From NCBI GenBank assembly GCA_021810565.1, contig JAJZIM010000010.1, positions 1 through 64,000 on the forward strand: a DNA stretch of 64,000 nt. The letters run 5' to 3'. The notes under the pieces were generated by a model, which saw nothing but the letters and a program-made list of their open reading frames with translations, was not told the origin of the DNA and ran no database searches. Positions 1 through 64,000 of the stretch are shown here, piece after piece. The stretch is from Bacillota bacterium (lineage in GTDB: Bacteria > Bacillota > Sulfobacillia > JAJZIM01). How positions within the stretch are numbered: the first letter of the stretch is position 1; every line of letters starts with the position of its first letter. A program made the translations under genes and the position numbers.

Positions 1-123
1 GGACTGGAATATCCTACGGCGGGGAAGGGGGACGAAAGTTGTGTAGTAGGAGATTGAGTGCCACGGGCCCTTGTGATTACAGGCCTCGTTGGCTCTCAGA
101 CATCACTAAGTCGGAAACTTCCG

Positions 124-1017
124 CTAGCGCGGGTAGGGGGCCATGGAGATGACCAGCCCGAGGGAGCGGACCGCCCCGTGGTAGAGGCCCGCCGAGTAGA
201 CATCCTGGCCCGGCGCCCAGGAGACGTCGGTGTGCAACCCGTCCGGGGCGAGGTCGCAATCGAACACGCCGTGGGTCTTTGGCAGCCGGTGGCGGTCGAG
301 GTAGGAGACGATCCTGCGGGCAAGGTCGGTCCAGGGTTCCATGGGGTCGCCGCCGATGCCGCCGTTCAGGTCGCCTTCCAGGAGGAAGGTCCATTCCCCC
401 TCGTTCCAGACCGCCAGGCAGTTGCCCTGGGGCTGCGGCCCGTAGTACAGGGTGGCCGTGATGCCCGGATGCCCTCCGGGGGACGTCGGCTGCAGCACCA
501 CCAACCGGGTGTCGGGGCACCCGGCGGGTGCGGCAGCGTTGGCCTGGACGGCTTGCAGCGCCGCAGCCCGGCTGAGGTAGGAGCGGCCGCCGAAAGAGCC
601 GTAGATGCTGGCCATGGCGCCGCACGCCCCCGTTCCGATGTGCGGATCGTTCAACGGCAGCGGTTGGGGGCAGTCGAAAAGACTGACCGAATAACGGGTC
701 GGCGAAGCCGAAGCTTGAGCCGAGTTGGGGCCGGCGCCGGAAGGCCAGGCCACCCTGGTCGGGGCCAACAGGGGGACCTGGGTGCGGGGGGAAACCCAGG
801 CCATGGCTTGCCGAACGACGCCGGGCCAGGACGGCGCGGCCTTGGTCGAGCCGGTGGAACCGGAACTCGGCGCTGTCCCGGTCGTCGCGGGCGAGCTGGT
901 GGTGGGCGGGACGGCGGTCTTTACCGCGGCCGGCCGCGAAAAGGGGTCGCAGGCGGTCAAGGCGAAGCAGGCGGCAAGCAGGAGCGGCCACCGGGGCGAG
1001 GGGCGCCAGAGTCGCAA
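124..1017 (-). CDS. Secreted lipoprotein, paralogue of the 5202-6239 lipoprotein
   Basis: Function unknown. I place the start at a TTG (1017) because a GAGGGGGTGG ribosome site lies 5 nt upstream; a longer ATG reading would run through the promoter. The 297-residue product opens with a basic and hydrophobic signal and a lipobox LTAC with lipidated Cys at about residue 23, followed by a Ser/Thr/Pro/Ala linker. The rest resembles the C-terminal part of the lipoprotein at 5202-6239: both share a VPLLAP block, an RLP/PLP block near the end, a WA-G---YS motif and a final M-(A/R)-(P/S)-YP. It is the last gene of a surface glycosidase cluster, so a role at the cell surface is inferred. No enzymatic motif was seen. 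Confidence 0.75.
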   Translation of the reverse strand: MRLWRPSPRWPLLLAACFALTACDPFSRPAAVKTAVPPTTSSPATTGTAPSSGSTGSTKAAPSWPGVVRQAMAWVSPRTQVPLLAPTRVAWPSGAGPNSAQASASPTRYSVSLFDCPQPLPLNDPHIGTGACGAMASIYGSFGGRSYLSRAAALQAVQANAAAPAGCPDTRLVVLQPTSPGGHPGITATLYYGPQPQGNCLAVWNEGEWTFLLEGDLNGGIGGDPMEPWTDLARRIVSYLDRHRLPKTHGVFDCDLAPDGLHTDVSWAPGQDVYSAGLYHGAVRSLGLVISMAPYPR

Positions 1018-1063
1018 ATCGGACCACCCCCTCTCGCCAGGCAGGCGAACCTTGTCGAAAGAT

Positions 1064-1091
1064 AGACGCTGGGAAAACGGTTTTTCTTCCC
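1064..1091 (-). promoter_or_regulatory. ECF-sigma-like promoter, copy 1
   Basis: Read on the minus strand this is GGAAGAAAA-N13-CGTCT, with GGAA to CGTC separated by exactly 18 nt. The same element with the same spacing occurs at 4872 and 6323. The CGTC core is typical of ECF-family minus-10 elements. Transcription would start near 1056, giving a leader of about 40 nt before the TTG start. Confidence 0.6.
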
Positions 1092-1148
1092 TGCCCACCT
1101 GGGTGTTCCGGCGGCACCGGGCGCCTTGTCCGCCCCCTGGACCCGGGC

Positions 1149-2306
1149 CTACCCGCCGCCGGGCGGATTGCCATGGTACGCCCGGGCGTAGGCGGCCAGG
1201 CTGCCCAAGGCGGGCAGTACCCGTGCGGGTTCGAAGCAGATGAGCGACCAGCGGTCGCAAAGGACCGCGTGGTTCCCATACTGGTAAGGCTCGACGACCC
1301 AGGCGGTGCCGCCCAGGATGCCGCGGGAGCGCAGCGCGGCCATGGCCTGGAGCACCGCCTCCACCACCGCCTGCTGGTGGGCGGGGGAACCCACGAGCCT
1401 TCGATTGCTTGCTGGGGCGAGACCGTTTTGACCCCCGAACTCCTCCACGAAAACCGGCTTGTTTCCGGATTCGGCCAGCACCGTCTCCAGGTAGCGGCGT
1501 GCATAGGGGAGGTAGGTGGCGGGCCGGGTGGAGGTGGTGTTGGCCGTGGTCAGCAGCCCGTCAGGGTACAAATGTACGGAGACGAAGTCCTCCAGGGGCG
1601 CCACCCGGCTGGTCACCTGCGGTTGGTTGAAAACGCCCTGGCCGTGGTAGCCGCCGGGAGTGTGCCAGCCGCCGATGGTCACGGGGCGGCCGTGCAGGTC
1701 GGCCCGGATCGCCCTAACCAGGGCCGTCAGGGCAGGCAGGTTCGCGCTGTCCACCAGCGGCTCGTTGCCCACGTCCACGGCCGCCAGGGAGACCGGCAGA
1801 TGGCCGCCCTCCTGGCGGCGTATATCGGCCAGCATGGCCTCCTCGTCCGCGATGTACACCGAGGGGCGCCGGATCAGGCCGTGGGAGGAGACGACCCCGC
1901 GGACGAAACGGCCATCGGGGCGCCGCTGCCCGTCGAGGAGCAAGATGGCCTGCACGTGCGCGGCCTTGAGCTCGGCGAAGACGGTGTGCCAGCCGCCTTG
2001 GTGCAAGGCTGCCAGCACCCGCGGCGGCTCCCCGGACGCCAGCAGGCGGACCGTGCGCAAGTGGTCCGCGGCCAAAAGGCGCACCAGGGACTCCCCGGTG
2101 GGCTTGAGGGCGAGGCCCGAAAGCAAGAGCCCGGGCTGGACGACCACCCCGAGGTGGAAGCCGTGCAGAAAGCGGTTCGCGGCGGCAGGGGGGACCACCG
2201 GGGTTGCGGGAACCGCGCCGCAGCTTGTCAAAAGGAACGCCGCCGTCCAGGCCAGAAGGCCGACCCGGGCGGGCCGCAAGCCAGGAGCGGATGCCGGTCG
2301 CACCAA
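1149..2306 (-). CDS. Lipoprotein glycoside hydrolase, clan GH-A TIM barrel
   Basis: Predicted extracellular retaining glycosidase anchored by lipid. AAGGAGAGG precedes a TTG (2306) by 9 nt; the adjacent GTG (2303) is equally possible. The signal ends in LLTSC (Cys about residue 29). The barrel carries the clan GH-A pair: an Asn-Glu in VGNEP (acid/base Glu about residue 182) and a Glu in VFVEEFGG (nucleophile about residue 288), plus an HLYP strand between them. The 385-residue length fits GH5/GH39-like single-domain enzymes; exact family and substrate cannot be told by eye. It sits 93 nt downstream of the DUF6259 glycosidase and is probably co-transcribed with it, as no copy of the cluster promoter lies between. 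Confidence 0.8.
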   Translation of the reverse strand: MVRPASAPGLRPARVGLLAWTAAFLLTSCGAVPATPVVPPAAANRFLHGFHLGVVVQPGLLLSGLALKPTGESLVRLLAADHLRTVRLLASGEPPRVLAALHQGGWHTVFAELKAAHVQAILLLDGQRRPDGRFVRGVVSSHGLIRRPSVYIADEEAMLADIRRQEGGHLPVSLAAVDVGNEPLVDSANLPALTALVRAIRADLHGRPVTIGGWHTPGGYHGQGVFNQPQVTSRVAPLEDFVSVHLYPDGLLTTANTTSTRPATYLPYARRYLETVLAESGNKPVFVEEFGGQNGLAPASNRRLVGSPAHQQAVVEAVLQAMAALRSRGILGGTAWVVEPYQYGNHAVLCDRWSLICFEPARVLPALGSLAAYARAYHGNPPGGG

Positions 2307-2399
2307 AGCACACCGCCTCTCCTTCGGAGGACGTCGCCGGAGTCGGTCCGGGCCGGCGAAGCCCACCGGCCGCGGGGAGCCGTCCAGTCCGGGACCCGC

Positions 2400-4787
2400 T
2401 CAGCGGGCGGCCCCCCTCCGGCGGCGCAACCGTCCGGTGCCGGCCAAGACGGCCAGGAGTGCCGCGAGGATGATCACCGCTCCTACGAGAACGATCTCCT
2501 GGGTGCTGCGTGGTCGGATCGGTGCGCCCCGCGCCACCTCTATCAGCACCGTCCGTCGCGGCGGCACGCTCACCGGGATGGAGGAGGATGCGGCCAGCGG
2601 CGTCCGGGTGCCCGTCGCGCCGACCAGGGTGTAGCGGGGGTTCGAGAAGCCCGTGGCGGGTGGCGCGAGGTAGACCAACTGGGTTTTCCCCGTAATATTC
2701 GAGAGCACAACCGTCATTCCGGCGGCCGAATTCCACGCGCTGGCCAGCACGGCGGGGGTGGTGAGGGAGTAGTTGAAGGGCCGACCGGTTTTCGTCACGA
2801 AGGGCACCTCCAGGGTCACGACGCGGGAGGCGATCAACGGCGGGGACAGCATGGCGCCGTCGGCCAGACGGGCGGCATACCTGGTGTAGATCCCCGGCGC
2901 GCTCGTCGCGTAAGCTTCGGCGGGCCAGGGGGCTTTCCGGTCCTCGTAGGAGGCGACCGAGGGCTCGATGCCCAGCTGCAGGGAGAGGGCGTCCCGGTAG
3001 GCGTTGAAGCTGCGGATATCCGGCAGCGGCGCGTGGGGTCCGAAAGGCTGGCGGGCCAAGGGGATGGCGTAGCGGTGATAGACGTACTCGTACAGGGGGA
3101 GCGGCTGCACGCTGCCCTTGAACCGGGGCGTGGCCGCCGCCTCCTGGAAGGATACCCCGTCCGAGATGTAGAAGCTGGCGTAGGGGAGGAAAAGCTCCGG
3201 CAGGCCCTCCGTGGCGAAAAGGATGTGCGGGTTCACCGCCCGGGCCGCCGACTCGAGGCGTACGAGGAAAGCCGCCATGCTGCGGCTGTAGGCCGCGCCG
3301 GCGAACCCAGGGAGGTGGCCGTGGTTCGAGGCGTAGTCATAAGGCGGATGGAACAAGGCGTCCAACTGGATGACGTCCACGCCGACTTTGGCCAGCTGGG
3401 TGACGTCCTGCACCTCCCGCTGCTCGAAGGCCGGGCAGGTGGACCACACGGCTGCGTGCTGCGGGTAGGCGACCTCCACCGCGCCGTCCGCCGTCCGCAG
3501 GGCGCAGCCGGCCCCCTCGGAACGGTAATCCGGCAGGGTCGTGGTCCAGGTGCCGGCGGACAGGCCGACCATCACCTTGACCCCCAGGCGGTGCAATTCC
3601 CCCACCGTCTGTCGGAAGGTCGCCCACCCTTCGAAGGGAGGAAACACGTCGGGCCCCGCCCACGGCGCGGCGTGTTCCCACCCCATCCAGCGCACCATCA
3701 CCGGTGGTTCGGCGCGGCCCTTGAAGGATCGGATGCTCTCCACCAGCCGGGCGTCCGAATACCGGTGCGTCGGGCCGTAGTCCGTGTAGACGGAGACCAT
3801 GACGGGACCCTTGTTCACCCAGGCCGGGAGATGGGCCCGGGAGGGGAAGGGTCCCGGGGTGGTCCACGGCTGGCTCCGCGCCCAGCGGCGGTACAGGTCG
3901 GCGCCGGCGGTCCATCCTCCCCGGTACACCCCGAGGACCATGGGGTAGCCCGGGATGACGCTTGCTCCGTAGGCGCGGGGCAGCCGGCTGTTCACGAAAA
4001 GCTCCAAGGACCCGCGCCGACGGATCAGGTCGAAGGATTTCGCGTTCCCCCCCGGGTCGTAGGCGGCCAGGTACAAGCCCCCCCGGGCGTCGCCCAAGAG
4101 CGCCAACTGCAGGGGGGTGCCCTGGGCCGGGTAGTACTCCGAGGAGAAGTCGCCGTGGGCCATGATCTCTCGGTAAGGGTGACGAAGCACCGCTCCGTCC
4201 TGGATGGGCATGACCGCGTAGCCGCCCTTTCCCTGCGGCCCGATACCCTCCAGGATCGGGTAGGTTATGGATACCAGGGCGTAGCCCGGGGGCGGGCGCA
4301 CGGCGATGCGCCAGTAGGTGAGCGGCGAGGAGGACCCAAGGGACACCGACGCCCGGACCGTGACGGGAAAGCCGCTGCTCCCGGAGAAGCGCATGGAGAC
4401 CTCCCGGCCGGAGGGGAGGGGAAGGAGCCGGTAGCCGAAAGACAGATTGCGCGCCCGAATGAGCCGGCGCTTCCCGTTCCGGTTTACGAAGGTCAGCCGG
4501 AACAGATCGGGCGGCGCGGCCTGGGTGGCCAGGTAATCGGTCCCGGTGAGGCGGTTGACGAAGGAGTGGATGCCTCCCGAGTGCCGGTCCAGCACCAACT
4601 GCACCTGGTGGTTGCCCAGGACCAGCCCGTTCCCCGGCGAGGGGGGGCCGCCCCCTACCGCCGGCCGTGCGGTTGGGGCCCCGGGGGCCGCAGCGGCGGG
4701 AAAGGCGGCGGGCGCAAAGGACAGCAGCAGGACGGCGGCCACGGTCGGCGATCCCCGGCGGATCTTGCGGTTTCGGGCCGTGATCAT
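2400..4787 (-). CDS. Membrane-anchored glycosidase-like protein, DUF6259 type
   Basis: A 795-residue exported protein that looks like DUF6259 (glycoside-hydrolase-like) proteins. I chose the ATG at 4787 because GAGGGAGG lies 9 nt upstream; another ATG directly abuts the ribosome site. An N-terminal signal segment is followed by an Ala/Pro linker and a beta-rich domain with the TDYLA---DLF pattern common in this family. The middle is barrel-like, with DVIQLDALF and LFATEG segments that could carry catalytic acids. A hydrophobic helix near residues 760-779 is followed by an Arg-rich tail, an anchor without an LPXTG sorting motif. Expected role: polysaccharide breakdown outside the cell with the GH-A lipoprotein. 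The substrate is unknown. Confidence 0.7.
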   Translation of the reverse strand: MITARNRKIRRGSPTVAAVLLLSFAPAAFPAAAAPGAPTARPAVGGGPPSPGNGLVLGNHQVQLVLDRHSGGIHSFVNRLTGTDYLATQAAPPDLFRLTFVNRNGKRRLIRARNLSFGYRLLPLPSGREVSMRFSGSSGFPVTVRASVSLGSSSPLTYWRIAVRPPPGYALVSITYPILEGIGPQGKGGYAVMPIQDGAVLRHPYREIMAHGDFSSEYYPAQGTPLQLALLGDARGGLYLAAYDPGGNAKSFDLIRRRGSLELFVNSRLPRAYGASVIPGYPMVLGVYRGGWTAGADLYRRWARSQPWTTPGPFPSRAHLPAWVNKGPVMVSVYTDYGPTHRYSDARLVESIRSFKGRAEPPVMVRWMGWEHAAPWAGPDVFPPFEGWATFRQTVGELHRLGVKVMVGLSAGTWTTTLPDYRSEGAGCALRTADGAVEVAYPQHAAVWSTCPAFEQREVQDVTQLAKVGVDVIQLDALFHPPYDYASNHGHLPGFAGAAYSRSMAAFLVRLESAARAVNPHILFATEGLPELFLPYASFYISDGVSFQEAAATPRFKGSVQPLPLYEYVYHRYAIPLARQPFGPHAPLPDIRSFNAYRDALSLQLGIEPSVASYEDRKAPWPAEAYATSAPGIYTRYAARLADGAMLSPPLIASRVVTLEVPFVTKTGRPFNYSLTTPAVLASAWNSAAGMTVVLSNITGKTQLVYLAPPATGFSNPRYTLVGATGTRTPLAASSSIPVSVPPRRTVLIEVARGAPIRPRSTQEIVLVGAVIILAALLAVLAGTGRLRRRRGAAR

Positions 4788-4871
4788 CCCGCCCATCCTC
4801 CCTCGCGGCGGCCCGGTCCGGATCGGGGACTCCACAGCCCGGCGAAGGCGGTGCACCCCTGTCTAACGTAA

Positions 4872-4899
4872 AGACGGGGCATGGCGGGGTTTTCTTCCC
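4872..4899 (-). promoter_or_regulatory. ECF-sigma-like promoter, copy 2
   Basis: Minus-strand GGAAGAAAA-N13-CGTCT, matching copies 1 and 3 in both blocks and in spacing. It lies about 85 nt upstream of the DUF6259 start and would drive that gene and the GH-A lipoprotein. Confidence 0.6.
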
Positions 4900-5002
4900 C
4901 TCCCGTGCCTGCGGGCCGCCCCCGCGCCTATTCGCCGCACCGGGGCGCAACCCGGGGCCCACGAAGAAGGCCCGGCTTTGCCGCCAGGCCCCGCGGGTCC
5001 CG

Positions 5003-5183
5003 CTAATGGTGGCGCAGGTGCTCGAAGGCCTCGTAGGACTTTGCGGCCAACTCCTGTTCGTTGGGCTCGTTGGGGAGGAAAGCTTCCGCAGGCGTTCGAC
5101 CACCCGGGGGAACTGCTCGACCATGTATCCGGTCTGGGCCTGATCGTCGGAGCGGCCCAGAGTGAACCGCACCGAATCCTAAA
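5003..5183 (-). pseudogene. Relic of the 3' end of the IscS-like gene
   Basis: On the minus strand this stretch repeats the last 60 or so codons of the intact gene at 6400-7617. It encodes VRFTLGRSDDQAQ and an EQFPRVVERLRKL segment, then loses one base in the CCCTG/CCCC region and continues in the next frame as NEQELAAKSYEAFEHLRHH and a stop. An in-frame TAG lies just upstream of the homologous part, so nothing is expressed from it. It begins about 15 nt beyond the stop of the He_PIG lipoprotein gene. That places lipoprotein and desulfurase tail side by side twice and points to an old segmental duplication of this locus followed by decay. Confidence 0.85.
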
Positions 5184-5201
5184 GGGGAGACGCGGGGCGG
5201 C

Positions 5202-6239
5202 TCACGGGTAGCTCCTCATGGAAGACACGTACTTGAAACCTAAGGTCTCGTTGCCGCAGAACTCGTTGCGCAGGCTGTAGACCGTCCGGCCCACGGCCCA
5301 GGAAAGCTCATTGTGCCGGATGGAACAGTCCCCGAAATCCAAGACATAAGAGGATCCGTAGACTCTCGGCAGCGGGTGCCGGGCCAGGTAGGAGACGTCG
5401 GCCGCCGCCTGCGGGTCGACGGAGCCCGTGTCCACCTCCCAATCCAGGTCGAAGGTCCAGGTTCCCTCCCGCCAGACGACGCTCTGTGGGGTGGGCTGGG
5501 TGCCGGAGACACCGTGTCCCAGGGAAACCCTGGTCCCGCCCGTCCCGCGGATCAGGCCCGCCACCTGGGCCCGCGCGGCGGCCACGCTGGGGAAAAGCTG
5601 GGCCGAAAGATCCAGGTAGTTGTAGGAAACGGCAAGGCTCGGGCTGGGGCCGCAACGGGCCGTGCCTCGGAACACCTCTTTTAGGCCAGTCCCGGGGCAC
5701 ACGCCGATGTGCACCAGGTAGGAGGTGGCACGGGACTGGACCCACACCGAGTAGTATCCCGGGCTCGTGCCCGGCGGGGCCACGGTGCCGCTGGGAGCCA
5801 GGAGCGGCACCCTGGTCCTTCCCTCCAGGTAGCGCATGGCGGCCAGGATGCCCGGGCTGAAGGAAGCAGGAGCCGCCGCCACCCGCAGGGACAAGGTGCG
5901 AAAGACCGTCTTGCCGGCCCGGTCGGTGACGGCCACCGTGAAGGAGAAAACCCCGGCTTGGGCCGGGACGCCGGTGAGGTCGCCGGAGCTGGTGCCGAGG
6001 CTGATGCCGGAGGGCAGGCGGCCCTGGGCCAGCCTCCAACGGTAGGGAGGCGCGCCCCCGGCGGCCTCCAGGGTCCGGGAATACGGCTGTCCCACCGTTG
6101 CCTTGCTCACGTCTTTCGTGATCACTACCAGGGACGGGGTGGCCGCCGCGGGGGGGGTGCGTGAGGCGCAGGCACCAGCCGCCAGCAGGACCATGAGCAG
6201 TCCGGCGGTACGGCACAAGTATACCTTGAGAGGCGCCAC
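5202..6239 (-). CDS. Lipoprotein with a He_PIG (Ig-like) domain
   Basis: A 345-residue surface lipoprotein. The GTG at 6239 is preferred because GAGGGAGGA lies 7 nt upstream and a longer reading would overlap the promoter. The signal peptide ends at AAGAC (lipobox). Residues of roughly 35-115 form a putative Ig-like He_PIG domain with the typical G-P-Y---L-A-GG-PPY-W---G-LP-G and G-L-G-P pattern. The C-terminal half is the same domain as in the 124-1017 lipoprotein (VPLLAP, HPLPRVYG, WAVGRTVYS). The Ig-like domain suggests binding or spacing at the surface; no catalytic residues are evident. It has its own copy of the cluster promoter. Confidence 0.78.
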   Translation of the reverse strand: MAPLKVYLCRTAGLLMVLLAAGACASRTPPAAATPSLVVITKDVSKATVGQPYSRTLEAAGGAPPYRWRLAQGRLPSGISLGTSSGDLTGVPAQAGVFSFTVAVTDRAGKTVFRTLSLRVAAAPASFSPGILAAMRYLEGRTRVPLLAPSGTVAPPGTSPGYYSVWVQSRATSYLVHIGVCPGTGLKEVFRGTARCGPSPSLAVSYNYLDLSAQLFPSVAAARAQVAGLIRGTGGTRVSLGHGVSGTQPTPQSVVWREGTWTFDLDWEVDTGSVDPQAAADVSYLARHPLPRVYGSSYVLDFGDCSIRHNELSWAVGRTVYSLRNEFCGNETLGFKYVSSMRSYP

Positions 6240-6322
6240 GGCGCATTCCTCCCTCGTGAGGCGCGGTCGGGGTCCCCTTCCGGCCGCAGGGTGGCTTGGG
6301 GGTCCCGGCCGTTCTGACAGCA

Positions 6323-6350
6323 AGACGCGGGCAGAGGACGTTTTCTTCCC
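6323..6350 (-). promoter_or_regulatory. ECF-sigma-like promoter, copy 3
   Basis: Minus-strand GGAAGAAAA-N13-CGTCT with the same 18-nt GGAA-to-CGTC spacing as the copies at 1064 and 4872. It lies 84 nt upstream of the GTG start of the He_PIG lipoprotein. No sigma or anti-sigma gene lies in this window, so the controlling factor would be encoded elsewhere. Confidence 0.6.
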
Positions 6351-6399
6351 CCATCGCCCGCCCAGTTTCCGGCCGCTTCGTCGGGAAGCGCCGGGCGCC

Positions 6400-7617
6400 T
6401 CAGTGGTGGTGGAGGTGCTCGAAGGTCTCGTAGGACTCCTCGGCGAACTCCTGCTCGTTGTGCTCGTTCAGGGGGGACATCTCCCGGAGGCGGTGCACCA
6501 CCCGGGGAAACTGCTCGATCACGTGGCCGATCTGGGCCTGGTCGTTGGAGCGGCCCAGGGTGAACTGCACCGAGCCCTGGGCGTCCACGTGGGAGATGCC
6601 CATGGCCAGCAGCACGTGGGAGGGCTCCAGGGTCACGGAGGTGCAGGCCGATCCCGAGGCGGCGGCGATGCCGGCCCGGTTCAGGCCCAAAAGCAGGGCC
6701 TCCCCCTCCACGAACTTCACCCGGATGCTGGCGTTGTTGGGCAGCCGCCCCTCCCGGGGCCCGTTGACGAAGGCGTGGGTGAGCCGGCTCAAAACGCCGT
6801 CCAGCAGGGCGTCCCGCAGGGCGGCCAGCCGCGCCGCCTCGGCGGGCAGTTCCTGCCGGGCGATCTCAGCCGCCCGACCGAAACCAACGATGCCGGCCAA
6901 GTTTTGGGTGCCGGCCCTAAGTCCCCGCTCCTGACCGCCGCCGGCCAGGAGGGGTTGCAGGCGCACCCCCTGGCGCACATAGAGGGCCCCGACTCCCTGC
7001 GGACCGTACAGGTCGTTGGAGGACAGGGTCAAAAGGTCGATCCTGTCCCGCTGCACGTCGATCTCCACCTGGCCCGCGGCGGCCACGGCGTCGGTGTGGA
7101 AGAGGATGCCGCGTTCCCGGCAGATGGCCCCGATCTCGGCCACCCGCTGGATGGCCCCCATCTCGCCGTTGGCGTACATGACGGACACCAGCACCGTGTC
7201 GGGGCGCAGATTATCGCGCAGCGTTTGCGGGTCGATGCGGCCCTCGGCGCCTACCGGCAGGGTGGTGACCTCGAAGCCCTCCTTGGCCAGGGCCTTGACC
7301 GGCGTGGACAGGGAGATGTGCTCAATGGCGGAGATCAGCACGTGGCGTCCCTTGGACGCCAGACGCCGCCCCGCCCCCAGGACGGCCAGGTTGTTGGCCT
7401 CGGTGGCCCCGGAGGTGAAGACGATCTCCTCCGGCTTGGCCGCGCCCACCAGGGCGGCCACCCGGGCCCGGGCCGCCTCCAGATCCGCTTGCGCCGTGTA
7501 GCCGTGGGTGTGCTGGGACATGGGGTTGCCGAAGCGCCCGGCCAGGTAGGGGGCCATGACCTCGGCCACCCGGGGATCCAGCGGCCGCGCCGCGGCGTGA
7601 TCCAGGTAGACTTCCAT
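6400..7617 (-). CDS. IscS/NifS-like protein lacking the PLP lysine
   Basis: Fold-type I cysteine-desulfurase family, 405 residues; ATG at 7617 follows AGGAGG by 8 nt. Conserved parts: LDHAA, TSGATEANN, the EH pair (His about 100), the PLP Asp (about 176) and the active-site Cys in SGSACTS (about 325). The usual S-x-H-K-x-Y-GPKG lysine loop instead reads SSNDLYGPQG, so His and Lys are replaced by Asn201 and Asp202, and the DA-Q-x-x-G glutamine is Ala. A Schiff base with PLP should not form. From memory, Archaeoglobus fulgidus IscS has the same Lys-to-Asp change and lacks desulfurase activity. The C terminus is acidic and ends in HLHHH, a possible metal site. The TusA-like gene lies 13 nt upstream. 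A role in cluster scaffolding or sulfur handling rather than catalysis is inferred. Confidence 0.88.
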   Translation of the reverse strand: MEVYLDHAAARPLDPRVAEVMAPYLAGRFGNPMSQHTHGYTAQADLEAARARVAALVGAAKPEEIVFTSGATEANNLAVLGAGRRLASKGRHVLISAIEHISLSTPVKALAKEGFEVTTLPVGAEGRIDPQTLRDNLRPDTVLVSVMYANGEMGAIQRVAEIGAICRERGILFHTDAVAAAGQVEIDVQRDRIDLLTLSSNDLYGPQGVGALYVRQGVRLQPLLAGGGQERGLRAGTQNLAGIVGFGRAAEIARQELPAEAARLAALRDALLDGVLSRLTHAFVNGPREGRLPNNASIRVKFVEGEALLLGLNRAGIAAASGSACTSVTLEPSHVLLAMGISHVDAQGSVQFTLGRSNDQAQIGHVIEQFPRVVHRLREMSPLNEHNEQEFAEESYETFEHLHHH

Positions 7618-7630
7618 AAGGTGGTCCTCC

Positions 7631-7876
7631 TCAGGTGGCAAGCTTGCGGATGAACACGTGAACCTCGTCCCCGGCCCGGTCCCAGTGGACCACCTCGTGG
7701 CCCGCCCGGCGGGCCCAGTCGGTCAGGTCGTCCAGGGCGGCCGGGTCGTCGGCCAGCACCTCCAGGATCTCGCCCTTGTCCAACTGGTCCATCTCCCGCT
7801 TGGTGTAGGCGATGGGGATGGGGCAGAACATGCCCAGGGTGTCCAACACGTGCTCGGTCTCCACTTTTACCGACAC
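7631..7876 (-). CDS. tusA: TusA/SirA-family sulfur carrier
   Basis: An 81-residue TusA-like protein. GTG at 7876 is chosen because an AAGGGGGG site lies 8 nt upstream. The conserved LDTLG-x-x-CPIP motif places the persulfide-carrying Cys at about residue 18, and the rest follows the small alpha/beta family fold (EILEVLADDP, GHEVV). TusA proteins accept sulfur from IscS and pass it on for tRNA thiolation or sulfur metabolism. Here the neighbouring IscS-like protein lacks the catalytic lysine, so the sulfur source is probably another desulfurase. First gene of a two-gene unit with its own promoter. Confidence 0.85.
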   Translation of the reverse strand: MSVKVETEHVLDTLGMFCPIPIAYTKREMDQLDKGEILEVLADDPAALDDLTDWARRAGHEVVHWDRAGDEVHVFIRKLAT

Positions 7877-7929
7877 TGTACGCGCCCCCCTTCGAAATCT
7901 TACCATTCTAATCGGGATTGCCTGCCCCT

Positions 7930-7958
7930 ACTCTAGCAGAAAGGCCGGGCCGATGCAA
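7930..7958 (-). promoter_or_regulatory. Sigma-A-type promoter for the tusA-iscS-like unit
   Basis: Minus strand TTGCAT-N17-TAGAGT, correct spacing, about 55 nt upstream of the GTG start of the TusA-like gene. Confidence 0.5.
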
Positions 7959-7994
7959 GCCGGCGGCGCGTTTTTTTCGGGGAACCTGCCCATG

Positions 7995-8029
7995 AAGAAA
8001 GGGGGAGGTTCCTCCCGGAGACCTCCCCC
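7995..8029 (-). terminator. Rho-independent terminator of the 67-residue protein gene
   Basis: A perfect 9-bp inverted repeat, GGGGGAGGT with ACCTCCCCC and an 11-nt loop, is followed on the minus strand by TTTCTT. It begins 16 nt past the stop of the gene at 8046-8249. Confidence 0.75.
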
Positions 8030-8045
8030 GATCCGAGCGACGCTC

Positions 8046-8249
8046 TTAATGAGTACGGGATGAAGCAGCCGCCTGGCGGGCGTTGAGCAGGGCGGCCCGC
8101 AGGGCCAGTTCCGCGGCGTCCAGATTGAGCACCGCCGCGTCGACGCCCTCGCCGCTGACCTCCTCGAAGCAGATGGTGTAGTGGCGCCACCGCCGCGCCG
8201 CCGCCCAGAACTGCCGCTGCAGCTCTTCATCCGGCGATGGGGTCTTCAT
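8046..8249 (-). CDS. Small conserved-looking protein of unknown function
   Basis: A 67-residue acidic/helical protein; I do not recognise a family. The ATG at 8249 has GGGAGGTG about 6 nt upstream, a promoter (TTGACC-N17-CATAAT) ends about 54 nt upstream and a strong terminator follows, so it forms a complete monocistronic unit. The sequence contains an aromatic WAAARRWRHYTICFEE segment and an Ala/Leu-rich helix. No membrane segment or metal motif is visible. Confidence 0.6.
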   Translation of the reverse strand: MKTPSPDEELQRQFWAAARRWRHYTICFEEVSGEGVDAAVLNLDAAELALRAALLNARQAAASSRTH

Positions 8250-8302
8250 CCGGTTCACCTCCCGGGGGGACGGATGGCAACCCTCCATCCAATTTTACTG
8301 CC

Positions 8303-8331
8303 ATTATGGTCCGCGGCGGCGGCATGGTCAA
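8303..8331 (-). promoter_or_regulatory. Promoter of the 67-residue protein gene
   Basis: Minus strand TTGACC-N17-CATAAT, five of six matches in each hexamer with optimal spacing. Transcription would start near 8296, giving a leader of about 47 nt. Confidence 0.55.
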
Positions 8332-8626
8332 AGACTACATAATACAGCATACCGGTCTGCCGCGGTTTGCCGGGCAGCGCGGGGGACTTTTCGCGACGGC
8401 ATGGCTCCGGGGGAGTCCAAAGCGGCGGCCAGGCTGCGCCGGCGGGCAGGAGGCATGCGGCATGGGTGGCAGTTACTGCCGGCCGGTCTGCCGGCCCGCG
8501 GGGCGCCGCGCCCGGTGTTTCGGAGCGAGGGGCCGGATGGCGGCGGCCGGCTTCGCAGGGACGGGAAAAGGGGCAGGGATTCCGGGGGCCGGCCCGGAAG
8601 AACTTCTCCGTGGGAGGTGGGCGGGG
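8332..8626. other. Noncoding stretch between divergent genes
   Basis: Very GC-rich sequence with long open frames on both strands but no convincing ribosome site, domain or codon pattern. I see no RNA gene or clear promoter for the plus-strand gene that follows. Confidence 0.4.
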
Positions 8627-9145
8627 ATGGGACGGCGGCGGCACCCCCGGAGGGGCAAATCCCGCCGGGGCGGCGCGCGAGGCAACGCGCTCCCTCCGGC
8701 GGCGGAGTGGTTTCCGACGAACCTGGTGGACGAGGTGCGCCGTCTCGGCCGGGGCATCGGCCTCTTGGCGAGCGATGAGGAGATGCTGGAGTTCGACATC
8801 GGGGAGGATGGCCGGCTCGGCGTTGAGCCTGTGCACGATGTCCGGCTGCCGGCGCGGATCCTGCGCGCCGCCGCGCGGTCGGAGGTGTCGAGCCTGGTGG
8901 TGCGCACCTTTCTCCCGGAGACGGTGGCGGTGCGCCACGGGTCCGACCCCGACCGCGTGGTGCGGGTTCCGATGAAGGAGCTGCGCGGCTGGCGGATCGA
9001 GCGCCGGGCGGTAGGCCATTCCCCGGTGCGCTTGGAATGGACCAGGATCACCCCGGAGGAGCTGCGGGATGCCTACAGCCGCGATCCGGAGACGGGTGAG
9101 CCGGTGCCGCTGATGGTGTCGGAGCGCGACCACCGTTTTCTTTGA
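8627..9145 (+). CDS. Hypothetical basic protein
   Basis: 172 residues, unknown function. The ATG at 8627 follows GGGAGGTGG by 6 nt, which favours it over the longer open frame. The first 30 residues are Arg/Gly-rich; the remainder alternates charged helices and strands (EEMLEFDIGEDG, VVRVPMKELRGWRIERR) and looks like a folded globular domain. No signal peptide. It ends about 90 nt before the hpt promoter, so it is not part of the purine operon. Confidence 0.5.
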   Translation: MGRRRHPRRGKSRRGGARGNALPPAAEWFPTNLVDEVRRLGRGIGLLASDEEMLEFDIGEDGRLGVEPVHDVRLPARILRAAARSEVSSLVVRTFLPETVAVRHGSDPDRVVRVPMKELRGWRIERRAVGHSPVRLEWTRITPEELRDAYSRDPETGEPVPLMVSERDHRFL

Positions 9146-9237
9146 CGCCCCGGTCGTGGCGAAAGGGGAAGCCGGGCGGTCTCGTCTCAACCGGCGGGAG
9201 CTTGCGGAGGACCGCCTTGGGCGGGGGCCGCAGATCC

Positions 9238-9266
9238 TTGCAGGCCTTCGGCAAGTCGGATAGAAT
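9238..9266 (+). promoter_or_regulatory. Promoter of the hpt-guaA-pur operon
   Basis: TTGCAG-N17-TAGAAT; transcription would start near 9273, leaving only about 20 nt before the hpt start. That leader is too short for a purine riboswitch, so regulation by guanine aptamer is not supported here. Confidence 0.6.
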
Positions 9267-9291
9267 GGGGCCGTGAGGGGGGGATAAGTCC

Positions 9292-9830
9292 TTGTCGGAC
9301 GTCCAAATGGGCCGGGAACTGCTGGGGGAGACCGCCATCCGTGACAAGGTGGCCCAACTGGGCCGGCAGATCTCCGCGGACTACCGGGGGCAGGAGCTCC
9401 TGGTGGTGGGGGTGCTGAAGGGAGCGGTGATCTTCGCCGCGGACCTGGTGCGCCAGATCACGGTGCCGGTCTATTTGGATTTCATCGCCGTGTCCAGCTA
9501 CGGCAAGGCCACCCGCACCTCCGGGGTGGTGCGCATCCTGAAGGACCTGGAGGAGAGCATCGCCGGGGTCCACGTCCTGTTGGTGGAGGACATTGCGGAC
9601 ACGGGCCTCACCCTGCACTACCTGCGGGAGAACCTGCTGGCCCGGGGTCCCCGCAGCCTGAAGCTTTGCGCCCTGTTGGACAAGCCGGACTGCCGCCGGG
9701 TGGAGGTGCCCTTGGACTACGTGGGCTTTCAGATCCCCGACCAGTTCGTGGTGGGCTACGGGCTGGATTTTGACGGGCGCTTTCGGAACCTGCCCGCCGT
9801 CCACCTGCTGTCGCGCGAGGCGGAAAAGAA

Positions 9831-9834
<4 letters not shown>
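9292..9834 (+). CDS. hpt: Hypoxanthine(-guanine) phosphoribosyltransferase
   Basis: Purine salvage enzyme converting hypoxanthine or guanine plus PRPP to IMP or GMP in the cytoplasm. The 180-residue length is normal. The PRPP-binding signature [11 protein letters not shown] is intact near residues 101-111, preceded by LVVGVLKGA and followed by LDKP and VGYGLD, all typical of the family. The TTG at 9292 is chosen because GAGGGGGGG lies 8 nt upstream; an ATG at 9307 is the alternative. It is the first gene of the operon and overlaps guaA by 4 nt (GTGA), so salvage and de novo genes are expressed together. Confidence 0.92.
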
Positions 9835-11844
<2,010 letters not shown>

Positions 11845-11857
<13 letters not shown>

Positions 11858-13149
11858 TCGACCGGTATTCCCGGCCCCCCATGCGGGAGATCTGGACCCT
11901 GGAGAGCAAATACCGGCGCTGGCTGGAGGTGGAGATCCTGGCCTGCGAGGCGTGGGCCAGACTGGGGGAGGTGCCCGCCGAGGCGGTGGAGGAGATCCGC
12001 GCCCGGGCCGACTTTGACGTGGACCGGGTGCTGGCCGTCGAGGAGGAGGTGCGCCACGACGTCATCGCCTTCGTGAGCGCGGTGGCGGAGCGGGTGGGGC
12101 CCGCGGGGCGCTACCTCCACTACGGGTTGACCTCCTCCGACGTGGTGGAGACGGGCCAGGCCCTGCAGCTCAGGGCTGCGGCCGACCTGCTGCTGGAGGA
12201 CCTGGACCGGCTGCTGGCGGTGGTCAAGACCCGCGCCCTGGAGGAGAAGGAGACGGTGATGGTGGGCCGCACCCACGGCATCCACGCCGAGCCCATCACC
12301 TTCGGGGTGAAGCTGGCCCTGTGGTACGCGGAGCTGGAGCGGGACCGGCAGCGGCTGGCGCGGGCGCGGGAGACCGTCTGTGTGGGGAAGATCTCCGGGG
12401 CCGTGGGCACCTTCGCCCGGGTGCCGCCCCAGGTGGAGGCCTATGTCTGCGACCACCTGGGCCTGACGCCGGACCCGGTGTCCAACCAGGTGCTGCAGCG
12501 CGATCGCCACGCGGAGTTTCTGACCACCCTGGCCATCATCGGCGGCTCCGTGGAGCAGTTCGCCCTGGAGGTGCGCAACCTGCAGCGCACCGAGGTGCGG
12601 GAGGTGGAGGAGCCCTTCCGGGAGGGTCAAAAAGGCTCCTCGGCCATGCCCCACAAGCAGAATCCGGTGGAGAGCGAGAAGCTGACCGGGCTTTCCCGGG
12701 TGCTGCGGGGCAACGCCCTGGCGGCCCTGGAGGACATGGCCCTTTGGCACGAGCGCGACATCTCCCATTCCTCCGTGGAGCGGATCATCCTTCCCGACAG
12801 CACCATGCTCCTGGACTACATGCTGGACCGGCTGGCCGACATTTTGGGCCACCTGACCGTACACCGGGACCGCATGCGGCAAAATCTAGAATCCACGGGC
12901 GGCCTGGTCTACTCCCAGCGGGTCCTTTTGTCCCTGGTGGAGCGAGGCATGGCCCGGGAGGAGGCGTATCGGATCGTGCAACAGCACGCTCTGGCGGCCT
13001 GGGCCGGCGGGCCCGGCTTCCGGGAGCGCATCGGGGCCGATCCCCGGGTGGCCGAGCGGCTCTCTCCCGGGGAGATCGCGGGTCTTTTCGACTACCGGTC
13101 GGACCTGGCCCACGTGGACGAGATTTTCCGGCGGGCGGGGATTCTGTAG
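11845..13149 (+). CDS. purB: Adenylosuccinate lyase
   Basis: Catalyses two fumarate-releasing steps, SAICAR to AICAR and adenylosuccinate to AMP. 434 residues, normal length. The fumarase/aspartase-superfamily signature [11 protein letters not shown] is intact, as are TSSDVVETG and [13 protein letters not shown] start at 11845 overlaps purE by 13 nt and sits close to a GAGGGG stretch. Followed by purC after 24 nt. Confidence 0.96.
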
Positions 13150-13173
13150 GACGCCGGGAAAGGGAGGATGCAG

Positions 13174-13893
13174 ATGGACCGGATCTACGAGGGGAAGGCC
13201 AAGATCGTCTACCGCACCGACGATCCGGAGCGGGTGCTGATGCACTTCAAGGACGCGGCCACCGCCTTCAACGGCAAGAAGCGGGGGGAGATCGCCGGCA
13301 AGGGGCGGATGAACGCCGGCATCACCGTGGCCCTCTTCCGCCACCTGGAGCGCGCCGGCGTGGCCACCCACCTGCTGGAGCAGCCGGCCCCCGACGAGTT
13401 GCTGGTGCGCCGGCTTACCATGCTGCCCCTGGAGGTGGTGGTCCGCAACCTGGCTGCCGGCTCCATGAGCCACCGCCTGGGTCTGGAGGAGGGGCGCCCC
13501 CTTTCCCTCCCGGTGCGGGAGTTCTATCTGAAGAACGACCAGCTGGGCGATCCCTGGGTCAACCGTCACCACATCCTGGCCCTGGGGCTGGCCGACGCGG
13601 CGCAGGTGGCGGGCATGGAGGAGCTCGCGGGGCGGATCAACGAGCTTTTGCGCCGGTTCTTCGCCGAGCGGGAGCTGGAGCTGGTGGACTTCAAGCTGGA
13701 GTTCGGCGAGGCCGAGGGAAGACTGATCCTGGGGGACGAGATCACCCCGGACACCTGCCGGCTGTGGCAGGTGGGAAGCCACGAGCGCATGGACAAGGAC
13801 CGGTTCCGCCGCGACCTGGGCGGGGTGGACGACGCCTATCGCGAGGTGTTCCGCCGAGTGACGGGGAAGGAGGCCGACCATGTGGCGGGCTGA
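13174..13893 (+). CDS. purC: SAICAR synthetase
   Basis: Ligates aspartate to CAIR using ATP. 239 residues. I use the second ATG (13174) because AAGGGAGG abuts the first one (13168) with no spacing. Family motifs present include YEGKAKIVY, FNGKKRGEIAGKG, LPLEVVVRN and the DEITPD-CRLW segment. It overlaps purS by 14 nt. Confidence 0.95.
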   Translation: MDRIYEGKAKIVYRTDDPERVLMHFKDAATAFNGKKRGEIAGKGRMNAGITVALFRHLERAGVATHLLEQPAPDELLVRRLTMLPLEVVVRNLAAGSMSHRLGLEEGRPLSLPVREFYLKNDQLGDPWVNRHHILALGLADAAQVAGMEELAGRINELLRRFFAERELELVDFKLEFGEAEGRLILGDEITPDTCRLWQVGSHERMDKDRFRRDLGGVDDAYREVFRRVTGKEADHVAG

Positions 13894-14127
13894 GATGCGG
13901 GTCACCCTCAAGCCGGGGGTGCTGGATCCCCAGGGCCGGGCGGTGCGCCAGAAACTCGCCAACCTGGGCTGGACGGGGGTGTCCGACGTGCGGGTGGGCA
14001 AGTTCCTGGAGCTTCTCCTCGAGGCGCCGGACCGCGCGGCGGCGGTGGCGCTGGTGGAGGAGATGGGCCGGCGGCTGTTGGCCAACCCGGTCCTGGAGGA
14101 TTTCAGCTTCGATTTGGAGGAGCGCTG

Positions 14128-14128
<1 letters not shown>
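13880..14128 (+). CDS. purS: FGAM synthase subunit PurS
   Basis: Small structural subunit that bridges PurL and PurQ in the three-part FGAM synthase of Firmicutes and archaea. 82 residues with the typical [12 protein letters not shown] start, followed by V-R-KL-NLG and V--VRVGK. AAGGAGG lies 6 nt upstream of the ATG. The stop and the purQ start share one base (TGATG), consistent with stoichiometric coupled translation. Confidence 0.95.
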
Positions 14129-14822
<694 letters not shown>

Positions 14823-14826
<4 letters not shown>

Positions 14827-17033
14827 CGCAGATGGAGGCCTGGCGCGAGATGGGGCTGTCCGAGGCGGAGCATCGGCGGATGGTGGACCTTTTGGGCCGG
14901 GAGCCCAATCTAACCGAGACGGGCATGTTCGCCGTCTTGTGGTCCGAGCATTGCGCCTACAAGCACTCCCGACACATGCTCAAGACCCTGCCCCGCCGGG
15001 GGCGGCGGGTGCTGGTGGGACCCGGCGAGAACGCCGGCGTGGTGGGTCTGGGGCGCGGCCTGGCCCTGGCCTTCCGCATCGAGTCCCACAACCACCCCTC
15101 CGCCATCGAGCCGCACCAGGGAGCGGCCACGGGCATCGGGGGGATCGTGCGGGACATCCTGGCCATGGGGGCGCGACCGGTGGCCCTCTTGGACTCCTTG
15201 CATTTCGGCCCCCCGGGGGAGGCGCGCAACCGCCACCTGCTCTCCGGCGTGGTGGGAGGCATCGCCGCCTACGGCAACTGCATCGGGGTGCCCACGGTGG
15301 GCGGGGAGATCGATTTCGGCCCCCGCTACACCGACAACCCCCTGGTGAACGTGCTTTGCGCCGGGGTGGTGGCCAAGGACCGGTTGATGCACGCCCGGGC
15401 GGCCCGGCCCGGCAGCGCGCTGCTCCTGGTCGGCTCCTACACCGGACGGGACGGCATCCACGGCGCCACCTTCGCCTCGGCGCAGCTGGACGAGGCATCC
15501 CAGGAGCGCCGGCCGGCGGTGCAGGTGGGCGACCCGTTCTTGGAGAAGCTGCTCATCGAGGCCTGCCTGGAGATGGTGGCCACCGGGAAGGTGGAGGGGC
15601 TGCAGGACCTGGGGGCGGCGGGGCTCACCTCCTCCCTGGCGGAGACGGCCTCCCGGGGCGGTACCGGGGTGCGGTTGGACCTGGACCGGGTGCCGCTGCG
15701 GGAGGAGGGCATGACCTCCTACGAGATCATGCTGTCGGAATCCCAGGAGCGGATGCTGGCGATCTGCCGCCCCGAGGACGCGCAGGAATTGATCGGGATC
15801 TGCCGGCGCTGGGGCCTCAACGCCGACGTCATCGGGGAGACCACGGACGACCGGGTGCTGACGGTGCGGCAGGGGGGCGAGATCGTGGCCCAGGTGCCGG
15901 TGCGGGCCCTCACCGAGGAGGTGCCGGGCTACTACGTGGCGCCCCGACCGCCGGCGGACCTGGACGAGAGGCGGCGAGTGCCCGAAGACCTGCCGCAGCC
16001 GGACGCCACCCAGAGCCTTTTGGACCTCCTGTCCTCCCCGCAGCTTTGCTGCCGGCGCTTCGTGTACGAGCAGTATGACTACCAGGTGCGCACCGACACC
16101 CTGATGACGCCGGGGGGCGACGCTGCGGTGCTGCGGCTGCGGGGCACCCGGAAGGCCGTGGCCCTCGCCACCGATTCCGGCGGACTGGCCAGCCGCGTGG
16201 ACCCCTACCGCGGGGCCGCGCTGGCGGTGGCGGAGGCGGCACGGAACCTGGCCGTGGTGGGAGCGGAGCCGCTGGGGATCACCAACTGCCTGAACTTCGG
16301 CGATCCCGACCGGCCCGAGGTGGCCTGGCAGTTCGCCGAGAGCGTGGACGGCATGGCCGAGGCCTGCCGGGCCCTGGGGATACCGGTCACCGGCGGCAAC
16401 GTCAGCTTCTACAACGAGACGGAGGGAGTCCCGGTGCACCCCACGGTGGTGGTGGGGATGGCCGGATTGGTGCGGGAGCCGGATAGAATTCCTGCCGTGG
16501 GCTTCCGTCGGGAGGGGGACTTCCTGGTGCTCCTGGGCTCCCCGGAGGGGGAGCTGGGGGCCAGCGTCTACCTGGAGGTGGTGCATGGCCTGGTGGCCGG
16601 GCAGCCTCCGGCGGTGGACTACGCGCGGGAGCGCATGGTGCAGGGTGGGTGCGTCGCGCTGGTGCGCCGGGGGCTTTTGGCCTCGGCCCACGACCTGTCC
16701 GCGGGCGGGCTGGCCTTGGCCGTGGCGGAGGGCGTGCTGCACGCCGGCGCGGGTGCCCAGGGCGCCGTGGTGAACCTGCCCGTCCCTATCGGTCGGGTGG
16801 ACGGGCTGCTCTTCGGGGAGGCGCCCTCCCGCATCCTGGTGTCGTGCTCCGAGCGGCACCTGGTGCGGGTGAAGAACGTGCTGGAGCGCTGGGGGGTGCC
16901 CCAGCAGGTCATCGGGCGGGTGTCGGCGAAGGATCTGACCGTCCGGGTGGGCGGCAAGCCGGTGCTCTCGGCCACCACGGAGCAGCTGCGCCAGGCCTGG
17001 GAGCCGACCTTGGAAAGGATGATGTCGGGATGA
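14823..17033 (+). CDS. purL: FGAM synthase large subunit, short type
   Basis: ATP-dependent ligase converting FGAR to FGAM with ammonia from PurQ. 736 residues, the short PurL that requires PurS and PurQ. Recognisable: [11 protein letters not shown] near the N terminus, [18 protein letters not shown](I)EP and GGIVRDI, and two duplicated AIRS-like halves. The GTG at 14823 overlaps the purQ stop (GTGA); an ATG at 14832 is possible. Confidence 0.96.
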
Positions 17034-18415
17034 GCCTGCGCGAGGAATGCGGCGTGGCGGGGGTCTGGGACCATCCGGGAGCGGGGGGGCAGGTGATCAA
17101 CAGCCTCTATGCCCTGCAGCACCGGGGCCAGGAGAGCGCGGGCCTGGCGGTCACCGACGGGCGGCAGGTGCGGGGGCACAAGGGCATGGGCCTGGTGGCG
17201 GAGGTGTTCTCCCGGGACCGATTCCGGGAGCTGGCGGGCGCGGCGGCCATCGGCCACGTGCGCTACTCCACCACGGGAGCCAGCCTGCTCACCAACGCCC
17301 AGCCCTTGGTGGTCCGCTACCACCGCGGCGGGCTGGCCCTGGCCCACAACGGAAATCTGGTGAACGCCCGCCGCTTGCGCGAGCGGCTGGAGGAGGAGGG
17401 CTCCATCTTTCAGACCACCTCGGATACGGAGGTGGTGGCCCACCTCATCGCCCGGGCCGGGGATCGCGACCTGCCCGAGGCCGCCGGCTGGGCCCTGGAG
17501 CAGGTGGAGGGCGCCTACGCCCTGCTGATGCTGTCCGAGGACCGGCTGCTGGCGGCCCGGGATCCCGCCGGCATCCGTCCTTTGTCTATCGGTCGATTGG
17601 GGGATACGGTGGTCTTCGCCTCCGAAACCTGCGCCCTGGATGCCCTGGGAGCCGTCTTCTGGCGGGACGTGGCCCCCGGGGAGATGGTGGTGGCGGGGCG
17701 GGAAGGCCTCGTCTCCTATCGCGTCTTCCCGCCCCGGCCGACCAATCTGTGCGCCTTCGAGTTCATCTACTTCGCCCGTCCGGACTCCGACCTGGACGGA
17801 ATGAACGTGCACGCCGTGCGCAAGGAGTTGGGCCGTGCCCTCTTCCAGGAGGCGCCGGTCGAGGCCGATCTGGTCACGGGGGTGCCCGACTCCAGCATCT
17901 CCGCGGCGGCCGGCTACGCCGAGGCGGCCGGCATCCCCTACGAGTTGGGGCTGGTGAAGAACCGCTACATCGGACGGACCTTCATCCAGCCCGGCCAGGA
18001 CAAGCGGTCCCAGGGGGTGCGGCTCAAGCTGAACGCCCTGCGCAAGGTGCTGGAGGGCCGCCGCGTGGTGCTGGTGGACGACTCCATCGTGCGGGGCACC
18101 ACCTCCCGGCACATCGTGCAGCTCTTGCGGGATTCGGGGGCGCGGGAGGTGCATCTGCGCATCAGTTCCCCCCCCTACCGGTACCCCTGCTTCTACGGCA
18201 TCGACACCTCCGCCACCTCGGAACTGGTGGCCGCCGGGCGGCAGGTGGAGGACATCCGGCAACTGGTGGGGGCGGACAGCCTGGCCTTCCTGTCTTCGGC
18301 GGGCCTCCTGGAGGTCATCGGCACCGACCGCTGCATGGCCTGCTTCACCGGGGAATATCCCGTGCGCATCCCTGCGGGAACCGGCAAGCACAGCCTGGAG
18401 GAGCGGGTCTGCTGA
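17030..18415 (+). CDS. purF: Amidophosphoribosyltransferase
   Basis: First committed step of purine synthesis, PRPP plus glutamine to phosphoribosylamine. 461 residues. The mature N-terminal Cys follows a short propeptide (MSLREE then CGVAGVW). The Ntn glutaminase domain contains ALQHRGQESAG and GHVRYSTTG; the transferase domain has the PRPP loop VLVDDSIVRGTT. The cluster-ligand pattern C-A-F---IYFARPDS and the late C-MACF are consistent with the Fe-S-containing Bacillus-type enzyme. ATGA overlap with purL. Confidence 0.96.
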   Translation: MSLREECGVAGVWDHPGAGGQVINSLYALQHRGQESAGLAVTDGRQVRGHKGMGLVAEVFSRDRFRELAGAAAIGHVRYSTTGASLLTNAQPLVVRYHRGGLALAHNGNLVNARRLRERLEEEGSIFQTTSDTEVVAHLIARAGDRDLPEAAGWALEQVEGAYALLMLSEDRLLAARDPAGIRPLSIGRLGDTVVFASETCALDALGAVFWRDVAPGEMVVAGREGLVSYRVFPPRPTNLCAFEFIYFARPDSDLDGMNVHAVRKELGRALFQEAPVEADLVTGVPDSSISAAAGYAEAAGIPYELGLVKNRYIGRTFIQPGQDKRSQGVRLKLNALRKVLEGRRVVLVDDSIVRGTTSRHIVQLLRDSGAREVHLRISSPPYRYPCFYGIDTSATSELVAAGRQVEDIRQLVGADSLAFLSSAGLLEVIGTDRCMACFTGEYPVRIPAGTGKHSLEERVC

Positions 18416-19446
18416 TGGCCGGGGGCTGGACCTACCGGCGGGCCGGGGTGGATCTGGGCGCCGCCCAGCGCTCGGTGGAACTCATCGGCCGGGAGGCCGC
18501 CACGGCCGGCCGGCCCGAGGTGCTGGCCGGGGTGGGGGGCTTCGGGGGGCTGATCCGGCTGCCGGAGGGGTACCGCCGGCCGGTGCTGGTGGCGGGATGC
18601 GACGGGGTGGGGACCAAGCTGGCGGTGGCCTTCGCCGCCGGTCGGCACGACACGGTGGGGGTGGACCTGGTGGCCATGAGCGTCAACGACGTGCTGGCCC
18701 TGGGGGCGGAGCCCCTCTTCTTTCTGGACTACCTGGCGGTGGGGCGGCTGGATCCCGAGCAGGCGGCGGCGGTGGTCCGGGGCATTGCGCGGGGCTGCCG
18801 CGAGGCGGGCTGCGCCCTGCTGGGAGGGGAGACGGCCGAGTTGCCCGGCTTCTACCCCCCGGGACAGTACGATCTGGCCGGCTTCGCGGTGGGGGTGGTG
18901 GAGGCCGACGCGGTGGTGGACGGCACCCGGGCGGTGCCGGGGGACGCGCTGATCGGCCTGGCCTCGGCGGGGTTGCATTCCAACGGCTACTCTCTGGCCC
19001 GCCGCCTCCTGCTGGAGGAGCGGGGCCATGCTTTGGACCAGCGGTTGCCGGGGCTGGACCGGACCCTGGGGGAGGAGCTGTTGGAGCCCACCCGCATCTA
19101 CGTCAAGAGCGTGCTGGCCCTCCTGAAGGAGGCGCAGGTGCACGCCTTGGCCCACGTCACCGGCGGGGGGATCCCCGGGAACCTGCCCCGGGTGCTGCCG
19201 GAGGGGGTGCGGGCCAGGGTCCGCTGGGGCAGCTGGCCGCAGCCCGCCATCTTCCGCCTGATCCAGGAGGCGGGGGAGGTGGAGGAGGCGGAGATGTGGC
19301 GCACCTTCAACCGCGGCCTGGGCTTTCTGGCGGCGGTGCCCCCGGAGCAGGCCCCGACGGCCCTGGAGCTGCTGCGGGCCGCCGGGGAGCGGGCCTGGGT
19401 AGTGGGCGAACTCGTGGCGGGGGAGCGGGGGGTGGACCTGGAGTGA
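18415..19446 (+). CDS. purM: AIR synthetase
   Basis: Cyclises FGAM to AIR. 343 residues with Y-AGVD, the glycine-rich GCDGVGTKL, DLVAMSVNDVLALGAEPLFFLDY, GGETAELPG and HVTGGGIPGN. Start shares one base with the purF stop (TGATG); it overlaps purN by 4 nt. Confidence 0.96.
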   Translation: MAGGWTYRRAGVDLGAAQRSVELIGREAATAGRPEVLAGVGGFGGLIRLPEGYRRPVLVAGCDGVGTKLAVAFAAGRHDTVGVDLVAMSVNDVLALGAEPLFFLDYLAVGRLDPEQAAAVVRGIARGCREAGCALLGGETAELPGFYPPGQYDLAGFAVGVVEADAVVDGTRAVPGDALIGLASAGLHSNGYSLARRLLLEERGHALDQRLPGLDRTLGEELLEPTRIYVKSVLALLKEAQVHALAHVTGGGIPGNLPRVLPEGVRARVRWGSWPQPAIFRLIQEAGEVEEAEMWRTFNRGLGFLAAVPPEQAPTALELLRAAGERAWVVGELVAGERGVDLE

Positions 19447-20042
19447 CTCGGGTGACGGTGCTGGTCTCGGGCCGTGGTTCCAACCTGCGGGCGATCCTGG
19501 AGCAAAGCCGCGCTCCGGGCTTCCCGGCCCGGGTGGTGGCGGCGGTGAGCGACCGGGGGGAGGTGCCGGCCTTGGAGCACGCCCGATCGGCCGGGGTGGA
19601 GGCCCTGGCCCTGGACGCGGCGCGGGACCCTTCTTGGGACGCCCACCTGGCGGCGGTCCTGGAGGAGCGGCAAGTGGATCTGATCTGCTTGGCCGGGTAC
19701 ATGCGCCTGGTGCGCGAGCCGCTTTTGTCCCGCTTCGCGGGCCGCATCCTGAACATTCACCCCTCGCTCCTGCCGGCCTTCCCCGGCCTTGACGCCCAGC
19801 GGCAGGCCTGGGAGTATGGGGTGAAGGTGGCCGGCTGCACCGTGCATTTCGTGGACGCGGGGATGGACTCGGGGCCGGTGGTCTTGCAGCGCTCGGTGCC
19901 GGTGGCGGAGGACGACACCCCCGAGAGCCTCGCGCGGCGCATCCTGGCGGAGGAGCACCGGGCCTACCCGGAGGCGGTGCGCCTGTTCGCTCTGGGGAGG
20001 TTGGAGCTGCGGGGCCGGCGGGTGCTCGTCCGGCCGCAGTGA
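19443..20042 (+). CDS. purN: GAR formyltransferase
   Basis: Transfers the formyl group of 10-formyl-THF to GAR. 199 residues with VLVSGRGSNL, the catalytic NIHPSLLPAF (Asn and His) and the downstream HFVDAGMDSGP segment including the catalytic Asp. GTG start in a 4-nt overlap with the purM stop. Confidence 0.95.
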   Translation: MTRVTVLVSGRGSNLRAILEQSRAPGFPARVVAAVSDRGEVPALEHARSAGVEALALDAARDPSWDAHLAAVLEERQVDLICLAGYMRLVREPLLSRFAGRILNIHPSLLPAFPGLDAQRQAWEYGVKVAGCTVHFVDAGMDSGPVVLQRSVPVAEDDTPESLARRILAEEHRAYPEAVRLFALGRLELRGRRVLVRPQ

Positions 20043-20061
20043 GCGGAAGGGGGAGAGGACG

Positions 20062-21603
20062 ATGATCCGGCGTGCGCTTTTGTCCGTGTCCGACAAGACG
20101 GGCCTGGCCGAATTCGCCCGCGGGCTGGCCGAGCTGGGGGTGGAGCTGGTGTCGAGCGGCGGCACGGCCGGCTTTCTGGCGGGGGAGGGAGTGCCGGTGC
20201 GCGCGGTGTCGGACGTGACCGGTTTTCCCGAGATCCTGGGCGGGCGGGTGAAGACGCTGCACCCGGCCATCCACGGCGGCATCCTGGCCCGCCGCGACGA
20301 GGCGTCCCACATGGAGCAACTGGCGGCCCACGGCATCGGCCCCATCGACCTGGTGGCGGTGAACCTGTATCCCTTCCGCCACACGGTCCAGCAGCCGGGG
20401 GTGACCCTGGAGGATGCCGTGGAGAACATCGACATCGGCGGTCCCACTATGATTCGCGCAGCGGCCAAGAACCACCGCCACGTGGTGGTGGTGGTGGACC
20501 CGGCCGATTACCCGGCGGTGTTGGACCAGCTGCGCTCGCAGCCGGAGGTGTCCGAGGAGACCCGCTACCGTCTGGCGGTGACGGCCTTCCGCCACACCGC
20601 CGCCTACGACGCGCTCATCGCCCGCTGGCTGGGAGAGCGGATGATGGATGCGGACCCCTTTCCCCAAGAGCTGGTGGTGGCGGCGGAGAAGGTGCGGGAA
20701 TTGCGCTACGGCGAGAACCCCCACCAGCGCTCGGCCCTCTATCGGGACCCGGTGGGCGGGCTCTCCTTGGTGGGGGCGCGGCAGTTGGGGGGCAAGGAGC
20801 TGTCCTACAACAACCTGAACGACGCCGCGGCGGCCCTGGCCCTTTGCCGGGAGTTCTCCGACACGGCGGTGGTGGCGGTGAAGCACGCCAACCCCTGCGG
20901 GGTGGCGGAGGGAGGCACCTTGGCGCAAGCCTATCGGCGCGCCCACGACGCGGATCCGGTGTCCATCTTCGGGGGGATCGTGGCCGTGAATCGGGAACTG
21001 GACCCCGAGACGGCGGAAGAGATGGCGGAGATCTTTCTGGAGGTGATCATCGCGCCGGCCTTCTCCCCGAAGGCGGTGGAGATCCTGGGGAGAAAGAAGA
21101 ACCTGCGCCTTTTGGAGACTGGCCCCTTCGAGGATCTGGCGGCCCTGAGCTTCGACCTGCGCCGCTTGGACGGGGGGATCCTGGTGCAGACGGCGGACCC
21201 GTTGGGGGAGGACCGGGAGGGCTGGCGCAGCGTCACCAAGAAGCAGCCAACGCAGGCCCAACTGGACGACCTGCTCTTCGCCTGGAAGGTGGCGAAATGG
21301 GTCAAGTCCAACGCCATCGTGGTGGCCAAGGACCGCACCACCCTGGGGGTGGGGGCGGGACAGATGAACCGCATCGAGTCCACCCGCCTGGCCCTCAAGG
21401 CGGCCGGGGAGGCCGCCCGGGGAGCGGTGCTGGCCTCGGACGCCTTCTTCCCCTTCCCCGACGTGGTGGAGGCGGCGGGAGAGGCGGGGGTCGCGCTCAT
21501 CGGCCAGCCGGGAGGAGGGATGCGGGACGAGTTGTCCATCCAGGCGGCGGACGAGCGCGGCATGGCCATGGTATTCACCGGGCGGCGCCACTTCCGGCAC
21601 TGA
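20062..21603 (+). CDS. purH: Bifunctional AICAR transformylase/IMP cyclohydrolase
   Basis: Last two steps to IMP. 513 residues: an N-terminal MGS-like cyclohydrolase domain (LLSVSDKTGL, SSGGTA) and the transformylase domain with LRYGENPHQ, the catalytic VKHANPCG, and KSNAIV. The C terminus RRHFRH is normal, so the gene is complete. GGGAGAGG precedes the ATG. It is the last contiguous gene of the purine operon; purD resumes only about 4 kb downstream beyond an accessory island. Confidence 0.97.
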   Translation: MIRRALLSVSDKTGLAEFARGLAELGVELVSSGGTAGFLAGEGVPVRAVSDVTGFPEILGGRVKTLHPAIHGGILARRDEASHMEQLAAHGIGPIDLVAVNLYPFRHTVQQPGVTLEDAVENIDIGGPTMIRAAAKNHRHVVVVVDPADYPAVLDQLRSQPEVSEETRYRLAVTAFRHTAAYDALIARWLGERMMDADPFPQELVVAAEKVRELRYGENPHQRSALYRDPVGGLSLVGARQLGGKELSYNNLNDAAAALALCREFSDTAVVAVKHANPCGVAEGGTLAQAYRRAHDADPVSIFGGIVAVNRELDPETAEEMAEIFLEVIIAPAFSPKAVEILGRKKNLRLLETGPFEDLAALSFDLRRLDGGILVQTADPLGEDREGWRSVTKKQPTQAQLDDLLFAWKVAKWVKSNAIVVAKDRTTLGVGAGQMNRIESTRLALKAAGEAARGAVLASDAFFPFPDVVEAAGEAGVALIGQPGGGMRDELSIQAADERGMAMVFTGRRHFRH

Positions 21604-21789
21604 GGAAGGTAGTCCGGGAACCGGGAGACGCTCCCACCACACGTTGCGGTACTTGGCTGCATCCGGGTGGAGGGCCGTGGCCGACGGTGAGCGGGGTGGT
21701 CGGTGGTGGGGTGAGGGCTTGTCCGGCATGGTTCCCACCGCTTGGGGCCGGGATGAGCGATCGGCGGGTTCCCGGGGCGGGGCTCGTCG

Positions 21790-22380
21790 CTACGCCCAAA
21801 CCCCGGCCAGATCCACCGTGAGGCCGAGGAAGCCTTCCGGCTTAAAGGAGGCATTGCCCTCGAAGCGGCCCTCCAGCCGGTATTCCCCCTCCATCAGGCG
21901 GAAGGCGGTCAGGGTCTGTCCCTGCGGATCTATGACCCAGTAGTGGGGGACGCCCGCCGCGAGGTAGGCGGCCTTCTTGTCCACCCAGTCTGCTCGGGGG
22001 CTGCTGGGGGACAGGATCTCCACCACCAGATCGGGGGCACCCAGCACGTTGGCGGTGGCGATTATGGACAGCCGGTCTTTCGCGATGAAGATCAGATCCG
22101 GCACCAGATAGCTGCCGGTGGTCGAGAGAACCACGGCCACGGGAGCTGTAAAGACTTTCCCGGCTCCAGAATGCTTGGCCCAGGTGGTCAGCTGCCATCC
22201 CAGGTTGGTACTAATTTCCTGATGCTTGACCTTCGGCGGCGGACTCACCGTGAGCTTCCCCCCGATCACCTCGTAGCGGTTGCCGTCGTCGGGCAGGGCC
22301 GAGAAGAGCTCCCAGGTCCAGGAGCCATCGGATACGTTCCAGGGCCAGGGAACGCCGGTCGTCTCTGGGGTGTAGGGCAT
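21790..22380 (-). CDS. Uma2-family putative endonuclease (DUF820)
   Basis: 196 residues with the Uma2 arrangement: a YEVIGGKL start, VPDLIFI, DLVVEILSPSS and D-V-KKAAYLAAGVPHYWVIDP, which provide the PD-(D/E)xK-type acids and lysine. ATG at 22380 follows GGGAGG. Uma2 proteins are abundant in cyanobacteria and Firmicutes; their biological role is poorly known. It opposes the purine operon and marks the left edge of the island that splits purH from purD. Confidence 0.8.
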   Translation of the reverse strand: MPYTPETTGVPWPWNVSDGSWTWELFSALPDDGNRYEVIGGKLTVSPPPKVKHQEISTNLGWQLTTWAKHSGAGKVFTAPVAVVLSTTGSYLVPDLIFIAKDRLSIIATANVLGAPDLVVEILSPSSPRADWVDKKAAYLAAGVPHYWVIDPQGQTLTAFRLMEGEYRLEGRFEGNASFKPEGFLGLTVDLAGVWA

Positions 22381-22762
22381 TGCCGCCTCCCGAAGGTTTC
22401 CTTCCACTTCGGATCCCTCCCCGTCGTCCTGATGATCTCGTCCCGATGAGACGGGACATGCGGCAAGACATCAGGTTCGAAGAATGCGGCCTCGGCCTGC
22501 CGGCTTCCCTTTAGGTTCCGACGGGCGGCCTCTTGGCCATCATAGCAAGGATCATTTGCGGACGCAAGGATGGGGGGCCCTGGGTTTGCGGCGCCTGCAG
22601 GAGCAGCTGGCGGCCACGGCGAAAAGACAAATTCTAGAGCACTGTGCCGGTTTTGGAGGGAAGAGCTTGGCGCCGCCCGTGGCGGGCAAGGCGCGAAGGA
22701 AACCTGACCAGCCGAAGCGGCGAGGAGAAGGCGGCCGCCAGGAGGGCGGCGGACACTATAAT
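22381..22762. other. Spacer between the Uma2 gene and the IS3 element
   Basis: No supported gene. Minus-strand frames carry short plausible peptides upstream of Uma2 but lack ribosome sites. An inverted repeat GTCCCG-ATGA-GACGGGAC lies near 22440-22460, possibly in the Uma2 leader. Confidence 0.35.
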
Positions 22763-22807
22763 GGACCCCGAAAATCGGACACCGAGGAGGCACAAGTTAA
22801 GCAACGA

Positions 22808-23110
22808 ATGATCATGCGGAAGAAATATCCAGCCCCTCTCAAAGCCAAGATCGTCCTGGAAATCCTGAAGGAAGATAAATCCATATCACAGCTGGCTTCG
22901 GAGTACAGCGTCCATCCTGCCCAGCTCATTCGCTGGAGGAACACCGCAGTTGAGAACCTGCAATTGGTCTTCTCCGATGACAGCCGAAACATCAGGGCAA
23001 TGAAAAGCAACTACGAGAAGAAAATCGAGAGCCTCTATGCCGAGGTTGGCCAGCTAACCACCCAGCTATCCTGGTTGGAAAAAAAAGGCATCCATGTTGA
23101 CCAGGGATGA
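22808..23110 (+). CDS. IS3 transposase OrfA
   Basis: 100-residue DNA-binding subunit. The N-terminal helix-turn-helix pattern (KAKIVLEIL---SISQLASEYSVHPAQLIRWR) is followed by a leucine-zipper-like coiled coil, as usual for OrfA. ATG at 22808; GAGGAGG is about 17 nt upstream, so translation may be weak. An A8 run at 23079-23086 near its end is a candidate slippage site. Confidence 0.85.
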   Translation: MIMRKKYPAPLKAKIVLEILKEDKSISQLASEYSVHPAQLIRWRNTAVENLQLVFSDDSRNIRAMKSNYEKKIESLYAEVGQLTTQLSWLEKKGIHVDQG

Positions 23111-23930
23111 ACGACTCGCTCTGCTGGAACGCGGCAATCCCGAACTGCCCTTGTCTACCCAGGCTGATTTCCTCTGTCTAAATCGAACCGGCTTGTACTA
23201 CGAACCCAAGCCGATTTCCCGGGAAGAGCTGGCCGTGAAGCGTAAGATTGGCGAAATCTACACCATGTATCCTTTCTATGGATCCCGGCGCATTGCCGCA
23301 ACCATGTGCAGAGAGGGTGTGATCATCAACCGGAAAGCTGTCCAGCGCAACATGCGCGAGATGGGCATCGAGGCCGTCTATCCCGGCCCCAACCTGAGCA
23401 AGCGCAACCATGCCGACGCCGTGTTTCCCTACCTCCTGCGGAACCTGACCCTCACGGGCCCCAATCAGGTCTGGGGGACCGACATCACCTACATTCGGCT
23501 CCAGCAGGGCTGGATGTACCTCGCGGCGATCATGGACTGGCACTCGCGCTACGTGCTCGCCTGGGAGCTGCGCGACTCCCTGGAGATCTCCTTCGTGCTG
23601 GCGGCCGTCCAGCAGGCCCTGGGGCAGACCAGGCCCCAAATCCTAAACAGCGACCAAGGCAGCCAGTTCACCAGCCCCCAGTACATCGAGCTGGTCCAGG
23701 CCGCCGGGGTACGGATCAGTATGGACGGCAAGGGCCGCGCCACGGACAATATCTTCACCGAGCGCCTGTGGCGCAGCCTGAAGTACGAGGAGGTGTATCT
23801 GCGCGAGTACACGAGCCCCCGCCAGGCACGCCAAGGGATTGCCGCCTACCTCGACTTCTACAACCACCGGCGGGTGCACCAGTCCCTGGACTACCAGACA
23901 CCCGCCGAGGTCCACTTTGGACTGACATAA
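23094..23930 (+). CDS. IS3 transposase OrfB (DDE integrase)
   Basis: 278 residues with the rve catalytic core: Asp in WGTDITYI, Asp in LNSDQGSQFTS and Glu in DNIFTERLWRSLKYEE, then HRRVHQSLDY-TPAEV. It is intact and probably active. Its ATG lies 17 nt before the orfA stop. Relative to orfA it is in the +1 frame, not the usual -1 frame of IS3 elements; the -1 frame after the A8 run hits a stop within five codons. Expression may therefore rely on coupled reinitiation or transcript slippage that drops one A. Confidence 0.9.
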   Translation: MLTRDERLALLERGNPELPLSTQADFLCLNRTGLYYEPKPISREELAVKRKIGEIYTMYPFYGSRRIAATMCREGVIINRKAVQRNMREMGIEAVYPGPNLSKRNHADAVFPYLLRNLTLTGPNQVWGTDITYIRLQQGWMYLAAIMDWHSRYVLAWELRDSLEISFVLAAVQQALGQTRPQILNSDQGSQFTSPQYIELVQAAGVRISMDGKGRATDNIFTERLWRSLKYEEVYLREYTSPRQARQGIAAYLDFYNHRRVHQSLDYQTPAEVHFGLT

Positions 23931-24043
23931 CCAAGGAATTCTACTAGCACGAAGCGGGATGCCGAAATGGTAATACGTCCACTATCCTCCATATGAAAGG
24001 TGGTGCCATTGCTTAACTCGGCTAAAAAGATGTCTTGACGTAG

Positions 24044-24163
24044 GGGTCCACCTTAGGTGTGAAGCGGCTCACGCCGAAACCGGAGGAGCAGTTTGCCGAA
24101 AACGCTCGGCTGGAGGGCTTGCTCCGAAGAAACCCGCAGCAATTTCTGACCAGGGGGTCATGA
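24044..24163 (+). pseudogene. hsdM: Probable relic of the HsdM C terminus
   Basis: About 40 codons remain open up to a TGA at 24161, encoding VKRLTPKPEEQFAENARLEG followed by LLRRN. The EQFAENARLE-x-x-IRxN pattern resembles the C-terminal helix of type I modification subunits. The identification is tentative on its own but is supported by the HsdR tail downstream. An in-frame TAG lies just before it. Everything upstream was lost next to the IS3 element. Confidence 0.45.
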
Positions 24164-24166
24164 AAA

Positions 24167-24601
24167 ATGAGGGAGAGCGTTTTGGATCTGAGCCCCTTGC
24201 GCAAGGCCATTGCCTCTTTGGAAGGGGGGCTTAAAACGGTAAATAATTCGCCGTGGTTCAACCGTCAATCAGAAGAAGTTCGGTATACGCTGCTTGCAGG
24301 GGTAATCCAGAACTTTGAGTTTGTTTATGAGATAAGCGTAAAGATGCTTAAACGTCGGATAGAGCCGGATGCTTTGACACCAACTGAAGCTGATCTTGGC
24401 AATTATCGTAGTTTATTGCGTATAGGTGCAGAAAAAGGACTCATTAAAGACGTAGAAGCCTGGTTCGAGTACCGAGGCATGCGCAACAATATAGTGCATA
24501 CTTACGACCAGGCAAAGGCCGAGCAAGTATATCAGGGCATTTCGCCCTTCCTTGAGGACGCTAAGGATTTGCTAACGCGTTTGGAAGATCGCAATGGCTG
24601 A
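24167..24601 (+). CDS. hepT: HepT-like HEPN toxin (HI0074 family)
   Basis: 144 residues, nucleotidyltransferase-substrate-binding family. It is helical throughout and carries the HEPN R-x4-6-H-x-Y motif as RNNIVHTY. HepT proteins are ribonucleases or tRNA-targeting toxins that the partner MntA neutralises by AMPylating the tyrosine of that motif. It overlaps the MntA gene by 8 nt. Base composition is more AT-rich than the flanking core, in keeping with transfer. Such pairs are often carried between hsdM and hsdR, as here. Confidence 0.85.
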   Translation: MRESVLDLSPLRKAIASLEGGLKTVNNSPWFNRQSEEVRYTLLAGVIQNFEFVYEISVKMLKRRIEPDALTPTEADLGNYRSLLRIGAEKGLIKDVEAWFEYRGMRNNIVHTYDQAKAEQVYQGISPFLEDAKDLLTRLEDRNG

Positions 24602-24917
24602 ACTTTTGCTGGATATCCGGCCAAAGCATTTAGAAATCGTCAGGGATATCTTGCAAAAGCACCTACCACAGTATCAGGTGTGGGCATTTGGCTCTCGGAC
24701 CAGGCGAAACGCAAAGGAATATTCGGATTTGGATCTGGTGGTTATCACCGCAGAACCTCTGAGCCTGTCTGTGAGCGCGGCTCTGGAAGAGGACTTTGCC
24801 GCATCCGATCTGCCCTACCGGGTGGATGTGGTTGATTGGGCTACGGCTAGCGACTCTTTTCGCCGAATAATTGAGCGGGATAAGATCGTAGTGCAAGAGG
24901 GGAAGAAATGCGAATGA
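24594..24917 (+). CDS. mntA: MntA-like minimal nucleotidyltransferase antitoxin
   Basis: 107 residues of the MNT fold with the GSRTRRNAKEYSDLDLVV signature (GS-x10-D-x-D), the two Asp being metal ligands, and a third acid in YRVDVVDW. Expected to AMPylate and silence the HepT partner. Coupled to it by an 8-nt overlap. Its end overlaps the HsdR relic by 10 nt, showing that this module was embedded in the restriction operon. Confidence 0.85.
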   Translation: MAELLLDIRPKHLEIVRDILQKHLPQYQVWAFGSRTRRNAKEYSDLDLVVITAEPLSLSVSAALEEDFAASDLPYRVDVVDWATASDSFRRIIERDKIVVQEGKKCE

Positions 24918-25120
24918 TCACCCGGGAGCTGGTGGCGAGCCTTGGAGCGAACTTGACCATCGACTGGACGGCGAGGAAGAGCGCGCAGGCGAAGCCGCGG
25001 GTCCTGGCCGGGCGGATCCTGAAGCGGTTCCGGTACCCGCCGGACAAGCAGGAGTTGGCGACGAAGACGGTGTTGGAACAGGCGGAGCTGGTGTGCAAGG
25101 ATTGGCTGCCTGCCGCCTGA
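24908..25120 (+). pseudogene. hsdR: Relic of the HsdR C terminus (DUF3387)
   Basis: A 70-codon open frame, ATG at 24908, matching from memory the last part of type I restriction subunits: MITRELVASLGANLTIDW, then a TARKSAQAK segment, RILKRFRYPPDKQE and TVLEQAELVCKDW. The helicase and nuclease parts of a protein normally near 1000 residues are missing, so this is a 3' remnant. With the HsdM tail upstream it marks a destroyed type I restriction-modification locus that still holds an intact HepT/MntA pair. Confidence 0.75.
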
Positions 25121-25333
25121 GGCATGGGCACATCCTTCCGGACGGCCGTGGGGGGAGCGAAGAGAATCCTGGCGCGGCGCCGCAGGGGCCCGACCGGGAA
25201 GGTATGGGCTCGCCAGGCGGCGAAACTTTCAGGGCCGCACCTGCCGTACCCCTCGGGGAGGGGCTCCAGGAAGCGTATGCTGCGGCGGTCGGATGGGTCG
25301 GCACAACGGATCGGCATCAGGGGAGGGGCGTAG
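25121..25333 (+). promoter_or_regulatory. Noncoding leader of the PC4-purD pair, aptamer-like pieces
   Basis: No gene. It contains a GCGCCGCAGGGGC segment and, about 40 nt later, GCGAAACTTTCAGGG. These recall the conserved core blocks of glycine riboswitches (GCCGAAGGxGCAA and AAACUxUCAGG), but the match is partial. A glycine aptamer here would make sense because PurD consumes glycine. No AT-rich promoter was found. Confidence 0.2.
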
Positions 25334-25576
25334 ATGGCGGGCGGTTTCTGGGACGAAGAGGAGTTGGTGGGCAGCGTCCCCAAGGGACGGGAGGAGGTGC
25401 AGGTGCGCCGGGTGGCCAAGGGGGGACGGCGCTACCTGGACCTGCGCTCCTTCTATCCCGGTGCCAACGGGCAGCTCTTGCCGGGGAAGGGCATAGCCTT
25501 GCCCACCGAGGTGGCCCCGGCGGTGCTGTCCCTACTCCAGCAGGCTCTGGCGGCGGAGGAGGCTGACGAGGGTTGA
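25334..25576 (+). CDS. PC4/p15-like transcriptional coactivator domain protein
   Basis: 80 residues, mostly a PC4-type ssDNA-binding domain: VQVRRVAKGGRRYLDLRSFY then G--LPGKGIALP and VAPAVLSLLQQAL. Bacterial PC4-like (YdbC-type) proteins bind single-stranded DNA; the role in the cell is not well defined. GGGGAGGGG precedes the ATG. It overlaps the purD start by 4 nt (TTGA), so the two are translated together; it is probably the original gene between purH and purD or replaced it with the island. Confidence 0.7.
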   Translation: MAGGFWDEEELVGSVPKGREEVQVRRVAKGGRRYLDLRSFYPGANGQLLPGKGIALPTEVAPAVLSLLQQALAAEEADEG

Positions 25577-26814
25577 GGGTGCTGGTGGTGGGCGGGGGCG
25601 GACGGGAGCATGCCCTGGTCTGGAAGCTGGCTTGCTCCGAGCGCGTGCGGGAGGTGCATGCCTGCCCCGGTAACCCGGGCATCGCCCAGCTGGCCGACTG
25701 TCATCCCGTTTCGGCCCAGGACTTGCCGGGCATCCTGAACTTGGCGGAAGAGCTCCGCCCTGACCTGGTGGTGGTGGGACCGGAGGTCCCGCTGGTGGCG
25801 GGAGTGGTGGACCGTTTGGAAGCCGCGGGCATACCGGCCTTCGGACCCTCGGCGGCGGCAGCGCGCCTCGAGGGCAGCAAGGCCTTCGCCAGGGAACTCA
25901 CCCAGCGCCACGGCATTCCCGGCCCGCGCCACTGCAGCTTCCAGGGAGCCGCACAGGCGGAGGAATTCATCCGGGCACGGGCCTGGGCCCGGGTGGTGAA
26001 GGCGGACGGCCTGGCGGCGGGCAAGGGCGTGGTGGTGGCGGAGGATGCGGAGGAGGCCTGCCGAGCGGCCCGGCGGCTCTTGGAGGAGCATGGCGGACGG
26101 GTGGTGGTGGAGGAGCGGCTGACGGGGCGGGAGGTGTCGGTGCTGGCCTTCACCGACGGCCACGAGGTGTCGGTGCTGGAGCCGGCCAGGGATCACAAGC
26201 GGGTGTTTGACGCCGACCGGGGTCCCAACACCGGTGGCATGGGAGCCTTCAGCCCGGTGCCGGACTGCCCTGCGGCGACGGTGGCGCGCATCGAGGAGGA
26301 GATCCTGCGGCCCACGGTGCGGGCCATGGAGCAGGAGGGCTGTCCCTTCCGCGGCGTGCTGTACGCCGGGATCATGCTCACGGAGCAGGGGCCCCGGGTG
26401 CTGGAGTTCAACGCCCGCTTCGGGGATCCGGAGGCGCAGGCCCTCCTGCCGCGCCTCCAGACGGACCTGGTGGAGGTGGCCGAGGCCGTGCGCACCGGCG
26501 GGGTGGGCAGGCTGCGTTTGGCCTGGGATCTCAGGGCGGCGGTGACGGTGGTGGCCGCCGCCGCCGGCTACCCGGGCAGCTACGCCCAGGGTCTGCCCAT
26601 CCGGGGGTTGGAGCAGGTGGCGCAGTTGCCCGACGTCCTGGTCTTCCACGCTGGTACCGCCGACGGTCCCGCGGGACCGGTGACCGCGGGCGGGAGGGTG
26701 CTGGCGGTAACCGCCCTGGCGCCCGACTTGGCCGCGGCCGCGGCGCGGGCCTACGTGGCCTTGGCGCATATCGAGTTTCCCGGGATGCACTACCGGCACG
26801 ACATCGGAAACTGA
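25573..26814 (+). CDS. purD: Phosphoribosylamine-glycine ligase
   Basis: GAR synthetase, the second step of purine synthesis. 413 residues with the N-terminal VLVVGGGGREHAL, the ATP-grasp core KADGLAAGKGVVV, DHKRVFD-D-GPNTGGMG and metal-binding LEFNARFGDPE. TTG start at 25573 inside the PC4 gene stop. Complete, although separated from purH by the accessory island. Confidence 0.96.
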   Translation: MRVLVVGGGGREHALVWKLACSERVREVHACPGNPGIAQLADCHPVSAQDLPGILNLAEELRPDLVVVGPEVPLVAGVVDRLEAAGIPAFGPSAAAARLEGSKAFARELTQRHGIPGPRHCSFQGAAQAEEFIRARAWARVVKADGLAAGKGVVVAEDAEEACRAARRLLEEHGGRVVVEERLTGREVSVLAFTDGHEVSVLEPARDHKRVFDADRGPNTGGMGAFSPVPDCPAATVARIEEEILRPTVRAMEQEGCPFRGVLYAGIMLTEQGPRVLEFNARFGDPEAQALLPRLQTDLVEVAEAVRTGGVGRLRLAWDLRAAVTVVAAAAGYPGSYAQGLPIRGLEQVAQLPDVLVFHAGTADGPAGPVTAGGRVLAVTALAPDLAAAAARAYVALAHIEFPGMHYRHDIGN

Positions 26815-26828
26815 GGGGGCGAGGGAGC

Positions 26829-27227
26829 GTGGCCGAAGGGGAGGGGCGGCGCTACGATCAGGCGGGCCTGGAGGCCGTGGATCGGCAGGTGTTGCGGGCC
26901 TTGGACTTCGCCTATCCGGGCAGCGACACCCGGGTGGAGTACGCCGACCCGGAGTTCACCTCCGTGTGCCCCTGGACCGGCCTGCCGGACTTCGGGGAGC
27001 TGGTGATTCGCTACCTGCCGGACCGCAAGCTGGTGGAGCTCAAGAGCCTGAAGTACTACCTGCACAGCTACCGCAACGTGGGCGTGCTGCAGGAGCACGC
27101 GGTGAACGCCGTCTTGGAGGACCTGGTGCGCCTGTTGGCGCCGCGGCGCATGGAGGTGGAGGGCAGGTTTCGTCCGCGGGGCGGCCTGTCCACGGTGGTG
27201 ACGGCCCGTTACCCCGCCGAAACTTAG
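26829..27227 (+). CDS. queF: NADPH-dependent preQ0 reductase QueF (unimodular)
   Basis: Reduces 7-cyano-7-deazaguanine to preQ1 in queuosine biosynthesis. 132 residues, the single-domain Bacillus-type enzyme. It shows the active-site Cys in FTSVCPWTG (about residue 47) with the following PDFG, and the QueF motif ELKSLKYYLHSYRN. GTG start 14 nt after purD, so it is probably co-transcribed. Its stop overlaps the convergent methyltransferase stop by 4 nt. Confidence 0.93.
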   Translation: MAEGEGRRYDQAGLEAVDRQVLRALDFAYPGSDTRVEYADPEFTSVCPWTGLPDFGELVIRYLPDRKLVELKSLKYYLHSYRNVGVLQEHAVNAVLEDLVRLLAPRRMEVEGRFRPRGGLSTVVTARYPAET

Positions 27228-27913
27228 CGCACGGCCCGGATCAGCGCCACCAGGCCGCCCAGCCACTCCCGACCGGGGTCGACGCGCCGGGCGCCCGCCG
27301 CTTCCAGGAGGGAAGCCAACTCCTGCCGCGTGGTGAAGCGTGCCAGGGACTGGCGCAGCCAGCGGTAGGGGGCGTGCAGGCGTCCGGGAGCGAGGCGGGT
27401 GGCGGTATCCAGCCCCCAGCGGGCCAGCCGCCCGTAGGGAGTGACGGGCACCACGACATCCAGGAGCACGATGGTGCCGCCCGGGCGGGTGACCCGGACC
27501 AACTCCCGGATGCCGCGATGCCAGTCCTCCATGTTGCGCAGGGAGAACTGGGCGGTGACCTTGTCGAAACTTTCGGCGGGGAAGGGGAGCCGTTGGCCGT
27601 CGCCCTGCACCCATTGCACCGATAGGGGCAAGCCGGTGCTGCGGCGGCGCGCCACCGCCAGCATGCCCGGGGAGGAATCCAGGCCCACCACCGAGCCGGC
27701 GGCGCCCGCTTGACGGGCCAGGCGCCGGGTGATGCTGCCGGTGCCGCATCCCACGTCCAGGATTCGATCCTGGGGATGCACATCCAGGGCCATGGCCGCC
27801 ACCCGGTGCCAGGCGGCGAAGCCGCCGCAGGACAAGAGCCAGCTGCTGTGGTCGTAGCCCGGGGCTATGGCGTCGAAGATGGCCGCGCGTTCGGGCTCCT
27901 GGGAGAATCGCAT
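27224..27913 (-). CDS. MenG/UbiE-like class I methyltransferase
   Basis: 229 residues; ATG at 27913 has CCGGAGGTG about 8 nt upstream. The Rossmann SAM-binding motif ILDVGCGTGSITR is clear, as are GLDSSPGML and the ubiE-like FDKVTAQFSLRNM and VTRPGG. Likely methylates a quinone precursor (demethylmenaquinone), but general SAM methyltransferases share these motifs. The CAP-domain gene ends 58 nt upstream on the same strand, so the two may be co-transcribed. Confidence 0.75.
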   Translation of the reverse strand: MRFSQEPERAAIFDAIAPGYDHSSWLLSCGGFAAWHRVAAMALDVHPQDRILDVGCGTGSITRRLARQAGAAGSVVGLDSSPGMLAVARRRSTGLPLSVQWVQGDGQRLPFPAESFDKVTAQFSLRNMEDWHRGIRELVRVTRPGGTIVLLDVVVPVTPYGRLARWGLDTATRLAPGRLHAPYRWLRQSLARFTTRQELASLLEAAGARRVDPGREWLGGLVALIRAVR

Positions 27914-27971
27914 TCCGCCGCACCTCCGGCGCGCCGTCACCAGCGGCGCTCTTTTTCTTGCGGGCACAGGC

Positions 27972-29570
27972 TCAGGAGGCCGTGGTCAAGAGGACCGTGT
28001 CCGTGGCGGCGTCCCATTGCACCTTGAGGCCCAGGTCCTGGGCCATGAAGCGCAGGGGCACCAGGGACGAGCCGTTCACCACCATGGGAGGGACGGGCAG
28101 TTCCTCACTTTGGCCGTTGATCTGGGCCACGAAGGCCTCGAACTCGATGCTCACGGTGTCGGAGCCGCGGGTGGCCGTGGCGTAGTCGGGGTTGTCGGGA
28201 GACCAGTTCACTTGGGCGCCCAGGGCCTGGAACAAGGCCCGAAAAGGCAGCAGCACCCGCCCGTCCACCACCTGGGGCGGCACGGGGAAGGTCAGGGGAG
28301 TCCCGTTCAAGGTCACGTGGATGTAGGGGGCGGAAGTCAGTTGGGTGGGCGCCGGGGCGGTGCTGAAGGGCCAGGCGTGGGAGAAGGATTGGGTGCCCTG
28401 GGCGTCGGTGTAGGTGCCGCTGATCTGAGCCTGGTAGACGGTGCCCGGAGACAGGGGAGCCTTGGCCATGATGGCCACCGTGTTGCCCAGCTCGTGGTTC
28501 GGCGGGGTGTCGTTGGGATCGTTGGCTGGCGTGAGGACGTAGGAGGGCACCGCCACGCCGGCGGCGGTGGTCAGGGTGGCCGAGGCCACGGTGATCCCGG
28601 TGACTTGAGAACTGGGGAAATTCAAGGTGACGGGGAAACCTACGGGGTAGAGGGAGGCACCCCCGAAGGCTTTTAGGGGATCGGGCGTCTCACCGGCATG
28701 GAAAGTCGTGGGTACGCCCATCTGGCCCGGTACGGGATACAGCACCGTCTGGTCGGGGGGAGCCGGCGGACTGCCCAGATAGCCGAAGTCGATATAGGCG
28801 GCGCCGGGATAGGGTTGGGACCCCGGCAGGGAGGCGGCGCCGAAGCCCATGAGGCTGATCTGCGGCGTCAGGAGGGGGGTGCGGTGGTATACCGAGTCGA
28901 TCCAATCTGCCGTTGCCTGCCGAGGGCCGGACACCGAATCCATGACCTCGGCCGAACTATCTCCGGGGTAGCCGAAGTAGTGGTCCCGCTGCCAGGGGTA
29001 CACGCCCTGATTCCCGGGGGGCTGCTGGTGCGGGGATAGGCTGCCCGGGTAGTACAGGGCGACATGCTGCACGAAGAAATCGGCCTGCTGCTGGGCGGCG
29101 ATATCCAGGGAGTCGTTCAGCTTGAGGGGCGCCAAGCCGGCGATGGCCCGATACCGGTTGACCCACTGTAGGGCGGCCTGCTGCTGGGCGGCGGGGGGTG
29201 GCAGGACGGTGAGGGCATCCGGCAGCACGGTGAAGCTCCAATCGATGGGTTGGTATTGTTGGCCATCCACCGTCAAGGTCAGGGAGGCCTGGTGGACGCC
29301 GGGGGACAAGGGTTGCGGCGGCGTGTAGGAGATCATCAAGGTCTGGGGGTTCAAGGCGGCGCTCACCGGCTGTCCGTCCAGGGACAGCTGAAACTGGATG
29401 CTCCCCGGCGCGGTGGTGGTGAAAAGGTGCACCGCCAGGGAGGGCCGCGCGAAATCCACCGGGCCGTGGGGCAAGGGGTTAGTGAAGGACACGCCGGCGG
29501 CCTGGGCCGGAAGGGCGAGCACCGAAAGCACCAGCGCCGAAAGCCCGAGCCGCCGGATCAACTGCCGCAA
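27972..29570 (-). CDS. Secreted CAP-domain protein with copper-amine-oxidase-type C terminus
   Basis: 532 residues; TTG at 29570 with GGGAGGT 7 nt upstream. A signal peptide ends near LPAQAAG, followed by a beta-rich N-terminal region. About residues 130-290 form a CAP/SCP-like domain (VNRYRAIAGLAPLKLNDSL, AAQQQADFF). The C-terminal 110 residues are a Cu_amine_oxidN1-type module (VLLPFRALFQALGA, LVPLRFMAQDLG), common in secreted Firmicute proteins. Expected in the cell wall or outside; enzymatic activity unknown. Confidence 0.85.
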   Translation of the reverse strand: MRQLIRRLGLSALVLSVLALPAQAAGVSFTNPLPHGPVDFARPSLAVHLFTTTAPGSIQFQLSLDGQPVSAALNPQTLMISYTPPQPLSPGVHQASLTLTVDGQQYQPIDWSFTVLPDALTVLPPPAAQQQAALQWVNRYRAIAGLAPLKLNDSLDIAAQQQADFFVQHVALYYPGSLSPHQQPPGNQGVYPWQRDHYFGYPGDSSAEVMDSVSGPRQATADWIDSVYHRTPLLTPQISLMGFGAASLPGSQPYPGAAYIDFGYLGSPPAPPDQTVLYPVPGQMGVPTTFHAGETPDPLKAFGGASLYPVGFPVTLNFPSSQVTGITVASATLTTAAGVAVPSYVLTPANDPNDTPPNHELGNTVAIMAKAPLSPGTVYQAQISGTYTDAQGTQSFSHAWPFSTAPAPTQLTSAPYIHVTLNGTPLTFPVPPQVVDGRVLLPFRALFQALGAQVNWSPDNPDYATATRGSDTVSIEFEAFVAQINGQSEELPVPPMVVNGSSLVPLRFMAQDLGLKVQWDAATDTVLLTTAS

Positions 29571-29644
29571 GCCGGTTACCTCCCGCCGGGTGGTTTTTCA
29601 TCACAAAGCTTCGCGGCTCCGCAGCCGGCTGGGTCCGTGTACCG

Positions 29645-29673
29645 AGCGTAGCACCTGCGGGTTTGCCGGTCAA
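29645..29673 (-). promoter_or_regulatory. Promoter of the CAP-domain gene
   Basis: Minus strand TTGACC-N17-TACGCT, about 75 nt upstream of the TTG start. Confidence 0.5.
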
Positions 29674-29734
29674 GACCATAAAAGGGAGGACTGCGGGTCA
29701 AGCTAGAGGGTGAGAAGGGCTGAGAAGAGGGGAG

Positions 29735-30151
29735 ATGGGGCACGGGATGCGACGGGTGATCGCCCTCGTTCTGCTGCTGATCGGGGGCCTGGCGGGGTGC
29801 TCCGACCCGGGCGCCGGTGAGTCCCAGCGCACGGTGAGCCAATCCCAGGTGCAATCGGCGGTTGTGGAGGAGATGCACACTCCGGCCATGCAGCGTACCA
29901 TTCGGGACCTGGTGCTGTCCAGCGAGGCCCGGGCGATCCTTACTTCCGCCGCGGGCCAGAAGGAACTCAAGGACAGCCTGCTCTCCGCTCTTGCGTCGGC
30001 ACCGGTGCAGCGGCAGCTGCAGGATCAGGTGCAAAGCATCCTGACCTCACCCCAAGGGCAAAAGAGCCTGGATGCATTGATCCGCGCCGCCCTGATCAAG
30101 CTGGCCAGCGGCGGGGGCGGCGGCGGCCAGGAGAGGGGCACGGGTGGTTAG
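29735..30151 (+). CDS. Small lipoprotein, possibly GerD-like
   Basis: 138 residues; signal peptide with lipobox GGLAGC, then a helical amphipathic region with repeated short blocks (TPAMQRTIRDLV, SSEARAILTS, GQKELKDSLLSAL, PVQRQLQDQVQ, GQKSLDALI) and a Gly-rich tail. The repeat style is reminiscent of the spore germination lipoprotein GerD, but I cannot confirm it. ATG at 29735 lies only a few nt past AGGGGAG; the ATG at 29747 is the alternative. Confidence 0.6.
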   Translation: MGHGMRRVIALVLLLIGGLAGCSDPGAGESQRTVSQSQVQSAVVEEMHTPAMQRTIRDLVLSSEARAILTSAAGQKELKDSLLSALASAPVQRQLQDQVQSILTSPQGQKSLDALIRAALIKLASGGGGGGQERGTGG

Positions 30152-30160
30152 CGGGGAGGA

Positions 30161-30188
30161 TTTTCGGCGGCGGCGCACCGAATATACT
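30161..30188 (+). promoter_or_regulatory. Promoter-like site, possibly for a leaderless mRNA
   Basis: TATACT at 30183-30188 lies only 5 nt before the ATG of the reductase gene, with a poor upstream hexamer (TTTTCG, 16-nt spacer). No ribosome site precedes that ATG. If used, the transcript would begin at or next to the start codon. Confidence 0.35.
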
Positions 30189-30193
30189 GCTTC

Positions 30194-31372
30194 ATGGGGA
30201 AAACGCAGGGAGAAGAGCTGTACGATTTGGTGGTGGTGGGCGCCGGGCCGGCGGGGGCGGTGGCGGCCCGGTCGGCGGCCGAGCGCGGGCTGCGGGTGCT
30301 GCTTCTGGAGCGCTCGCGGCTGCCGCGGATCAAGCCTTGCGCCGGAGCGGTGTCCGCCAAGGCCCTGCCCTATCTGGGCCGGGGGATGGAGCGTTATTTC
30401 CGGGAGGAACTGCGCCGGGCGGTCTTTCGCGTCCGGGGGAGGGAGGCTGCGTGCGACTGGGGCGGGGCCTTCGCCCAAATGGTGTTCCGGGAGGAGTTCG
30501 ACGCTGGGCTGGCCGAGGCCGCCCGGGCGGCGGGGGCCGAGCTGCGGGAGGGTGAGCGGGTCCGGTCGGTGGAGCTGGGGCAGGGGGAGGTGGCGGTGCG
30601 CACCGACGCCGCAACTTATCGCGGCCGCTACCTGGCCGGCGCCGACGGGGCCAACGGGGTGACGGCGCGGCAGCTAGGCCTGGCCCAGGGGGTGTGCCGG
30701 GCCGTGGCGGTGGAGGCAGAGGTGGCGCGGCCACCGGATTTCCCTTTCCACACGGCGCTGGTGGACTACGGCTGCATCCCCTTCGGCTACGGCTGGGCCT
30801 TCCCCAAGGGCGACCGGCTGACGGTGGGGGTGGGCACCTTTCAAAGCGGCAAGCTGCCCCTGCGGCGACATTTCGGGGATTTCGCCCGCAGGGTGCTCCC
30901 CGGGACGGACTGGCGGACGGTTCAAATGCGGGCTCATCCCATTCCCCTCAGCAGTGCCGTTTCCCGACTGCACCGGGGCCGGGCCTTGGTCCTGGGCGAC
31001 GCGGGGGGGCTGGTGGATGCCTTCTTCGGAGAGGGGATCTACTACGCCGTGCGTAGCGGGATCATGGCCGCTGCGGCGGTGGAGGGGGCGCTGGGTCGAG
31101 GGGGCGATCTCTCCGAGTATCAGACCGCGGTGGAGGAGGCCTTCGGGGCCGATCTGGGCTACGCCGCCAAGGTGGCCCGCTATTTTTACCGGCTGCCTGG
31201 ACTGGCCCACCTGCTGATGGTGGAGCGAGGCGATGCGGGCAGGTTGTTCCTGGATGTCGTGGCGGGCTCGCGCAGCTACGGCGAGTTCTGGCGGGAGAAC
31301 CGCCGCCACCTGTTCCGTTTGGGCTTCATCAGAGGCCGGAGACGCCGGCGGGAAGCGGAGGGATCGGGATGA
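30194..31372 (+). CDS. Geranylgeranyl-reductase-family FAD oxidoreductase
   Basis: 392 residues. N-terminal FAD-binding VVVGAGPAGAVAA and the ERSRLPRIKPCAG motif, the second FAD motif ALVLGDAGGLVDAFFGEGI, and a GYGWAFPK segment place it in the geranylgeranyl reductase family, which saturates isoprenoid chains of lipids or quinones. It has no Shine-Dalgarno sequence. A 4-nt overlap with yerC downstream indicates one transcript. Confidence 0.85.
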   Translation: MGKTQGEELYDLVVVGAGPAGAVAARSAAERGLRVLLLERSRLPRIKPCAGAVSAKALPYLGRGMERYFREELRRAVFRVRGREAACDWGGAFAQMVFREEFDAGLAEAARAAGAELREGERVRSVELGQGEVAVRTDAATYRGRYLAGADGANGVTARQLGLAQGVCRAVAVEAEVARPPDFPFHTALVDYGCIPFGYGWAFPKGDRLTVGVGTFQSGKLPLRRHFGDFARRVLPGTDWRTVQMRAHPIPLSSAVSRLHRGRALVLGDAGGLVDAFFGEGIYYAVRSGIMAAAAVEGALGRGGDLSEYQTAVEEAFGADLGYAAKVARYFYRLPGLAHLLMVERGDAGRLFLDVVAGSRSYGEFWRENRRHLFRLGFIRGRRRRREAEGSG

Positions 31373-31662
31373 ACGACAAGCTGCGGGGGGAGCTGGCCGA
31401 GCTCATGGGCGCCGTGCTGCAGCTGCGGGACCGGGAAGAGGCGTATGCCTTCTTCGAGGACCTGTGCACCGTGGCGGAGCTGCATGCCATGGCCCAGCGG
31501 TGGGCGGTGGCGCGCCTCTTGCACGGTGGTTACGGGTACCAGGCGGTGGCCGAACGCACGGGGGCGTCCAGCGCCACCATCAGCCGGGTGAAGCGGTCCC
31601 TGCTCTACGGGGCGGACGGGTACCGGCGCATCCTGGAGCGGCCGGAGGGCGATCAGGGCTAG
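31369..31662 (+). CDS. YerC/YecD-family TrpR-like DNA-binding protein
   Basis: 97 residues with the TrpR-like helix-turn-helix: FFEDLCTVAEL-AMAQRWAVARLL, then YQAVAERTGASSATISRVKR. Members of this family in Firmicutes are small transcription regulators of unknown target. ATGA overlap with the reductase. Confidence 0.88.
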   Translation: MNDKLRGELAELMGAVLQLRDREEAYAFFEDLCTVAELHAMAQRWAVARLLHGGYGYQAVAERTGASSATISRVKRSLLYGADGYRRILERPEGDQG

Positions 31663-31712
31663 GCCCCCGCAGGGGCGGGACGGCCCTCATCGCCGCGACG
31701 AGGCGGTGCGGC

Positions 31713-32906
31713 TCACCGTTTGGGACCGCCCGGACCGGCGGGTTGGGCCGGCACCAGGTAGCGCAGGACCTTCCGCCCGCCGCGCCAGCTCACGACGGCT
31801 CCGGGCTTGCGGGGGTCGTGGCGCTGGTCCAGACGGAAGCTGCCCGTGGCGCCGGGGTAGTCCTGCTTCAGGGCGGCGAGGGCGGGGGCCACGCGGCGGG
31901 GGTCCAGGCTGCCGGCTTGGCGCATGGCCTGGATTAGCACGCCGGCGGCGTCGTAGCCCAGGGCGGCCGCGGTGTCAGGCCGGCGGTGGTAGTGGGCGGT
32001 GTAGGCGGCGGAGAAGGCGCGGGCCGCCGGGCTCAGCCCGGCATAGTATTGGACCGTGAAGAAACAGCGCTCGGCCAGCGACCCCAGGCCGGCCCAATTG
32101 GAGTTGTCCCAGGCGTTGGGACCGAGGAAGTCGCCCCGGTAACCGAGGCCTGCCGCCTGCCGGATGACGGCTACGGCTTGCGCGCTGTACAGGGGAAGGT
32201 AGATCATGCCGGCATGGGCGGCGAGGGCCTGCCGCAGCAGGGGGCGAAAGTCGGTGCGGGTGGGGGCGAACTCGGCCGTGCCGGCCAGGCGGCCGCCCAG
32301 GGCCGTCAGATGCTGGCCGAAGGAGTCGGCCAGTTCCTTGGAATATTGGCTGCCGCGCTCCGCCAGGACGAAGACCCCGCTGCCCCCGCCTAGCCGGTGC
32401 CGGGCGAAGGCGGCGGCGAGGGCGCCCTGGTAGTCGGCGGTGAAGCAGGCGCGAAAGACATAGGGGAGGGGACCTCGGCCGCCGGAGGTGAGGGAGGGAT
32501 CGGTGGCGGAAGGGAAGATGACCGGCACCCGGGCACGGTCGGCCAACGGCGCCACGGCTTGGGCGTCGGAGCTGGCCAGGGGCCCCAGGATGGCCACCAC
32601 GCCGTAGTCGTGGATCAGCTTGGTGGCGGCCAGGGCGGCGCCATCAGGCGAGCCCGCGTTGTCCTCGACCACCAGGTGCAGCCGGTAGCCCAGCACTCCT
32701 CCGGCGCCGTTTACGGCGTCGACAGCCAGGCGCATGCCTCGGAGCGCGTCTTGGGCGAAGGGTGCGTCGGAGCCGGACAGCTCCAGGTCGACGCCCACGT
32801 TGAGGGTTCCCGGGGGCGGCAGGGTGGAACCCTGAGGCAACACGGCGCACCCGGACAAGGTCAGGAAAAGGCTCAAGAGCAGGATCATCCCTGCGACGCG
32901 ACGCAA
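31713..32906 (-). CDS. Branched-chain amino acid-type ABC binding lipoprotein
   Basis: 397 residues; TTG at 32906 with GGGAGGTGG about 6 nt upstream. Signal with lipobox TLSGC, then a periplasmic-binding type I fold of the LivJ/LivK type (VDLELSGSDAPF, G--LAVDAVNGAGGV-GY, AILGPLASSDAQAVAPL, VPVIFPSATDPSL). No permease or ATPase gene lies nearby, so it may be an orphan receptor or work with a transporter elsewhere. Convergent with yerC. Confidence 0.85.
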   Translation of the reverse strand: MRRVAGMILLLSLFLTLSGCAVLPQGSTLPPPGTLNVGVDLELSGSDAPFAQDALRGMRLAVDAVNGAGGVLGYRLHLVVEDNAGSPDGAALAATKLIHDYGVVAILGPLASSDAQAVAPLADRARVPVIFPSATDPSLTSGGRGPLPYVFRACFTADYQGALAAAFARHRLGGGSGVFVLAERGSQYSKELADSFGQHLTALGGRLAGTAEFAPTRTDFRPLLRQALAAHAGMIYLPLYSAQAVAVIRQAAGLGYRGDFLGPNAWDNSNWAGLGSLAERCFFTVQYYAGLSPAARAFSAAYTAHYHRRPDTAAALGYDAAGVLIQAMRQAGSLDPRRVAPALAALKQDYPGATGSFRLDQRHDPRKPGAVVSWRGGRKVLRYLVPAQPAGPGGPKR

Positions 32907-33001
32907 AACGCCACCTCCCGCGCTCATTTTAACATGGCCGAGCCGGCGGGAGGACTCGGGAGGCCGAAATAAGGTCGATTTTCCGCGGCCGCGAGGGCTA
33001 G

Positions 33002-33030
33002 TTGACGGGAAAGAGACGTTGTGATAAAAT
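33002..33030 (+). promoter_or_regulatory. Strong sigma-A promoter of carD
   Basis: TTGACG-N17-TAAAAT with an extended minus-10 (TGA directly before TAAAAT). Transcription would start near 33037, giving a leader of about 65 nt. Confidence 0.75.
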
Positions 33031-33102
33031 CCAGTTTTCTTGACCGGCCCGGCCCGAAGTGGTATTTTTTAAGGGAGAGGTAACTTGGATGGAGGCGGGC
33101 CG

Positions 33103-33582
33103 ATGTTCGGAGTGGGGGACCGGGTAGTCTACCCCATGCACGGAGCGGGGGTGATCGAGGGCGTGGAGGAGCGGGAGGTGCTGGGGATGCGACAGCAGTA
33201 TTATGTGGTGCGCTTCCCGCTGGGGGACATGCAGGTCATGGTTCCGGTGAAGAGCGTCCGGGAGGTGGGGTTGCGACCGGTGGTGGAGGAGGCCGAGTTG
33301 GAGCGCGTGGAGGAGATCCTGCGCCGGGGCGAGGACGTGATCGTTGCCAACTGGAACCAGCGCTACCGGACGCACCTGCAGAAGATGAAAAGCGGCCGGA
33401 TCGACGAGGTGGCGGAGGTCGTGCGCAACCTGTTTCTGCGGGAGCGGCAGAAGGGGCTCTCCACGGGGGAACGGCGGATGTTGGACAACGCCCGGCAGAT
33501 ACTGGTCAGCGAGGTGGCCATGGTCAAGGGGATGGTGGAGGAGCAGGCGGCGCGCTTCATCGAGGCGCAGATCGTGTCCTGA
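33103..33582 (+). CDS. carD: CarD/CdnL-family RNA-polymerase-binding regulator
   Basis: 159 residues. N-terminal Tudor-like RNAP-interaction domain (FGVGDRVVYPMHGAGVIEGV, then YYVVRFPLGDMQVMVPV) and helical C-terminal DNA-binding domain ending in MLDNARQILVSEVA. CarD proteins stabilise open complexes at rRNA and other promoters. ATG at 33103 with GGAGG 7 nt upstream is preferred over a TTG at 33085. Followed by the PIN-TRAM gene, the usual Firmicute order. Confidence 0.93.
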   Translation: MFGVGDRVVYPMHGAGVIEGVEEREVLGMRQQYYVVRFPLGDMQVMVPVKSVREVGLRPVVEEAELERVEEILRRGEDVIVANWNQRYRTHLQKMKSGRIDEVAEVVRNLFLRERQKGLSTGERRMLDNARQILVSEVAMVKGMVEEQAARFIEAQIVS

Positions 33583-33677
33583 GGGGCGCAGGCCGTATTT
33601 TTCTGGCGTGAAACAGGAATTATATCTTCTGGATGGGGAATGCGGGAAACGACTAGGAGGTGAATGCCATTAGCACG

Positions 33678-34781
33678 ATGGTGCGCCGCGCCCTGGCTTT
33701 CGCCGGGGTCTTGACGGGCCTCACCGTGGCTCTGCATTTCCAAAGCATGTTGCCCCAAAGCTTGACGGCACGCCTGGGTCCCTACGGTTGGATCGCCATC
33801 GTGGCGGCGGGGATGCTGGCAGGCGGACTGATCGGATCACTGCTCGCTCCTTGGGCCATCGCCCGCATCGTCGAACTGAGCGCCTGGCTGGAAAACCGGG
33901 CGCAACGCACCCCGCTGCAGGACCTCTTGTCCGGCGGTTTGGGGGCGGCTTTGGGGCTTTTCCTGGCCTTTCTGCTCACCCCGGCCTTGGCGTCGGTGCC
34001 GATTTTGGGCTCCTTCCTGCCGGCCATCGTGGCGGTGGTGGCGGGGTACGTGGGCCTGGTGGTGGGGCTCAAGAAGCGCGAGGAGATCTTCGGGGGTAAC
34101 GGGGTTTGGAGCAGGCTGGGACAACGGGAGCGCCCGGGTAGGACGGCGGAGTCCGTGGCGCCTAAGGTGTTGGATACCAGCGTGATCATCGACGGCCGGA
34201 TCGCGGATATCTGCCAGGCGGGCTTTCTGGAAGGGACCCTGATCGTTCCTAGCTTCGTGCTGGAGGAATTGCGCCACATCGCCGACTCCTCCGACAGCCT
34301 CAAGCGCAATCGTGGGCGCCGCGGCTTGGACGTCTTGAACCGGATGCGTAGTGAACTGGGGATCAAGGTGCAGGTGCACGAGCGCGATGCGGCGTCCGGA
34401 CTGGAGGTGGACGATCGGCTGCTCAGGCTTTGCAAGGCGGTGGGCGGCAAGATCGTGACCAACGACTACAACCTGAACAAGGTGGCCGAGCTGCAGGGGA
34501 TCATGGTGCTGAACATCAACGAGCTGGCCAACGCGGTGAAACCGGTGGTGCTGCCCGGCGAGGAGATGAGCGTGCACGTGATCAAGAACGGCAAGGAGAC
34601 CGGGCAAGGCGTGGCCTACCTGGACGACGGAACCATGATCGTGGTGGACGGCGGGCGCCGCTACATCGGCGAGACGGTGGAGGTGCTGGTCACCAGCGTC
34701 CTGCAGACGGCGGCGGGCCGCATGATCTTCGCCCGGCCCCGCGACGCGGCGGAGCCCGACCGGATCCGCGCCCAGGGCTGA
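33678..34781 (+). CDS. Membrane PIN-TRAM domain protein (YacL-like)
   Basis: About 367 residues: N-terminal hydrophobic segments (roughly four helices to residue 130), a PIN nuclease domain beginning VLDTSVIIDGRIADI with further acids in EVDDRLL and VTNDYNL, and a C-terminal TRAM domain (GEEMSVHVIKNGKE---GVAYLDDGTMIVV). Expected RNase-like activity at the membrane. The start is uncertain: a perfect AGGAGG ends at 33660, 8 nt before an in-frame ATT (33669) and 17 nt before the ATG used here, and it overlaps a GTG. In most Firmicutes ispD follows; here the conjugative element begins 43 nt after the stop. Confidence 0.9.
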   Translation: MVRRALAFAGVLTGLTVALHFQSMLPQSLTARLGPYGWIAIVAAGMLAGGLIGSLLAPWAIARIVELSAWLENRAQRTPLQDLLSGGLGAALGLFLAFLLTPALASVPILGSFLPAIVAVVAGYVGLVVGLKKREEIFGGNGVWSRLGQRERPGRTAESVAPKVLDTSVIIDGRIADICQAGFLEGTLIVPSFVLEELRHIADSSDSLKRNRGRRGLDVLNRMRSELGIKVQVHERDAASGLEVDDRLLRLCKAVGGKIVTNDYNLNKVAELQGIMVLNINELANAVKPVVLPGEEMSVHVIKNGKETGQGVAYLDDGTMIVVDGGRRYIGETVEVLVTSVLQTAAGRMIFARPRDAAEPDRIRAQG

Positions 34782-34824
34782 GGTTTCAGGGCGGTGGCGC
34801 CCGGAGCCTTTCAGTTTAACGTGG

Positions 34825-34963
34825 TGGAAATGTAGACGCGCCACGAAGCCCTGATATCACTGCGCCGGGCGGGGGTCGGGGCTTCGGGGAGTTTCCAGTC
34901 AAGCGGCCCATTAGGGCCGCTTTTTGGCGCCTTTTTGCTGGCTTTGTGAGCAAGCTGTGAGCA
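34825..34963 (+). repeat. 139-bp direct repeat, copy 1 (putative attachment/boundary site)
   Basis: Runs from TGGAAATGTAGACG to GCTGTGAGCA and matches the copy at 37980-38118 without gaps, with only scattered substitutions and an identical block of more than 60 bp in the middle. It contains an inverted repeat CGAAGCCC with GGGCTTCG arms, and a perfect terminator-type hairpin AGCGGCCC-ATTA-GGGCCGCT followed by TTTT. Confidence 0.85.
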
Positions 34964-35071
34964 GCCCGGGAGCGGAGAGTCCGGCCCTACGGAGGGCCGC
35001 TGTTCCAATTCCGCATATTCTGGCCCGCCAATAAATGCCGGGTAACCACAGGAGCCGGGGGGCATCTCCCC

Positions 35072-35345
35072 GTGGGCGGCGGCGCCCTGCTGCTCAACGG
35101 CAGCCTGCGCGGCCTGGTGCCCATCGTCATTGTACCGCCCAAGGACGTGGTGTCCGCCGACGCCCTGGGCTACCGCCTGGCGGCCCTGCCCCTGCGGTGG
35201 CCAGGGGGAGCGGATGGCGGCGGCGCTGGAGCGCCTGGCCGCCGCCGTGGAGCGCGGGGGCGTGTCCACCGCTGCCGGGGAGGGCGCCTCTCCTGGGGAA
35301 GGCCCTTCCCTGGCCGCCGCCCTGGACGGCCTCTACGACGACTAG
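35072..35345 (+). pseudogene. Truncated parM-parR relic
   Basis: The first part encodes a ParM C terminus (VGGGALLLNGSLRG, then DALGYRLAALPL) like the end of the intact ParM at 43142-44107 (VGGGAVLLADRL, NALGYRLAA). After a frame change the sequence encodes AALERLAAAVERGG and the acidic ending LAAALDGLYDD, matching the tail of the small gene after parM (AALAQLAAAGLAVL, LDAKLAAIQG). Most of both genes is gone. A weak stem and a T7 run follow near 35384. The flanking noncoding sequence shares CAATAAATGCCG with the region after the intact pair. Confidence 0.75.
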
Positions 35346-35485
35346 GGGTACATCCGCAGCCCACTTTCCACATAACCGTGCGGGTTTTTTTGTGGGCGTT
35401 CGGGGCGGAGGCCTCCGGCCCAACTCAGCCCGCTCCGGCCCAGGCATGGGCTTCCACTACTTGACACAAGAAAGGAGCTGGTGGT

Positions 35486-35797
35486 ATGCTCGGGAAAAAG
35501 GCGGAGGTGAAGGCGTTCTTGAGCCTGTACAATGATCTCAAACAGGCACTGCAGGATACACTTGCACCGGATATAAAGGCTCTTAGGGCGGAATTAACCG
35601 CCATGGAGAAGCGAACCAGTGAGCGTTTTGACGATATGAAAGACCGCATCACACAAGTGGAAACCCGTATGGATCAATGGGGAAATCATATAGACAAACG
35701 CATAGAGAGTCTGCATAACGAGATGTTAGCTTATCGCCGAGAGATACTGGCACACCTTCAGCCTCTCTCCAGGGATGACTACGAGCCCGAGCGCTAG
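35486..35797 (+). CDS. Coiled-coil protein
   Basis: 103 residues, unknown function; GAAAGGAG lies 8 nt upstream of the ATG. Heptad-rich helix from about residue 25 to 90 (EKRTSERFDDMKDRI, QVETRMDQWGNHIDKRIESL). Similar in style to the coiled-coil protein at 40621-40989 but not clearly the same sequence. It is more AT-rich than its surroundings. TTGACA upstream is not a usable promoter because the paired minus-10 would overlap the start codon. Confidence 0.65.
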   Translation: MLGKKAEVKAFLSLYNDLKQALQDTLAPDIKALRAELTAMEKRTSERFDDMKDRITQVETRMDQWGNHIDKRIESLHNEMLAYRREILAHLQPLSRDDYEPER

Positions 35798-35862
35798 AAC
35801 ACAAGGGGAGGTGAAGGCCTTCCTTTTTTGATTTCAGCTCGTCTGGATAAGCGTCACACAAT

Positions 35863-35886
35863 GCCGGGGGGTTCGCCCCCCGGCTT
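35863..35886 (+). promoter_or_regulatory. Leader hairpin before the initiator gene
   Basis: Perfect GCCGGGGGG-TTCG-CCCCCCGGC stem followed by TTT, ending only 14 nt before the AAGGAGG of the initiator gene. It could terminate upstream transcripts or gate read-through. One of a recurrent series in this element. Confidence 0.6.
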
Positions 35887-35911
35887 TGCGCATTGTGAAG
35901 GAGGCCTGACA

Positions 35912-36751
35912 TTGGAACGCGCAGTCTTTTTCACCAGCGGCAGCGATCAGCGGCTAACCAGCGGCTTCACTCAGGTTCCCAACTGCATAATCCGGTCGCC
36001 GGCTCTCTCGGCAGGCGCCAAGATACTCTACCAGATTCTACTCTCCTATGCCTGGCGGCGTGATACCTGCTATCCCGACCAGGCCACTCTGGCCAAGGAC
36101 GCCGGCTGCACCGAGCGCAATGTCCGGCGATGGCTCAACGAATTGCAGGAGCGCGACTTGGTGCGCGTCCATCAGCGTGGGCTGCAACGCCCCAACCTCT
36201 ACGAATTGCTTCCCCTTCCTGACCGGACAATTTTGTCCGGTCAGGACCGGACATCTGCGTCCGCTCCGGAGCGGACAGATTTGTCCGCCGAAGAATACTC
36301 AGGGGAAGAATACTCAGGGGAACAGCAGCATATCGAGAGTGAATCTCTCGGAGATAGACCCGCGCCCGAAGTCGGCCCTGCCGACCCGGATGCTGCTGCT
36401 GCCGACCCTGCCTCCCCGGTTCCCGTTCCCGAATCAGAGGCCCAGCCGCAGGACGCAGCTATTGCCGCGCCCCCCGCGGAGGCCGCTGTTGCCGCCATGG
36501 TGGCCGTGGGAGTGGCGGAGCCTGTGGCCCAAGCGCTGGCCGCGCACTACCCGGCAGACGTCATTCGCCGCCAGGTCAAGTACCTACCACATCGCGACCC
36601 CGTGGACCCGGCCGCCATGCTGGTCGAGGCCATCCGGGGTAACTGGTCGGACCCCCGCCTCCGGCGCAACCGAGCCCCACGTCGGCGGGTGGCCAGTCAG
36701 GCCGCATACAAGCCCAGCGACGTGGACTGGGCGAACGAACCACCGCTGTAG
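35912..36751 (+). CDS. Winged-helix replication initiator-like protein
   Basis: 279 residues; TTG at 35912 with AAGGAGG 7 nt upstream. The N-terminal third is a winged-helix domain (LSAGAKILYQILLSYAWR, CYPDQATLAKDAGCTERNVR, RWLNELQERDLV), as in phage and plasmid initiators. The middle carries an 8-residue repeat DRTILSGQ/DRTSASAP/ERTDLSAE that reflects three DNA iterons in the gene. An acidic Ala/Pro linker and a helical C terminus follow, ending in the tail DVDWANEPPL. This layout parallels lambda-O-type initiators whose origin lies inside the gene. Proposed role: replication or maintenance of the excised element. Confidence 0.75.
   Translation: MERAVFFTSGSDQRLTSGFTQVPNCIIRSPALSAGAKILYQILLSYAWRRDTCYPDQATLAKDAGCTERNVRRWLNELQERDLVRVHQRGLQRPNLYELLPLPDRTILSGQDRTSASAPERTDLSAEEYSGEEYSGEQQHIESESLGDRPAPEVGPADPDAAAADPASPVPVPESEAQPQDAAIAAPPAEAAVAAMVAVGVAEPVAQALAAHYPADVIRRQVKYLPHRDPVDPAAMLVEAIRGNWSDPRLRRNRAPRRRVASQAAYKPSDVDWANEPPL
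36221..36290 (+). repeat. Three 24-bp iterons inside the initiator gene, predicted origin
   Basis: Direct repeats begin at 36221, 36245 and 36269, exactly 24 bp apart. Each unit holds an inverted pair, GACCGGACA and TGTCCGG in unit 1, with related CGTCCGC and TGTCCGC right arms in units 2 and 3, the right arms again 24 bp apart (36234, 36258, 36282). A 15-bp direct repeat containing GAATACTCAGGGGA follows from about 36293. Confidence 0.7.
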
Positions 36752-36775
36752 TATAATCTTGCTGAGGTGATTGTC

Positions 36776-37564
36776 GTGGCCGTCAAGCTGCCAACGCTAG
36801 CACGCGACCCCGCGCTCCGCCGCCTGGCGGACACCGTGCTGGACATCGACCCGACCGTTAGGGACCTGACGCTGATCGGCTCCGTAGTCTACGCTCCGGA
36901 TATTGCGAGGGACTATGACTTGGTGGTGACGACCAACTCCCAGCGGGACCATGACACCCTTTGGCAAGACCTTTTCGTTGCGCTCAACGAAAAGTCAAAC
37001 AGGACAGTGGACCTGGTCCTCCGACGCCCTGGTGAAAGGATACGGGGCTTGGCCCGTGCGATTACTGCAGGTCGTGCCCTGTGGGGGGGCGGCGGCACCA
37101 TTGCCGAAGCTTCGCAGTTTTTTCAGGAAGGCGGTGGCATTGTGAGTTCTTTTGTTGAGGCCATGTCTTGGCTAAAAGGGGCGGAGCATCGTATACAGTC
37201 TGCCATAGCCGTCGATGATGCGAATTTGAAGGATATAGAATACAAGCAGGCGTTTGATGCTCTTTTCCAGGCTGCGCGTGTTGCCGCCCTGACCTATCTT
37301 GGTTGGGACCAGACCAACTGGGGCGGAGTCGCCCATGAACTACCCTGGCCGTACAACCGTGATTTCCGCGAGATGATCGGCACCCTCCATGTGGCCTATG
37401 CCTATGACGGCAACTATCCCAAAGATCCGCAGCTTGCCATCATGGAGTTTGACGAGTGGAAAACCAAGGTGGAGACCTTAGTCAAAGAACTCCAAACCAA
37501 AATCCTGAAGGCGCCAAAGGGCTTGGGCTATCGGGATGAGCCTGATCCTGCAGACGATAGGTGA
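36776..37564 (+). CDS. Nucleotidyltransferase-HEPN-type protein
   Basis: 262 residues; GTG at 36776 follows TGAGGTGA by 7 nt. The N-terminal part has a minimal nucleotidyltransferase pattern (LIGSVVYAPDIARDYDLVV, with GS and D-x-D), and a third acid in RTVDLVL. The C-terminal part is helical and HEPN-like (FDALFQAARVAALTYLGW). This would combine in one chain the two activities separated in hepT/mntA at 24167. A TATAAT lies at 36752-36757 but lacks a good upstream hexamer. It ends in an acidic stretch and Asp-Arg, a tail shared with six other element proteins. Confidence 0.6.
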   Translation: MAVKLPTLARDPALRRLADTVLDIDPTVRDLTLIGSVVYAPDIARDYDLVVTTNSQRDHDTLWQDLFVALNEKSNRTVDLVLRRPGERIRGLARAITAGRALWGGGGTIAEASQFFQEGGGIVSSFVEAMSWLKGAEHRIQSAIAVDDANLKDIEYKQAFDALFQAARVAALTYLGWDQTNWGGVAHELPWPYNRDFREMIGTLHVAYAYDGNYPKDPQLAIMEFDEWKTKVETLVKELQTKILKAPKGLGYRDEPDPADDR

Positions 37565-37591
37565 GCCGCAGTAGCAAGGTTGGAAAAATGC

Positions 37592-37620
37592 AAGCCGCTC
37601 CCTGGATGGGTGCGGCTTTT
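37592..37620 (+). terminator. Terminator/leader hairpin
   Basis: AAGCCGC and GCGGCTT arms with an inner CCC/GGG pairing, followed by TT, between the NT-HEPN gene and a small gene whose GGGGGGG ribosome site starts 6 nt later. Confidence 0.6.
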
Positions 37621-37639
37621 ACACAGGGGGGGCGAAGAC

Positions 37640-37822
37640 ATGCTAACTGATGACATGGCCCAGCGGGCGGAAGCCCTGCGCATGTTGGCGCGCGGCTATC
37701 AGGAACTGGAGGCCGTCACCGAACAGGAGGGGCGGGAGGGCATCATGCAGGCCAAGGCACCATGGCTGGCGGCGGAGTACAAGCTCAGCGAGGTGGACTG
37801 GGCGAATGAGCCGCCGTTGTGA
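37640..37822 (+). CDS. Small protein with WANEPPL tail
   Basis: 60 residues; ATG 8 nt after a G7 ribosome site. A short helical region (AQRAEALRMLARGYQELEAV) is followed by YKLSEVDWANEPPL. The last ten residues match the end of the initiator at 35912-36751 (YKPSDVDWANEPPL). The shared tail suggests a common binding partner, so this could be a competitor or adaptor of the initiator; alternatively it is a shortened duplicate. Confidence 0.6.
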   Translation: MLTDDMAQRAEALRMLARGYQELEAVTEQEGREGIMQAKAPWLAAEYKLSEVDWANEPPL

Positions 37823-37979
37823 CACATCAGGGGGCTTTCGTCCCTGCCCATAGTCGAGGAGAGGAGGTAAGCAGCCAAGGTACGTTGCTCTGGTTGATGT
37901 CATCACCGCCCAGGAGACCATCCTTACGTCGATGGCCCTTTTGCTGGCCGTCGACGTATACATGGACCGTTTGATGTGC

Positions 37980-38118
37980 TGGAAATATAGACACACCACG
38001 AAGCCCTGATATCACTGCGCCGGGCGGGGGTCGGGGCTTCGGGGAGTTTCCAGTCAAGCGGCCCTAATGGGCGGCTTTTTGGCGGCTTTTTGCTGACTTT
38101 GTGAGCAAGCTGTGAGCA
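37980..38118 (+). repeat. 139-bp direct repeat, copy 2
   Basis: Gap-free match to 34825-34963, including the CGAAGCCC/GGGCTTCG inverted repeat and the ending GCAAGCTGTGAGCA. The terminator hairpin carries two changes (AGCGGCCC-TAAT-GGGCGGCT) and is weaker. Together the copies bracket a 3.1-kb replication module. Confidence 0.85.
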
Positions 38119-38119
38119 C

Positions 38120-38143
38120 GGGGCTCCCTTCGGGGAGCCCCTT
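38120..38143 (+). promoter_or_regulatory. Leader hairpin with UUCG loop
   Basis: Perfect GGGGCTCCC-TTCG-GGGAGCCCC stem immediately after the repeat and 9 nt before the GGGAGG of the next gene. Confidence 0.6.
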
Positions 38144-38165
38144 AAAGTTGGGAGGCGATGGATTC

Positions 38166-38534
38166 GTGGAGGACCAAATCCGAAGTGCTTGGGATCACGG
38201 CGTGTTCTTGGCACCTGATGCCATCTTCGATGCCGCTGACATCACGTCACCGCTGGAACTCCTCGTGTACTTGTACCTGGTGCGCCGGGCGGACAAGCAA
38301 TGGCGCAGTTTCCCCAGCGCTAGCCGCATCGCCCTGGACTGCCGCGTCTCTCTCCGCACCGTGTGGAATGTGCTGTCTGCTCTAGAAGTCAAGGGCTTGT
38401 TGGCGCGTAAGGCCCACACCGACCCGAAGGGGGGCCGGGCAGCTAATCGTTACACCGTGTACCACCCCGACCGCAGGGCGCCTGGGGCAACAGGCAAGGC
38501 ACCAGCACAGGAGACGAACCACCCTACCCCGTAG
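38166..38534 (+). CDS. Winged-helix DNA-binding protein
   Basis: 122 residues; GTG at 38166 with GGGAGG 9 nt upstream. The helix-turn-helix (SPLELLVYLYLVRRAD, SFPSASRIALDCRVSLRTVWN, LSALEVKGLLARK) is of the type found in phage and plasmid initiators and resembles the N-terminal domain at 35912, without a C-terminal domain. It lies directly behind repeat copy 2. Its 3' end overlaps a convergent gene by 85 nt. Confidence 0.65.
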   Translation: MEDQIRSAWDHGVFLAPDAIFDAADITSPLELLVYLYLVRRADKQWRSFPSASRIALDCRVSLRTVWNVLSALEVKGLLARKAHTDPKGGRAANRYTVYHPDRRAPGATGKAPAQETNHPTP

Positions 38535-38860
38535 AAGTCGCCCTGAACCGCCTTACATCCAGGACACACATGCACTACATAAAACTTGCCGCTTGCTCTG
38601 GTAAACCTATTTTCAAGTAGCACACCAAAGGTTGCGGCAATATGGATAAGCGATGCATCACGGCTATATGCGAATGCACTTTCTATATCCCTAAAGCTTT
38701 CGCTGGGGTCAAAGATTAGAATGATCCGCATTGTTTGCTTACATCTATAACATTTATATCCATCTCTTATTTCGATATCCCACAGCTGTAGATCTCCACC
38801 ACACTTTGAGCACCGTTCAATTATCTTAGTGTTGTTGATGCCACTTAGCGTTCCTTCCAT
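38450..38860 (-). CDS. Zinc-ribbon hypothetical protein
   Basis: 136 residues with CSKCGG, CYRCKQ and a later CPGCK, enough Cys pairs for one or two zinc sites. Unknown function. ATG at 38860 directly follows the repressor stop (TAAATG) with GGGGG 8 nt upstream, so it is co-transcribed with the repressor. The last 28 codons overlap the convergent winged-helix gene; both frames look genuine, although one may have an extended end. More AT-rich than its neighbours. Confidence 0.6.
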   Translation of the reverse strand: MEGTLSGINNTKIIERCSKCGGDLQLWDIEIRDGYKCYRCKQTMRIILIFDPSESFRDIESAFAYSRDASLIHIAATFGVLLENRFTRASGKFYVVHVCPGCKAVQGDFYGVGWFVSCAGALPVAPGALRSGWYTV

Positions 38861-39292
38861 TTATTTTCCCCCACTTCCAGACGGAGCGTCCGCTGCTGCC
38901 TTTGCCGCCTGAAGCCCCAGGTACACGGACCAGGCGGCCCTCTCAGGGATGCCCAATTGCTTCGCCAACGCCTTGACCAGGTGGTCGGCTGGAAGGCTTT
39001 CCAAGAATTTATCCAAATCCTCGGGCTCTTGGGACCCCACTTGGATGGTGACTTGGGTCTCTTTCGGCTCGATGCCAAAAAACCACTCTATCGGTTTACC
39101 GAAGAACTGGGCCAGTTTGAACAAGTCACTGGGAGCGATGGTGCTTCTGCCCTTCTCGTAGTCGTAGATTGTTTGACCACTAGCAGACAACACCTTGCCA
39201 ACCTTTGCTTGGGACAAGCCTGCGGCCAGCCTGGCTTCGCGAAGCCTTCGGCCGATAACTACATTATCTTCCTTTTCTCTTGGGCTGGCCAC
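38861..39292 (-). CDS. XRE-family repressor
   Basis: 143 residues from GTG 39292 (AAGGTGAGG 8 nt upstream); an ATG at 39373 would add 27 residues. The N-terminal helix-turn-helix is standard: IGRRLREARLAAGLSQAKVG, then SGQTIYDYEKGRSTIAPSDL. The C-terminal part is helical. It diverges from a small HTH gene at 39421, an arrangement like the repressor/Cro switch that controls excision in integrative elements. It probably controls the promoter at 39361. Confidence 0.8.
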   Translation of the reverse strand: MASPREKEDNVVIGRRLREARLAAGLSQAKVGKVLSASGQTIYDYEKGRSTIAPSDLFKLAQFFGKPIEWFFGIEPKETQVTIQVGSQEPEDLDKFLESLPADHLVKALAKQLGIPERAAWSVYLGLQAAKAAADAPSGSGGK

Positions 39293-39360
39293 CTCTTGTA
39301 CCTCACCTTTTCCCACCCTTTTCCTCGAAACATTTTCCGCAAAAAGCAAGCCGAAACCTC

Positions 39361-39389
39361 TTGACGTGTCCATGGCATTCTCTTAAACT
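39361..39389 (+). promoter_or_regulatory. Promoter in the divergent regulatory region
   Basis: TTGACG-N17-TAAACT directed at the small HTH gene. It lies between or over the 5' end of the repressor gene, depending on the repressor start used. Confidence 0.55.
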
Positions 39390-39420
39390 ATAGGAGAACA
39401 TACTAGTAGGGGGCCTGGCC

Positions 39421-39651
39421 ATGACCAAGCGTTGGCACAAAACTAAGCTGCAGCAAGAGATCGAGGCGCAGTGGGGGAAGCCGTTGGAGCAGCTCCTGCC
39501 GGAGCTCTTCCGGCTGCACGGCTCCATGCCGAAGGTGGCGGACGCCCTGGGCATAGCCTACACCACCGCCTACTACTGGGGGCGGCGATACGGCATTGTC
39601 CGTTACGACCCGCCGAGGGTGAGGTTCCCGCTGGAGAAATCCAGCGGTTAG
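39421..39651 (+). CDS. Small helix-turn-helix protein
   Basis: 76 residues; GGGGG lies 7 nt before the ATG. A single HTH (LEQLLPELFRLHGS, MPKVADALGIAYTTAYYWGRRY) suggests a DNA-binding regulator acting opposite the XRE repressor. Confidence 0.65.
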   Translation: MTKRWHKTKLQQEIEAQWGKPLEQLLPELFRLHGSMPKVADALGIAYTTAYYWGRRYGIVRYDPPRVRFPLEKSSG

Positions 39652-39827
39652 AGCCGTTTCACCCTGGCGGGCTTTTCTAACCGCTACTGTTCTTCTACCA
39701 CCAAAATCTCGCAAGGGAGGGATGCCCACACCCCTGTCCCCCGGTGCCCAACAACCGCATGTGAGAGCCGTGGCCGGCGCACCCGCTGGAGCTGCGTGGT
39801 AAGTCACCCCACAGGGGAGGGATAGGT

Positions 39828-40235
39828 ATGCCCCGACACCGGCGACACCGCATCGAAACCAGGCCCACACACATGGCCAGGATCAAGGTGTACTGGCCCT
39901 ACGAGTGGGGCGGCGCGCGGTGTCTATGGTCCTGGCCTCTCTACTACGCCCGTTTGGCTGCGGGGAACGGCATAGCGTCATGGTGCAGCGTGCGGGACCT
40001 GGTGGTCCAGCCGCTGCCGATGGAGCCGGTTTGGGATGATCCCTACGCCGGCGTGGTGCTGCATGGCGCCGCTTTGGATAACGAGGCCGTGGATTTGCCC
40101 ATCCCGCGCGCGTGGCTGGAGCGGGAACTGCGGCGCGGCGCGGCGGCGGCCATCCTGTTGGCGCTGCTTGACGTGACGCCCACGGTGCAAAGCTGGCATC
40201 ATCGCGGCGGGTGCGGCGGCATAAGCCGCGGCTGA
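39828..40235 (+). CDS. Hypothetical element protein
   Basis: 135 residues, no recognised domain. GGGGAGGG lies upstream of the ATG. The N terminus is Arg/His-rich, then aromatic segments (YWPYEWGGARCLWSWPLYYARL) that do not form a clear membrane helix, and a helical C-terminal part. The 176 nt before it show no strong promoter. Confidence 0.5.
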   Translation: MPRHRRHRIETRPTHMARIKVYWPYEWGGARCLWSWPLYYARLAAGNGIASWCSVRDLVVQPLPMEPVWDDPYAGVVLHGAALDNEAVDLPIPRAWLERELRRGAAAAILLALLDVTPTVQSWHHRGGCGGISRG

Positions 40236-40253
40236 CTTATAGGAGGTGGTCTC

Positions 40254-40592
40254 ATGGATCGCTGGGAACTGGGCGAGAGGGCGCAGCGGGCGGTCATGGC
40301 CAGGCTTGTGGCCATGGGCGTGAAGCCCGCAGTGTTCAGGATAGGCGCCAACGATCCCTATTTCGGAAGGCGCGTCGACTGGGAAGCCACGGCGCAGGTC
40401 ATCCGTGAAACGCTCACCGAAGGCGGCTTCGACGGGCGGGAGGAGAAGGCGAAGATGCTGGCCGACCACTGCATGGTGCTCGCAACGCATCCAGACGTCA
40501 TGCCCATTCAGGTCGAGCCCCCGCCTGAGCCGGATCATGGTGCGCTGCTGGCACTCTTGACTGACGATCTTGAACCGGGGGGGCGGACGTGA
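40254..40592 (+). CDS. VDWEAT-family element protein, copy 1
   Basis: 112 residues; AGGAGGTGG upstream of ATG. Paralogue of the protein at 56707-57012: both have a helical start (RAQRAVMARLVAMGV / NAQWAVVERLRAIGV), P-VFRI, a GRRVDWEATAQV / GGRVDWEATAAL block, and LADHCMVLATHPDVMP / LADACMTLATHPDVFP. Function unknown; the two copies lie at opposite ends of the visible element, one next to regulators and one inside the transfer cluster. Confidence 0.65.
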   Translation: MDRWELGERAQRAVMARLVAMGVKPAVFRIGANDPYFGRRVDWEATAQVIRETLTEGGFDGREEKAKMLADHCMVLATHPDVMPIQVEPPPEPDHGALLALLTDDLEPGGRT

Positions 40593-40620
40593 TATGCTCA
40601 GGATGAAGGAGGTTGAGCGC

Positions 40621-40989
40621 ATGTCCGCGGTGAACGAAGGTTTGAGGTGGTACGAGAGATTTCTCGCTCCGCGCTTAGAAAACATCAGCGGCCAGATATC
40701 CAGTCTACAGAACAGAACAGACGACTTGATCAAGCGTTTGGATGAGCAGGCAACGACCATTCGCCGTGAGACAGACTTGAGCCGTAATGAACTTGTTGCG
40801 AAGATTGAGAAGGTAGAAACGGTAACTGCGGCAAATTCTGAGAACCTCAATAGGCGCCTAGACGACCTGCGATCCGAAATCCGAACGTACAACGACAACA
40901 TAACAGCTCAGATGCAGTATCTGCTCCATCTTCTCACCAAGTCTCGGGACTTCGGTCCGTCCGAACCCGATCTGGACCTGGACAGGTAG
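40621..40989 (+). CDS. Coiled-coil protein with acidic DR tail
   Basis: 122 residues; AAGGAGGT lies 7 nt before the ATG at 40621. A long coiled coil covers most of the chain (NISGQISSLQNRTDDLIKRL, NRRLDDLRSEIRTYND). The C terminus EPDLDLDR belongs to the acidic Asp-Arg tail group. Ends in a strong terminator. Confidence 0.65.
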   Translation: MSAVNEGLRWYERFLAPRLENISGQISSLQNRTDDLIKRLDEQATTIRRETDLSRNELVAKIEKVETVTAANSENLNRRLDDLRSEIRTYNDNITAQMQYLLHLLTKSRDFGPSEPDLDLDR

Positions 40990-41013
40990 GCCCGCCACAA
41001 CCGGCGGGCCTTT
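40989..41013 (+). terminator. Rho-independent terminator
   Basis: GGCCCGCC-ACAACC-GGCGGGCC followed by TTT, overlapping the stop codon of the coiled-coil gene. Confidence 0.7.
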
Positions 41014-41107
41014 CCCGTTCCCGCAGGCTCTCGCCCCCTGCGGCCGGCTCCGGCCATGCGGGGCGGCGGCCTGCTTCTCGCCGCCGGCGCCCCATCCTTC
41101 TCACTGG

Positions 41108-41129
41108 GCGGCTCCCTTCGGGGGGCCGC
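41108..41129 (+). promoter_or_regulatory. Leader hairpin before a 28-codon gene
   Basis: Nine-base-pair stem GCGGCTCCC-TTCG-GGGGGCCGC (one G-U), ending 14 nt before GAGAGGAGG. Same design as the hairpins at 35863 and 38120. Confidence 0.55.
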
Positions 41130-41158
41130 TCACCCTTTTGCCGAGAGGAGGCACTGCC

Positions 41159-41245
41159 ATGCTGAGAACCGACCTGCGAGAATGGGGAGTCTTCCACAGC
41201 TATCACCGCCGCGGCGGGACCGGAGGCATGGCGGTGGAGTCGTAG
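41159..41245 (+). CDS. Very small protein (28 residues)
   Basis: ATG with GAGAGGAGG 7 nt upstream; encodes MLRTDLREWGVFHSYHRRGG followed by TGGMAVES and a TAG stop. It could be a leader peptide or small regulator. Support is only the strong ribosome site and the preceding hairpin. Confidence 0.4.
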   Translation: MLRTDLREWGVFHSYHRRGGTGGMAVES

Positions 41246-41597
41246 GCCCTCGCCCCGCACGGCCCACCGGGCTGCGGGGGGCGGGAGGAGGGGGTTGTTC
41301 CCGCGAGGCCCCCGGCGGCGTGGGCCTACCAGCCCATTGGCCGGGACAAGCCTTGCGGGGCGGCTGGCGGCAGCGGTCGGCGATGGCGTGGTAGTGCCGG
41401 AGACCGCATTGCGCCGGCTCAGGCTGCGGCAACGCCCACCACAATCGGGCGCCCGCAGTGGACTGGCTCCCAGGCTTTGCGAATGGGCGGTTCCCTAGGG
41501 GGGCCGCCCTTTCTACTACCGGGAGCACCTGCGCCTGGTGGCTTCGGCGCGGACCGGCTGATGCCGTATTTCGCGCGAAACAAAGGAGGGCTTCGAC
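41246..41597 (+). other. Spacer before parB with a possible small gene and a hairpin
   Basis: A TTG frame at 41295-41498 (67 codons, GGGAGGAGGGGG just upstream) may be a small basic protein, but no family is recognised. An 11-bp hairpin GGGCGGTTCCC-TAG-GGGGGCCGCCC with two G-U pairs spans 41485-41509 at the end of that frame and is followed by TTTCT. The AAAGGAGGG of parB follows about 75 nt later. Confidence 0.4.
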
Positions 41598-43058
41598 ATG
41601 GCGATGACAGCGGCACAGATCGAGGAGAGGACGCCCGCCGGCCCCGGGGAGATGCTCCACCTGGCGGCGGCGGAAATCCGGGTTACGGGCAACGTCCGCA
41701 AGGCCTTCGACCAGGCCGCGCTTGAGGAACTGGCGGCCGACATCCGGATCCACGGCATCATTCAGCCCCTGGTGGTGCGCAACGGCGACGACGGCTACGA
41801 GCTGATCGCGGGGGAGCGCCGGCTGCGGGCGGCCAAGCTGGCGGGACTGGAGACGGTGCCGGCCCGGGTGATGGAAGTCACCGCGGCCGTGGCAGCCGAG
41901 ATGCAGCTGGTGGAGAACCTGCAGCGCCAGGACCTGTCGCCCATCGAGGAGGCCTTGGGTTTCCGGCAACTGATGGACAAGGCCGGCCTGTCGCAAAAGG
42001 AGCTGGCCGCGAAGATCGGCAAGAGCCAGCCCTACGTGGCCAACCGGCTATGGCTGTTGCGCCTGCCCGAGCGCCTCAAGGAGTACGTGTCGGCGTCCAC
42101 GCTGACCCCCGCCCACATGAACGAGTTGCACAAGCTGGACGCCAAACCGGAGCTGATGGAGCGGGTAGCCCAAGACGTGGTGCGCAGGCAGCTGAACGTC
42201 AAAAGCACCTCCGAGGCGGTGGACTCCCTCATTCGCCAAAGCGGGCGGCCGCTCTATTCCGACGCCGGATATTCGACTACCCCCAAATTCGATTTCAAGG
42301 CCGAGTGCGAGACCACAAAGTGCAAGCTCAGGGCGCCGGCGGAGGCGTGGGACGGGAAGACGCATCCCTTCTGCCTTGACCCGGTTTGCTGGGAAAACAA
42401 GCAGCAGGTTGTCGAGGCGGCGGCCTTGGAAAAGCGCAAGGCTGACATCCTCGCCGATGATCCCACCCTGGCGGCGGTGCTGGTCGTGCCGGGGGATGAT
42501 CCGGAGGCCGCGGAGGGCGAACGACTTTGGGATCGCGATATGAGGGAGGATTGCGCCGCGCAACGCTGTCCCCGCATGCGGCTGTTCCTGACACCGAACG
42601 GTTTGCCGCCGCAACCCGTTTGCCTCGATCCGGCGTGCTATTCCAAAAGATGTCTCGAAATCGCGGAGCGCCTGCGCGCGGAGCGCCTGCGCACGGAGAC
42701 GCAGACACGCCAGGCGCAGGAGGCTGCCGCGGCCATGTGGGCGGCCGAGCCCGGACCCCAGCGCCTCCGGTTCCTGGCAGTCAACACGGTCCGGGACATA
42801 TGGATGGTTGCCCAATGGTTGCCCGGGTTCTATGCCCGGCACCAGTGGCCGCTTCCTTCCGACTACTCGGACACCGCCACCGGCTACGCTCCCAAGGAGG
42901 CGCTGGTGAAGGACTTCAGGCGCCGCCTCGCGACAATCGGCGACGAGGCCGTGCTTTGGGAGGCCCTGCTCTTGACGCACCTGCACTCCCCCTCATGTGC
43001 CGGCCGGCATCACCTGGGCCTGAAGCCTGCCGGGAAGCAGGAGGCCCCGGAGGAGTAG
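41598..43058 (+). CDS. ParB/Spo0J-family partition protein with Cys-rich C terminus
   Basis: 486 residues; AAAGGAGGG before the ATG. N-terminal ParB nuclease-like/CTPase domain (NVRKAFDQAALEELAADI, then HGIIQPLVVR, IAGERRLRAAKLAGL, MQLVENLQRQDLSPIEEA) and the central HTH (LSQKELAAKIGKSQPYVANR). The C-terminal half has a duplicated Cys module, KCKL---PFCLDPVCWENK and RCPRM---PVCLDPACYSK, likely two zinc sites, which standard ParB lacks. No ParA partner is adjacent; the downstream genes are ParM/ParR-like, so it may be a regulator or DNA-binding adaptor. Confidence 0.82.
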   Translation: MAMTAAQIEERTPAGPGEMLHLAAAEIRVTGNVRKAFDQAALEELAADIRIHGIIQPLVVRNGDDGYELIAGERRLRAAKLAGLETVPARVMEVTAAVAAEMQLVENLQRQDLSPIEEALGFRQLMDKAGLSQKELAAKIGKSQPYVANRLWLLRLPERLKEYVSASTLTPAHMNELHKLDAKPELMERVAQDVVRRQLNVKSTSEAVDSLIRQSGRPLYSDAGYSTTPKFDFKAECETTKCKLRAPAEAWDGKTHPFCLDPVCWENKQQVVEAAALEKRKADILADDPTLAAVLVVPGDDPEAAEGERLWDRDMREDCAAQRCPRMRLFLTPNGLPPQPVCLDPACYSKRCLEIAERLRAERLRTETQTRQAQEAAAAMWAAEPGPQRLRFLAVNTVRDIWMVAQWLPGFYARHQWPLPSDYSDTATGYAPKEALVKDFRRRLATIGDEAVLWEALLLTHLHSPSCAGRHHLGLKPAGKQEAPEE

Positions 43059-43141
43059 CGATCCGGCCGGGGCCGTCCAGGAATCTCCACTCTTCTTCCG
43101 ACCTTGGTGGCTCCGGCACCCAACACTAAGGAGGCCGCATC

Positions 43142-44107
43142 ATGCACATAGTAGCTGTGGATATCGGCTATGGCGATGCCAAGGTGGTGGGCGCGGACGG
43201 GCGCCGCCACAGTTTTCCCAGCCGCTGGGCGCCGCACCGGACGGCCGCCTGGGGTATAGGCGCCACGGCCAAGGTGCTCACCCTGGACGGCGGGGAGCCT
43301 TTCGTCGTGGGCCAAGGCGCCGACGGGCTGCCCGCCTGCCGGGAGCCGCAGTCCGACGGGCGGCTGTCCGACCCCGCCACCCTGCCGTTGCTGGCGGCGG
43401 CGCTGTCCGTCGCCAGGCTCCCCGACGGCGCGGAGGTGGCCTTGGGGAGCGGGCTGCCGCTCGGTTCATATGACCTGGAGGCCCCCGCCGCCAGGGAGGC
43501 CCTTCGGGGGCGCACCCTCGCCATAGGCGCGGGCAAGGAGTTACGCCAGGTGACGATCCGCCGCGTGGTGCTCCGCCCGCAGGGCGTGGGCGCGGCCCTG
43601 CACCTTGTCGCCTCCGGGTGGCTTCGCGCCCGAAGCGGCCTGGTGCTGATTCTAGACGTGGGCAGCCGCACCACGGACGTGCTGGTGCTCCACGCCCGCA
43701 CCTTGGAGCCAATTGCGGAGTTGAGTGGCAGCTTGGCCTTGGGCGTGGGTGACGCGGCGGCGGCCTTGGCCCAAGAGATAGCTACCCAGGCGGGCTTCGT
43801 CCCGCCTGCCGCCTTGGCACGGGAAGCCCTGGCCCGGGAGGCCGTCTATCGCGGCAAGACCTACGGCGGTGCGAAGGCCGCCGCGCCTCACCTGGACGTC
43901 CTGGCCGGCAGGATCACGGACGGCCTCCGGGCCATGCTACGCGAGGCCCTGGACGCCGTGGCCGCCCTGGCCCTTGTGGGCGGCGGGGCTGTCCTGCTGG
44001 CCGACCGGCTGGCGGATCTGCCCGGTGAGCGAGTGAGGTGCCCCGCGGCAGATATGCCCTTCGCGAACGCCCTGGGCTACCGCCTGGCGGCGCAAGGGGG
44101 GCGGTAG
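43142..44107 (+). CDS. ParM/StbA-like actin-family ATPase
   Basis: 321 residues; TAAGGAGG before the ATG. Actin-fold motifs: phosphate 1 VDIGYGDAKVV, phosphate 2 LILDVGSRTTDVLVL and the late adenosine motif ALVGGGAVLL. It resembles plasmid segregation ATPases that form filaments pushing plasmid copies apart. The following small gene is a candidate ParR. A truncated copy of the 3' end lies at 35072. Confidence 0.8.
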   Translation: MHIVAVDIGYGDAKVVGADGRRHSFPSRWAPHRTAAWGIGATAKVLTLDGGEPFVVGQGADGLPACREPQSDGRLSDPATLPLLAAALSVARLPDGAEVALGSGLPLGSYDLEAPAAREALRGRTLAIGAGKELRQVTIRRVVLRPQGVGAALHLVASGWLRARSGLVLILDVGSRTTDVLVLHARTLEPIAELSGSLALGVGDAAAALAQEIATQAGFVPPAALAREALAREAVYRGKTYGGAKAAAPHLDVLAGRITDGLRAMLREALDAVAALALVGGGAVLLADRLADLPGERVRCPAADMPFANALGYRLAAQGGR

Positions 44108-44109
44108 CC

Positions 44110-44367
44110 ATGCCCCGCCCCCGCGCCGGTGGTGTGCGTGTTCTCCTCCGGGTGCCCGCCGGTACCCTGCTGCATGAGTACCTGGCCACCGTACCCGCAC
44201 ATAGCAGAGGCGCGGCGTTGGCCCAGCTGGCGGCGGCTGGCCTTGCCGTGCTGCGGGGTGGGCTGTCCTCAGGCCCCGCGGAAATGCAGGCTTGCCAACC
44301 AGAGTCCGACCCGGACCTGGACGCGAAGCTGGCTGCGATCCAGGGGCCTTGGGCCAACGACGACTAA
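44110..44367 (+). CDS. ParR-like ribbon-helix-helix protein
   Basis: 85 residues; GGGGGG before the ATG, 2 nt after the parM stop. A basic N terminus, a strand VRVLLRVPAG and two helices (LLHEYLATVP, SRGAALAQLAAAGLAVL) fit a ribbon-helix-helix fold. The acidic C terminus (DPDLDAKLAAIQG to NDD) could contact ParM. The same pairing survives in the 35072 relic. Followed directly by an inverted repeat that may be its binding site. Confidence 0.55.
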   Translation: MPRPRAGGVRVLLRVPAGTLLHEYLATVPAHSRGAALAQLAAAGLAVLRGGLSSGPAEMQACQPESDPDLDAKLAAIQGPWANDD

Positions 44368-44374
44368 ACGACGC

Positions 44375-44402
44375 GGAAACGACGTCAAAACGCATCGTTT
44401 CC
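44375..44402 (+). repeat. Inverted/direct repeat after the parMR pair, candidate centromere
   Basis: GGAAACGA and TCGTTTCC form a perfect 8-bp inverted repeat 12 nt apart, and AACGACG occurs twice nearby (one straddles the parR stop). Location next to a ParR-like gene suggests a parC-type site, though known parC sites usually lie upstream of parM and have more iterons. Confidence 0.35.
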
Positions 44403-44579
44403 CCTTCTCCAGGAATAACGGTGCGCGTTGTGCACCACTTCCGCACAATAAATGCCGACGCGGCTTAGAGCCGTGCGGCTTTAAACGGTGTCCCTTGGGG
44501 CCATGGCCAGGAGGGGGCCGGTCCTGTGCCGGCTCTCCTTGGGCAGTACGCCCTGGAGACTCTGAGGAGGCTTGATCTC

Positions 44580-44894
44580 ATGCCCAAGTTAGACCACAAA
44601 CTTACCCACTGGCTTAATCATGAAGTATATCCCCACCTGACGCATGAAGCAGTCTTTGGCGATCTTACCGGCTTCACCAAGGCTCAATTCGGAGAGAGTT
44701 GGTACGCCGACTGTCCTGTTTGCCACCGCTTAGCTACATTTTATATGCTCTCACACCGCCAGGTTGGCCAGTGCAATTCATGTGGTCGCGTGGTCGGCTG
44801 GTTCGGGTACATCCGTCGTAGGTATGGGTCCGATCAGGCTGCAATAACTGCGATTGCCGAATTGGCTGGGGTGAACACCAGACCGGAACCATAA
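44580..44894 (+). CDS. Zinc-ribbon protein, CHC2/primase-like
   Basis: 104 residues; AGGAGG lies 9 nt before the ATG. The pattern YADCPVCHR---FYMLSHRQVGQCNSCGR resembles the zinc ribbon of DnaG-type primases, without catalytic domain. Possibly a DNA-binding accessory in replication or transfer. More AT-rich than neighbours. Confidence 0.55.
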   Translation: MPKLDHKLTHWLNHEVYPHLTHEAVFGDLTGFTKAQFGESWYADCPVCHRLATFYMLSHRQVGQCNSCGRVVGWFGYIRRRYGSDQAAITAIAELAGVNTRPEP

Positions 44895-44900
44895 TCCCCC

Positions 44901-44935
44901 GGTGCGCAGGAGGGCGTTCCCCTGCGCACCCTTCC
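44901..44935 (+). terminator. Terminator upstream of the putative oriT
   Basis: Perfect 10-bp stem GGTGCGCAGG/CCTGCGCACC with a 10-nt loop, followed by CTTCCC. It ends the transcript before the oriT-like region. Confidence 0.55.
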
Positions 44936-45005
44936 CACTCCCCCTAGCCCCCTCGCCCATGCCCCTAGGGGGTACCGGACAGACTCAGGGCGCCGACCCC
45001 CTCCC

Positions 45006-45085
45006 GGCTACTGCGTAGCCACCCTCCCCCTTTCTGGGGAGGATACAGGATAAGAGGTGCTCCCACACAAGCGGCAATGCCGCTT
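45006..45085. other. Candidate oriT
   Basis: Noncoding stretch directly upstream of the relaxosome genes with three nested inverted repeats: GGCTAC-TGC-GTAGCC (45006-45020), CTCCCC/GGGGAG (45024-45041) and AAGCGGCA-A-TGCCGCTT (45069-45085). Between them, GGATAAGAGGTGCTCCC recalls the TAAGTGCGCCCT nick region of MobP-type origins, but the match is loose. Position and repeats fit an origin of transfer. Confidence 0.5.
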
Positions 45086-45169
45086 GGTATCACGCTTTCG
45101 CATGGGTAGACCATCCTGCCTATGGGCCTACTTTGGGCCTTTGCCAATTCTTCCCCAGGAGGTAATCTG

Positions 45170-45574
45170 ATGGAAGAAATCAACCTACATATCCGTCTGA
45201 AACCTGAGTCCGCCGAACGTTTGCGCTTGTTGGCGGCACGGCGCAAGCAATCTATGACCAAGGCAATACAAGGAATTCTTGAACGGGATGCAACTATACA
45301 ACAAGCCGTGGATGCCGCGGGTACCGTAGAGGATGTATTGCGCAGGGTAGTTTACCAAGAGCAACGCCCTATCCGAGCCCTGTTGCGGCGCATCGCCTAT
45401 AACAGCCAACTAAATTATGAGTTATTACATTTGCTTTGTGCTGCGCAGAACCAAGCCGAAGGAGGCACCCTGGAAGAGTTCGAGGGGTATATGGCTACCT
45501 TTCGCCGTAACGCTGCCCAATCATTGCATCAACCGCTTCCCGAACCTGAACCGACTAGCGAGGAGGACCAATAA
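45170..45574 (+). CDS. Relaxosome accessory protein, ribbon-helix-helix type
   Basis: 134 residues; AGGAGG lies 7 nt before ATG. The N terminus INLHIRLKPESAERLRLLAA-RKQSMTKAIQGILERD is a ribbon-helix-helix domain, as in MobC/TraJ-type oriT-binding proteins, and the rest is helical with an acidic end. It lies between the candidate oriT and the relaxase gene. Its stop shares a base with the next start. Confidence 0.7.
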   Translation: MEEINLHIRLKPESAERLRLLAARRKQSMTKAIQGILERDATIQQAVDAAGTVEDVLRRVVYQEQRPIRALLRRIAYNSQLNYELLHLLCAAQNQAEGGTLEEFEGYMATFRRNAAQSLHQPLPEPEPTSEEDQ

Positions 45575-45891
45575 TGACATCGGACCTTAAGACCGCGATC
45601 CAGTTGGCCATGTCATATCTTCAAGAGGCCAAGACTGCCGCTGACAACAAAGCTATCCGCCTGCACATGATAATCAACCGTTTGCGTCAAGAACTGGACG
45701 AGACATCCGAGTCCATCGGCCCTAAGCGGCGCATTCCCCCGGATATTGGGAGCATACCCGTGGAGGAATTGGGATGCCTTCAACCGCTGCCTGCGGCGCG
45801 GTCGATAAAATGGAGTAACTCTGCCATGGAACAGGCGGCGAAGGGCTCCGCAGCAGAAACCAGGAACCCTCCCAGACCACAGGGGGAATAA
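45574..45891 (+). CDS. Hypothetical relaxosome-associated protein
   Basis: 105 residues, ATG overlapping the previous stop by 1 nt (TAATG). N-terminal helices (LKTAIQLAMSYLQEAK, AIRLHMIINRLRQELDE) and a flexible C-terminal part. Not recognised; placement suggests an accessory role in relaxosome assembly. Confidence 0.55.
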   Translation: MTSDLKTAIQLAMSYLQEAKTAADNKAIRLHMIINRLRQELDETSESIGPKRRIPPDIGSIPVEELGCLQPLPAARSIKWSNSAMEQAAKGSAAETRNPPRPQGE

Positions 45892-45894
45892 GCC

Positions 45895-47787
45895 ATGCCC
45901 TTACGGCCCTTGGTGGTGAAGACCTTCTTCTATCTGCCACAAGGCCAGGGCAAACGGTCTCCTCTGGCCCACTTTAAAAAGGCAGTGGATCACCTGGAGT
46001 ACATGGGCAACCCGAAGAAGGAGGAGCTGGTGCGGGCGGGGGAGGGGGATGATCCCCGGGAAAGCGCAGCCGTCCACGCGGCCTACATGCAGGGCCGTCC
46101 AGGGAGCACCGGGTACATCGGCCCTTCCGACACCGACCTGCCGGACCCAGATGCGTTGGCAGAGGAACTGCGCCAGCATCAGGGACCTGTTTGGCGCGTC
46201 ATCGTGTCCGTGACCGAGAAAGACGCCAAGAAGTTGGACCTCTTGGACCGTCCCAGGTGGGAGGAGACATGCCGCAGTCTTGTGCCGAAAATGGCGGACC
46301 ATCTGGCAATACGGCGGGAGGACCTGGTTTGGGTGGCCGCCATGCACCGCAAGCGTGGCCACCCGCACATCCATCTGCTCTTTTGGGAGCGCGGGGCTTC
46401 CCGGGAAAGGGGCATGTGGTCGGACTGGGAACGCAAAGGCATCCGCCAGGACTGGATCAAGATGCTCTATGCCCCGGAGCGGGACCGCCTGGCCATGAAG
46501 ATGGCTACCGACCGGCTGCTTGTGGAACAGGGAGTAAAAGAAGAGCTTGGCCAGGCCGTCCCGGCCTGGCGCATGGCGGCCGCCAAGCGTGACGACCAGG
46601 CCGTAACCCCTCGCCTTTCCACTCCCAAGGCGGAGGAGCTGGCACGCCGGCTGGAGGAGATCAAGGGGATGTTGCCGGGCAAAGGCCGGCAGGCCCTGGG
46701 GTACATGCCCCAGGAGGTGAAGGCAAAGATTCGGGATACGACAGACTGGCTCATAAGATCGGTTCCCGAATACCGCAAGGCCCTGGACAGCCACGTGGAG
46801 ATCATGCGGGAGATGGCCGGCCATTTCAGCGATGATCCGGAAGAGGCAACCAAGGCGGCCAGCAAGGCCGAGGCACGGGTACGGGACAAGGTAGCCCAGA
46901 ACGTTCTGCGGGCCGCGGTGGCCCTGCAGAATGCCGAGCGCCGGGAAGAGGTACTGCGGATCGCCGCCGCCGCCACGAAGGGCGGCCGGCGGGTCAGGGG
47001 CATGCCTCTCCAGGGCCTGCCTCCGGACCTATCCAGACACGTGCACGCGGAGATCCAGCGCATATCCCACCTGGCGCCGAAGCAGCGCCGGGACGAAGCC
47101 CTGGCCCTGGCCCGGAAGCTGCTGGCCCAGCCGGCGGCGGCAGGGGCCACCCGGGCTTTTCGGCGCCAGCTGGCCACCGAGGCGGCGGGCAAGGCCATGC
47201 CGCCCAAATGGCTGGACGAGCACTCCTCCCAACCCCTTCCGCTCCCTGACCGCTTCGGGTGGCTGGCCCCGGCGCTCGCCAAGGATGCGGCGGGGAGAAC
47301 CCCCGGCAGCGACGCCGCCCAGGCGTGGCACCGGCAGATAAACGCTGTCCACCAGGCTCCGCCGGGAACTCGCCGGGAAGCTGCGGATCGGGCAGCCGGC
47401 TGGCTACTGCGGCAGCCGGAGACGAAGGCAGCACTGGCCGCGCACCTGCGGAGCGTCTCCCGCGGGGGCCGCGCCGCGGCCTATCGGGAGGTGCGGACCC
47501 AACTCGCCCGTGTCGTGGACCACCAGGTGAAGCACCTGGCAGCTCAATGGGCCAGGGACCAGGTGGCGAAGGGCATGGACCGCCTCGCCCGGTACGTGGG
47601 GCGGTCCATCGGCTGGGCGGCGCAGTACGCCGCCTTCCGGCGGGCCAATCAGGCCCGCCAGTTGGTCATGGGCCTGTACGCCGGCCTGCTGCGCCAGGCC
47701 CGGAAAGAGGAGCGGGAGGCGGAGGCGCGGGCGCTGGAGGAGGAGGCCCGGCGCAAGCGCCAGTCTCAATCCCAAATGCAGATGTAG
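45895..47787 (+). CDS. MobP-type relaxase
   Basis: 630 residues; AGGGGGAA before ATG. The HUH motif HPHIH (His 156, 158, 160) lies in VAAMHRKRGHPHIHLLFW, and the N-terminal KTFFYLPQGQGKRSPLAHFK is typical of MobP3-like relaxases of Firmicute elements. The relaxase nicks oriT and leads the strand through the channel. The catalytic domain spans about residues 1-230; a long helical C-terminal region follows, basic and Ala/Arg-rich, suited to DNA or coupling-protein contacts. Confidence 0.87.
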   Translation: MPLRPLVVKTFFYLPQGQGKRSPLAHFKKAVDHLEYMGNPKKEELVRAGEGDDPRESAAVHAAYMQGRPGSTGYIGPSDTDLPDPDALAEELRQHQGPVWRVIVSVTEKDAKKLDLLDRPRWEETCRSLVPKMADHLAIRREDLVWVAAMHRKRGHPHIHLLFWERGASRERGMWSDWERKGIRQDWIKMLYAPERDRLAMKMATDRLLVEQGVKEELGQAVPAWRMAAAKRDDQAVTPRLSTPKAEELARRLEEIKGMLPGKGRQALGYMPQEVKAKIRDTTDWLIRSVPEYRKALDSHVEIMREMAGHFSDDPEEATKAASKAEARVRDKVAQNVLRAAVALQNAERREEVLRIAAAATKGGRRVRGMPLQGLPPDLSRHVHAEIQRISHLAPKQRRDEALALARKLLAQPAAAGATRAFRRQLATEAAGKAMPPKWLDEHSSQPLPLPDRFGWLAPALAKDAAGRTPGSDAAQAWHRQINAVHQAPPGTRREAADRAAGWLLRQPETKAALAAHLRSVSRGGRAAAYREVRTQLARVVDHQVKHLAAQWARDQVAKGMDRLARYVGRSIGWAAQYAAFRRANQARQLVMGLYAGLLRQARKEEREAEARALEEEARRKRQSQSQMQM

Positions 47788-47799
47788 GAGGTGACTTCG

Positions 47800-48033
47800 T
47801 TGGCCAAGCATCGTAGGCGCCACCCACCCCGCACCCAGGCCCAGCACGCTGAGCCCCAGGAAATTCACGACAGCCAGCTGAAGGAACGGTGGCCTCGATG
47901 GCCTGCCGCGCTTGGCACTACCCGGGGGGGCGGCTTTGAGGCTACCCAGGCCGAGTACGAGGGATGGGGTGGTCCCAGGGACCACCACCATCAGTTGGAC
48001 GAACTCGGCATCCACGTGGTGCGCCGGCCATGA
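47800..48033 (+). CDS. Small basic/His-rich hypothetical protein
   Basis: 77 residues from TTG 47800, 8 nt after an AGGAGG that overlaps the relaxase stop region. Basic N terminus (KHRRRHPPR) and a central aromatic segment, no domain recognised. Overlaps the next gene by 4 nt (ATGA), so it belongs to the transfer operon. Confidence 0.5.
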   Translation: MAKHRRRHPPRTQAQHAEPQEIHDSQLKERWPRWPAALGTTRGGGFEATQAEYEGWGGPRDHHHQLDELGIHVVRRP

Positions 48034-48539
48034 TCCTGCGGCGAAAGCGCATGTGCCTGGCGGCCGCCATCGGCGGCGGGGTGGCTGCCCTGGTGGTGGC
48101 GGAGCCCGTGGTGGCCTACCTGGCGGTGCTGGTCCCTCTGCGCCGGCCTGCCGGCACACCCCCCGCCCCTCCGGCACAGACCATGCACCAGGCGGCGGCG
48201 CATTGGGCCGCATGGACCCACTCCGGCGGGTACTGGCCCTGGCACGTTTGGGCGGCGCTTCTACTGCGCCACCCGCACAGTCTGCTCGTGGTGCTGCTGG
48301 TGGCCCTGGCGGCGGCGGGCCTCATGGCCTACGCCGCCCGTGGGCGCGGCGGGGTGTCCACCTGGGGCGGCCCTCCGCCGGCGGGCAAGGGGCAGCACGG
48401 GACCGCCCACTGGCGCACCCACCAGGACTTGGCCCGAGGATTCACCCTGTGGGTGCCTCCCAAGCAGGAGGTGAGGGTTCATGCTGCTGTTGCGGAGCCG
48501 GATGGAGAGTCGGCACCAAAGGAAGACGGAACTGCCTAG
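48030..48539 (+). CDS. N-terminal membrane part of a split coupling protein (VirD4/TraG)
   Basis: 169 residues with two hydrophobic helices (AAIGGGVAALVVAEPVVAYL and LLVVLLVALAAAGLMAYA) followed by GQHGTAHWRTHQDL, the GxARW-type segment that in VirD4/TraG proteins links the membrane anchor to the ATPase. It ends shortly afterwards, 59 nt inside the next gene, which begins with the ATPase domain. The halves together look like one ordinary coupling protein. Confidence 0.75.
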   Translation: MILRRKRMCLAAAIGGGVAALVVAEPVVAYLAVLVPLRRPAGTPPAPPAQTMHQAAAHWAAWTHSGGYWPWHVWAALLLRHPHSLLVVLLVALAAAGLMAYAARGRGGVSTWGGPPPAGKGQHGTAHWRTHQDLARGFTLWVPPKQEVRVHAAVAEPDGESAPKEDGTA

Positions 48540-50184
48540 CGGTATATTGGTCGGCCAGGGACCCCGGCCCGGCACCGCCTGGGTCCTCACCGCCGATGAG
48601 CATGTTCTCCTGGTCGGCTCACCGGGATCCGGCAAGAGCCGGCGCATAATCCTCCCCACCATCGGGGTAATCGGCATGGCGGGTACCGAGTCCATGCTGA
48701 TAAACGATCCAAAGGGCGAACTGTACGCCTACAGCGCGGACTGGCTACGGTCCAGGGGCTACCGCGTCGTTAGGATTGACCTGCGGCAGCCCTCCCGCGG
48801 CAACCGTTGGAACCCGGTCAAGGCCGTGGCGGACGCCCTGGCGGCGGGCCGGTGGGACGCCGCGTCAGCACTGGCATGGGACATCGGACACCTGTTCGCC
48901 TGGTCGAGCGAGTACAAGGGCGGTGATCCCATCTGGCCGCAGTCCCAGGAGGCCCTGATCGCGGCCCTCGTGCTTGGGGTGGCCCAGGGGAAGCCGCCGG
49001 GACCCTTCGCCGACGACCCCAGGCTGTCGGTAACGATAGCCGCTAAGGTGGCCAAGGCGCCCTGGCCCAACGCCGACACCATGCACATGGCCTCGGTGTA
49101 TCAGTCCCTGATTAGCGGCGAGTCCGGGGGGCGCCGCATAGACGAGTGGATGCGCCTCCTCCCGGAGGGACATCCGGCCCGCAGCGCCTTCGGCCCGGTG
49201 AGCTTGTCCACGGACAAGACCCGCTCCTCGATCCTGACGGGGGCAGGCGCCAACCTGCGCCTGTTCGGGGACGGCGAGGTGGCTTGGCTCACCGCCGCCC
49301 AGGACCACGACCTGGCCGATCTGGGCCGGTGCCCGACGGCGGTATTTCTGGTCATCCCCGACGAGCGCGGCACCCGCTACCCACTGGCCACCCTCTATAT
49401 ACAGCAGACCGTCCAGGCGCTGACGCAGCTGGCCGACACCAACGGAGGGCGCCTGCCGGTCAGGGTCAACATGCTCCTTGACGAGTTCGGCAACCTGCCG
49501 CAGCTGCGCGATTGGGATCATACCGTCACGGTGTGCCGCGGGCGCGGCATCCGGCTGCTCCTGGCCCTGCAGGACCTGGCGCAGCTCAAGCGCCACTATC
49601 AGGAAGCCGCCCAGACCATCAAGGGGAGCTGCCGGGTGTGGCTGTACCTGCTCACGGCGGACCTCGACACCGCCAAGGAGATCTCGGGCAAGCTCGGGGA
49701 ATACACCACCTTCGGCGAAACCCAGAGCATGCCCAAAGTCTATTGGACCTCCAGCAGCGTGCCCGGCCACGCCACCAACACCCAGACGTTGATGAAGCGG
49801 CCGCTGCTCCTTCCGGACGAGTTGCTGCGCTGGCCGGAGGGCCAGGCGTTGGTGCTGCAGGCCCGCCACGCGCCGGCGCGGCTGACCCTCCCCGACCTGT
49901 CGGCCTGGGATGTTTTTCGAGAAATACAGGAGCCGATCTCCCAGGCCCCGGAAAGGCCGGTGCGGGCGCCCACGGTGTGGCGGCCGGGAAAGGAGTTGGA
50001 GCCGCCCCCAGGCGCGGTGGGAGCGCAGACTGGCGGCGGGGCCGGAGGAGGCGGTGGGCACGGTGATCCCGGCGGCATCCCCGTTGAGGAGCTGGGGACC
50101 GCCATGCAGATGCCGCTCCGAAACATGGCGGCTGCGCTTGCCGCCCAAACAGTCCGTGCCGGCGGGGATGGCACGGAGGAGTAG
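48481..50184 (+). CDS. Coupling protein ATPase (VirD4/TraG), soluble half
   Basis: 567 residues; AGGAGGTG lies 6 nt before the ATG at 48481, inside the membrane-half gene, so the split is built for separate translation rather than a recent frameshift. Walker A GSPGSGKS (46-53), NDPKGELY, Walker B VNMLLDEFGN (Asp about 334) and the late GRGIRLLLALQDLAQL are complete. Recruits the relaxosome to the channel. The C-terminal tail is Gly/Pro-rich. Confidence 0.9.
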   Translation: MLLLRSRMESRHQRKTELPSGILVGQGPRPGTAWVLTADEHVLLVGSPGSGKSRRIILPTIGVIGMAGTESMLINDPKGELYAYSADWLRSRGYRVVRIDLRQPSRGNRWNPVKAVADALAAGRWDAASALAWDIGHLFAWSSEYKGGDPIWPQSQEALIAALVLGVAQGKPPGPFADDPRLSVTIAAKVAKAPWPNADTMHMASVYQSLISGESGGRRIDEWMRLLPEGHPARSAFGPVSLSTDKTRSSILTGAGANLRLFGDGEVAWLTAAQDHDLADLGRCPTAVFLVIPDERGTRYPLATLYIQQTVQALTQLADTNGGRLPVRVNMLLDEFGNLPQLRDWDHTVTVCRGRGIRLLLALQDLAQLKRHYQEAAQTIKGSCRVWLYLLTADLDTAKEISGKLGEYTTFGETQSMPKVYWTSSSVPGHATNTQTLMKRPLLLPDELLRWPEGQALVLQARHAPARLTLPDLSAWDVFREIQEPISQAPERPVRAPTVWRPGKELEPPPGAVGAQTGGGAGGGGGHGDPGGIPVEELGTAMQMPLRNMAAALAAQTVRAGGDGTEE

Positions 50185-50196
50185 GAGGGACCCACG

Positions 50197-51600
50197 ATGG
50201 ATGGCTCTTCGGCGCTGCTGTTCTGGCGGTTGCTCTACCAACACTGCGGGGGCTACCTGGAGCTACGGGCCGTACCCGAACATTCCGGTGGGGTGACCCT
50301 TCGTCGGTTCTACGCCATTCCCGAAGAACTCGTCTCCGCCGAGCGGTTCGCTGCCGCCAACGACGGCCAGGCGCACGTGTTCTTCTCCGCCCTGCCACGG
50401 GCGGAGCCCCGGGGCGGCTCCGACGCGGTGCGCACCGTGCCGCTGCTCTTCGCGGACATCGACGCCAAGGACTTCGCCGGCGGGGAGGCCCAGATCGAGG
50501 ACCGGCTGGACAACCTGGCGGCGGTGGGGCTTGGTCCCACCGCCGTGGTGCGTTCCGGGGGCGGCGGCAGGCACGCCTACTGGCTCCTCCGGGAGCCCGT
50601 GCCGGTGGCCACACCGGCGGACGCCGCCCGGGTGAGGGATACCCTCTGGGCCTTGGGGGCAGCCGCGGGCATACCGCCCAAGGCCAACGTCGTGACAGAC
50701 CTGGCCAGGATGCTCCGGGTGCCCGAAACCCACAACATCAAGGCCGAGTACGGCAGTCCACAGTTGTGCCAGGTTGCCGAGTTGCACCCGGAGCGGGCCT
50801 ACGACCTGGGCGACTTCGCGTCCTTGGTGCGGGCCAACCCGCGGCCCGTCAGTCCGCAGGCTGGCCGGGAGTGGGTGGCCTTCTCGCAACCGGGGCTGCT
50901 GCCCAGCGATCCGGAGGAGCTGCTTCGGGACCTTCCCATCAATCCCGCGATCCTCGACTTGATCCGCGGAGGGGCGCCCCAGGGGCAGCGCAGCGAAACC
51001 GACATGAAGGTGATTGTGGCCCTCGTCTCGGCTGGAACCGATCAGAACCGCATCCGGGACATCTTCCGCCACCCGCGCCTCTCCATCGGTGCAAAGTACC
51101 GGGAGCACATCCAGCCGGACCACTACCTCGGCTACAGCATCAGCAAGGCCAAGGCGTGGCTGGCGGCCAACTCCAGAAAGGAGGTGGGCACGGCTCCGCA
51201 TGCCATGAGGGGAGGTGAAGACAACGTGAGCCGCACCTACGCCAACATCGAGATCATCGGCAGACTCACGGCAAAGCCTGAGATCCGCGATACGCCGGGC
51301 AACCACAAGGTGGGCCACATGACCCTGGCGGTGGACCGGCCGGGCCAGGGGGACAAGACCGACTTCTTTCGCGTGACCACATGGGACAAGCAGGCCCAGG
51401 CTTGTCACGACTACCTCGACAAGGGCGACCTGACCTTCGTGCGCGGCGAGCCCCAGCTCAACGCCTACGAGAAGGACGGCCAGAAGCGCCAGAGCTTCGA
51501 CGTGGAGGCCAAGGACGTGCGCTTCCTGGAGAAACAGCAGACCCATGAGTCGGGCCTCCCGGACCCCGAACCCGCCGCAAACGCGGAACCGGATCGCTGA
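50197..51600 (+). CDS. Primase (AEP/RepB-like) fused to single-stranded DNA-binding protein
   Basis: 467 residues; GGAGG before ATG. The N-terminal domain fits archaeo-eukaryotic-type primases of plasmids: VPLLFADIDAKDF (Asp 87 and 89) and VVRSGGGGRHAYWLL (about 118-130). A helical region follows to about 330. Residues 344-447 are a complete SSB OB-fold (ANIEIIGRLTAKPEIRDTPG, HMTLAVDRPG, TDFFRVTTWDKQA, GDLTFVRGE), with the acidic tail ending in Asp-Arg. There is no stop between the two, but an internal ribosome site and GTG lie exactly at the domain junction. Suited to priming and coating the incoming strand. Confidence 0.85.
   Translation: MDGSSALLFWRLLYQHCGGYLELRAVPEHSGGVTLRRFYAIPEELVSAERFAAANDGQAHVFFSALPRAEPRGGSDAVRTVPLLFADIDAKDFAGGEAQIEDRLDNLAAVGLGPTAVVRSGGGGRHAYWLLREPVPVATPADAARVRDTLWALGAAAGIPPKANVVTDLARMLRVPETHNIKAEYGSPQLCQVAELHPERAYDLGDFASLVRANPRPVSPQAGREWVAFSQPGLLPSDPEELLRDLPINPAILDLIRGGAPQGQRSETDMKVIVALVSAGTDQNRIRDIFRHPRLSIGAKYREHIQPDHYLGYSISKAKAWLAANSRKEVGTAPHAMRGGEDNVSRTYANIEIIGRLTAKPEIRDTPGNHKVGHMTLAVDRPGQGDKTDFFRVTTWDKQAQACHDYLDKGDLTFVRGEPQLNAYEKDGQKRQSFDVEAKDVRFLEKQQTHESGLPDPEPAANAEPDR
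51226..51600 (+). CDS. ssb: Nested SSB translated from an internal start
   Basis: GAGGGGAGGTG followed 8 nt later by GTG at 51226, in frame with the primase gene, would yield a free 124-residue SSB beginning at VSRTYANIEIIG. The site lies precisely where a stand-alone ssb gene would start, so two products from one frame are likely: a primase-SSB fusion and free SSB. Confidence 0.65.
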   Translation: MSRTYANIEIIGRLTAKPEIRDTPGNHKVGHMTLAVDRPGQGDKTDFFRVTTWDKQAQACHDYLDKGDLTFVRGEPQLNAYEKDGQKRQSFDVEAKDVRFLEKQQTHESGLPDPEPAANAEPDR

Positions 51601-51621
51601 GGGAGGGGCGCTGCCCCTCCC
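51601..51621 (+). promoter_or_regulatory. Leader hairpin between SSB and the first HEAT-like gene
   Basis: Perfect 9-bp stem GGGAGGGGC-GCT-GCCCCTCCC immediately after the primase-SSB stop and 9 nt before TAGGAGG of the next gene. No T-run follows, so gating or RNA stability is as likely as termination. Confidence 0.55.
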
Positions 51622-51642
51622 TCCACATTAGGAGGTATTACC

Positions 51643-52035
51643 ATGACGCCCCTGGAGATCCTGACCGACCTGCACGCCGCGGGGCAGGCCGAGCGGCTGG
51701 CGGCGGTGGACGCGCTGACGGCCCAGGACCTGTGGACCGCCGACGTGCGGCTGGCGCTGTTTCGCGTGGTGTACCAGGACCCCGCCGTGCCCGTGCGGCT
51801 GGCGGCGCTGCGGGCATTGGCCGCGCGCCGCGGTGACGAGATGTGGGAAGTGCTAACCGAACGCGCCATGCGCCATGCAGCCGCCTACGACCCATCCGCC
51901 GAGGTGCGCCGGTTCGCCGGCCAGGCCGTGGTGGTCTACGCGGCCACCTACGCCGCCGAGGCGCTGGCCGCCCAGCGGTTCGTGGCCGAGGTGACCGCCG
52001 GTGATTACGTTCCGGCGCTCCTGCGGGGGGAGTGA
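51643..52035 (+). CDS. HEAT-repeat-like protein 1
   Basis: 130 residues; TAGGAGG before ATG. Paired helices with the DP-A-VR-AALRALAARR and PSAEVRRFAGQAV style of HEAT/armadillo-like repeats. Function unknown, presumably protein binding. First of three similar genes; its stop overlaps the next start (GTGA). Confidence 0.6.
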   Translation: MTPLEILTDLHAAGQAERLAAVDALTAQDLWTADVRLALFRVVYQDPAVPVRLAALRALAARRGDEMWEVLTERAMRHAAAYDPSAEVRRFAGQAVVVYAATYAAEALAAQRFVAEVTAGDYVPALLRGE

Positions 52036-52649
52036 GCCTCATGGAGATGATTGACGACCGGACCATACCGCCCGTGCCGCCGGCGCCACCCATAGCCGAG
52101 CTGGACGGCGGGCTGCCCCGCGACCAGAGGACCAGCCTGCAGCTGGCCATCACCGACGCCTGGCGCTCGGGGCGCGGCGTGGACCTGGCCCGCATCGTCG
52201 GGGACCTGGGCCGCTCGGACGAGGCCCGCCTGGCGGCGGTCCAGGCGCTGGCGCGTACCGGCTGGTACGTGCCGCGCGGCGACTACGATGCGGTGCGCGG
52301 GGTGGAGGAGTGCCTGTGCGTGGCGGCCCTGCGCGATCCCAACGCCGCCGTGCGCCAGGTGGCCACCCAGACGCTGGCCGCACGCTACGAGGCCCAGGAT
52401 AGCCTGGCATGGATGCCGCTGCGAGTGCGCCAGAGCCTGGAGACGGTGGCCATCGACGACGCCGCCGTGCCGGTGTACCAAACCGCGGCGCTGACCCTTG
52501 CCAAGGCGGATCGGCAGCGGGTGCAGGCGGAGGTGGCCGTGGACCGCCTGGAGGCCCAGGAAGCCATGCGCTTCGTGGCGCGGGCGCAGGCGCACGACTA
52601 CACGCCCGAACTCGGGGGCGGTATGGAGCGGGGGGGTATGGAGCATTGA
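52032..52649 (+). CDS. HEAT-repeat-like protein 2
   Basis: 205 residues from GTG 52032. After a Pro-rich start come repeated helical units: SDEARLAAVQALARTG, ALRDPNAAVRQVATQTLAARY, DDAAVPVYQTAALTLAKADR. The DP-AAVR pattern matches the neighbouring proteins and HEAT repeats. Overlaps the next gene by 4 nt (TTGA). Confidence 0.6.
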   Translation: MSLMEMIDDRTIPPVPPAPPIAELDGGLPRDQRTSLQLAITDAWRSGRGVDLARIVGDLGRSDEARLAAVQALARTGWYVPRGDYDAVRGVEECLCVAALRDPNAAVRQVATQTLAARYEAQDSLAWMPLRVRQSLETVAIDDAAVPVYQTAALTLAKADRQRVQAEVAVDRLEAQEAMRFVARAQAHDYTPELGGGMERGGMEH

Positions 52650-52840
52650 ACGAATTCCTCGCCGAGAAGCTGCTGGACGAACTGCTGGCCCAGCACCGCC
52701 AGGACCCCAGGCGGCAGCCCGATCCGGAGGACAGGTCCGATCGCTTCGTTACCCACGTGCTGGTGCCCGCGCAGCCGGCTGTTGACCCATCCCTTGCCGA
52801 CGACAAGGAGACGGAAACCCAAGAGGAACCGGACCGATAG
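52646..52840 (+). CDS. Small acidic protein with DR tail
   Basis: 64 residues from TTG 52646 inside the previous stop, with a G7 stretch upstream. An N-terminal helix (NEFLAEKLLDELLAQHRQDP) is followed by a mostly acidic, unstructured part ending QEEPDR. One of the acidic Asp-Arg tail group; no known domain. Confidence 0.5.
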   Translation: MNEFLAEKLLDELLAQHRQDPRRQPDPEDRSDRFVTHVLVPAQPAVDPSLADDKETETQEEPDR

Positions 52841-52861
52841 TGCCATGAGGAGGGATCAAGC

Positions 52862-53458
52862 ATGCGCCGCCACTGGATAGACGAGGGACCGCCGTCGCTG
52901 CCCCGCCCGCTCGACACATGGATCGCGATGCCCGTACCTCAGTTGCTGGCCTACCTCCAGCATTCCGAACCCGAAACGGCGCCGCACAGGATCGAGGCGG
53001 CGTTGGTCCTGGCCACCGTGCACACCAGGCCCGGGGGCGGCCCGTTCAGCCCGGACGACCGTCGGGTAATGCGGCAGGCCATGCTCCACGACCCGCAGCC
53101 CGCGGTGCGCCATGCGTGCGCGTACAGCTTGGGGGTCCAGTTCGCCAACCGCCTGATGCCGGCGGAGGAGCGGGCCGCCCTGGACTGGGTGGCCAGGTAC
53201 GATACCGATGTCACGGTGGCCGATGCAGCCGGCTACTTCCTCGCCCGCCAGCGGGCCTACGAGTTCCAGAAGGCGGTGGAGGGTGACCGCATGGCATGGG
53301 TGCGGGGTGACGTAACCCGCGAGGAACTGCCGCCGCAGCCGGAGGAGGCACCCAACCGGATCAATAGCCTCTCCGAGAATGCATATCGGCAACTTGAGGA
53401 GGCTGCGGGCGAGTTCGACCCTGGTCCCGGCTACGACGGTGAGGAACTGGACCGCTGA
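52862..53458 (+). CDS. HEAT-repeat-like protein 3
   Basis: 198 residues; GAGGAGGG before ATG. Contains MLHDPQPAVRHACAYSLGVQ and a DTDVTVADAAGYFLARQ unit, the same DP-AVR repeat type as the two genes upstream. C terminus acidic, ending EELDR. The stop is part of CTGAGGAGGTGG, the ribosome site of the next gene. Confidence 0.6.
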   Translation: MRRHWIDEGPPSLPRPLDTWIAMPVPQLLAYLQHSEPETAPHRIEAALVLATVHTRPGGGPFSPDDRRVMRQAMLHDPQPAVRHACAYSLGVQFANRLMPAEERAALDWVARYDTDVTVADAAGYFLARQRAYEFQKAVEGDRMAWVRGDVTREELPPQPEEAPNRINSLSENAYRQLEEAAGEFDPGPGYDGEELDR

Positions 53459-53474
53459 GGAGGTGGCAACCGCC

Positions 53475-53621
53475 ATGGACGATTGGCTGACCCGTTACGG
53501 CGGCGAGTACCTGGACGGCAGCGGCCTGGAGGCCGAGCCGCCCGACGCACCCGAAGCCGCTGACGACTACCCGGAGGAGGCGCAGGAAGCATGCCCGGCA
53601 GAGACTACAGGCAGGAGCTGA
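53475..53621 (+). CDS. Small acidic protein
   Basis: 48 residues; GAGGAGGTGG lies 8 nt before the ATG. MDDWLTRYGGEYLDGSGLEA then a Glu/Asp/Pro-rich tail. Overlaps the ArdC start by 31 nt. Could be a chaperone- or inhibitor-like partner of ArdC, but this is only from position. Confidence 0.45.
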   Translation: MDDWLTRYGGEYLDGSGLEAEPPDAPEAADDYPEEAQEACPAETTGRS

Positions 53622-54868
53622 CCGACAAGCTGGTGGCCGCCCTGGAGGCCGGAACGGCCCCCTGGCAACGGCCTTGGGACCCCGGCATGAGCTTGCCCCA
53701 CAACCCGACTACCGGCAAGGCATACCGCGGGGCGAACGTCCTGGCGCTGCAGATGCAGGCCATGGCCTCCGGCTACACCGATCCCAGGTGGTGCACCTAC
53801 CGCCAGGCGCAGGAGCGCGGGTGGCAGGTGCGCAAAGGCGAGCACGGTAGCGTGGTAACTTACTGGAAGCGCACCGAAGAGGTTGTCCAGAAGGACCCCG
53901 ACACCGGCGAGGAGCGCAAAACGGAGGTGGCCGTGGAGAAGCCCCACCCGTTCAGTGCGGTGGTCTTCAACGGCAGCCAGATCGACGGTATCCCCGCCCT
54001 GGAGCCCCGCCAGAGTGCCTGGGCGCCCGCCCTGCGGGCGGAGTCTATTCTTGCCGCCAGCGGTGCCCGGATCGTCCACGGCGGGGCGCGTGCCTGCTAC
54101 GTGCCGTCCAGCGACACGATCCACCTGCCGCCGCGGGACACCTTCCACACCGCCGCAGGCTACTACGACACCGCGCTCCACGAGCTTACCCACTGGACGG
54201 GGCATGAAAGCCGGTTAAACCGACTGGACGGTGCCGCCTTCGGTACTCCGTCGTATGCCCGAGAGGAACTGCGGGCAGAGATCGGCTCCATGTTCCTGTC
54301 GGCGGAAACCGGCATAGCGCACGACACAAGCCAGCATGCCGCCTACGTGGGCGAGTGGATCAAGGTCCTGCGTCAGGACAAGCACGAGATCTTCCGCGCC
54401 GCCGGTGACGCCAACCGTGCCGCCGACTACCTCCTGGCCAAGGAGCAGGAACAGGAGCGCCAGGAGCCCGCCAGGGCCGCGGACAGCGCCGAAGCCCTGC
54501 TGGCCCAGGCGGCGCAGCAATTCCGTGCGGAGGGCCATGCCGCCGGGGAGGCACTGGCGGCGGAGGCGGCAGCCGCAGAGGCGGACGCCGCCTACCGCTC
54601 CCTGGTGCTGTCCTACCAGTCGGGCGTGGACCTGCCCACGGCAGCCGTGGAGGTGGCCCATGCCCGCCACCTGGACGGCGGCACGGCGGCGCACATGGCC
54701 TGCCTGGTGTACTTCCACCTGGAGCGCCAGGGCGCGCCCCAGGTGTCCCCCGACGCCTGGGAGGCCGCCCAGGCCCAGGCGGCGGATCAGGACCGGGAAC
54801 TTTTCGAGGTGGACCCGGCGGACTTCGGCCTGGCGGGGCTGGGCCGTGACGCGGACATGGACCGCTGA
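53591..54868 (+). CDS. ArdC-like antirestriction protein
   Basis: 425 residues; GGAGGAGG before ATG. The N-terminal ssDNA-binding domain (ELTDKLVAALEAGTAPWQRP, GKAYRGANVL, W-TYRQAQERGWQVRKGEHG) is followed by a zincin-type metalloprotease domain with HELTHW (His 197, Glu 198, His 201) and a later EELRAEIGSMFL. A helical Ala/Glu-rich C-terminal extension of about 150 residues ends in DADMDR. From the literature as I recall it, IncW ArdC protects incoming ssDNA from restriction and can be carried into the recipient. Confidence 0.9.
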   Translation: MPGRDYRQELTDKLVAALEAGTAPWQRPWDPGMSLPHNPTTGKAYRGANVLALQMQAMASGYTDPRWCTYRQAQERGWQVRKGEHGSVVTYWKRTEEVVQKDPDTGEERKTEVAVEKPHPFSAVVFNGSQIDGIPALEPRQSAWAPALRAESILAASGARIVHGGARACYVPSSDTIHLPPRDTFHTAAGYYDTALHELTHWTGHESRLNRLDGAAFGTPSYAREELRAEIGSMFLSAETGIAHDTSQHAAYVGEWIKVLRQDKHEIFRAAGDANRAADYLLAKEQEQERQEPARAADSAEALLAQAAQQFRAEGHAAGEALAAEAAAAEADAAYRSLVLSYQSGVDLPTAAVEVAHARHLDGGTAAHMACLVYFHLERQGAPQVSPDAWEAAQAQAADQDRELFEVDPADFGLAGLGRDADMDR

Positions 54869-54928
54869 GGAGGTGGTGCAGACAGTGCCTGTATTCTGCG
54901 GTTACTCACACAACAGGAGGTGAACAAC

Positions 54929-55168
54929 GTGGTGCCTTCTTTTCTGTCGAGCTTCCAAACCTTTCTTACAGACGCAGGCACTTGGATCATGGGGTTGGGC
55001 GCGGGCGGCGGCAGCCTCATGCTCGCTTACCATGCGCTCATGCGCAACTTCAACGAAGACCCGCAGATGGTCGCCCACCACACAGCCAGCATGAAGAAGG
55101 TGCTGATTGGTACGGCCATTGTCGCCGCTTCCGGTGCAATTGCCACATTCGCCGGAACGATCCTGTAG
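54929..55168 (+). CDS. Small two-helix membrane protein, VirB2/TrbC- or Maff2-like
   Basis: 79 residues; GTG at 54929 lies 8 nt after AGGAGG. Two hydrophobic helices (WIMGLGAGGGSLMLAYHALM and VLIGTAIVAASGAIATFAGTIL) flank a polar loop, the layout of pilin-like or Maff2-like proteins in Firmicute conjugation clusters. It is the first gene of the apparatus and is followed by a strong terminator, which would allow high expression of this subunit relative to later genes. Confidence 0.7.
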   Translation: MVPSFLSSFQTFLTDAGTWIMGLGAGGGSLMLAYHALMRNFNEDPQMVAHHTASMKKVLIGTAIVAASGAIATFAGTIL

Positions 55169-55178
55169 TTGGCGGAGG

Positions 55179-55212
55179 GGGGCTGCCCGCACGTGCGCAG
55201 CCCCTTCTTTTT
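55179..55212 (+). terminator. Strong terminator/attenuator after the pilin-like gene
   Basis: GGGGCTGC/GCAGCCCC stem and TTCTTTTT, 10 nt after the stop. Partial read-through would set the ratio of the pilin-like protein to the channel genes that follow. Confidence 0.75.
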
Positions 55213-55233
55213 GCAAAGGGGGGTAGCGGTCAA

Positions 55234-56130
55234 ATGGGGACGCTCATGATGGGCGTGATAGTGAGCCTGCTGCAGCAAGGCATCGTTGATCCCATTCTCA
55301 GCGTGCTGTCCTCCATTTTTGCCAACATAACGGCATGGACCACCCGGTTCTTGCAATTGGGTGTGGTCCAAAATGCGGAGCTGGTAGCCGCGGGGGTGGC
55401 GGGTGCGCTGCTGACCGTATACATCGCGCGCACTGCCCTGGAGCGGTACATCCTTTGGAACGAGGGTACCGCCGACATGGACGGCAGCCAGCTGGGCAAG
55501 GGCATCCTGCGCGTGGCCCTTTACGGCGGCGCGGGTGTATGGCTTGTCGGCCATGTGTTCCAATTTGGCGCGTGGCTGGGGCTCAAACTCCTCATGGGCA
55601 ACGTGGCTCCTGCCGTGGTTTTGGTCGGTAAGTTGAACACCTCTCTGGCCACGGAAGTGGGCCTTGGTGCCGGAGCCATGTTGCTGGGCTTGGTCATGGT
55701 GGCGGCCCTGCTCGTGGTGCTCCTGGTCATCGGCTTCCAGATGGCCGTGCGGACGGCGGACCTGGTGTTCTACGCCGTTGGCGCCCCTTTCGCCGCACTT
55801 GGCCAGCTAAATCCTGACGGCGGCGTATGGAACAGCTGGTGGCGCGGCCTCGTGGTGCTGTCCCTGAGTCAGGCCGTCCAGATGCTGGGCCTGGCGCTGT
55901 TCGCCGGGGCGTATCACATCATGAACTACACGGACAACACCATTGGCGGTTTTGCGGCGACATGCTTCCTCATGATAGGCATCGCAATAACCACTATCCG
56001 CGGCCCTCACATGCTCCGCGAATGGGCCTACCACTCCGGCGTCGGCGGCATGGGGGGCATGGTGGTCATGGGCATGGGCCGCACCGTGGGAGCTGGCTTG
56101 GGTCGGGTCTTTGGCGGCGTCGGGATGTAG
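55234..56130 (+). CDS. VirB6/TrbL-like channel membrane protein
   Basis: 298 residues with about six hydrophobic segments (for example VAAGVAGALLTVYIA, MLLGLVMVAALLVVLLVIGFQ, FAATCFLMIGIAITTI) and a Gly/Met-rich end. Length and topology match VirB6/TrbL/PrgH-like inner-membrane channel components. AAAGGGGGG lies 11 nt before the ATG, slightly far. Confidence 0.75.
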   Translation: MGTLMMGVIVSLLQQGIVDPILSVLSSIFANITAWTTRFLQLGVVQNAELVAAGVAGALLTVYIARTALERYILWNEGTADMDGSQLGKGILRVALYGGAGVWLVGHVFQFGAWLGLKLLMGNVAPAVVLVGKLNTSLATEVGLGAGAMLLGLVMVAALLVVLLVIGFQMAVRTADLVFYAVGAPFAALGQLNPDGGVWNSWWRGLVVLSLSQAVQMLGLALFAGAYHIMNYTDNTIGGFAATCFLMIGIAITTIRGPHMLREWAYHSGVGGMGGMVVMGMGRTVGAGLGRVFGGVGM

Positions 56131-56146
56131 CGGGGGAGGAAGCGCA

Positions 56147-56338
56147 ATGGACTGGTGGGATGAACTGATATCCCCGGAGCAGGACCTGTTGGAGGAGGAG
56201 GCATTCCTGCGGCGCATGGAACGGGAGGAGGAGTCCGATCCCTCCACGTCGGCACAGGCGGCGCGGGACCTGGTGCGTCGGCTCGGCATATGGCCGCCCC
56301 GACGTTCGGGAAGGGGGCGCAGCGGCGATGAACGCTGA
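56147..56338 (+). CDS. Small charged protein in the transfer cluster
   Basis: 63 residues; GGGGGAGG lies upstream of the ATG. Acidic helix (SPEQDLLEEEAFLRRMEREE) and a basic C terminus. Unknown; overlaps the VirB3-like gene by 11 nt. Confidence 0.5.
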   Translation: MDWWDELISPEQDLLEEEAFLRRMEREEESDPSTSAQAARDLVRRLGIWPPRRSGRGRSGDER

Positions 56339-56687
56339 GGAGCGCGCCCTGAGTTACCTGGTGCCCCGTAGGATCAGTCAGGGCTTCGAGTTTGCGCCCG
56401 GGTGGGGCGTACGCCAAGTGAAGGTGCTCGTGGCCTTCGTGGCCGTGGGCTTGGTGCTGGCCCTGCTGGTCTACCTGGCCACCCGGAGCATGGCCGCGGT
56501 GCTGCCCCTGGCCCTGGCGGGCGGCGCCGGCTACGCCGTGGGCAAACCGATGCCCGACGGCAGCACCATGCTGGACTGGCTTGCCGCCGCCCGCACATGG
56601 GCGGGCGGTTGGCGCGGCATGGCTGCCGGTGCCGGACGGCGGCGAAACCTGTGGCTATACGACTGGAGCCGTCAGGATATAGCGTGA
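56328..56687 (+). CDS. VirB3/PrgI-like membrane protein
   Basis: 119 residues. The arrangement of a polar N terminus with IP-like VPRRISQGFEF, two adjacent hydrophobic helices (VLVAFVAVGLVLALLVYLA, AAVLPLALAGGAGYAVG) and a basic tail is typical of VirB3/PrgI proteins, which precede VirB4 in the channel operon, as here. Confidence 0.7.
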   Translation: MNAEERALSYLVPRRISQGFEFAPGWGVRQVKVLVAFVAVGLVLALLVYLATRSMAAVLPLALAGGAGYAVGKPMPDGSTMLDWLAAARTWAGGWRGMAAGAGRRRNLWLYDWSRQDIA

Positions 56688-56706
56688 GGAGCAGGGGGGC
56701 TGAAGG

Positions 56707-57012
56707 ATGGACATCCGGGCACGGGAATTGGCCGACAATGCGCAATGGGCCGTGGTGGAGCGGCTGCGGGCCATCGGCGTCGAGCCGACGGTGTTCCGCA
56801 TAATGGCAGACGACCCCTTCTACGGCGGGCGGGTGGATTGGGAGGCCACGGCGGCGCTGGTGCGGGCCAGCCGCCACGCCGACGCCGCAAAGCTGGCGGA
56901 TGCCTGCATGACCCTGGCCACCCACCCCGACGTCTTTCCGGTACAGACGCGCCCGCCGGCGCAACCCGCAGCCGATCTTTCCACCATTTTGGACGATCTT
57001 GTTCGGAGGTGA
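56707..57012 (+). CDS. VDWEAT-family element protein, copy 2
   Basis: 101 residues, paralogue of the 40254-40592 protein (shared VFRI, GGRVDWEATA and LATHPDV blocks). Unknown function; its position between VirB3- and VirB4-like genes suggests a link with the transfer machinery or a regulatory copy. It ends 4 nt before the next start, which uses a GGAGGTG overlapping this gene's 3' end. Confidence 0.6.
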   Translation: MDIRARELADNAQWAVVERLRAIGVEPTVFRIMADDPFYGGRVDWEATAALVRASRHADAAKLADACMTLATHPDVFPVQTRPPAQPAADLSTILDDLVRR

Positions 57013-57016
57013 CAAC

Positions 57017-57649
57017 ATGCTGACCAGCCGACACAGGCAGCCGCTGGCTAGGACCACAGGCAAAGCGGCGCAGGACTGGCTGCCCCTCAGGGACCTGCAC
57101 GACGGGCTACTGTACCGTCCCGACGGCGCCGTCGTGGGCGGCGTGGCAGTGGCGCCGTTCAACCTGAGCCTAAAGAGCGCCACAGAACAGCAGGCCGTCA
57201 TAGCGGCCGTCCATGCGGCCTTGAACGCCCTGGACAAGCCATGGCAAATCGTGTCGGCCTACCGCCCCGTGGACCTGGACGCCTACCTGTCGCAGCTTGA
57301 CACCATGCTCCAGACCGCTGACCAGCGCCGTAAGCCCGTCCTGCGGGACTACCTGCAATGGGTGCATGCCCTGGTGAGGTCGGGGGAGCATTCGGAGCGG
57401 CGCTACTACGTCCTGGTGGTGCGTCAGGGCGCGGATGCCCCGGCGGAGCACCGCCAGCACCTGCCACAACTGGCCGGCGACATCGTGCGCGCCCGCGGCA
57501 TGCAGGTGCGCGTCATGTCCGACGCGGACTGGCGGGAGCTGCTGTTCCTCGCCTTCCACGGCCAGCAGGCGGCCGTGGAGCAGGTGCCTGACGGGCTGCC
57601 ACGATTGGCGCCCGTTTATCAACGGGCGGACAAGGAGGGATCAGCGTGA
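57017..57649 (+). CDS. N-terminal half of a split VirB4-like protein
   Basis: 210 residues; GGAGGTG before ATG at 57017. Segments WLPLRDLHDGLLYRPDGAVV, LKSATEQQAVIAAVHAALNA and LDKPWQIVSAYRPVDLDAYL correspond to the N-terminal domain of Firmicute VirB4/TrsE proteins, without Walker motifs. The ATPase half follows after two small genes. Overlaps the next gene by 4 nt (GTGA). Confidence 0.65.
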   Translation: MLTSRHRQPLARTTGKAAQDWLPLRDLHDGLLYRPDGAVVGGVAVAPFNLSLKSATEQQAVIAAVHAALNALDKPWQIVSAYRPVDLDAYLSQLDTMLQTADQRRKPVLRDYLQWVHALVRSGEHSERRYYVLVVRQGADAPAEHRQHLPQLAGDIVRARGMQVRVMSDADWRELLFLAFHGQQAAVEQVPDGLPRLAPVYQRADKEGSA

Positions 57650-57897
57650 CCACCAAAGACCTTCGGACCCTGGCCGAGGCCGCCCGCCGCTGCGGCGGCG
57701 AATTTGCCCTTGTCATACTGGGTGTCCATGGACTGCGCGGTCGGGTGCCCCTGCCCGTGTCGCCTGAGCGTACCGCCGGCAGCCTGGCCGTGTGGGCCAG
57801 GGTGATCGGAGATACGCCCCGGGGCACCGCCGTGGTGGTGCGGTCGGCGGACGTCCTGCGCGCCCTGGCGGGCGCCACCCGGGGGGCGGCATCATGA
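57646..57897 (+). CDS. Small paralogous protein a, between VirB4 halves
   Basis: 83 residues from GTG 57646. Contains a VPLPV---P-GTAVVVRSADVLRALAG end that matches the next protein (VPMVV---PRGVVVLVKATDILDWI). The two are tandem paralogues of unknown function. Overlaps the next gene by 4 nt (ATGA). Confidence 0.55.
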   Translation: MTTKDLRTLAEAARRCGGEFALVILGVHGLRGRVPLPVSPERTAGSLAVWARVIGDTPRGTAVVVRSADVLRALAGATRGAAS

Positions 57898-58160
57898 TCG
57901 TCCTCTCCGCCGAGGTGGCGGCCCGGCTCGCCGCCGCGGCCAGGCGGGCCATCGCCGTGGAGGGCGAGGATTACGCGGCGGTGCCCATGGTGGTGCCCCG
58001 CCGATGGACCAACCAGCGGCGCATGCAGGTGTGGCCTGGCCTGTGGGGCGAGCCGGTGCAGGAGGTGCCGCGCGGCGTGGTGGTGCTGGTGAAGGCAACC
58101 GACATCCTCGACTGGATCAGGAGGCGAGCCCATGCGCAAACACCCGCAGACCACGCCTAG
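57894..58160 (+). CDS. Small paralogous protein b, between VirB4 halves
   Basis: 88 residues, ATG in the previous stop. Same C-terminal pattern as the protein before it, with a more basic middle (VPRRWTNQRRMQVWPGL). Overlaps the VirB4 ATPase gene by 29 nt. Presumably an accessory of the VirB4 complex. Confidence 0.55.
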   Translation: MIVLSAEVAARLAAAARRAIAVEGEDYAAVPMVVPRRWTNQRRMQVWPGLWGEPVQEVPRGVVVLVKATDILDWIRRRAHAQTPADHA

Positions 58161-59940
58161 CGGCGCACCGGCCCTGGCAAACGTCTTCGCGCCCCAGGCT
58201 TTGCGCTTCTCCCAGCGCTCCGTGGACATCGGCGACCAATGGGGCAGGGTGTACGCCGTGGTCAACTACCCGCCGAAGGTGGGCGTGGCCTGGCTTGCCC
58301 GTCCGGCGAACCTGCCGGGTGTGACCCTGGCCCTGCACGGCCTGCCGACCGACCCGACCGCCCTGACCCTGGCGCTGAACCGCAGCATAAGCCTGACGGC
58401 GGGCAACCTTCAGGCCGGCGGCAACGCGCTGCTGGTGCAGCGCCTGGAGGCCCAGCTCCGAGACGCGCAGGAGCTTATGCGCAAGATCGACCAGGAGCAG
58501 CAGAGCATCTTCACCGTGGGGCTGTTCCTCCTGGTGACGGCGCCCGACGAAACTGAGGGACTGCGCCGGGCGAAGCGGTTGGAAGGGCTCATGGCCGCGG
58601 CGGGAATGCGTGCCCGGTGCCTGCCCTTCCGCCAAGAGGAGGGTCTGCGGGCGGTAGGCCCCTGGGGGATCTTTCCGAAAGAGCTTCGGGGCGGCTCCCC
58701 CTACCAGATGCCGTCCGAGACCCTGGCGGCGGCGTTTCCGTTCAGCAGCGGCGGGATCACCCACGGCAAGGGCATAGTCCTTGGCCACGACGACAGCGGC
58801 GGCCTGGCGCTGGTGGACAGGTGGGATTTGTCCAGCGACAGCCCCACCGTCATAGCCGGTGTCACCAATCGCAACTGGACCATCCTGGCCGGAAGCGGCG
58901 CCGGCAAAAGTCACACGACGAAGCTCATGTCCCTGCGCGAGTGGTGCCAGGGGGCCAAGATCATCCTCATAGACCCGGAGCGGGAATACCGCACCCTGTG
59001 CGCCAACGTCGGCGGGACATGGGTCAACGCCGTGGGTGGTGACGTGACGATCAACCCCTTCCAGGCCGCGCCGCTGCCCGTGGACGACGCGGCGGATGAG
59101 GGCGCCACGGCAGTGGCCGGCCAGGTGCAGCGCGTGAGAGCCTTCCTCGACTTGTATCTGCCCCAGCTCACCGACATCCAGCGGGCGCTGCTCCGACGGG
59201 CCATCATGCAGGTTTACCAGGCACGGGGCATCGGCGTGGACACCGATCCGGCCGCCGTGAATCCGGGTGCCTGGCCTACCCTGCGGGATCTTTACGACTA
59301 CTGCAAGGCGGCCGCCGCCCAGGGGGGCTCCGACGCAGACACCTGGTCCACCCTGGCGGCGCTCCTGGAGGACGCGGCCACCGGGATAGACGCGCACATC
59401 TGGAACGGCGCCAGCACTCCCGCCAAGGACACCGACTTCCTGGTGATCGACATACACGACCTGCAGTCCGCCGAGAAGAGCGTCCAGAGGGCGCAGTACC
59501 TCAACGTGTTGGGCTATGCATGGGACATCATCCGGCGCGACCGGGAGGAACGGGTGGTCCTGGTGGTCGATGAAGCCTGGATGATGATCGACCCCCAGAC
59601 GCCCCAGGCGTTGAGCTTCCTAAAGGAAATGAGCAAGCGCATCCGCAAGTACGCCGGGGCGCTCACCGTGGTGAGCCAAAACGCCATCGACTTCCTGGAC
59701 CCGTCCGTGGCCCGGGAGGGCGAACCCGTGCTGGCCAACTCCAGCACCAAGTTCCTCATGCGCCAGGACGCAAAGGATCTGCCTGCGGTGACGCAACTGT
59801 TCTCCCTGTCCCAGGCGGAGCAGGACAAGCTGGCTTCCGCCCGCCAGGGCGAGGGGCTGCTCATCTGCGGCAACACCCGCGCCTGGGTCGTGGTGGACAC
59901 CGCGCCCCACGAGACCTCCCTCATGTACGGGGGGTGGTAG
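58132..59940 (+). CDS. VirB4-like conjugation ATPase, C-terminal half
   Basis: 602 residues; CAGGAGG before ATG. Walker A GSGAGKS (254-260), Walker B ERVVLVVDEAWMM (Asp about 480), IDPEREYR, and the late ALTVVSQNAIDFL are all intact. The first 200 residues (FSQRSVDIGDQWGRVYAVVN, FTVGLFLLVTAPDE) form the middle VirB4 domain, and with the 57017 protein the two make a full VirB4. Energises pilus/channel assembly and transfer. Confidence 0.9.
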   Translation: MRKHPQTTPSGAPALANVFAPQALRFSQRSVDIGDQWGRVYAVVNYPPKVGVAWLARPANLPGVTLALHGLPTDPTALTLALNRSISLTAGNLQAGGNALLVQRLEAQLRDAQELMRKIDQEQQSIFTVGLFLLVTAPDETEGLRRAKRLEGLMAAAGMRARCLPFRQEEGLRAVGPWGIFPKELRGGSPYQMPSETLAAAFPFSSGGITHGKGIVLGHDDSGGLALVDRWDLSSDSPTVIAGVTNRNWTILAGSGAGKSHTTKLMSLREWCQGAKIILIDPEREYRTLCANVGGTWVNAVGGDVTINPFQAAPLPVDDAADEGATAVAGQVQRVRAFLDLYLPQLTDIQRALLRRAIMQVYQARGIGVDTDPAAVNPGAWPTLRDLYDYCKAAAAQGGSDADTWSTLAALLEDAATGIDAHIWNGASTPAKDTDFLVIDIHDLQSAEKSVQRAQYLNVLGYAWDIIRRDREERVVLVVDEAWMMIDPQTPQALSFLKEMSKRIRKYAGALTVVSQNAIDFLDPSVAREGEPVLANSSTKFLMRQDAKDLPAVTQLFSLSQAEQDKLASARQGEGLLICGNTRAWVVVDTAPHETSLMYGGW

Positions 59941-59943
59941 GAC

Positions 59944-60099
59944 ATGGGACACCTGTACGTGCTCTATCGGTTGGGCTACCTGATATATGACCTGCTGAAC
60001 TTCGGGCGCCACCCCCTGGTGAGCGCCTTCTTCATCGGCATGGGCCTCCTGGCCCTGGTGATCTACTGGCGGCGCGGAAGGAGGTGGCGCAGGCGATGA
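59944..60099 (+). CDS. Small membrane protein (51 residues)
   Basis: GGGGGTGG lies upstream of ATG 59944. A polar amphipathic start (LYVLYRLGYLIYDLLNFG), one hydrophobic helix (LVSAFFIGMGLLALVIYW) and a very basic end (RRGRRWRRR) give a single-pass protein with cytoplasmic C terminus. ATGA overlap with the next gene. Unknown role in the channel. Confidence 0.6.
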   Translation: MGHLYVLYRLGYLIYDLLNFGRHPLVSAFFIGMGLLALVIYWRRGRRWRRR

Positions 60100-60293
60100 T
60101 ACCGTGCGAGCGGTACCGCCGGGTGCGGCGGCTGTACCTGGCCCTGTGCGTGCTGGTGGTTGCCGACGGCCTGGAGGTGGCCCTTACCCTGGCGGTGCCG
60201 GTCCTGTCGCGTTGGGCGCCCATCCAAGCGGCGTTGCTCTTCGTTGCCGCGGGTGCCCTGGTGTTTCTGCTGGCGGAGGTGACCCAACGATGA
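60096..60293 (+). CDS. Small two-helix membrane protein
   Basis: 65 residues; AGGAGGTGG lies upstream of ATG 60096. Two hydrophobic helices (LYLALCVLVVADGLEVALTL, AALLFVAAGALVFLLA) separated by a short polar turn. ATGA overlaps at both ends. Likely a minor channel component. Confidence 0.55.
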   Translation: MIPCERYRRVRRLYLALCVLVVADGLEVALTLAVPVLSRWAPIQAALLFVAAGALVFLLAEVTQR

Positions 60294-61417
60294 GCGAGCG
60301 GCGGGAGACCGGTGGCGGCGACGTCCTGAGCCAGGGCATGCGCCTGGCTTGGTGGATCGGCGGCGCCACCCTGGCGCTTATCGTCGGGGTGCTGCTGCTC
60401 CTGACGGCGGTGGTGATATTTCTAATGGGCGGCGTGGTCGGCCAGAACACCTACCTGGGGAACGCGGAGATCCGTCCCGCGACATGGCTTGGGCTAATCC
60501 AGGGCAGTGATTTCCCCAACACGGTCACGTTGGGCGACATGATCCAGGAAAGCGGCGGCAAGGCCACGGCGGCCAACTACAATTGCAGCAACCGTAAGGC
60601 GGCCAACCAGCCGTGCCAGCTGCAATTCTTCGGCCAGGGCGTGACCACGCTCAGCGTGGACGCCGGGCTGATGCAGATCAACAGCGGTACCCCCTACTCC
60701 GCCGCCCCCAAGTGGCACCGGGTCTTCGGCAGCCATTCGCCATACAACCCGAAGCTCAACGTGGCGGAAGGGATCAAGGAGCTGGACTACGACACCCAGG
60801 GTTGCGGCGGTTACCTCATGGAGGGCCTGGCCGCCTACAACGCCGGCGGCTGCCTGGCTCCCAAGGGCCTGGCCTACGCCGCCTCCGTGCTGCAGCACAT
60901 TCAGAGCTATCAGGGTCCGCCCCAGGCCAGCGCATGGGCCACGGGCAACTACGTGGGCGGCCAGCAACAGAGCTGCTGGGTCTTCTTCCACTGTGGTCCC
61001 ATGCAGCACTACTGGCGCCAGCCGTACCCCAACGCCCCGACGTGGATATTGGCCCAGGGCGCCTATGAGCTGCCCCCGCCGGCGGCATACCCGCAGCGGG
61101 TGCTGTGGGCGCCTCCTCCGCAGGGCTGCCAAAAGAACTGCCGCCCCGTGACCGAGCAGATCACCCCCGTAAGCAACCCGACCATGATATGGCTTGGCCC
61201 GCACCCCGGCTCCGGCGTGCCCATGCGGGAGAACCCGCCGGGCGCTCCACGCATGCCGGGCCAGACGGTTTGGGCCGTCAAGGTGACCAAGCCCGGAACC
61301 TACGAGATTACCGCCGAGTGGAAGTGGCAGACCTGCTCCGGCAACCCGCCGACGTGCGTTTGGCACCGGCGCTACGCCACGGCCAGCGTGACGATCCTCC
61401 CGGCGAAGACCGCATGA
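60290..61417 (+). CDS. Membrane-anchored lytic transglycosylase (VirB1-like)
   Basis: 375 residues: one N-terminal membrane helix (about 22-47), then an SLT/goose-lysozyme-type domain with the catalytic Glu 87 in MIQESGG, DAGLMQIN and GLAAYNAGG. The C-terminal 170 residues are Pro-rich with many Cys (CWVFFHCG, GCQKNCRP, CSGNPPTC), probably disulfide-bonded outside the membrane. It opens the peptidoglycan for the channel. The Cys-rich extension is unusual for this family. Confidence 0.82.
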   Translation: MSERRETGGGDVLSQGMRLAWWIGGATLALIVGVLLLLTAVVIFLMGGVVGQNTYLGNAEIRPATWLGLIQGSDFPNTVTLGDMIQESGGKATAANYNCSNRKAANQPCQLQFFGQGVTTLSVDAGLMQINSGTPYSAAPKWHRVFGSHSPYNPKLNVAEGIKELDYDTQGCGGYLMEGLAAYNAGGCLAPKGLAYAASVLQHIQSYQGPPQASAWATGNYVGGQQQSCWVFFHCGPMQHYWRQPYPNAPTWILAQGAYELPPPAAYPQRVLWAPPPQGCQKNCRPVTEQITPVSNPTMIWLGPHPGSGVPMRENPPGAPRMPGQTVWAVKVTKPGTYEITAEWKWQTCSGNPPTCVWHRRYATASVTILPAKTA

Positions 61418-61434
61418 CGAGGAGGCGCACCAGC

Positions 61435-61695
61435 ATGGCACCGAATTTTCCCGACGATCCCAAGATCCCCGAGGAGCTTAACAGAATGCACCCTGCTGTC
61501 CGCAACGATGTGGAGCGTTGTCTCATGGCCATCCAGGGGAACCTGCGCTATGCGATCCAGGTGTGCAGGCCCAACGCCCCCTCATTGGCGGCTGTCCTGG
61601 ACGCTCTCGATGAGCACGTGGACGCCCTGTACCTTGCGGTGGACCAGGTGTGGACCATGGGGCCGCCGGAACCTGCCCCGGACAATGACCGCTAG
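61435..61695 (+). CDS. Small helical protein with DR tail
   Basis: 86 residues; GAGGAGG lies 9 nt before ATG 61435; an upstream ATG (61414) overlaps the previous stop. Helical (MHPAVRNDVERCLMAIQGNL, AVLDALDEHVDALYLAVDQV), no known domain, ends APDNDR. The stop forms part of the ribosome site of the next gene (CTAGGAGGTG). Confidence 0.5.
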   Translation: MAPNFPDDPKIPEELNRMHPAVRNDVERCLMAIQGNLRYAIQVCRPNAPSLAAVLDALDEHVDALYLAVDQVWTMGPPEPAPDNDR

Positions 61696-61709
61696 GAGGT
61701 GATCCGCAG

Positions 61710-62948
61710 ATGCAGATAGCCTTGCTGCTGCCCCCCGACCACCCATGGCGGGAGCAACTGCCCTCCAAGGCACCGGTAACCGACTTGCCCAGCGCCGCCG
61801 ACCTGGCGGCGCTTTCCAGAGCGCCCTCCGACGTGGTGCTGGCCCACTACGATCTGCTGACCGGCAATGAGGACGACCTGCGCCGCTACCGCGTGGCCCG
61901 CCCCACGGTGCGCATCGTGGTGGCCCACCCGGAAGCCCTGCAGCCGGGCGATCCCCTCATGGCCGCCCTGGTGGGGCTTGGCATCTACGACCTGGTAGCC
62001 GAGACCACACCCCTCAACGAGGTGTTGTGGCGACCGCGGACCTATGCCGACGCGGCACGCTGGCACGCAGGCCCTGCCGAACAGTCCATGAGGACAGGGG
62101 GGGAGGTGATTGCGGAACGCACCATCAGCCGCCGGCGCCCGTCTCGGCTCCTGATCGTGTGGTTCAGCCCCGCCGGCGGCGTGGGCAAGTCCACCGGCGC
62201 CGTATACGTCGGCACCTGGATAGCGGCCTCCGGCCTGCCGGTATGTCTTTTGGAGCTGGATGAGGACAAGCCGGGACTGGTCCGCTGGTTCGGCTTGGAG
62301 CCCCCGCAGCGTGGCCTGGACGACCTCCCCGAGGAACTCTTCGACGGGGGCGGGCCGCTGCGAGAAGCGCTGCGGGCCATCACGGTGCGACCGGGCCGCA
62401 ACCTGGCCCTGGTTCCAGCCCGCGGGCTGCTTGGCGGGCTGCAGATCAAGACCAAAGACCACGTGAGCGCCCTGCTCGACACCCTGCTTGCGGAGCACGC
62501 CGTGGTCGTGGCCGATTGTCCGGTGCGCTTCAAGGACGCGGCCGTGTTCTACACGCTGCGCCGTGCCGACCACATTCTCTTGGTGGCCGACCAGAACAAG
62601 GTGGTCCTGGACGCCCTTGTCCGCCACCTGGCCGATTCCGAAGCGCTGGGCATACCCAAGTCACGCTACACCCTGGTGGTCAACGGCTACATGGAAAACG
62701 TCGGGGTCAGTGTCGCCCAGATCGAGGCTGCGCTGGGTCTCGAAGCTGCGGCCGTGGTGCCACTGGAGCCGGCCCAGTATCAGCGATCCCTCAACGCCGG
62801 CAAGGTCTTCGTGAGCAATGATGCTCCTTGGGCCAAGCTTGGCCAAATGCTGACCGTGGAGCTGGAGGAGGAACACACGGTGCGCCGACCAGCCAGGGCT
62901 GCCGCCCGCGGCGGGTTCCTGGCCCGACTGTTCAGGAGAGGAGCGTGA
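61710..62948 (+). CDS. CpaE/TadZ-like ATPase
   Basis: 412 residues; TAGGAGGTG before ATG. The first 120 residues form a receiver-like domain ending LGIYDLV, as in CpaE/TadZ proteins. The ATPase domain has a ParA/MinD-type deviant Walker A PAGGVGKST (Lys 160) and LLELDEDKPG. These proteins localise secretion or pilus ATPases; the next gene encodes the matching CpaF-like ATPase. A chromosome-partition ParA role is less likely given the receiver domain and the neighbour. Confidence 0.8.
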   Translation: MQIALLLPPDHPWREQLPSKAPVTDLPSAADLAALSRAPSDVVLAHYDLLTGNEDDLRRYRVARPTVRIVVAHPEALQPGDPLMAALVGLGIYDLVAETTPLNEVLWRPRTYADAARWHAGPAEQSMRTGGEVIAERTISRRRPSRLLIVWFSPAGGVGKSTGAVYVGTWIAASGLPVCLLELDEDKPGLVRWFGLEPPQRGLDDLPEELFDGGGPLREALRAITVRPGRNLALVPARGLLGGLQIKTKDHVSALLDTLLAEHAVVVADCPVRFKDAAVFYTLRRADHILLVADQNKVVLDALVRHLADSEALGIPKSRYTLVVNGYMENVGVSVAQIEAALGLEAAAVVPLEPAQYQRSLNAGKVFVSNDAPWAKLGQMLTVELEEEHTVRRPARAAARGGFLARLFRRGA

Positions 62949-62952
62949 CGGG

Positions 62953-64000
62953 ATGGCCGCAACCATCGACATCGACGCCGAGCGCGTGATCGCACGCAGG
63001 GAGCGGGAGCAGACCCAGACGATGTTGGCCCAGGCTCCCGACAAGGTGGCGGAAGCCCTCGAATGGCTGAAGCGCACATTGGCCGAAACCGAGCGCCCCG
63101 CAATGTCCCGGGAGGACTTCCGCGCCCACTGCGGCACTTTGCTGGAGCAGTTGGTCTCGGAATACACCCCGGCGGAGCGGGAGCAGGCCGCTGACGAGAT
63201 GGCCGCCCTGCGCTACGGATGGGGCAAGCTGGACCCGCTGATGACTGACAGCACCGTTACGGAGGTGGCGGTGGACTCGCCGCGGGAGGTCTGCTACTGG
63301 CAGGCGGGACGCCTGCTCCCCGCGGACGGTCGGGATGGGCGCCCCCAGGTGGCTTTCCGCGACGACGACGAGGTCCGCCGCTGGGTCGAGGCAAAGACCC
63401 AATTCCTCGGGCGGCACTTCGACCGCGCCAACCCGATCCTGAACGTCATGCTGGACGACGGCACACGGCTGCAGGCCACCCGGGAGCCGGTGTCCCCCTG
63501 CGTGACTCTCAATCTCAGAAAGCCCCCGGCGGCCACCCGGCGGTGGACCCCGGAAGACTACGCCGCCACCGGGGCCGCGAGCATGGAGCTTTTGGACTTC
63601 ATGCGCACCGCGGTGCAGGGCGGAGTGCGCCTGCTGGTTCTGGGCGCCACGGGCACGGGTAAGACAGCCTTCGTCCGCCTCCTGCAGGAACACTACCTGC
63701 CTGCTCACCTGCGCCTGCTGATACTGGAGGCGGAGCGGGAGCAGGAGCCGGAGCGGCCCCGCACGGTGAGTCTCCAGGAAGTGCGCCACGGTGCGCGGCG
63801 GGGCAGGGACGAGGCGGCGGCCATCGACATGAACGACTTGGCCGACACGGCAGGGCGGAAGACCCCCGACGCATACACCGTGGGCGAGGTGCTGGGGGTG
63901 GGTGAGGCGGCGGCCTTTTTCCGCGCCATCAGCACCGGGCACAGCTGGTGCTTTACCACCATGCACGCCGACGGCCCGGAGGACGCGATGGACCTTCTGA
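62953..64000 (+). CDS. CpaF/VirB11-family secretion ATPase, cut by the window edge
   Basis: 349 codons are visible from ATG 62953 (GAGGAG upstream) with no stop before the window ends. The N-terminal domain contains YGWGKLDPLMTDSTVTEVAV and DDGTRLQATREPVSPCVTLN; the ATPase core has Walker A LGATGTGKT (Lys 237), LILEAEREQ, and YTVGEVLGVGEAAAFF with HSWCFTTMHAD (His-box). These are the features of CpaF/TadA/VirB11 ATPases. Most Gram-positive conjugation systems lack VirB11, so its presence beside a CpaE-like protein is notable. Confidence 0.88.
   Translation, partial: MAATIDIDAERVIARREREQTQTMLAQAPDKVAEALEWLKRTLAETERPAMSREDFRAHCGTLLEQLVSEYTPAEREQAADEMAALRYGWGKLDPLMTDSTVTEVAVDSPREVCYWQAGRLLPADGRDGRPQVAFRDDDEVRRWVEAKTQFLGRHFDRANPILNVMLDDGTRLQATREPVSPCVTLNLRKPPAATRRWTPEDYAATGAASMELLDFMRTAVQGGVRLLVLGATGTGKTAFVRLLQEHYLPAHLRLLILEAEREQEPERPRTVSLQEVRHGARRGRDEAAAIDMNDLADTAGRKTPDAYTVGEVLGVGEAAAFFRAISTGHSWCFTTMHADGPEDAMDLL

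Follow-up and report, generated by a model that had tools for sequence, protein, structure and literature searches.

Does a single gene in this conjugative element supply both a primase that carries an SSB and the SSB on its own? In the window (the whole 64,000-nucleotide stretch of DNA analyzed here), a frame of 467 codons runs without a stop along the forward strand from ATG 50197 to TGA 51598–51600. The first-pass annotation had read this frame as an archaeo-eukaryotic-type primase (AEP) and a complete SSB, separated by the codons MRGGEDN, which it took to be a translated ribosome site. The shared frame was borne out by the stop-free 467 codons together with domain and fold matches, and the translated site by the presence of GGAGGTGA in the junction sequence. 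On balance, the locus is probably a lineage-specific fusion of a RepB′-type AEP primase with a plasmid-type ssb, in which the SSB start has been kept and both products are made, in the manner of RSF1010 mobA/repB.

The transfer operon and the two halves of the frame

The locus belongs to a transfer operon carried by a MobL/VirD4/VirB4 conjugative element, within a genome of 3.18 Mb in 115 contigs (GC 68% over the 1.04 Mb sampled). On the same strand, the operon carries a MobL-type relaxase (45895–47787; PF18555, E = 1.7e-13) and a VirD4-type coupling ATPase (48481–50184; PF02534, E = 4.2e-54), whose stop lies inside the Shine-Dalgarno (SD) sequence of the primase gene; the primase start has an SD of its own, TAGGAGGGACCCACG-ATG. 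Three consecutive small HEAT-repeat-like proteins (51643–53458) lie between ssb and the gene for an ArdC-like protein (53591–54868), which is 2 kb downstream of the fusion. Beyond it are VirB2-, VirB6- and VirB4-type genes, named from resemblance and synteny. The window's VirD4 comes in two pieces, an N-terminal membrane part (47964–48539) and the ATPase part (48481–50184), which occupy different frames. A strong 8-base SD of its own, GCAGGAGGTGAGGGTTC-ATG 48481, precedes the ATPase part, and the window holds about 50 extra bases at the split; VirD4 is one frame in the relatives G443, G445, G502, G507, G504 and G501.

Residues 1–330 form an AEP whose predicted fold matches RSF1010 RepB′ (PDB 3h20). 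Its catalytic domain (aa 1–215; 50197–50841, forward strand) contains DID (87–89), GGRH (H126) and D168-LARMLRVPETHN, and the corresponding AEP motifs I (DxD, D87-I-D89), II (H126) and III (D168) are conserved in near relatives. A C-terminal helical domain follows (aa 239–329; 50911–51183, forward strand), recognized from the model helices and spanned by the 3h20 alignment; we infer that it is PriCT-like. The Foldseek match to 3h20 (E = 1.5e-9 over 344 columns, with a high rmsd owing to a different domain arrangement) is the best PDB fold match outside SSBs. The primase half has no primase family match in Pfam or NCBIfam, and the label consequently needed checking. The absence from Pfam is a limit of the library and does not define primases. 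Matches to PHROG primase families 2478 and 10514, the conserved motifs and the RepB′ fold support the label, with primer synthesis as the predicted activity. The nearest named relatives of this primase are labeled as Bacillota MAGs.

The SSB half comprises 124 codons from GTG (51226–51597, forward strand) and holds a complete OB fold that matches B. subtilis SsbA (Foldseek, PDB). PF00436 matches aa 351–444 (E = 1.9e-20; 73.3 bits against a cut-off of 26), and TIGR00621 scores 63.9 against 53.95. Its C terminus, AANAEPDR, lacks an acidic tip. Such a tip is usual in housekeeping SSBs, where it recruits partners, and is not required by the OB-fold family. The tip is also absent from ssb1 and ssb2, the two ssb genes of a paralogue element on contig C23 of the same genome, whereas the SSB of contig C93 ends in DVLPF. 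In a 23-sequence AlphaFold2 model of the 467-aa protein (mean pLDDT 88.7), both folds are confident, and the linker (332–346, containing MRGGEDN) and the tail (447–467) are disordered; as modeled, the linker has the length and flexibility that tethering the primase to SSB tetramers would require.

A G+C-rich hairpin with an 11-bp stem and no T run lies after ssb (51599–51623, forward strand; -24.3 kcal/mol, z = -2.94). A strong G+C hairpin without a T run also lies after C23 ssb1 (locus L015, about 10010–10045; z = -4.4), and the same fold test was not significant after C23 ssb2. The two hairpins are possibly message-stabilizing ends of ssb cassettes.

The internal start and the reading frame at the junction

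The junction letters at 51205–51231 read ATG AGG GGA GGT GAA GAC AAC GTG AGC. The translated ribosome-binding site occupies 51205–51225 on the forward strand, with the core GGAGGTGA at 51211–51218, which matches the anti-SD complement over 8 bases; its GGAGG ends 10 nt before GTG 51226, from which a free product of 124 aa is predicted. Another SD-like run, the near-perfect AAAGGAGGTG, lies within the last primase codons (51177–51186, forward strand), some 30 nt upstream of the SSB site, but no start codon in the SSB frame follows it at a workable spacing.

An internal SD is not evidence when taken alone. We scanned 615 open reading frames (200 aa or longer) taken from 1.04 Mb of this genome for in-frame internal SDs of at least 7 matching bases followed by ATG or GTG, and found 108 such motifs against 108 expected from codon shuffling (26 had an SD of at least 8 bases). 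Because the motif is ordinary in this genome, only its coincidence with the start of the SSB domain is significant; we estimate the chance of a motif falling within a few codons of that start at about 1e-3. The start itself can be located by alignment: the window's VSRTYANIEIIGRL aligns with MASTYSEILLVGRL of both C23 SSB genes at the same start residue. C23 ssb2 is certainly a free gene, as a stop codon interrupts its frame seven codons ahead of the ATG, and the aligned SSB start is therefore real. The earlier proposal that an SD and a GTG lie exactly at the SSB start therefore holds, both in the junction sequence and against free-standing paralogues.

In the favored mechanism, a primase gene and an ssb gene would have been joined into one frame that still contains the ssb ribosome site. 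Ribosomes coming from the primase start would read through that site and produce the 467-aa primase-SSB, its halves connected by some 20 flexible residues. Ribosomes binding at GGAGGTGA would start at GTG and produce the free 124-aa SSB, as suggested by the strength of the site and the matching start in the free paralogues. Free SSB tetramers would coat the transferred single strands, while fusion subunits within SSB tetramers would keep the primase on the coated DNA for complementary-strand synthesis.

The principal alternative, which we rate as a tentative but serious possibility, is that the locus is an ordinary overlapping pair: the primase would end in the ssb SD or at a GTGA overlap, and the gain or loss of one base in the run of G at 51209–51212, either a sequencing or assembly error or a recent private mutation, would have joined the frames, leaving any fusion incidental. 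Both non-SSB frames stop at the ribosome site (TGA 51206–51208 and TGA 51216–51218, forward strand), so one net base of length nearby decides between a fused gene and overlapping genes. Stops inside an SD are also common at this genome's junctions (55 of 424, including VirD4-to-primase). However, off-frame stops come with GGAGGTGA...GTGA leaders in general and are consequently weak evidence for a pair. The codon usage of the primase tail (51160–51225) is 0.09 bits/codon in the fused frame, compared to -0.60 and -0.59 in the shifted frames and 0.38 ± 0.24 in real genes. An early frame shift in the tail is rejected on these grounds, as codon usage is coding in the fused frame to about 51187; over the last 25 bases or so (51187–51214), it is neutral on a shift. 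An assembly riddled with indels is unsupported as well, as a nearby start is lacking at only 14 of the 375 tight junctions found across 837 kb of coding DNA. With so few frame breaks, an error at this junction has a low prior probability; the locus was singled out for its oddity, however, which raises that probability.

Two further explanations fare less well. The window's copy of the element may be in flux or decay, as its virD4 is split compared to all relatives. It is nonetheless improbable that the split virD4 and the fused primase-ssb both reflect degradation and that neither product matters. The split is confined to the window, with virD4 in one frame in the genomes of six relatives, but the catalytic and OB-fold residues are retained in the fusion's domains, the second half of virD4 has an 8-base SD and ATG of its own, and VirB2, VirB6 and the VirB4 region have intact, well-conserved counterparts on C23. 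The least probable explanation is a true fusion with an unused internal site, in which only the 467-aa protein is made and host SSB supplies the SSB function: the continuous fused frame, the several other host SSB genes (one with a DVLPF tip) and a junction RNA fold that pairs both SDs with preceding CTCC bases (z only -1.4, not significant) are consistent with it, but the site has an 8-base SD at a workable spacing, kept exactly at the SSB start, and SDs this strong are found at only 40 of 876 called starts.

The paralogue element and the search for relatives

The choice between a fusion and an ordinary pair also depends on what related elements contain. The closest relative of the window primase is the C23 primase (65% identical), located in a syntenic transfer operon. 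It is unfused, with two ssb genes upstream of it, and ends GAA GGG AGG TGA, its stop lying within an GGGAGGTGA motif like that of the window's SSB ribosome site, as expected of an ordinary pair. After the stop, GGCAACAAGCCGCA resembles the window's ssb leader GACAACGTGAGCCGCA, which also favors a pair, though the likeness is weak: the alignment scores 13, compared to 8.6 ± 1.4 for shuffled sequences, and the best of 500 shuffles reached 15. Past this stop (L015 8555–8585, reverse strand) is an SD-like sequence without a start, followed by bases like the window's ssb start. From these hints, the bases after the C23 stop are possibly the remnant of an ssb that once followed the primase.

C23 ssb1 (L015 10050–10799, reverse strand) is itself the in-frame end of a longer frame with 135 upstream codons. 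These codons score as coding (0.16 bits/codon, compared to -0.7 in the shifted frames), and the ssb1 ribosome site is likewise translated (IARRLDT-M). Homology searches gave no convincing relative for the 135-codon part. As a second instance of the window's arrangement, ssb1 favors the fusion reading. It suggests movable ssb cassettes, each bringing a ribosome site along, but a pair of examples from a single genome is no proof of a device.

A fused primase-SSB was found nowhere else among 154 genomes of the class, 72,556 plasmids and 50,697 phages, nor in the sole sampled genome of the family, a 399-genome sample of the phylum, contigs of the species or viral contigs, and none of the plasmid and phage records spans as much as 80% of the fusion. 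The fused arrangement is known from this one genome. Primases that are 43–52% identical (L030–L032) are followed by other C-terminal regions and by no SSB, and the related operons of G443, G502, G507 and G504 have neither a primase nor an ssb between virD4 and virB2. The search for separate and fused homologues proposed by the first-pass annotation therefore gave a separate primase, on C23, and no second fused copy in the sampled genomes, plasmids and phages. The annotation had also named relatives with a stop before ssb as grounds against its reading. This was half borne out: the C23 primase stops inside a like SD, but no relative has an unfused primase-ssb pair in that order. With neither a fused relative nor one showing the unfused order, the fusion can be called neither ancestral nor erroneous.

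Comparison with known systems and significance

In RSF1010 mobA/repB, one frame yields a relaxase-primase fusion, and free RepB′ is translated from a start within that frame (PMC6854812; PMC5862659). RepB′ and the window protein share the plasmid AEP primase fold (3h20), and both loci have an in-frame internal start at a domain boundary. In RSF1010, however, the primase is preceded by a relaxase and is itself the free product, whereas in the window an SSB follows the primase and is the predicted free product. The PrimPol-PV1 primases of mobile elements have an AEP followed by a helical domain, as in the window, and the window protein is without a helicase, as are the RepB′ and RepE/RepS types; the partners described in the available portion of that survey are helicase, HTH, Zn and relaxase domains, with no SSB fusion among them (PMC5862659).

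In other mobile elements of Bacillota, adjacent genes encode a primer-making enzyme and its OB-fold SSB partner, as in CcPol-MP and other A-family polymerase-SSB pairs (PMC10061031). These enzymes are A-family rather than AEP, and the pair consists of two separate proteins in one complex, with no shared frame or internal start (PMC10061031). Conjugative elements encode polyvalent proteins in which ArdC-N, which binds ssDNA, and Primpol are the prevailing domains, but ArdC-N is not an SSB OB fold, and the accessible sections of that study describe no internal restart (PMC5512222). The C23 element resembles the window in its synteny, its 65% identical primase and its two adjoining ssb genes, and differs in that its primase is unfused and its ssb genes lie upstream. 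A literature search found no paper on a primase-SSB fusion. The earlier view that the arrangement had not been described consequently stands in part: an AEP primase-SSB frame with a retained SSB start is absent from the literature and collections searched, while the device of making a fusion and a free domain from an internal start has been described for RSF1010 mobA/repB and others (PMC6854812).

If the junction is a private frame change, it serves as a warning on reading fusions from one assembly. We consider unlikely the broader proposition that this lineage's conjugative elements repeatedly place ssb cassettes, ribosome site included, in frame after a different gene, so that an SSB-tailed upstream protein and free SSB would come from one message, as a general way of tethering proteins of replication or transfer to coated single strands. 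If the window's frame does yield both products, one gene would set a fixed share of SSB subunits bearing primase, and the element would have a natural tethering of a primer-making enzyme to the coated single strands that enter the recipient. The locus would then also provide a simple model of how a ribosome site becomes a protein linker upon gene fusion.
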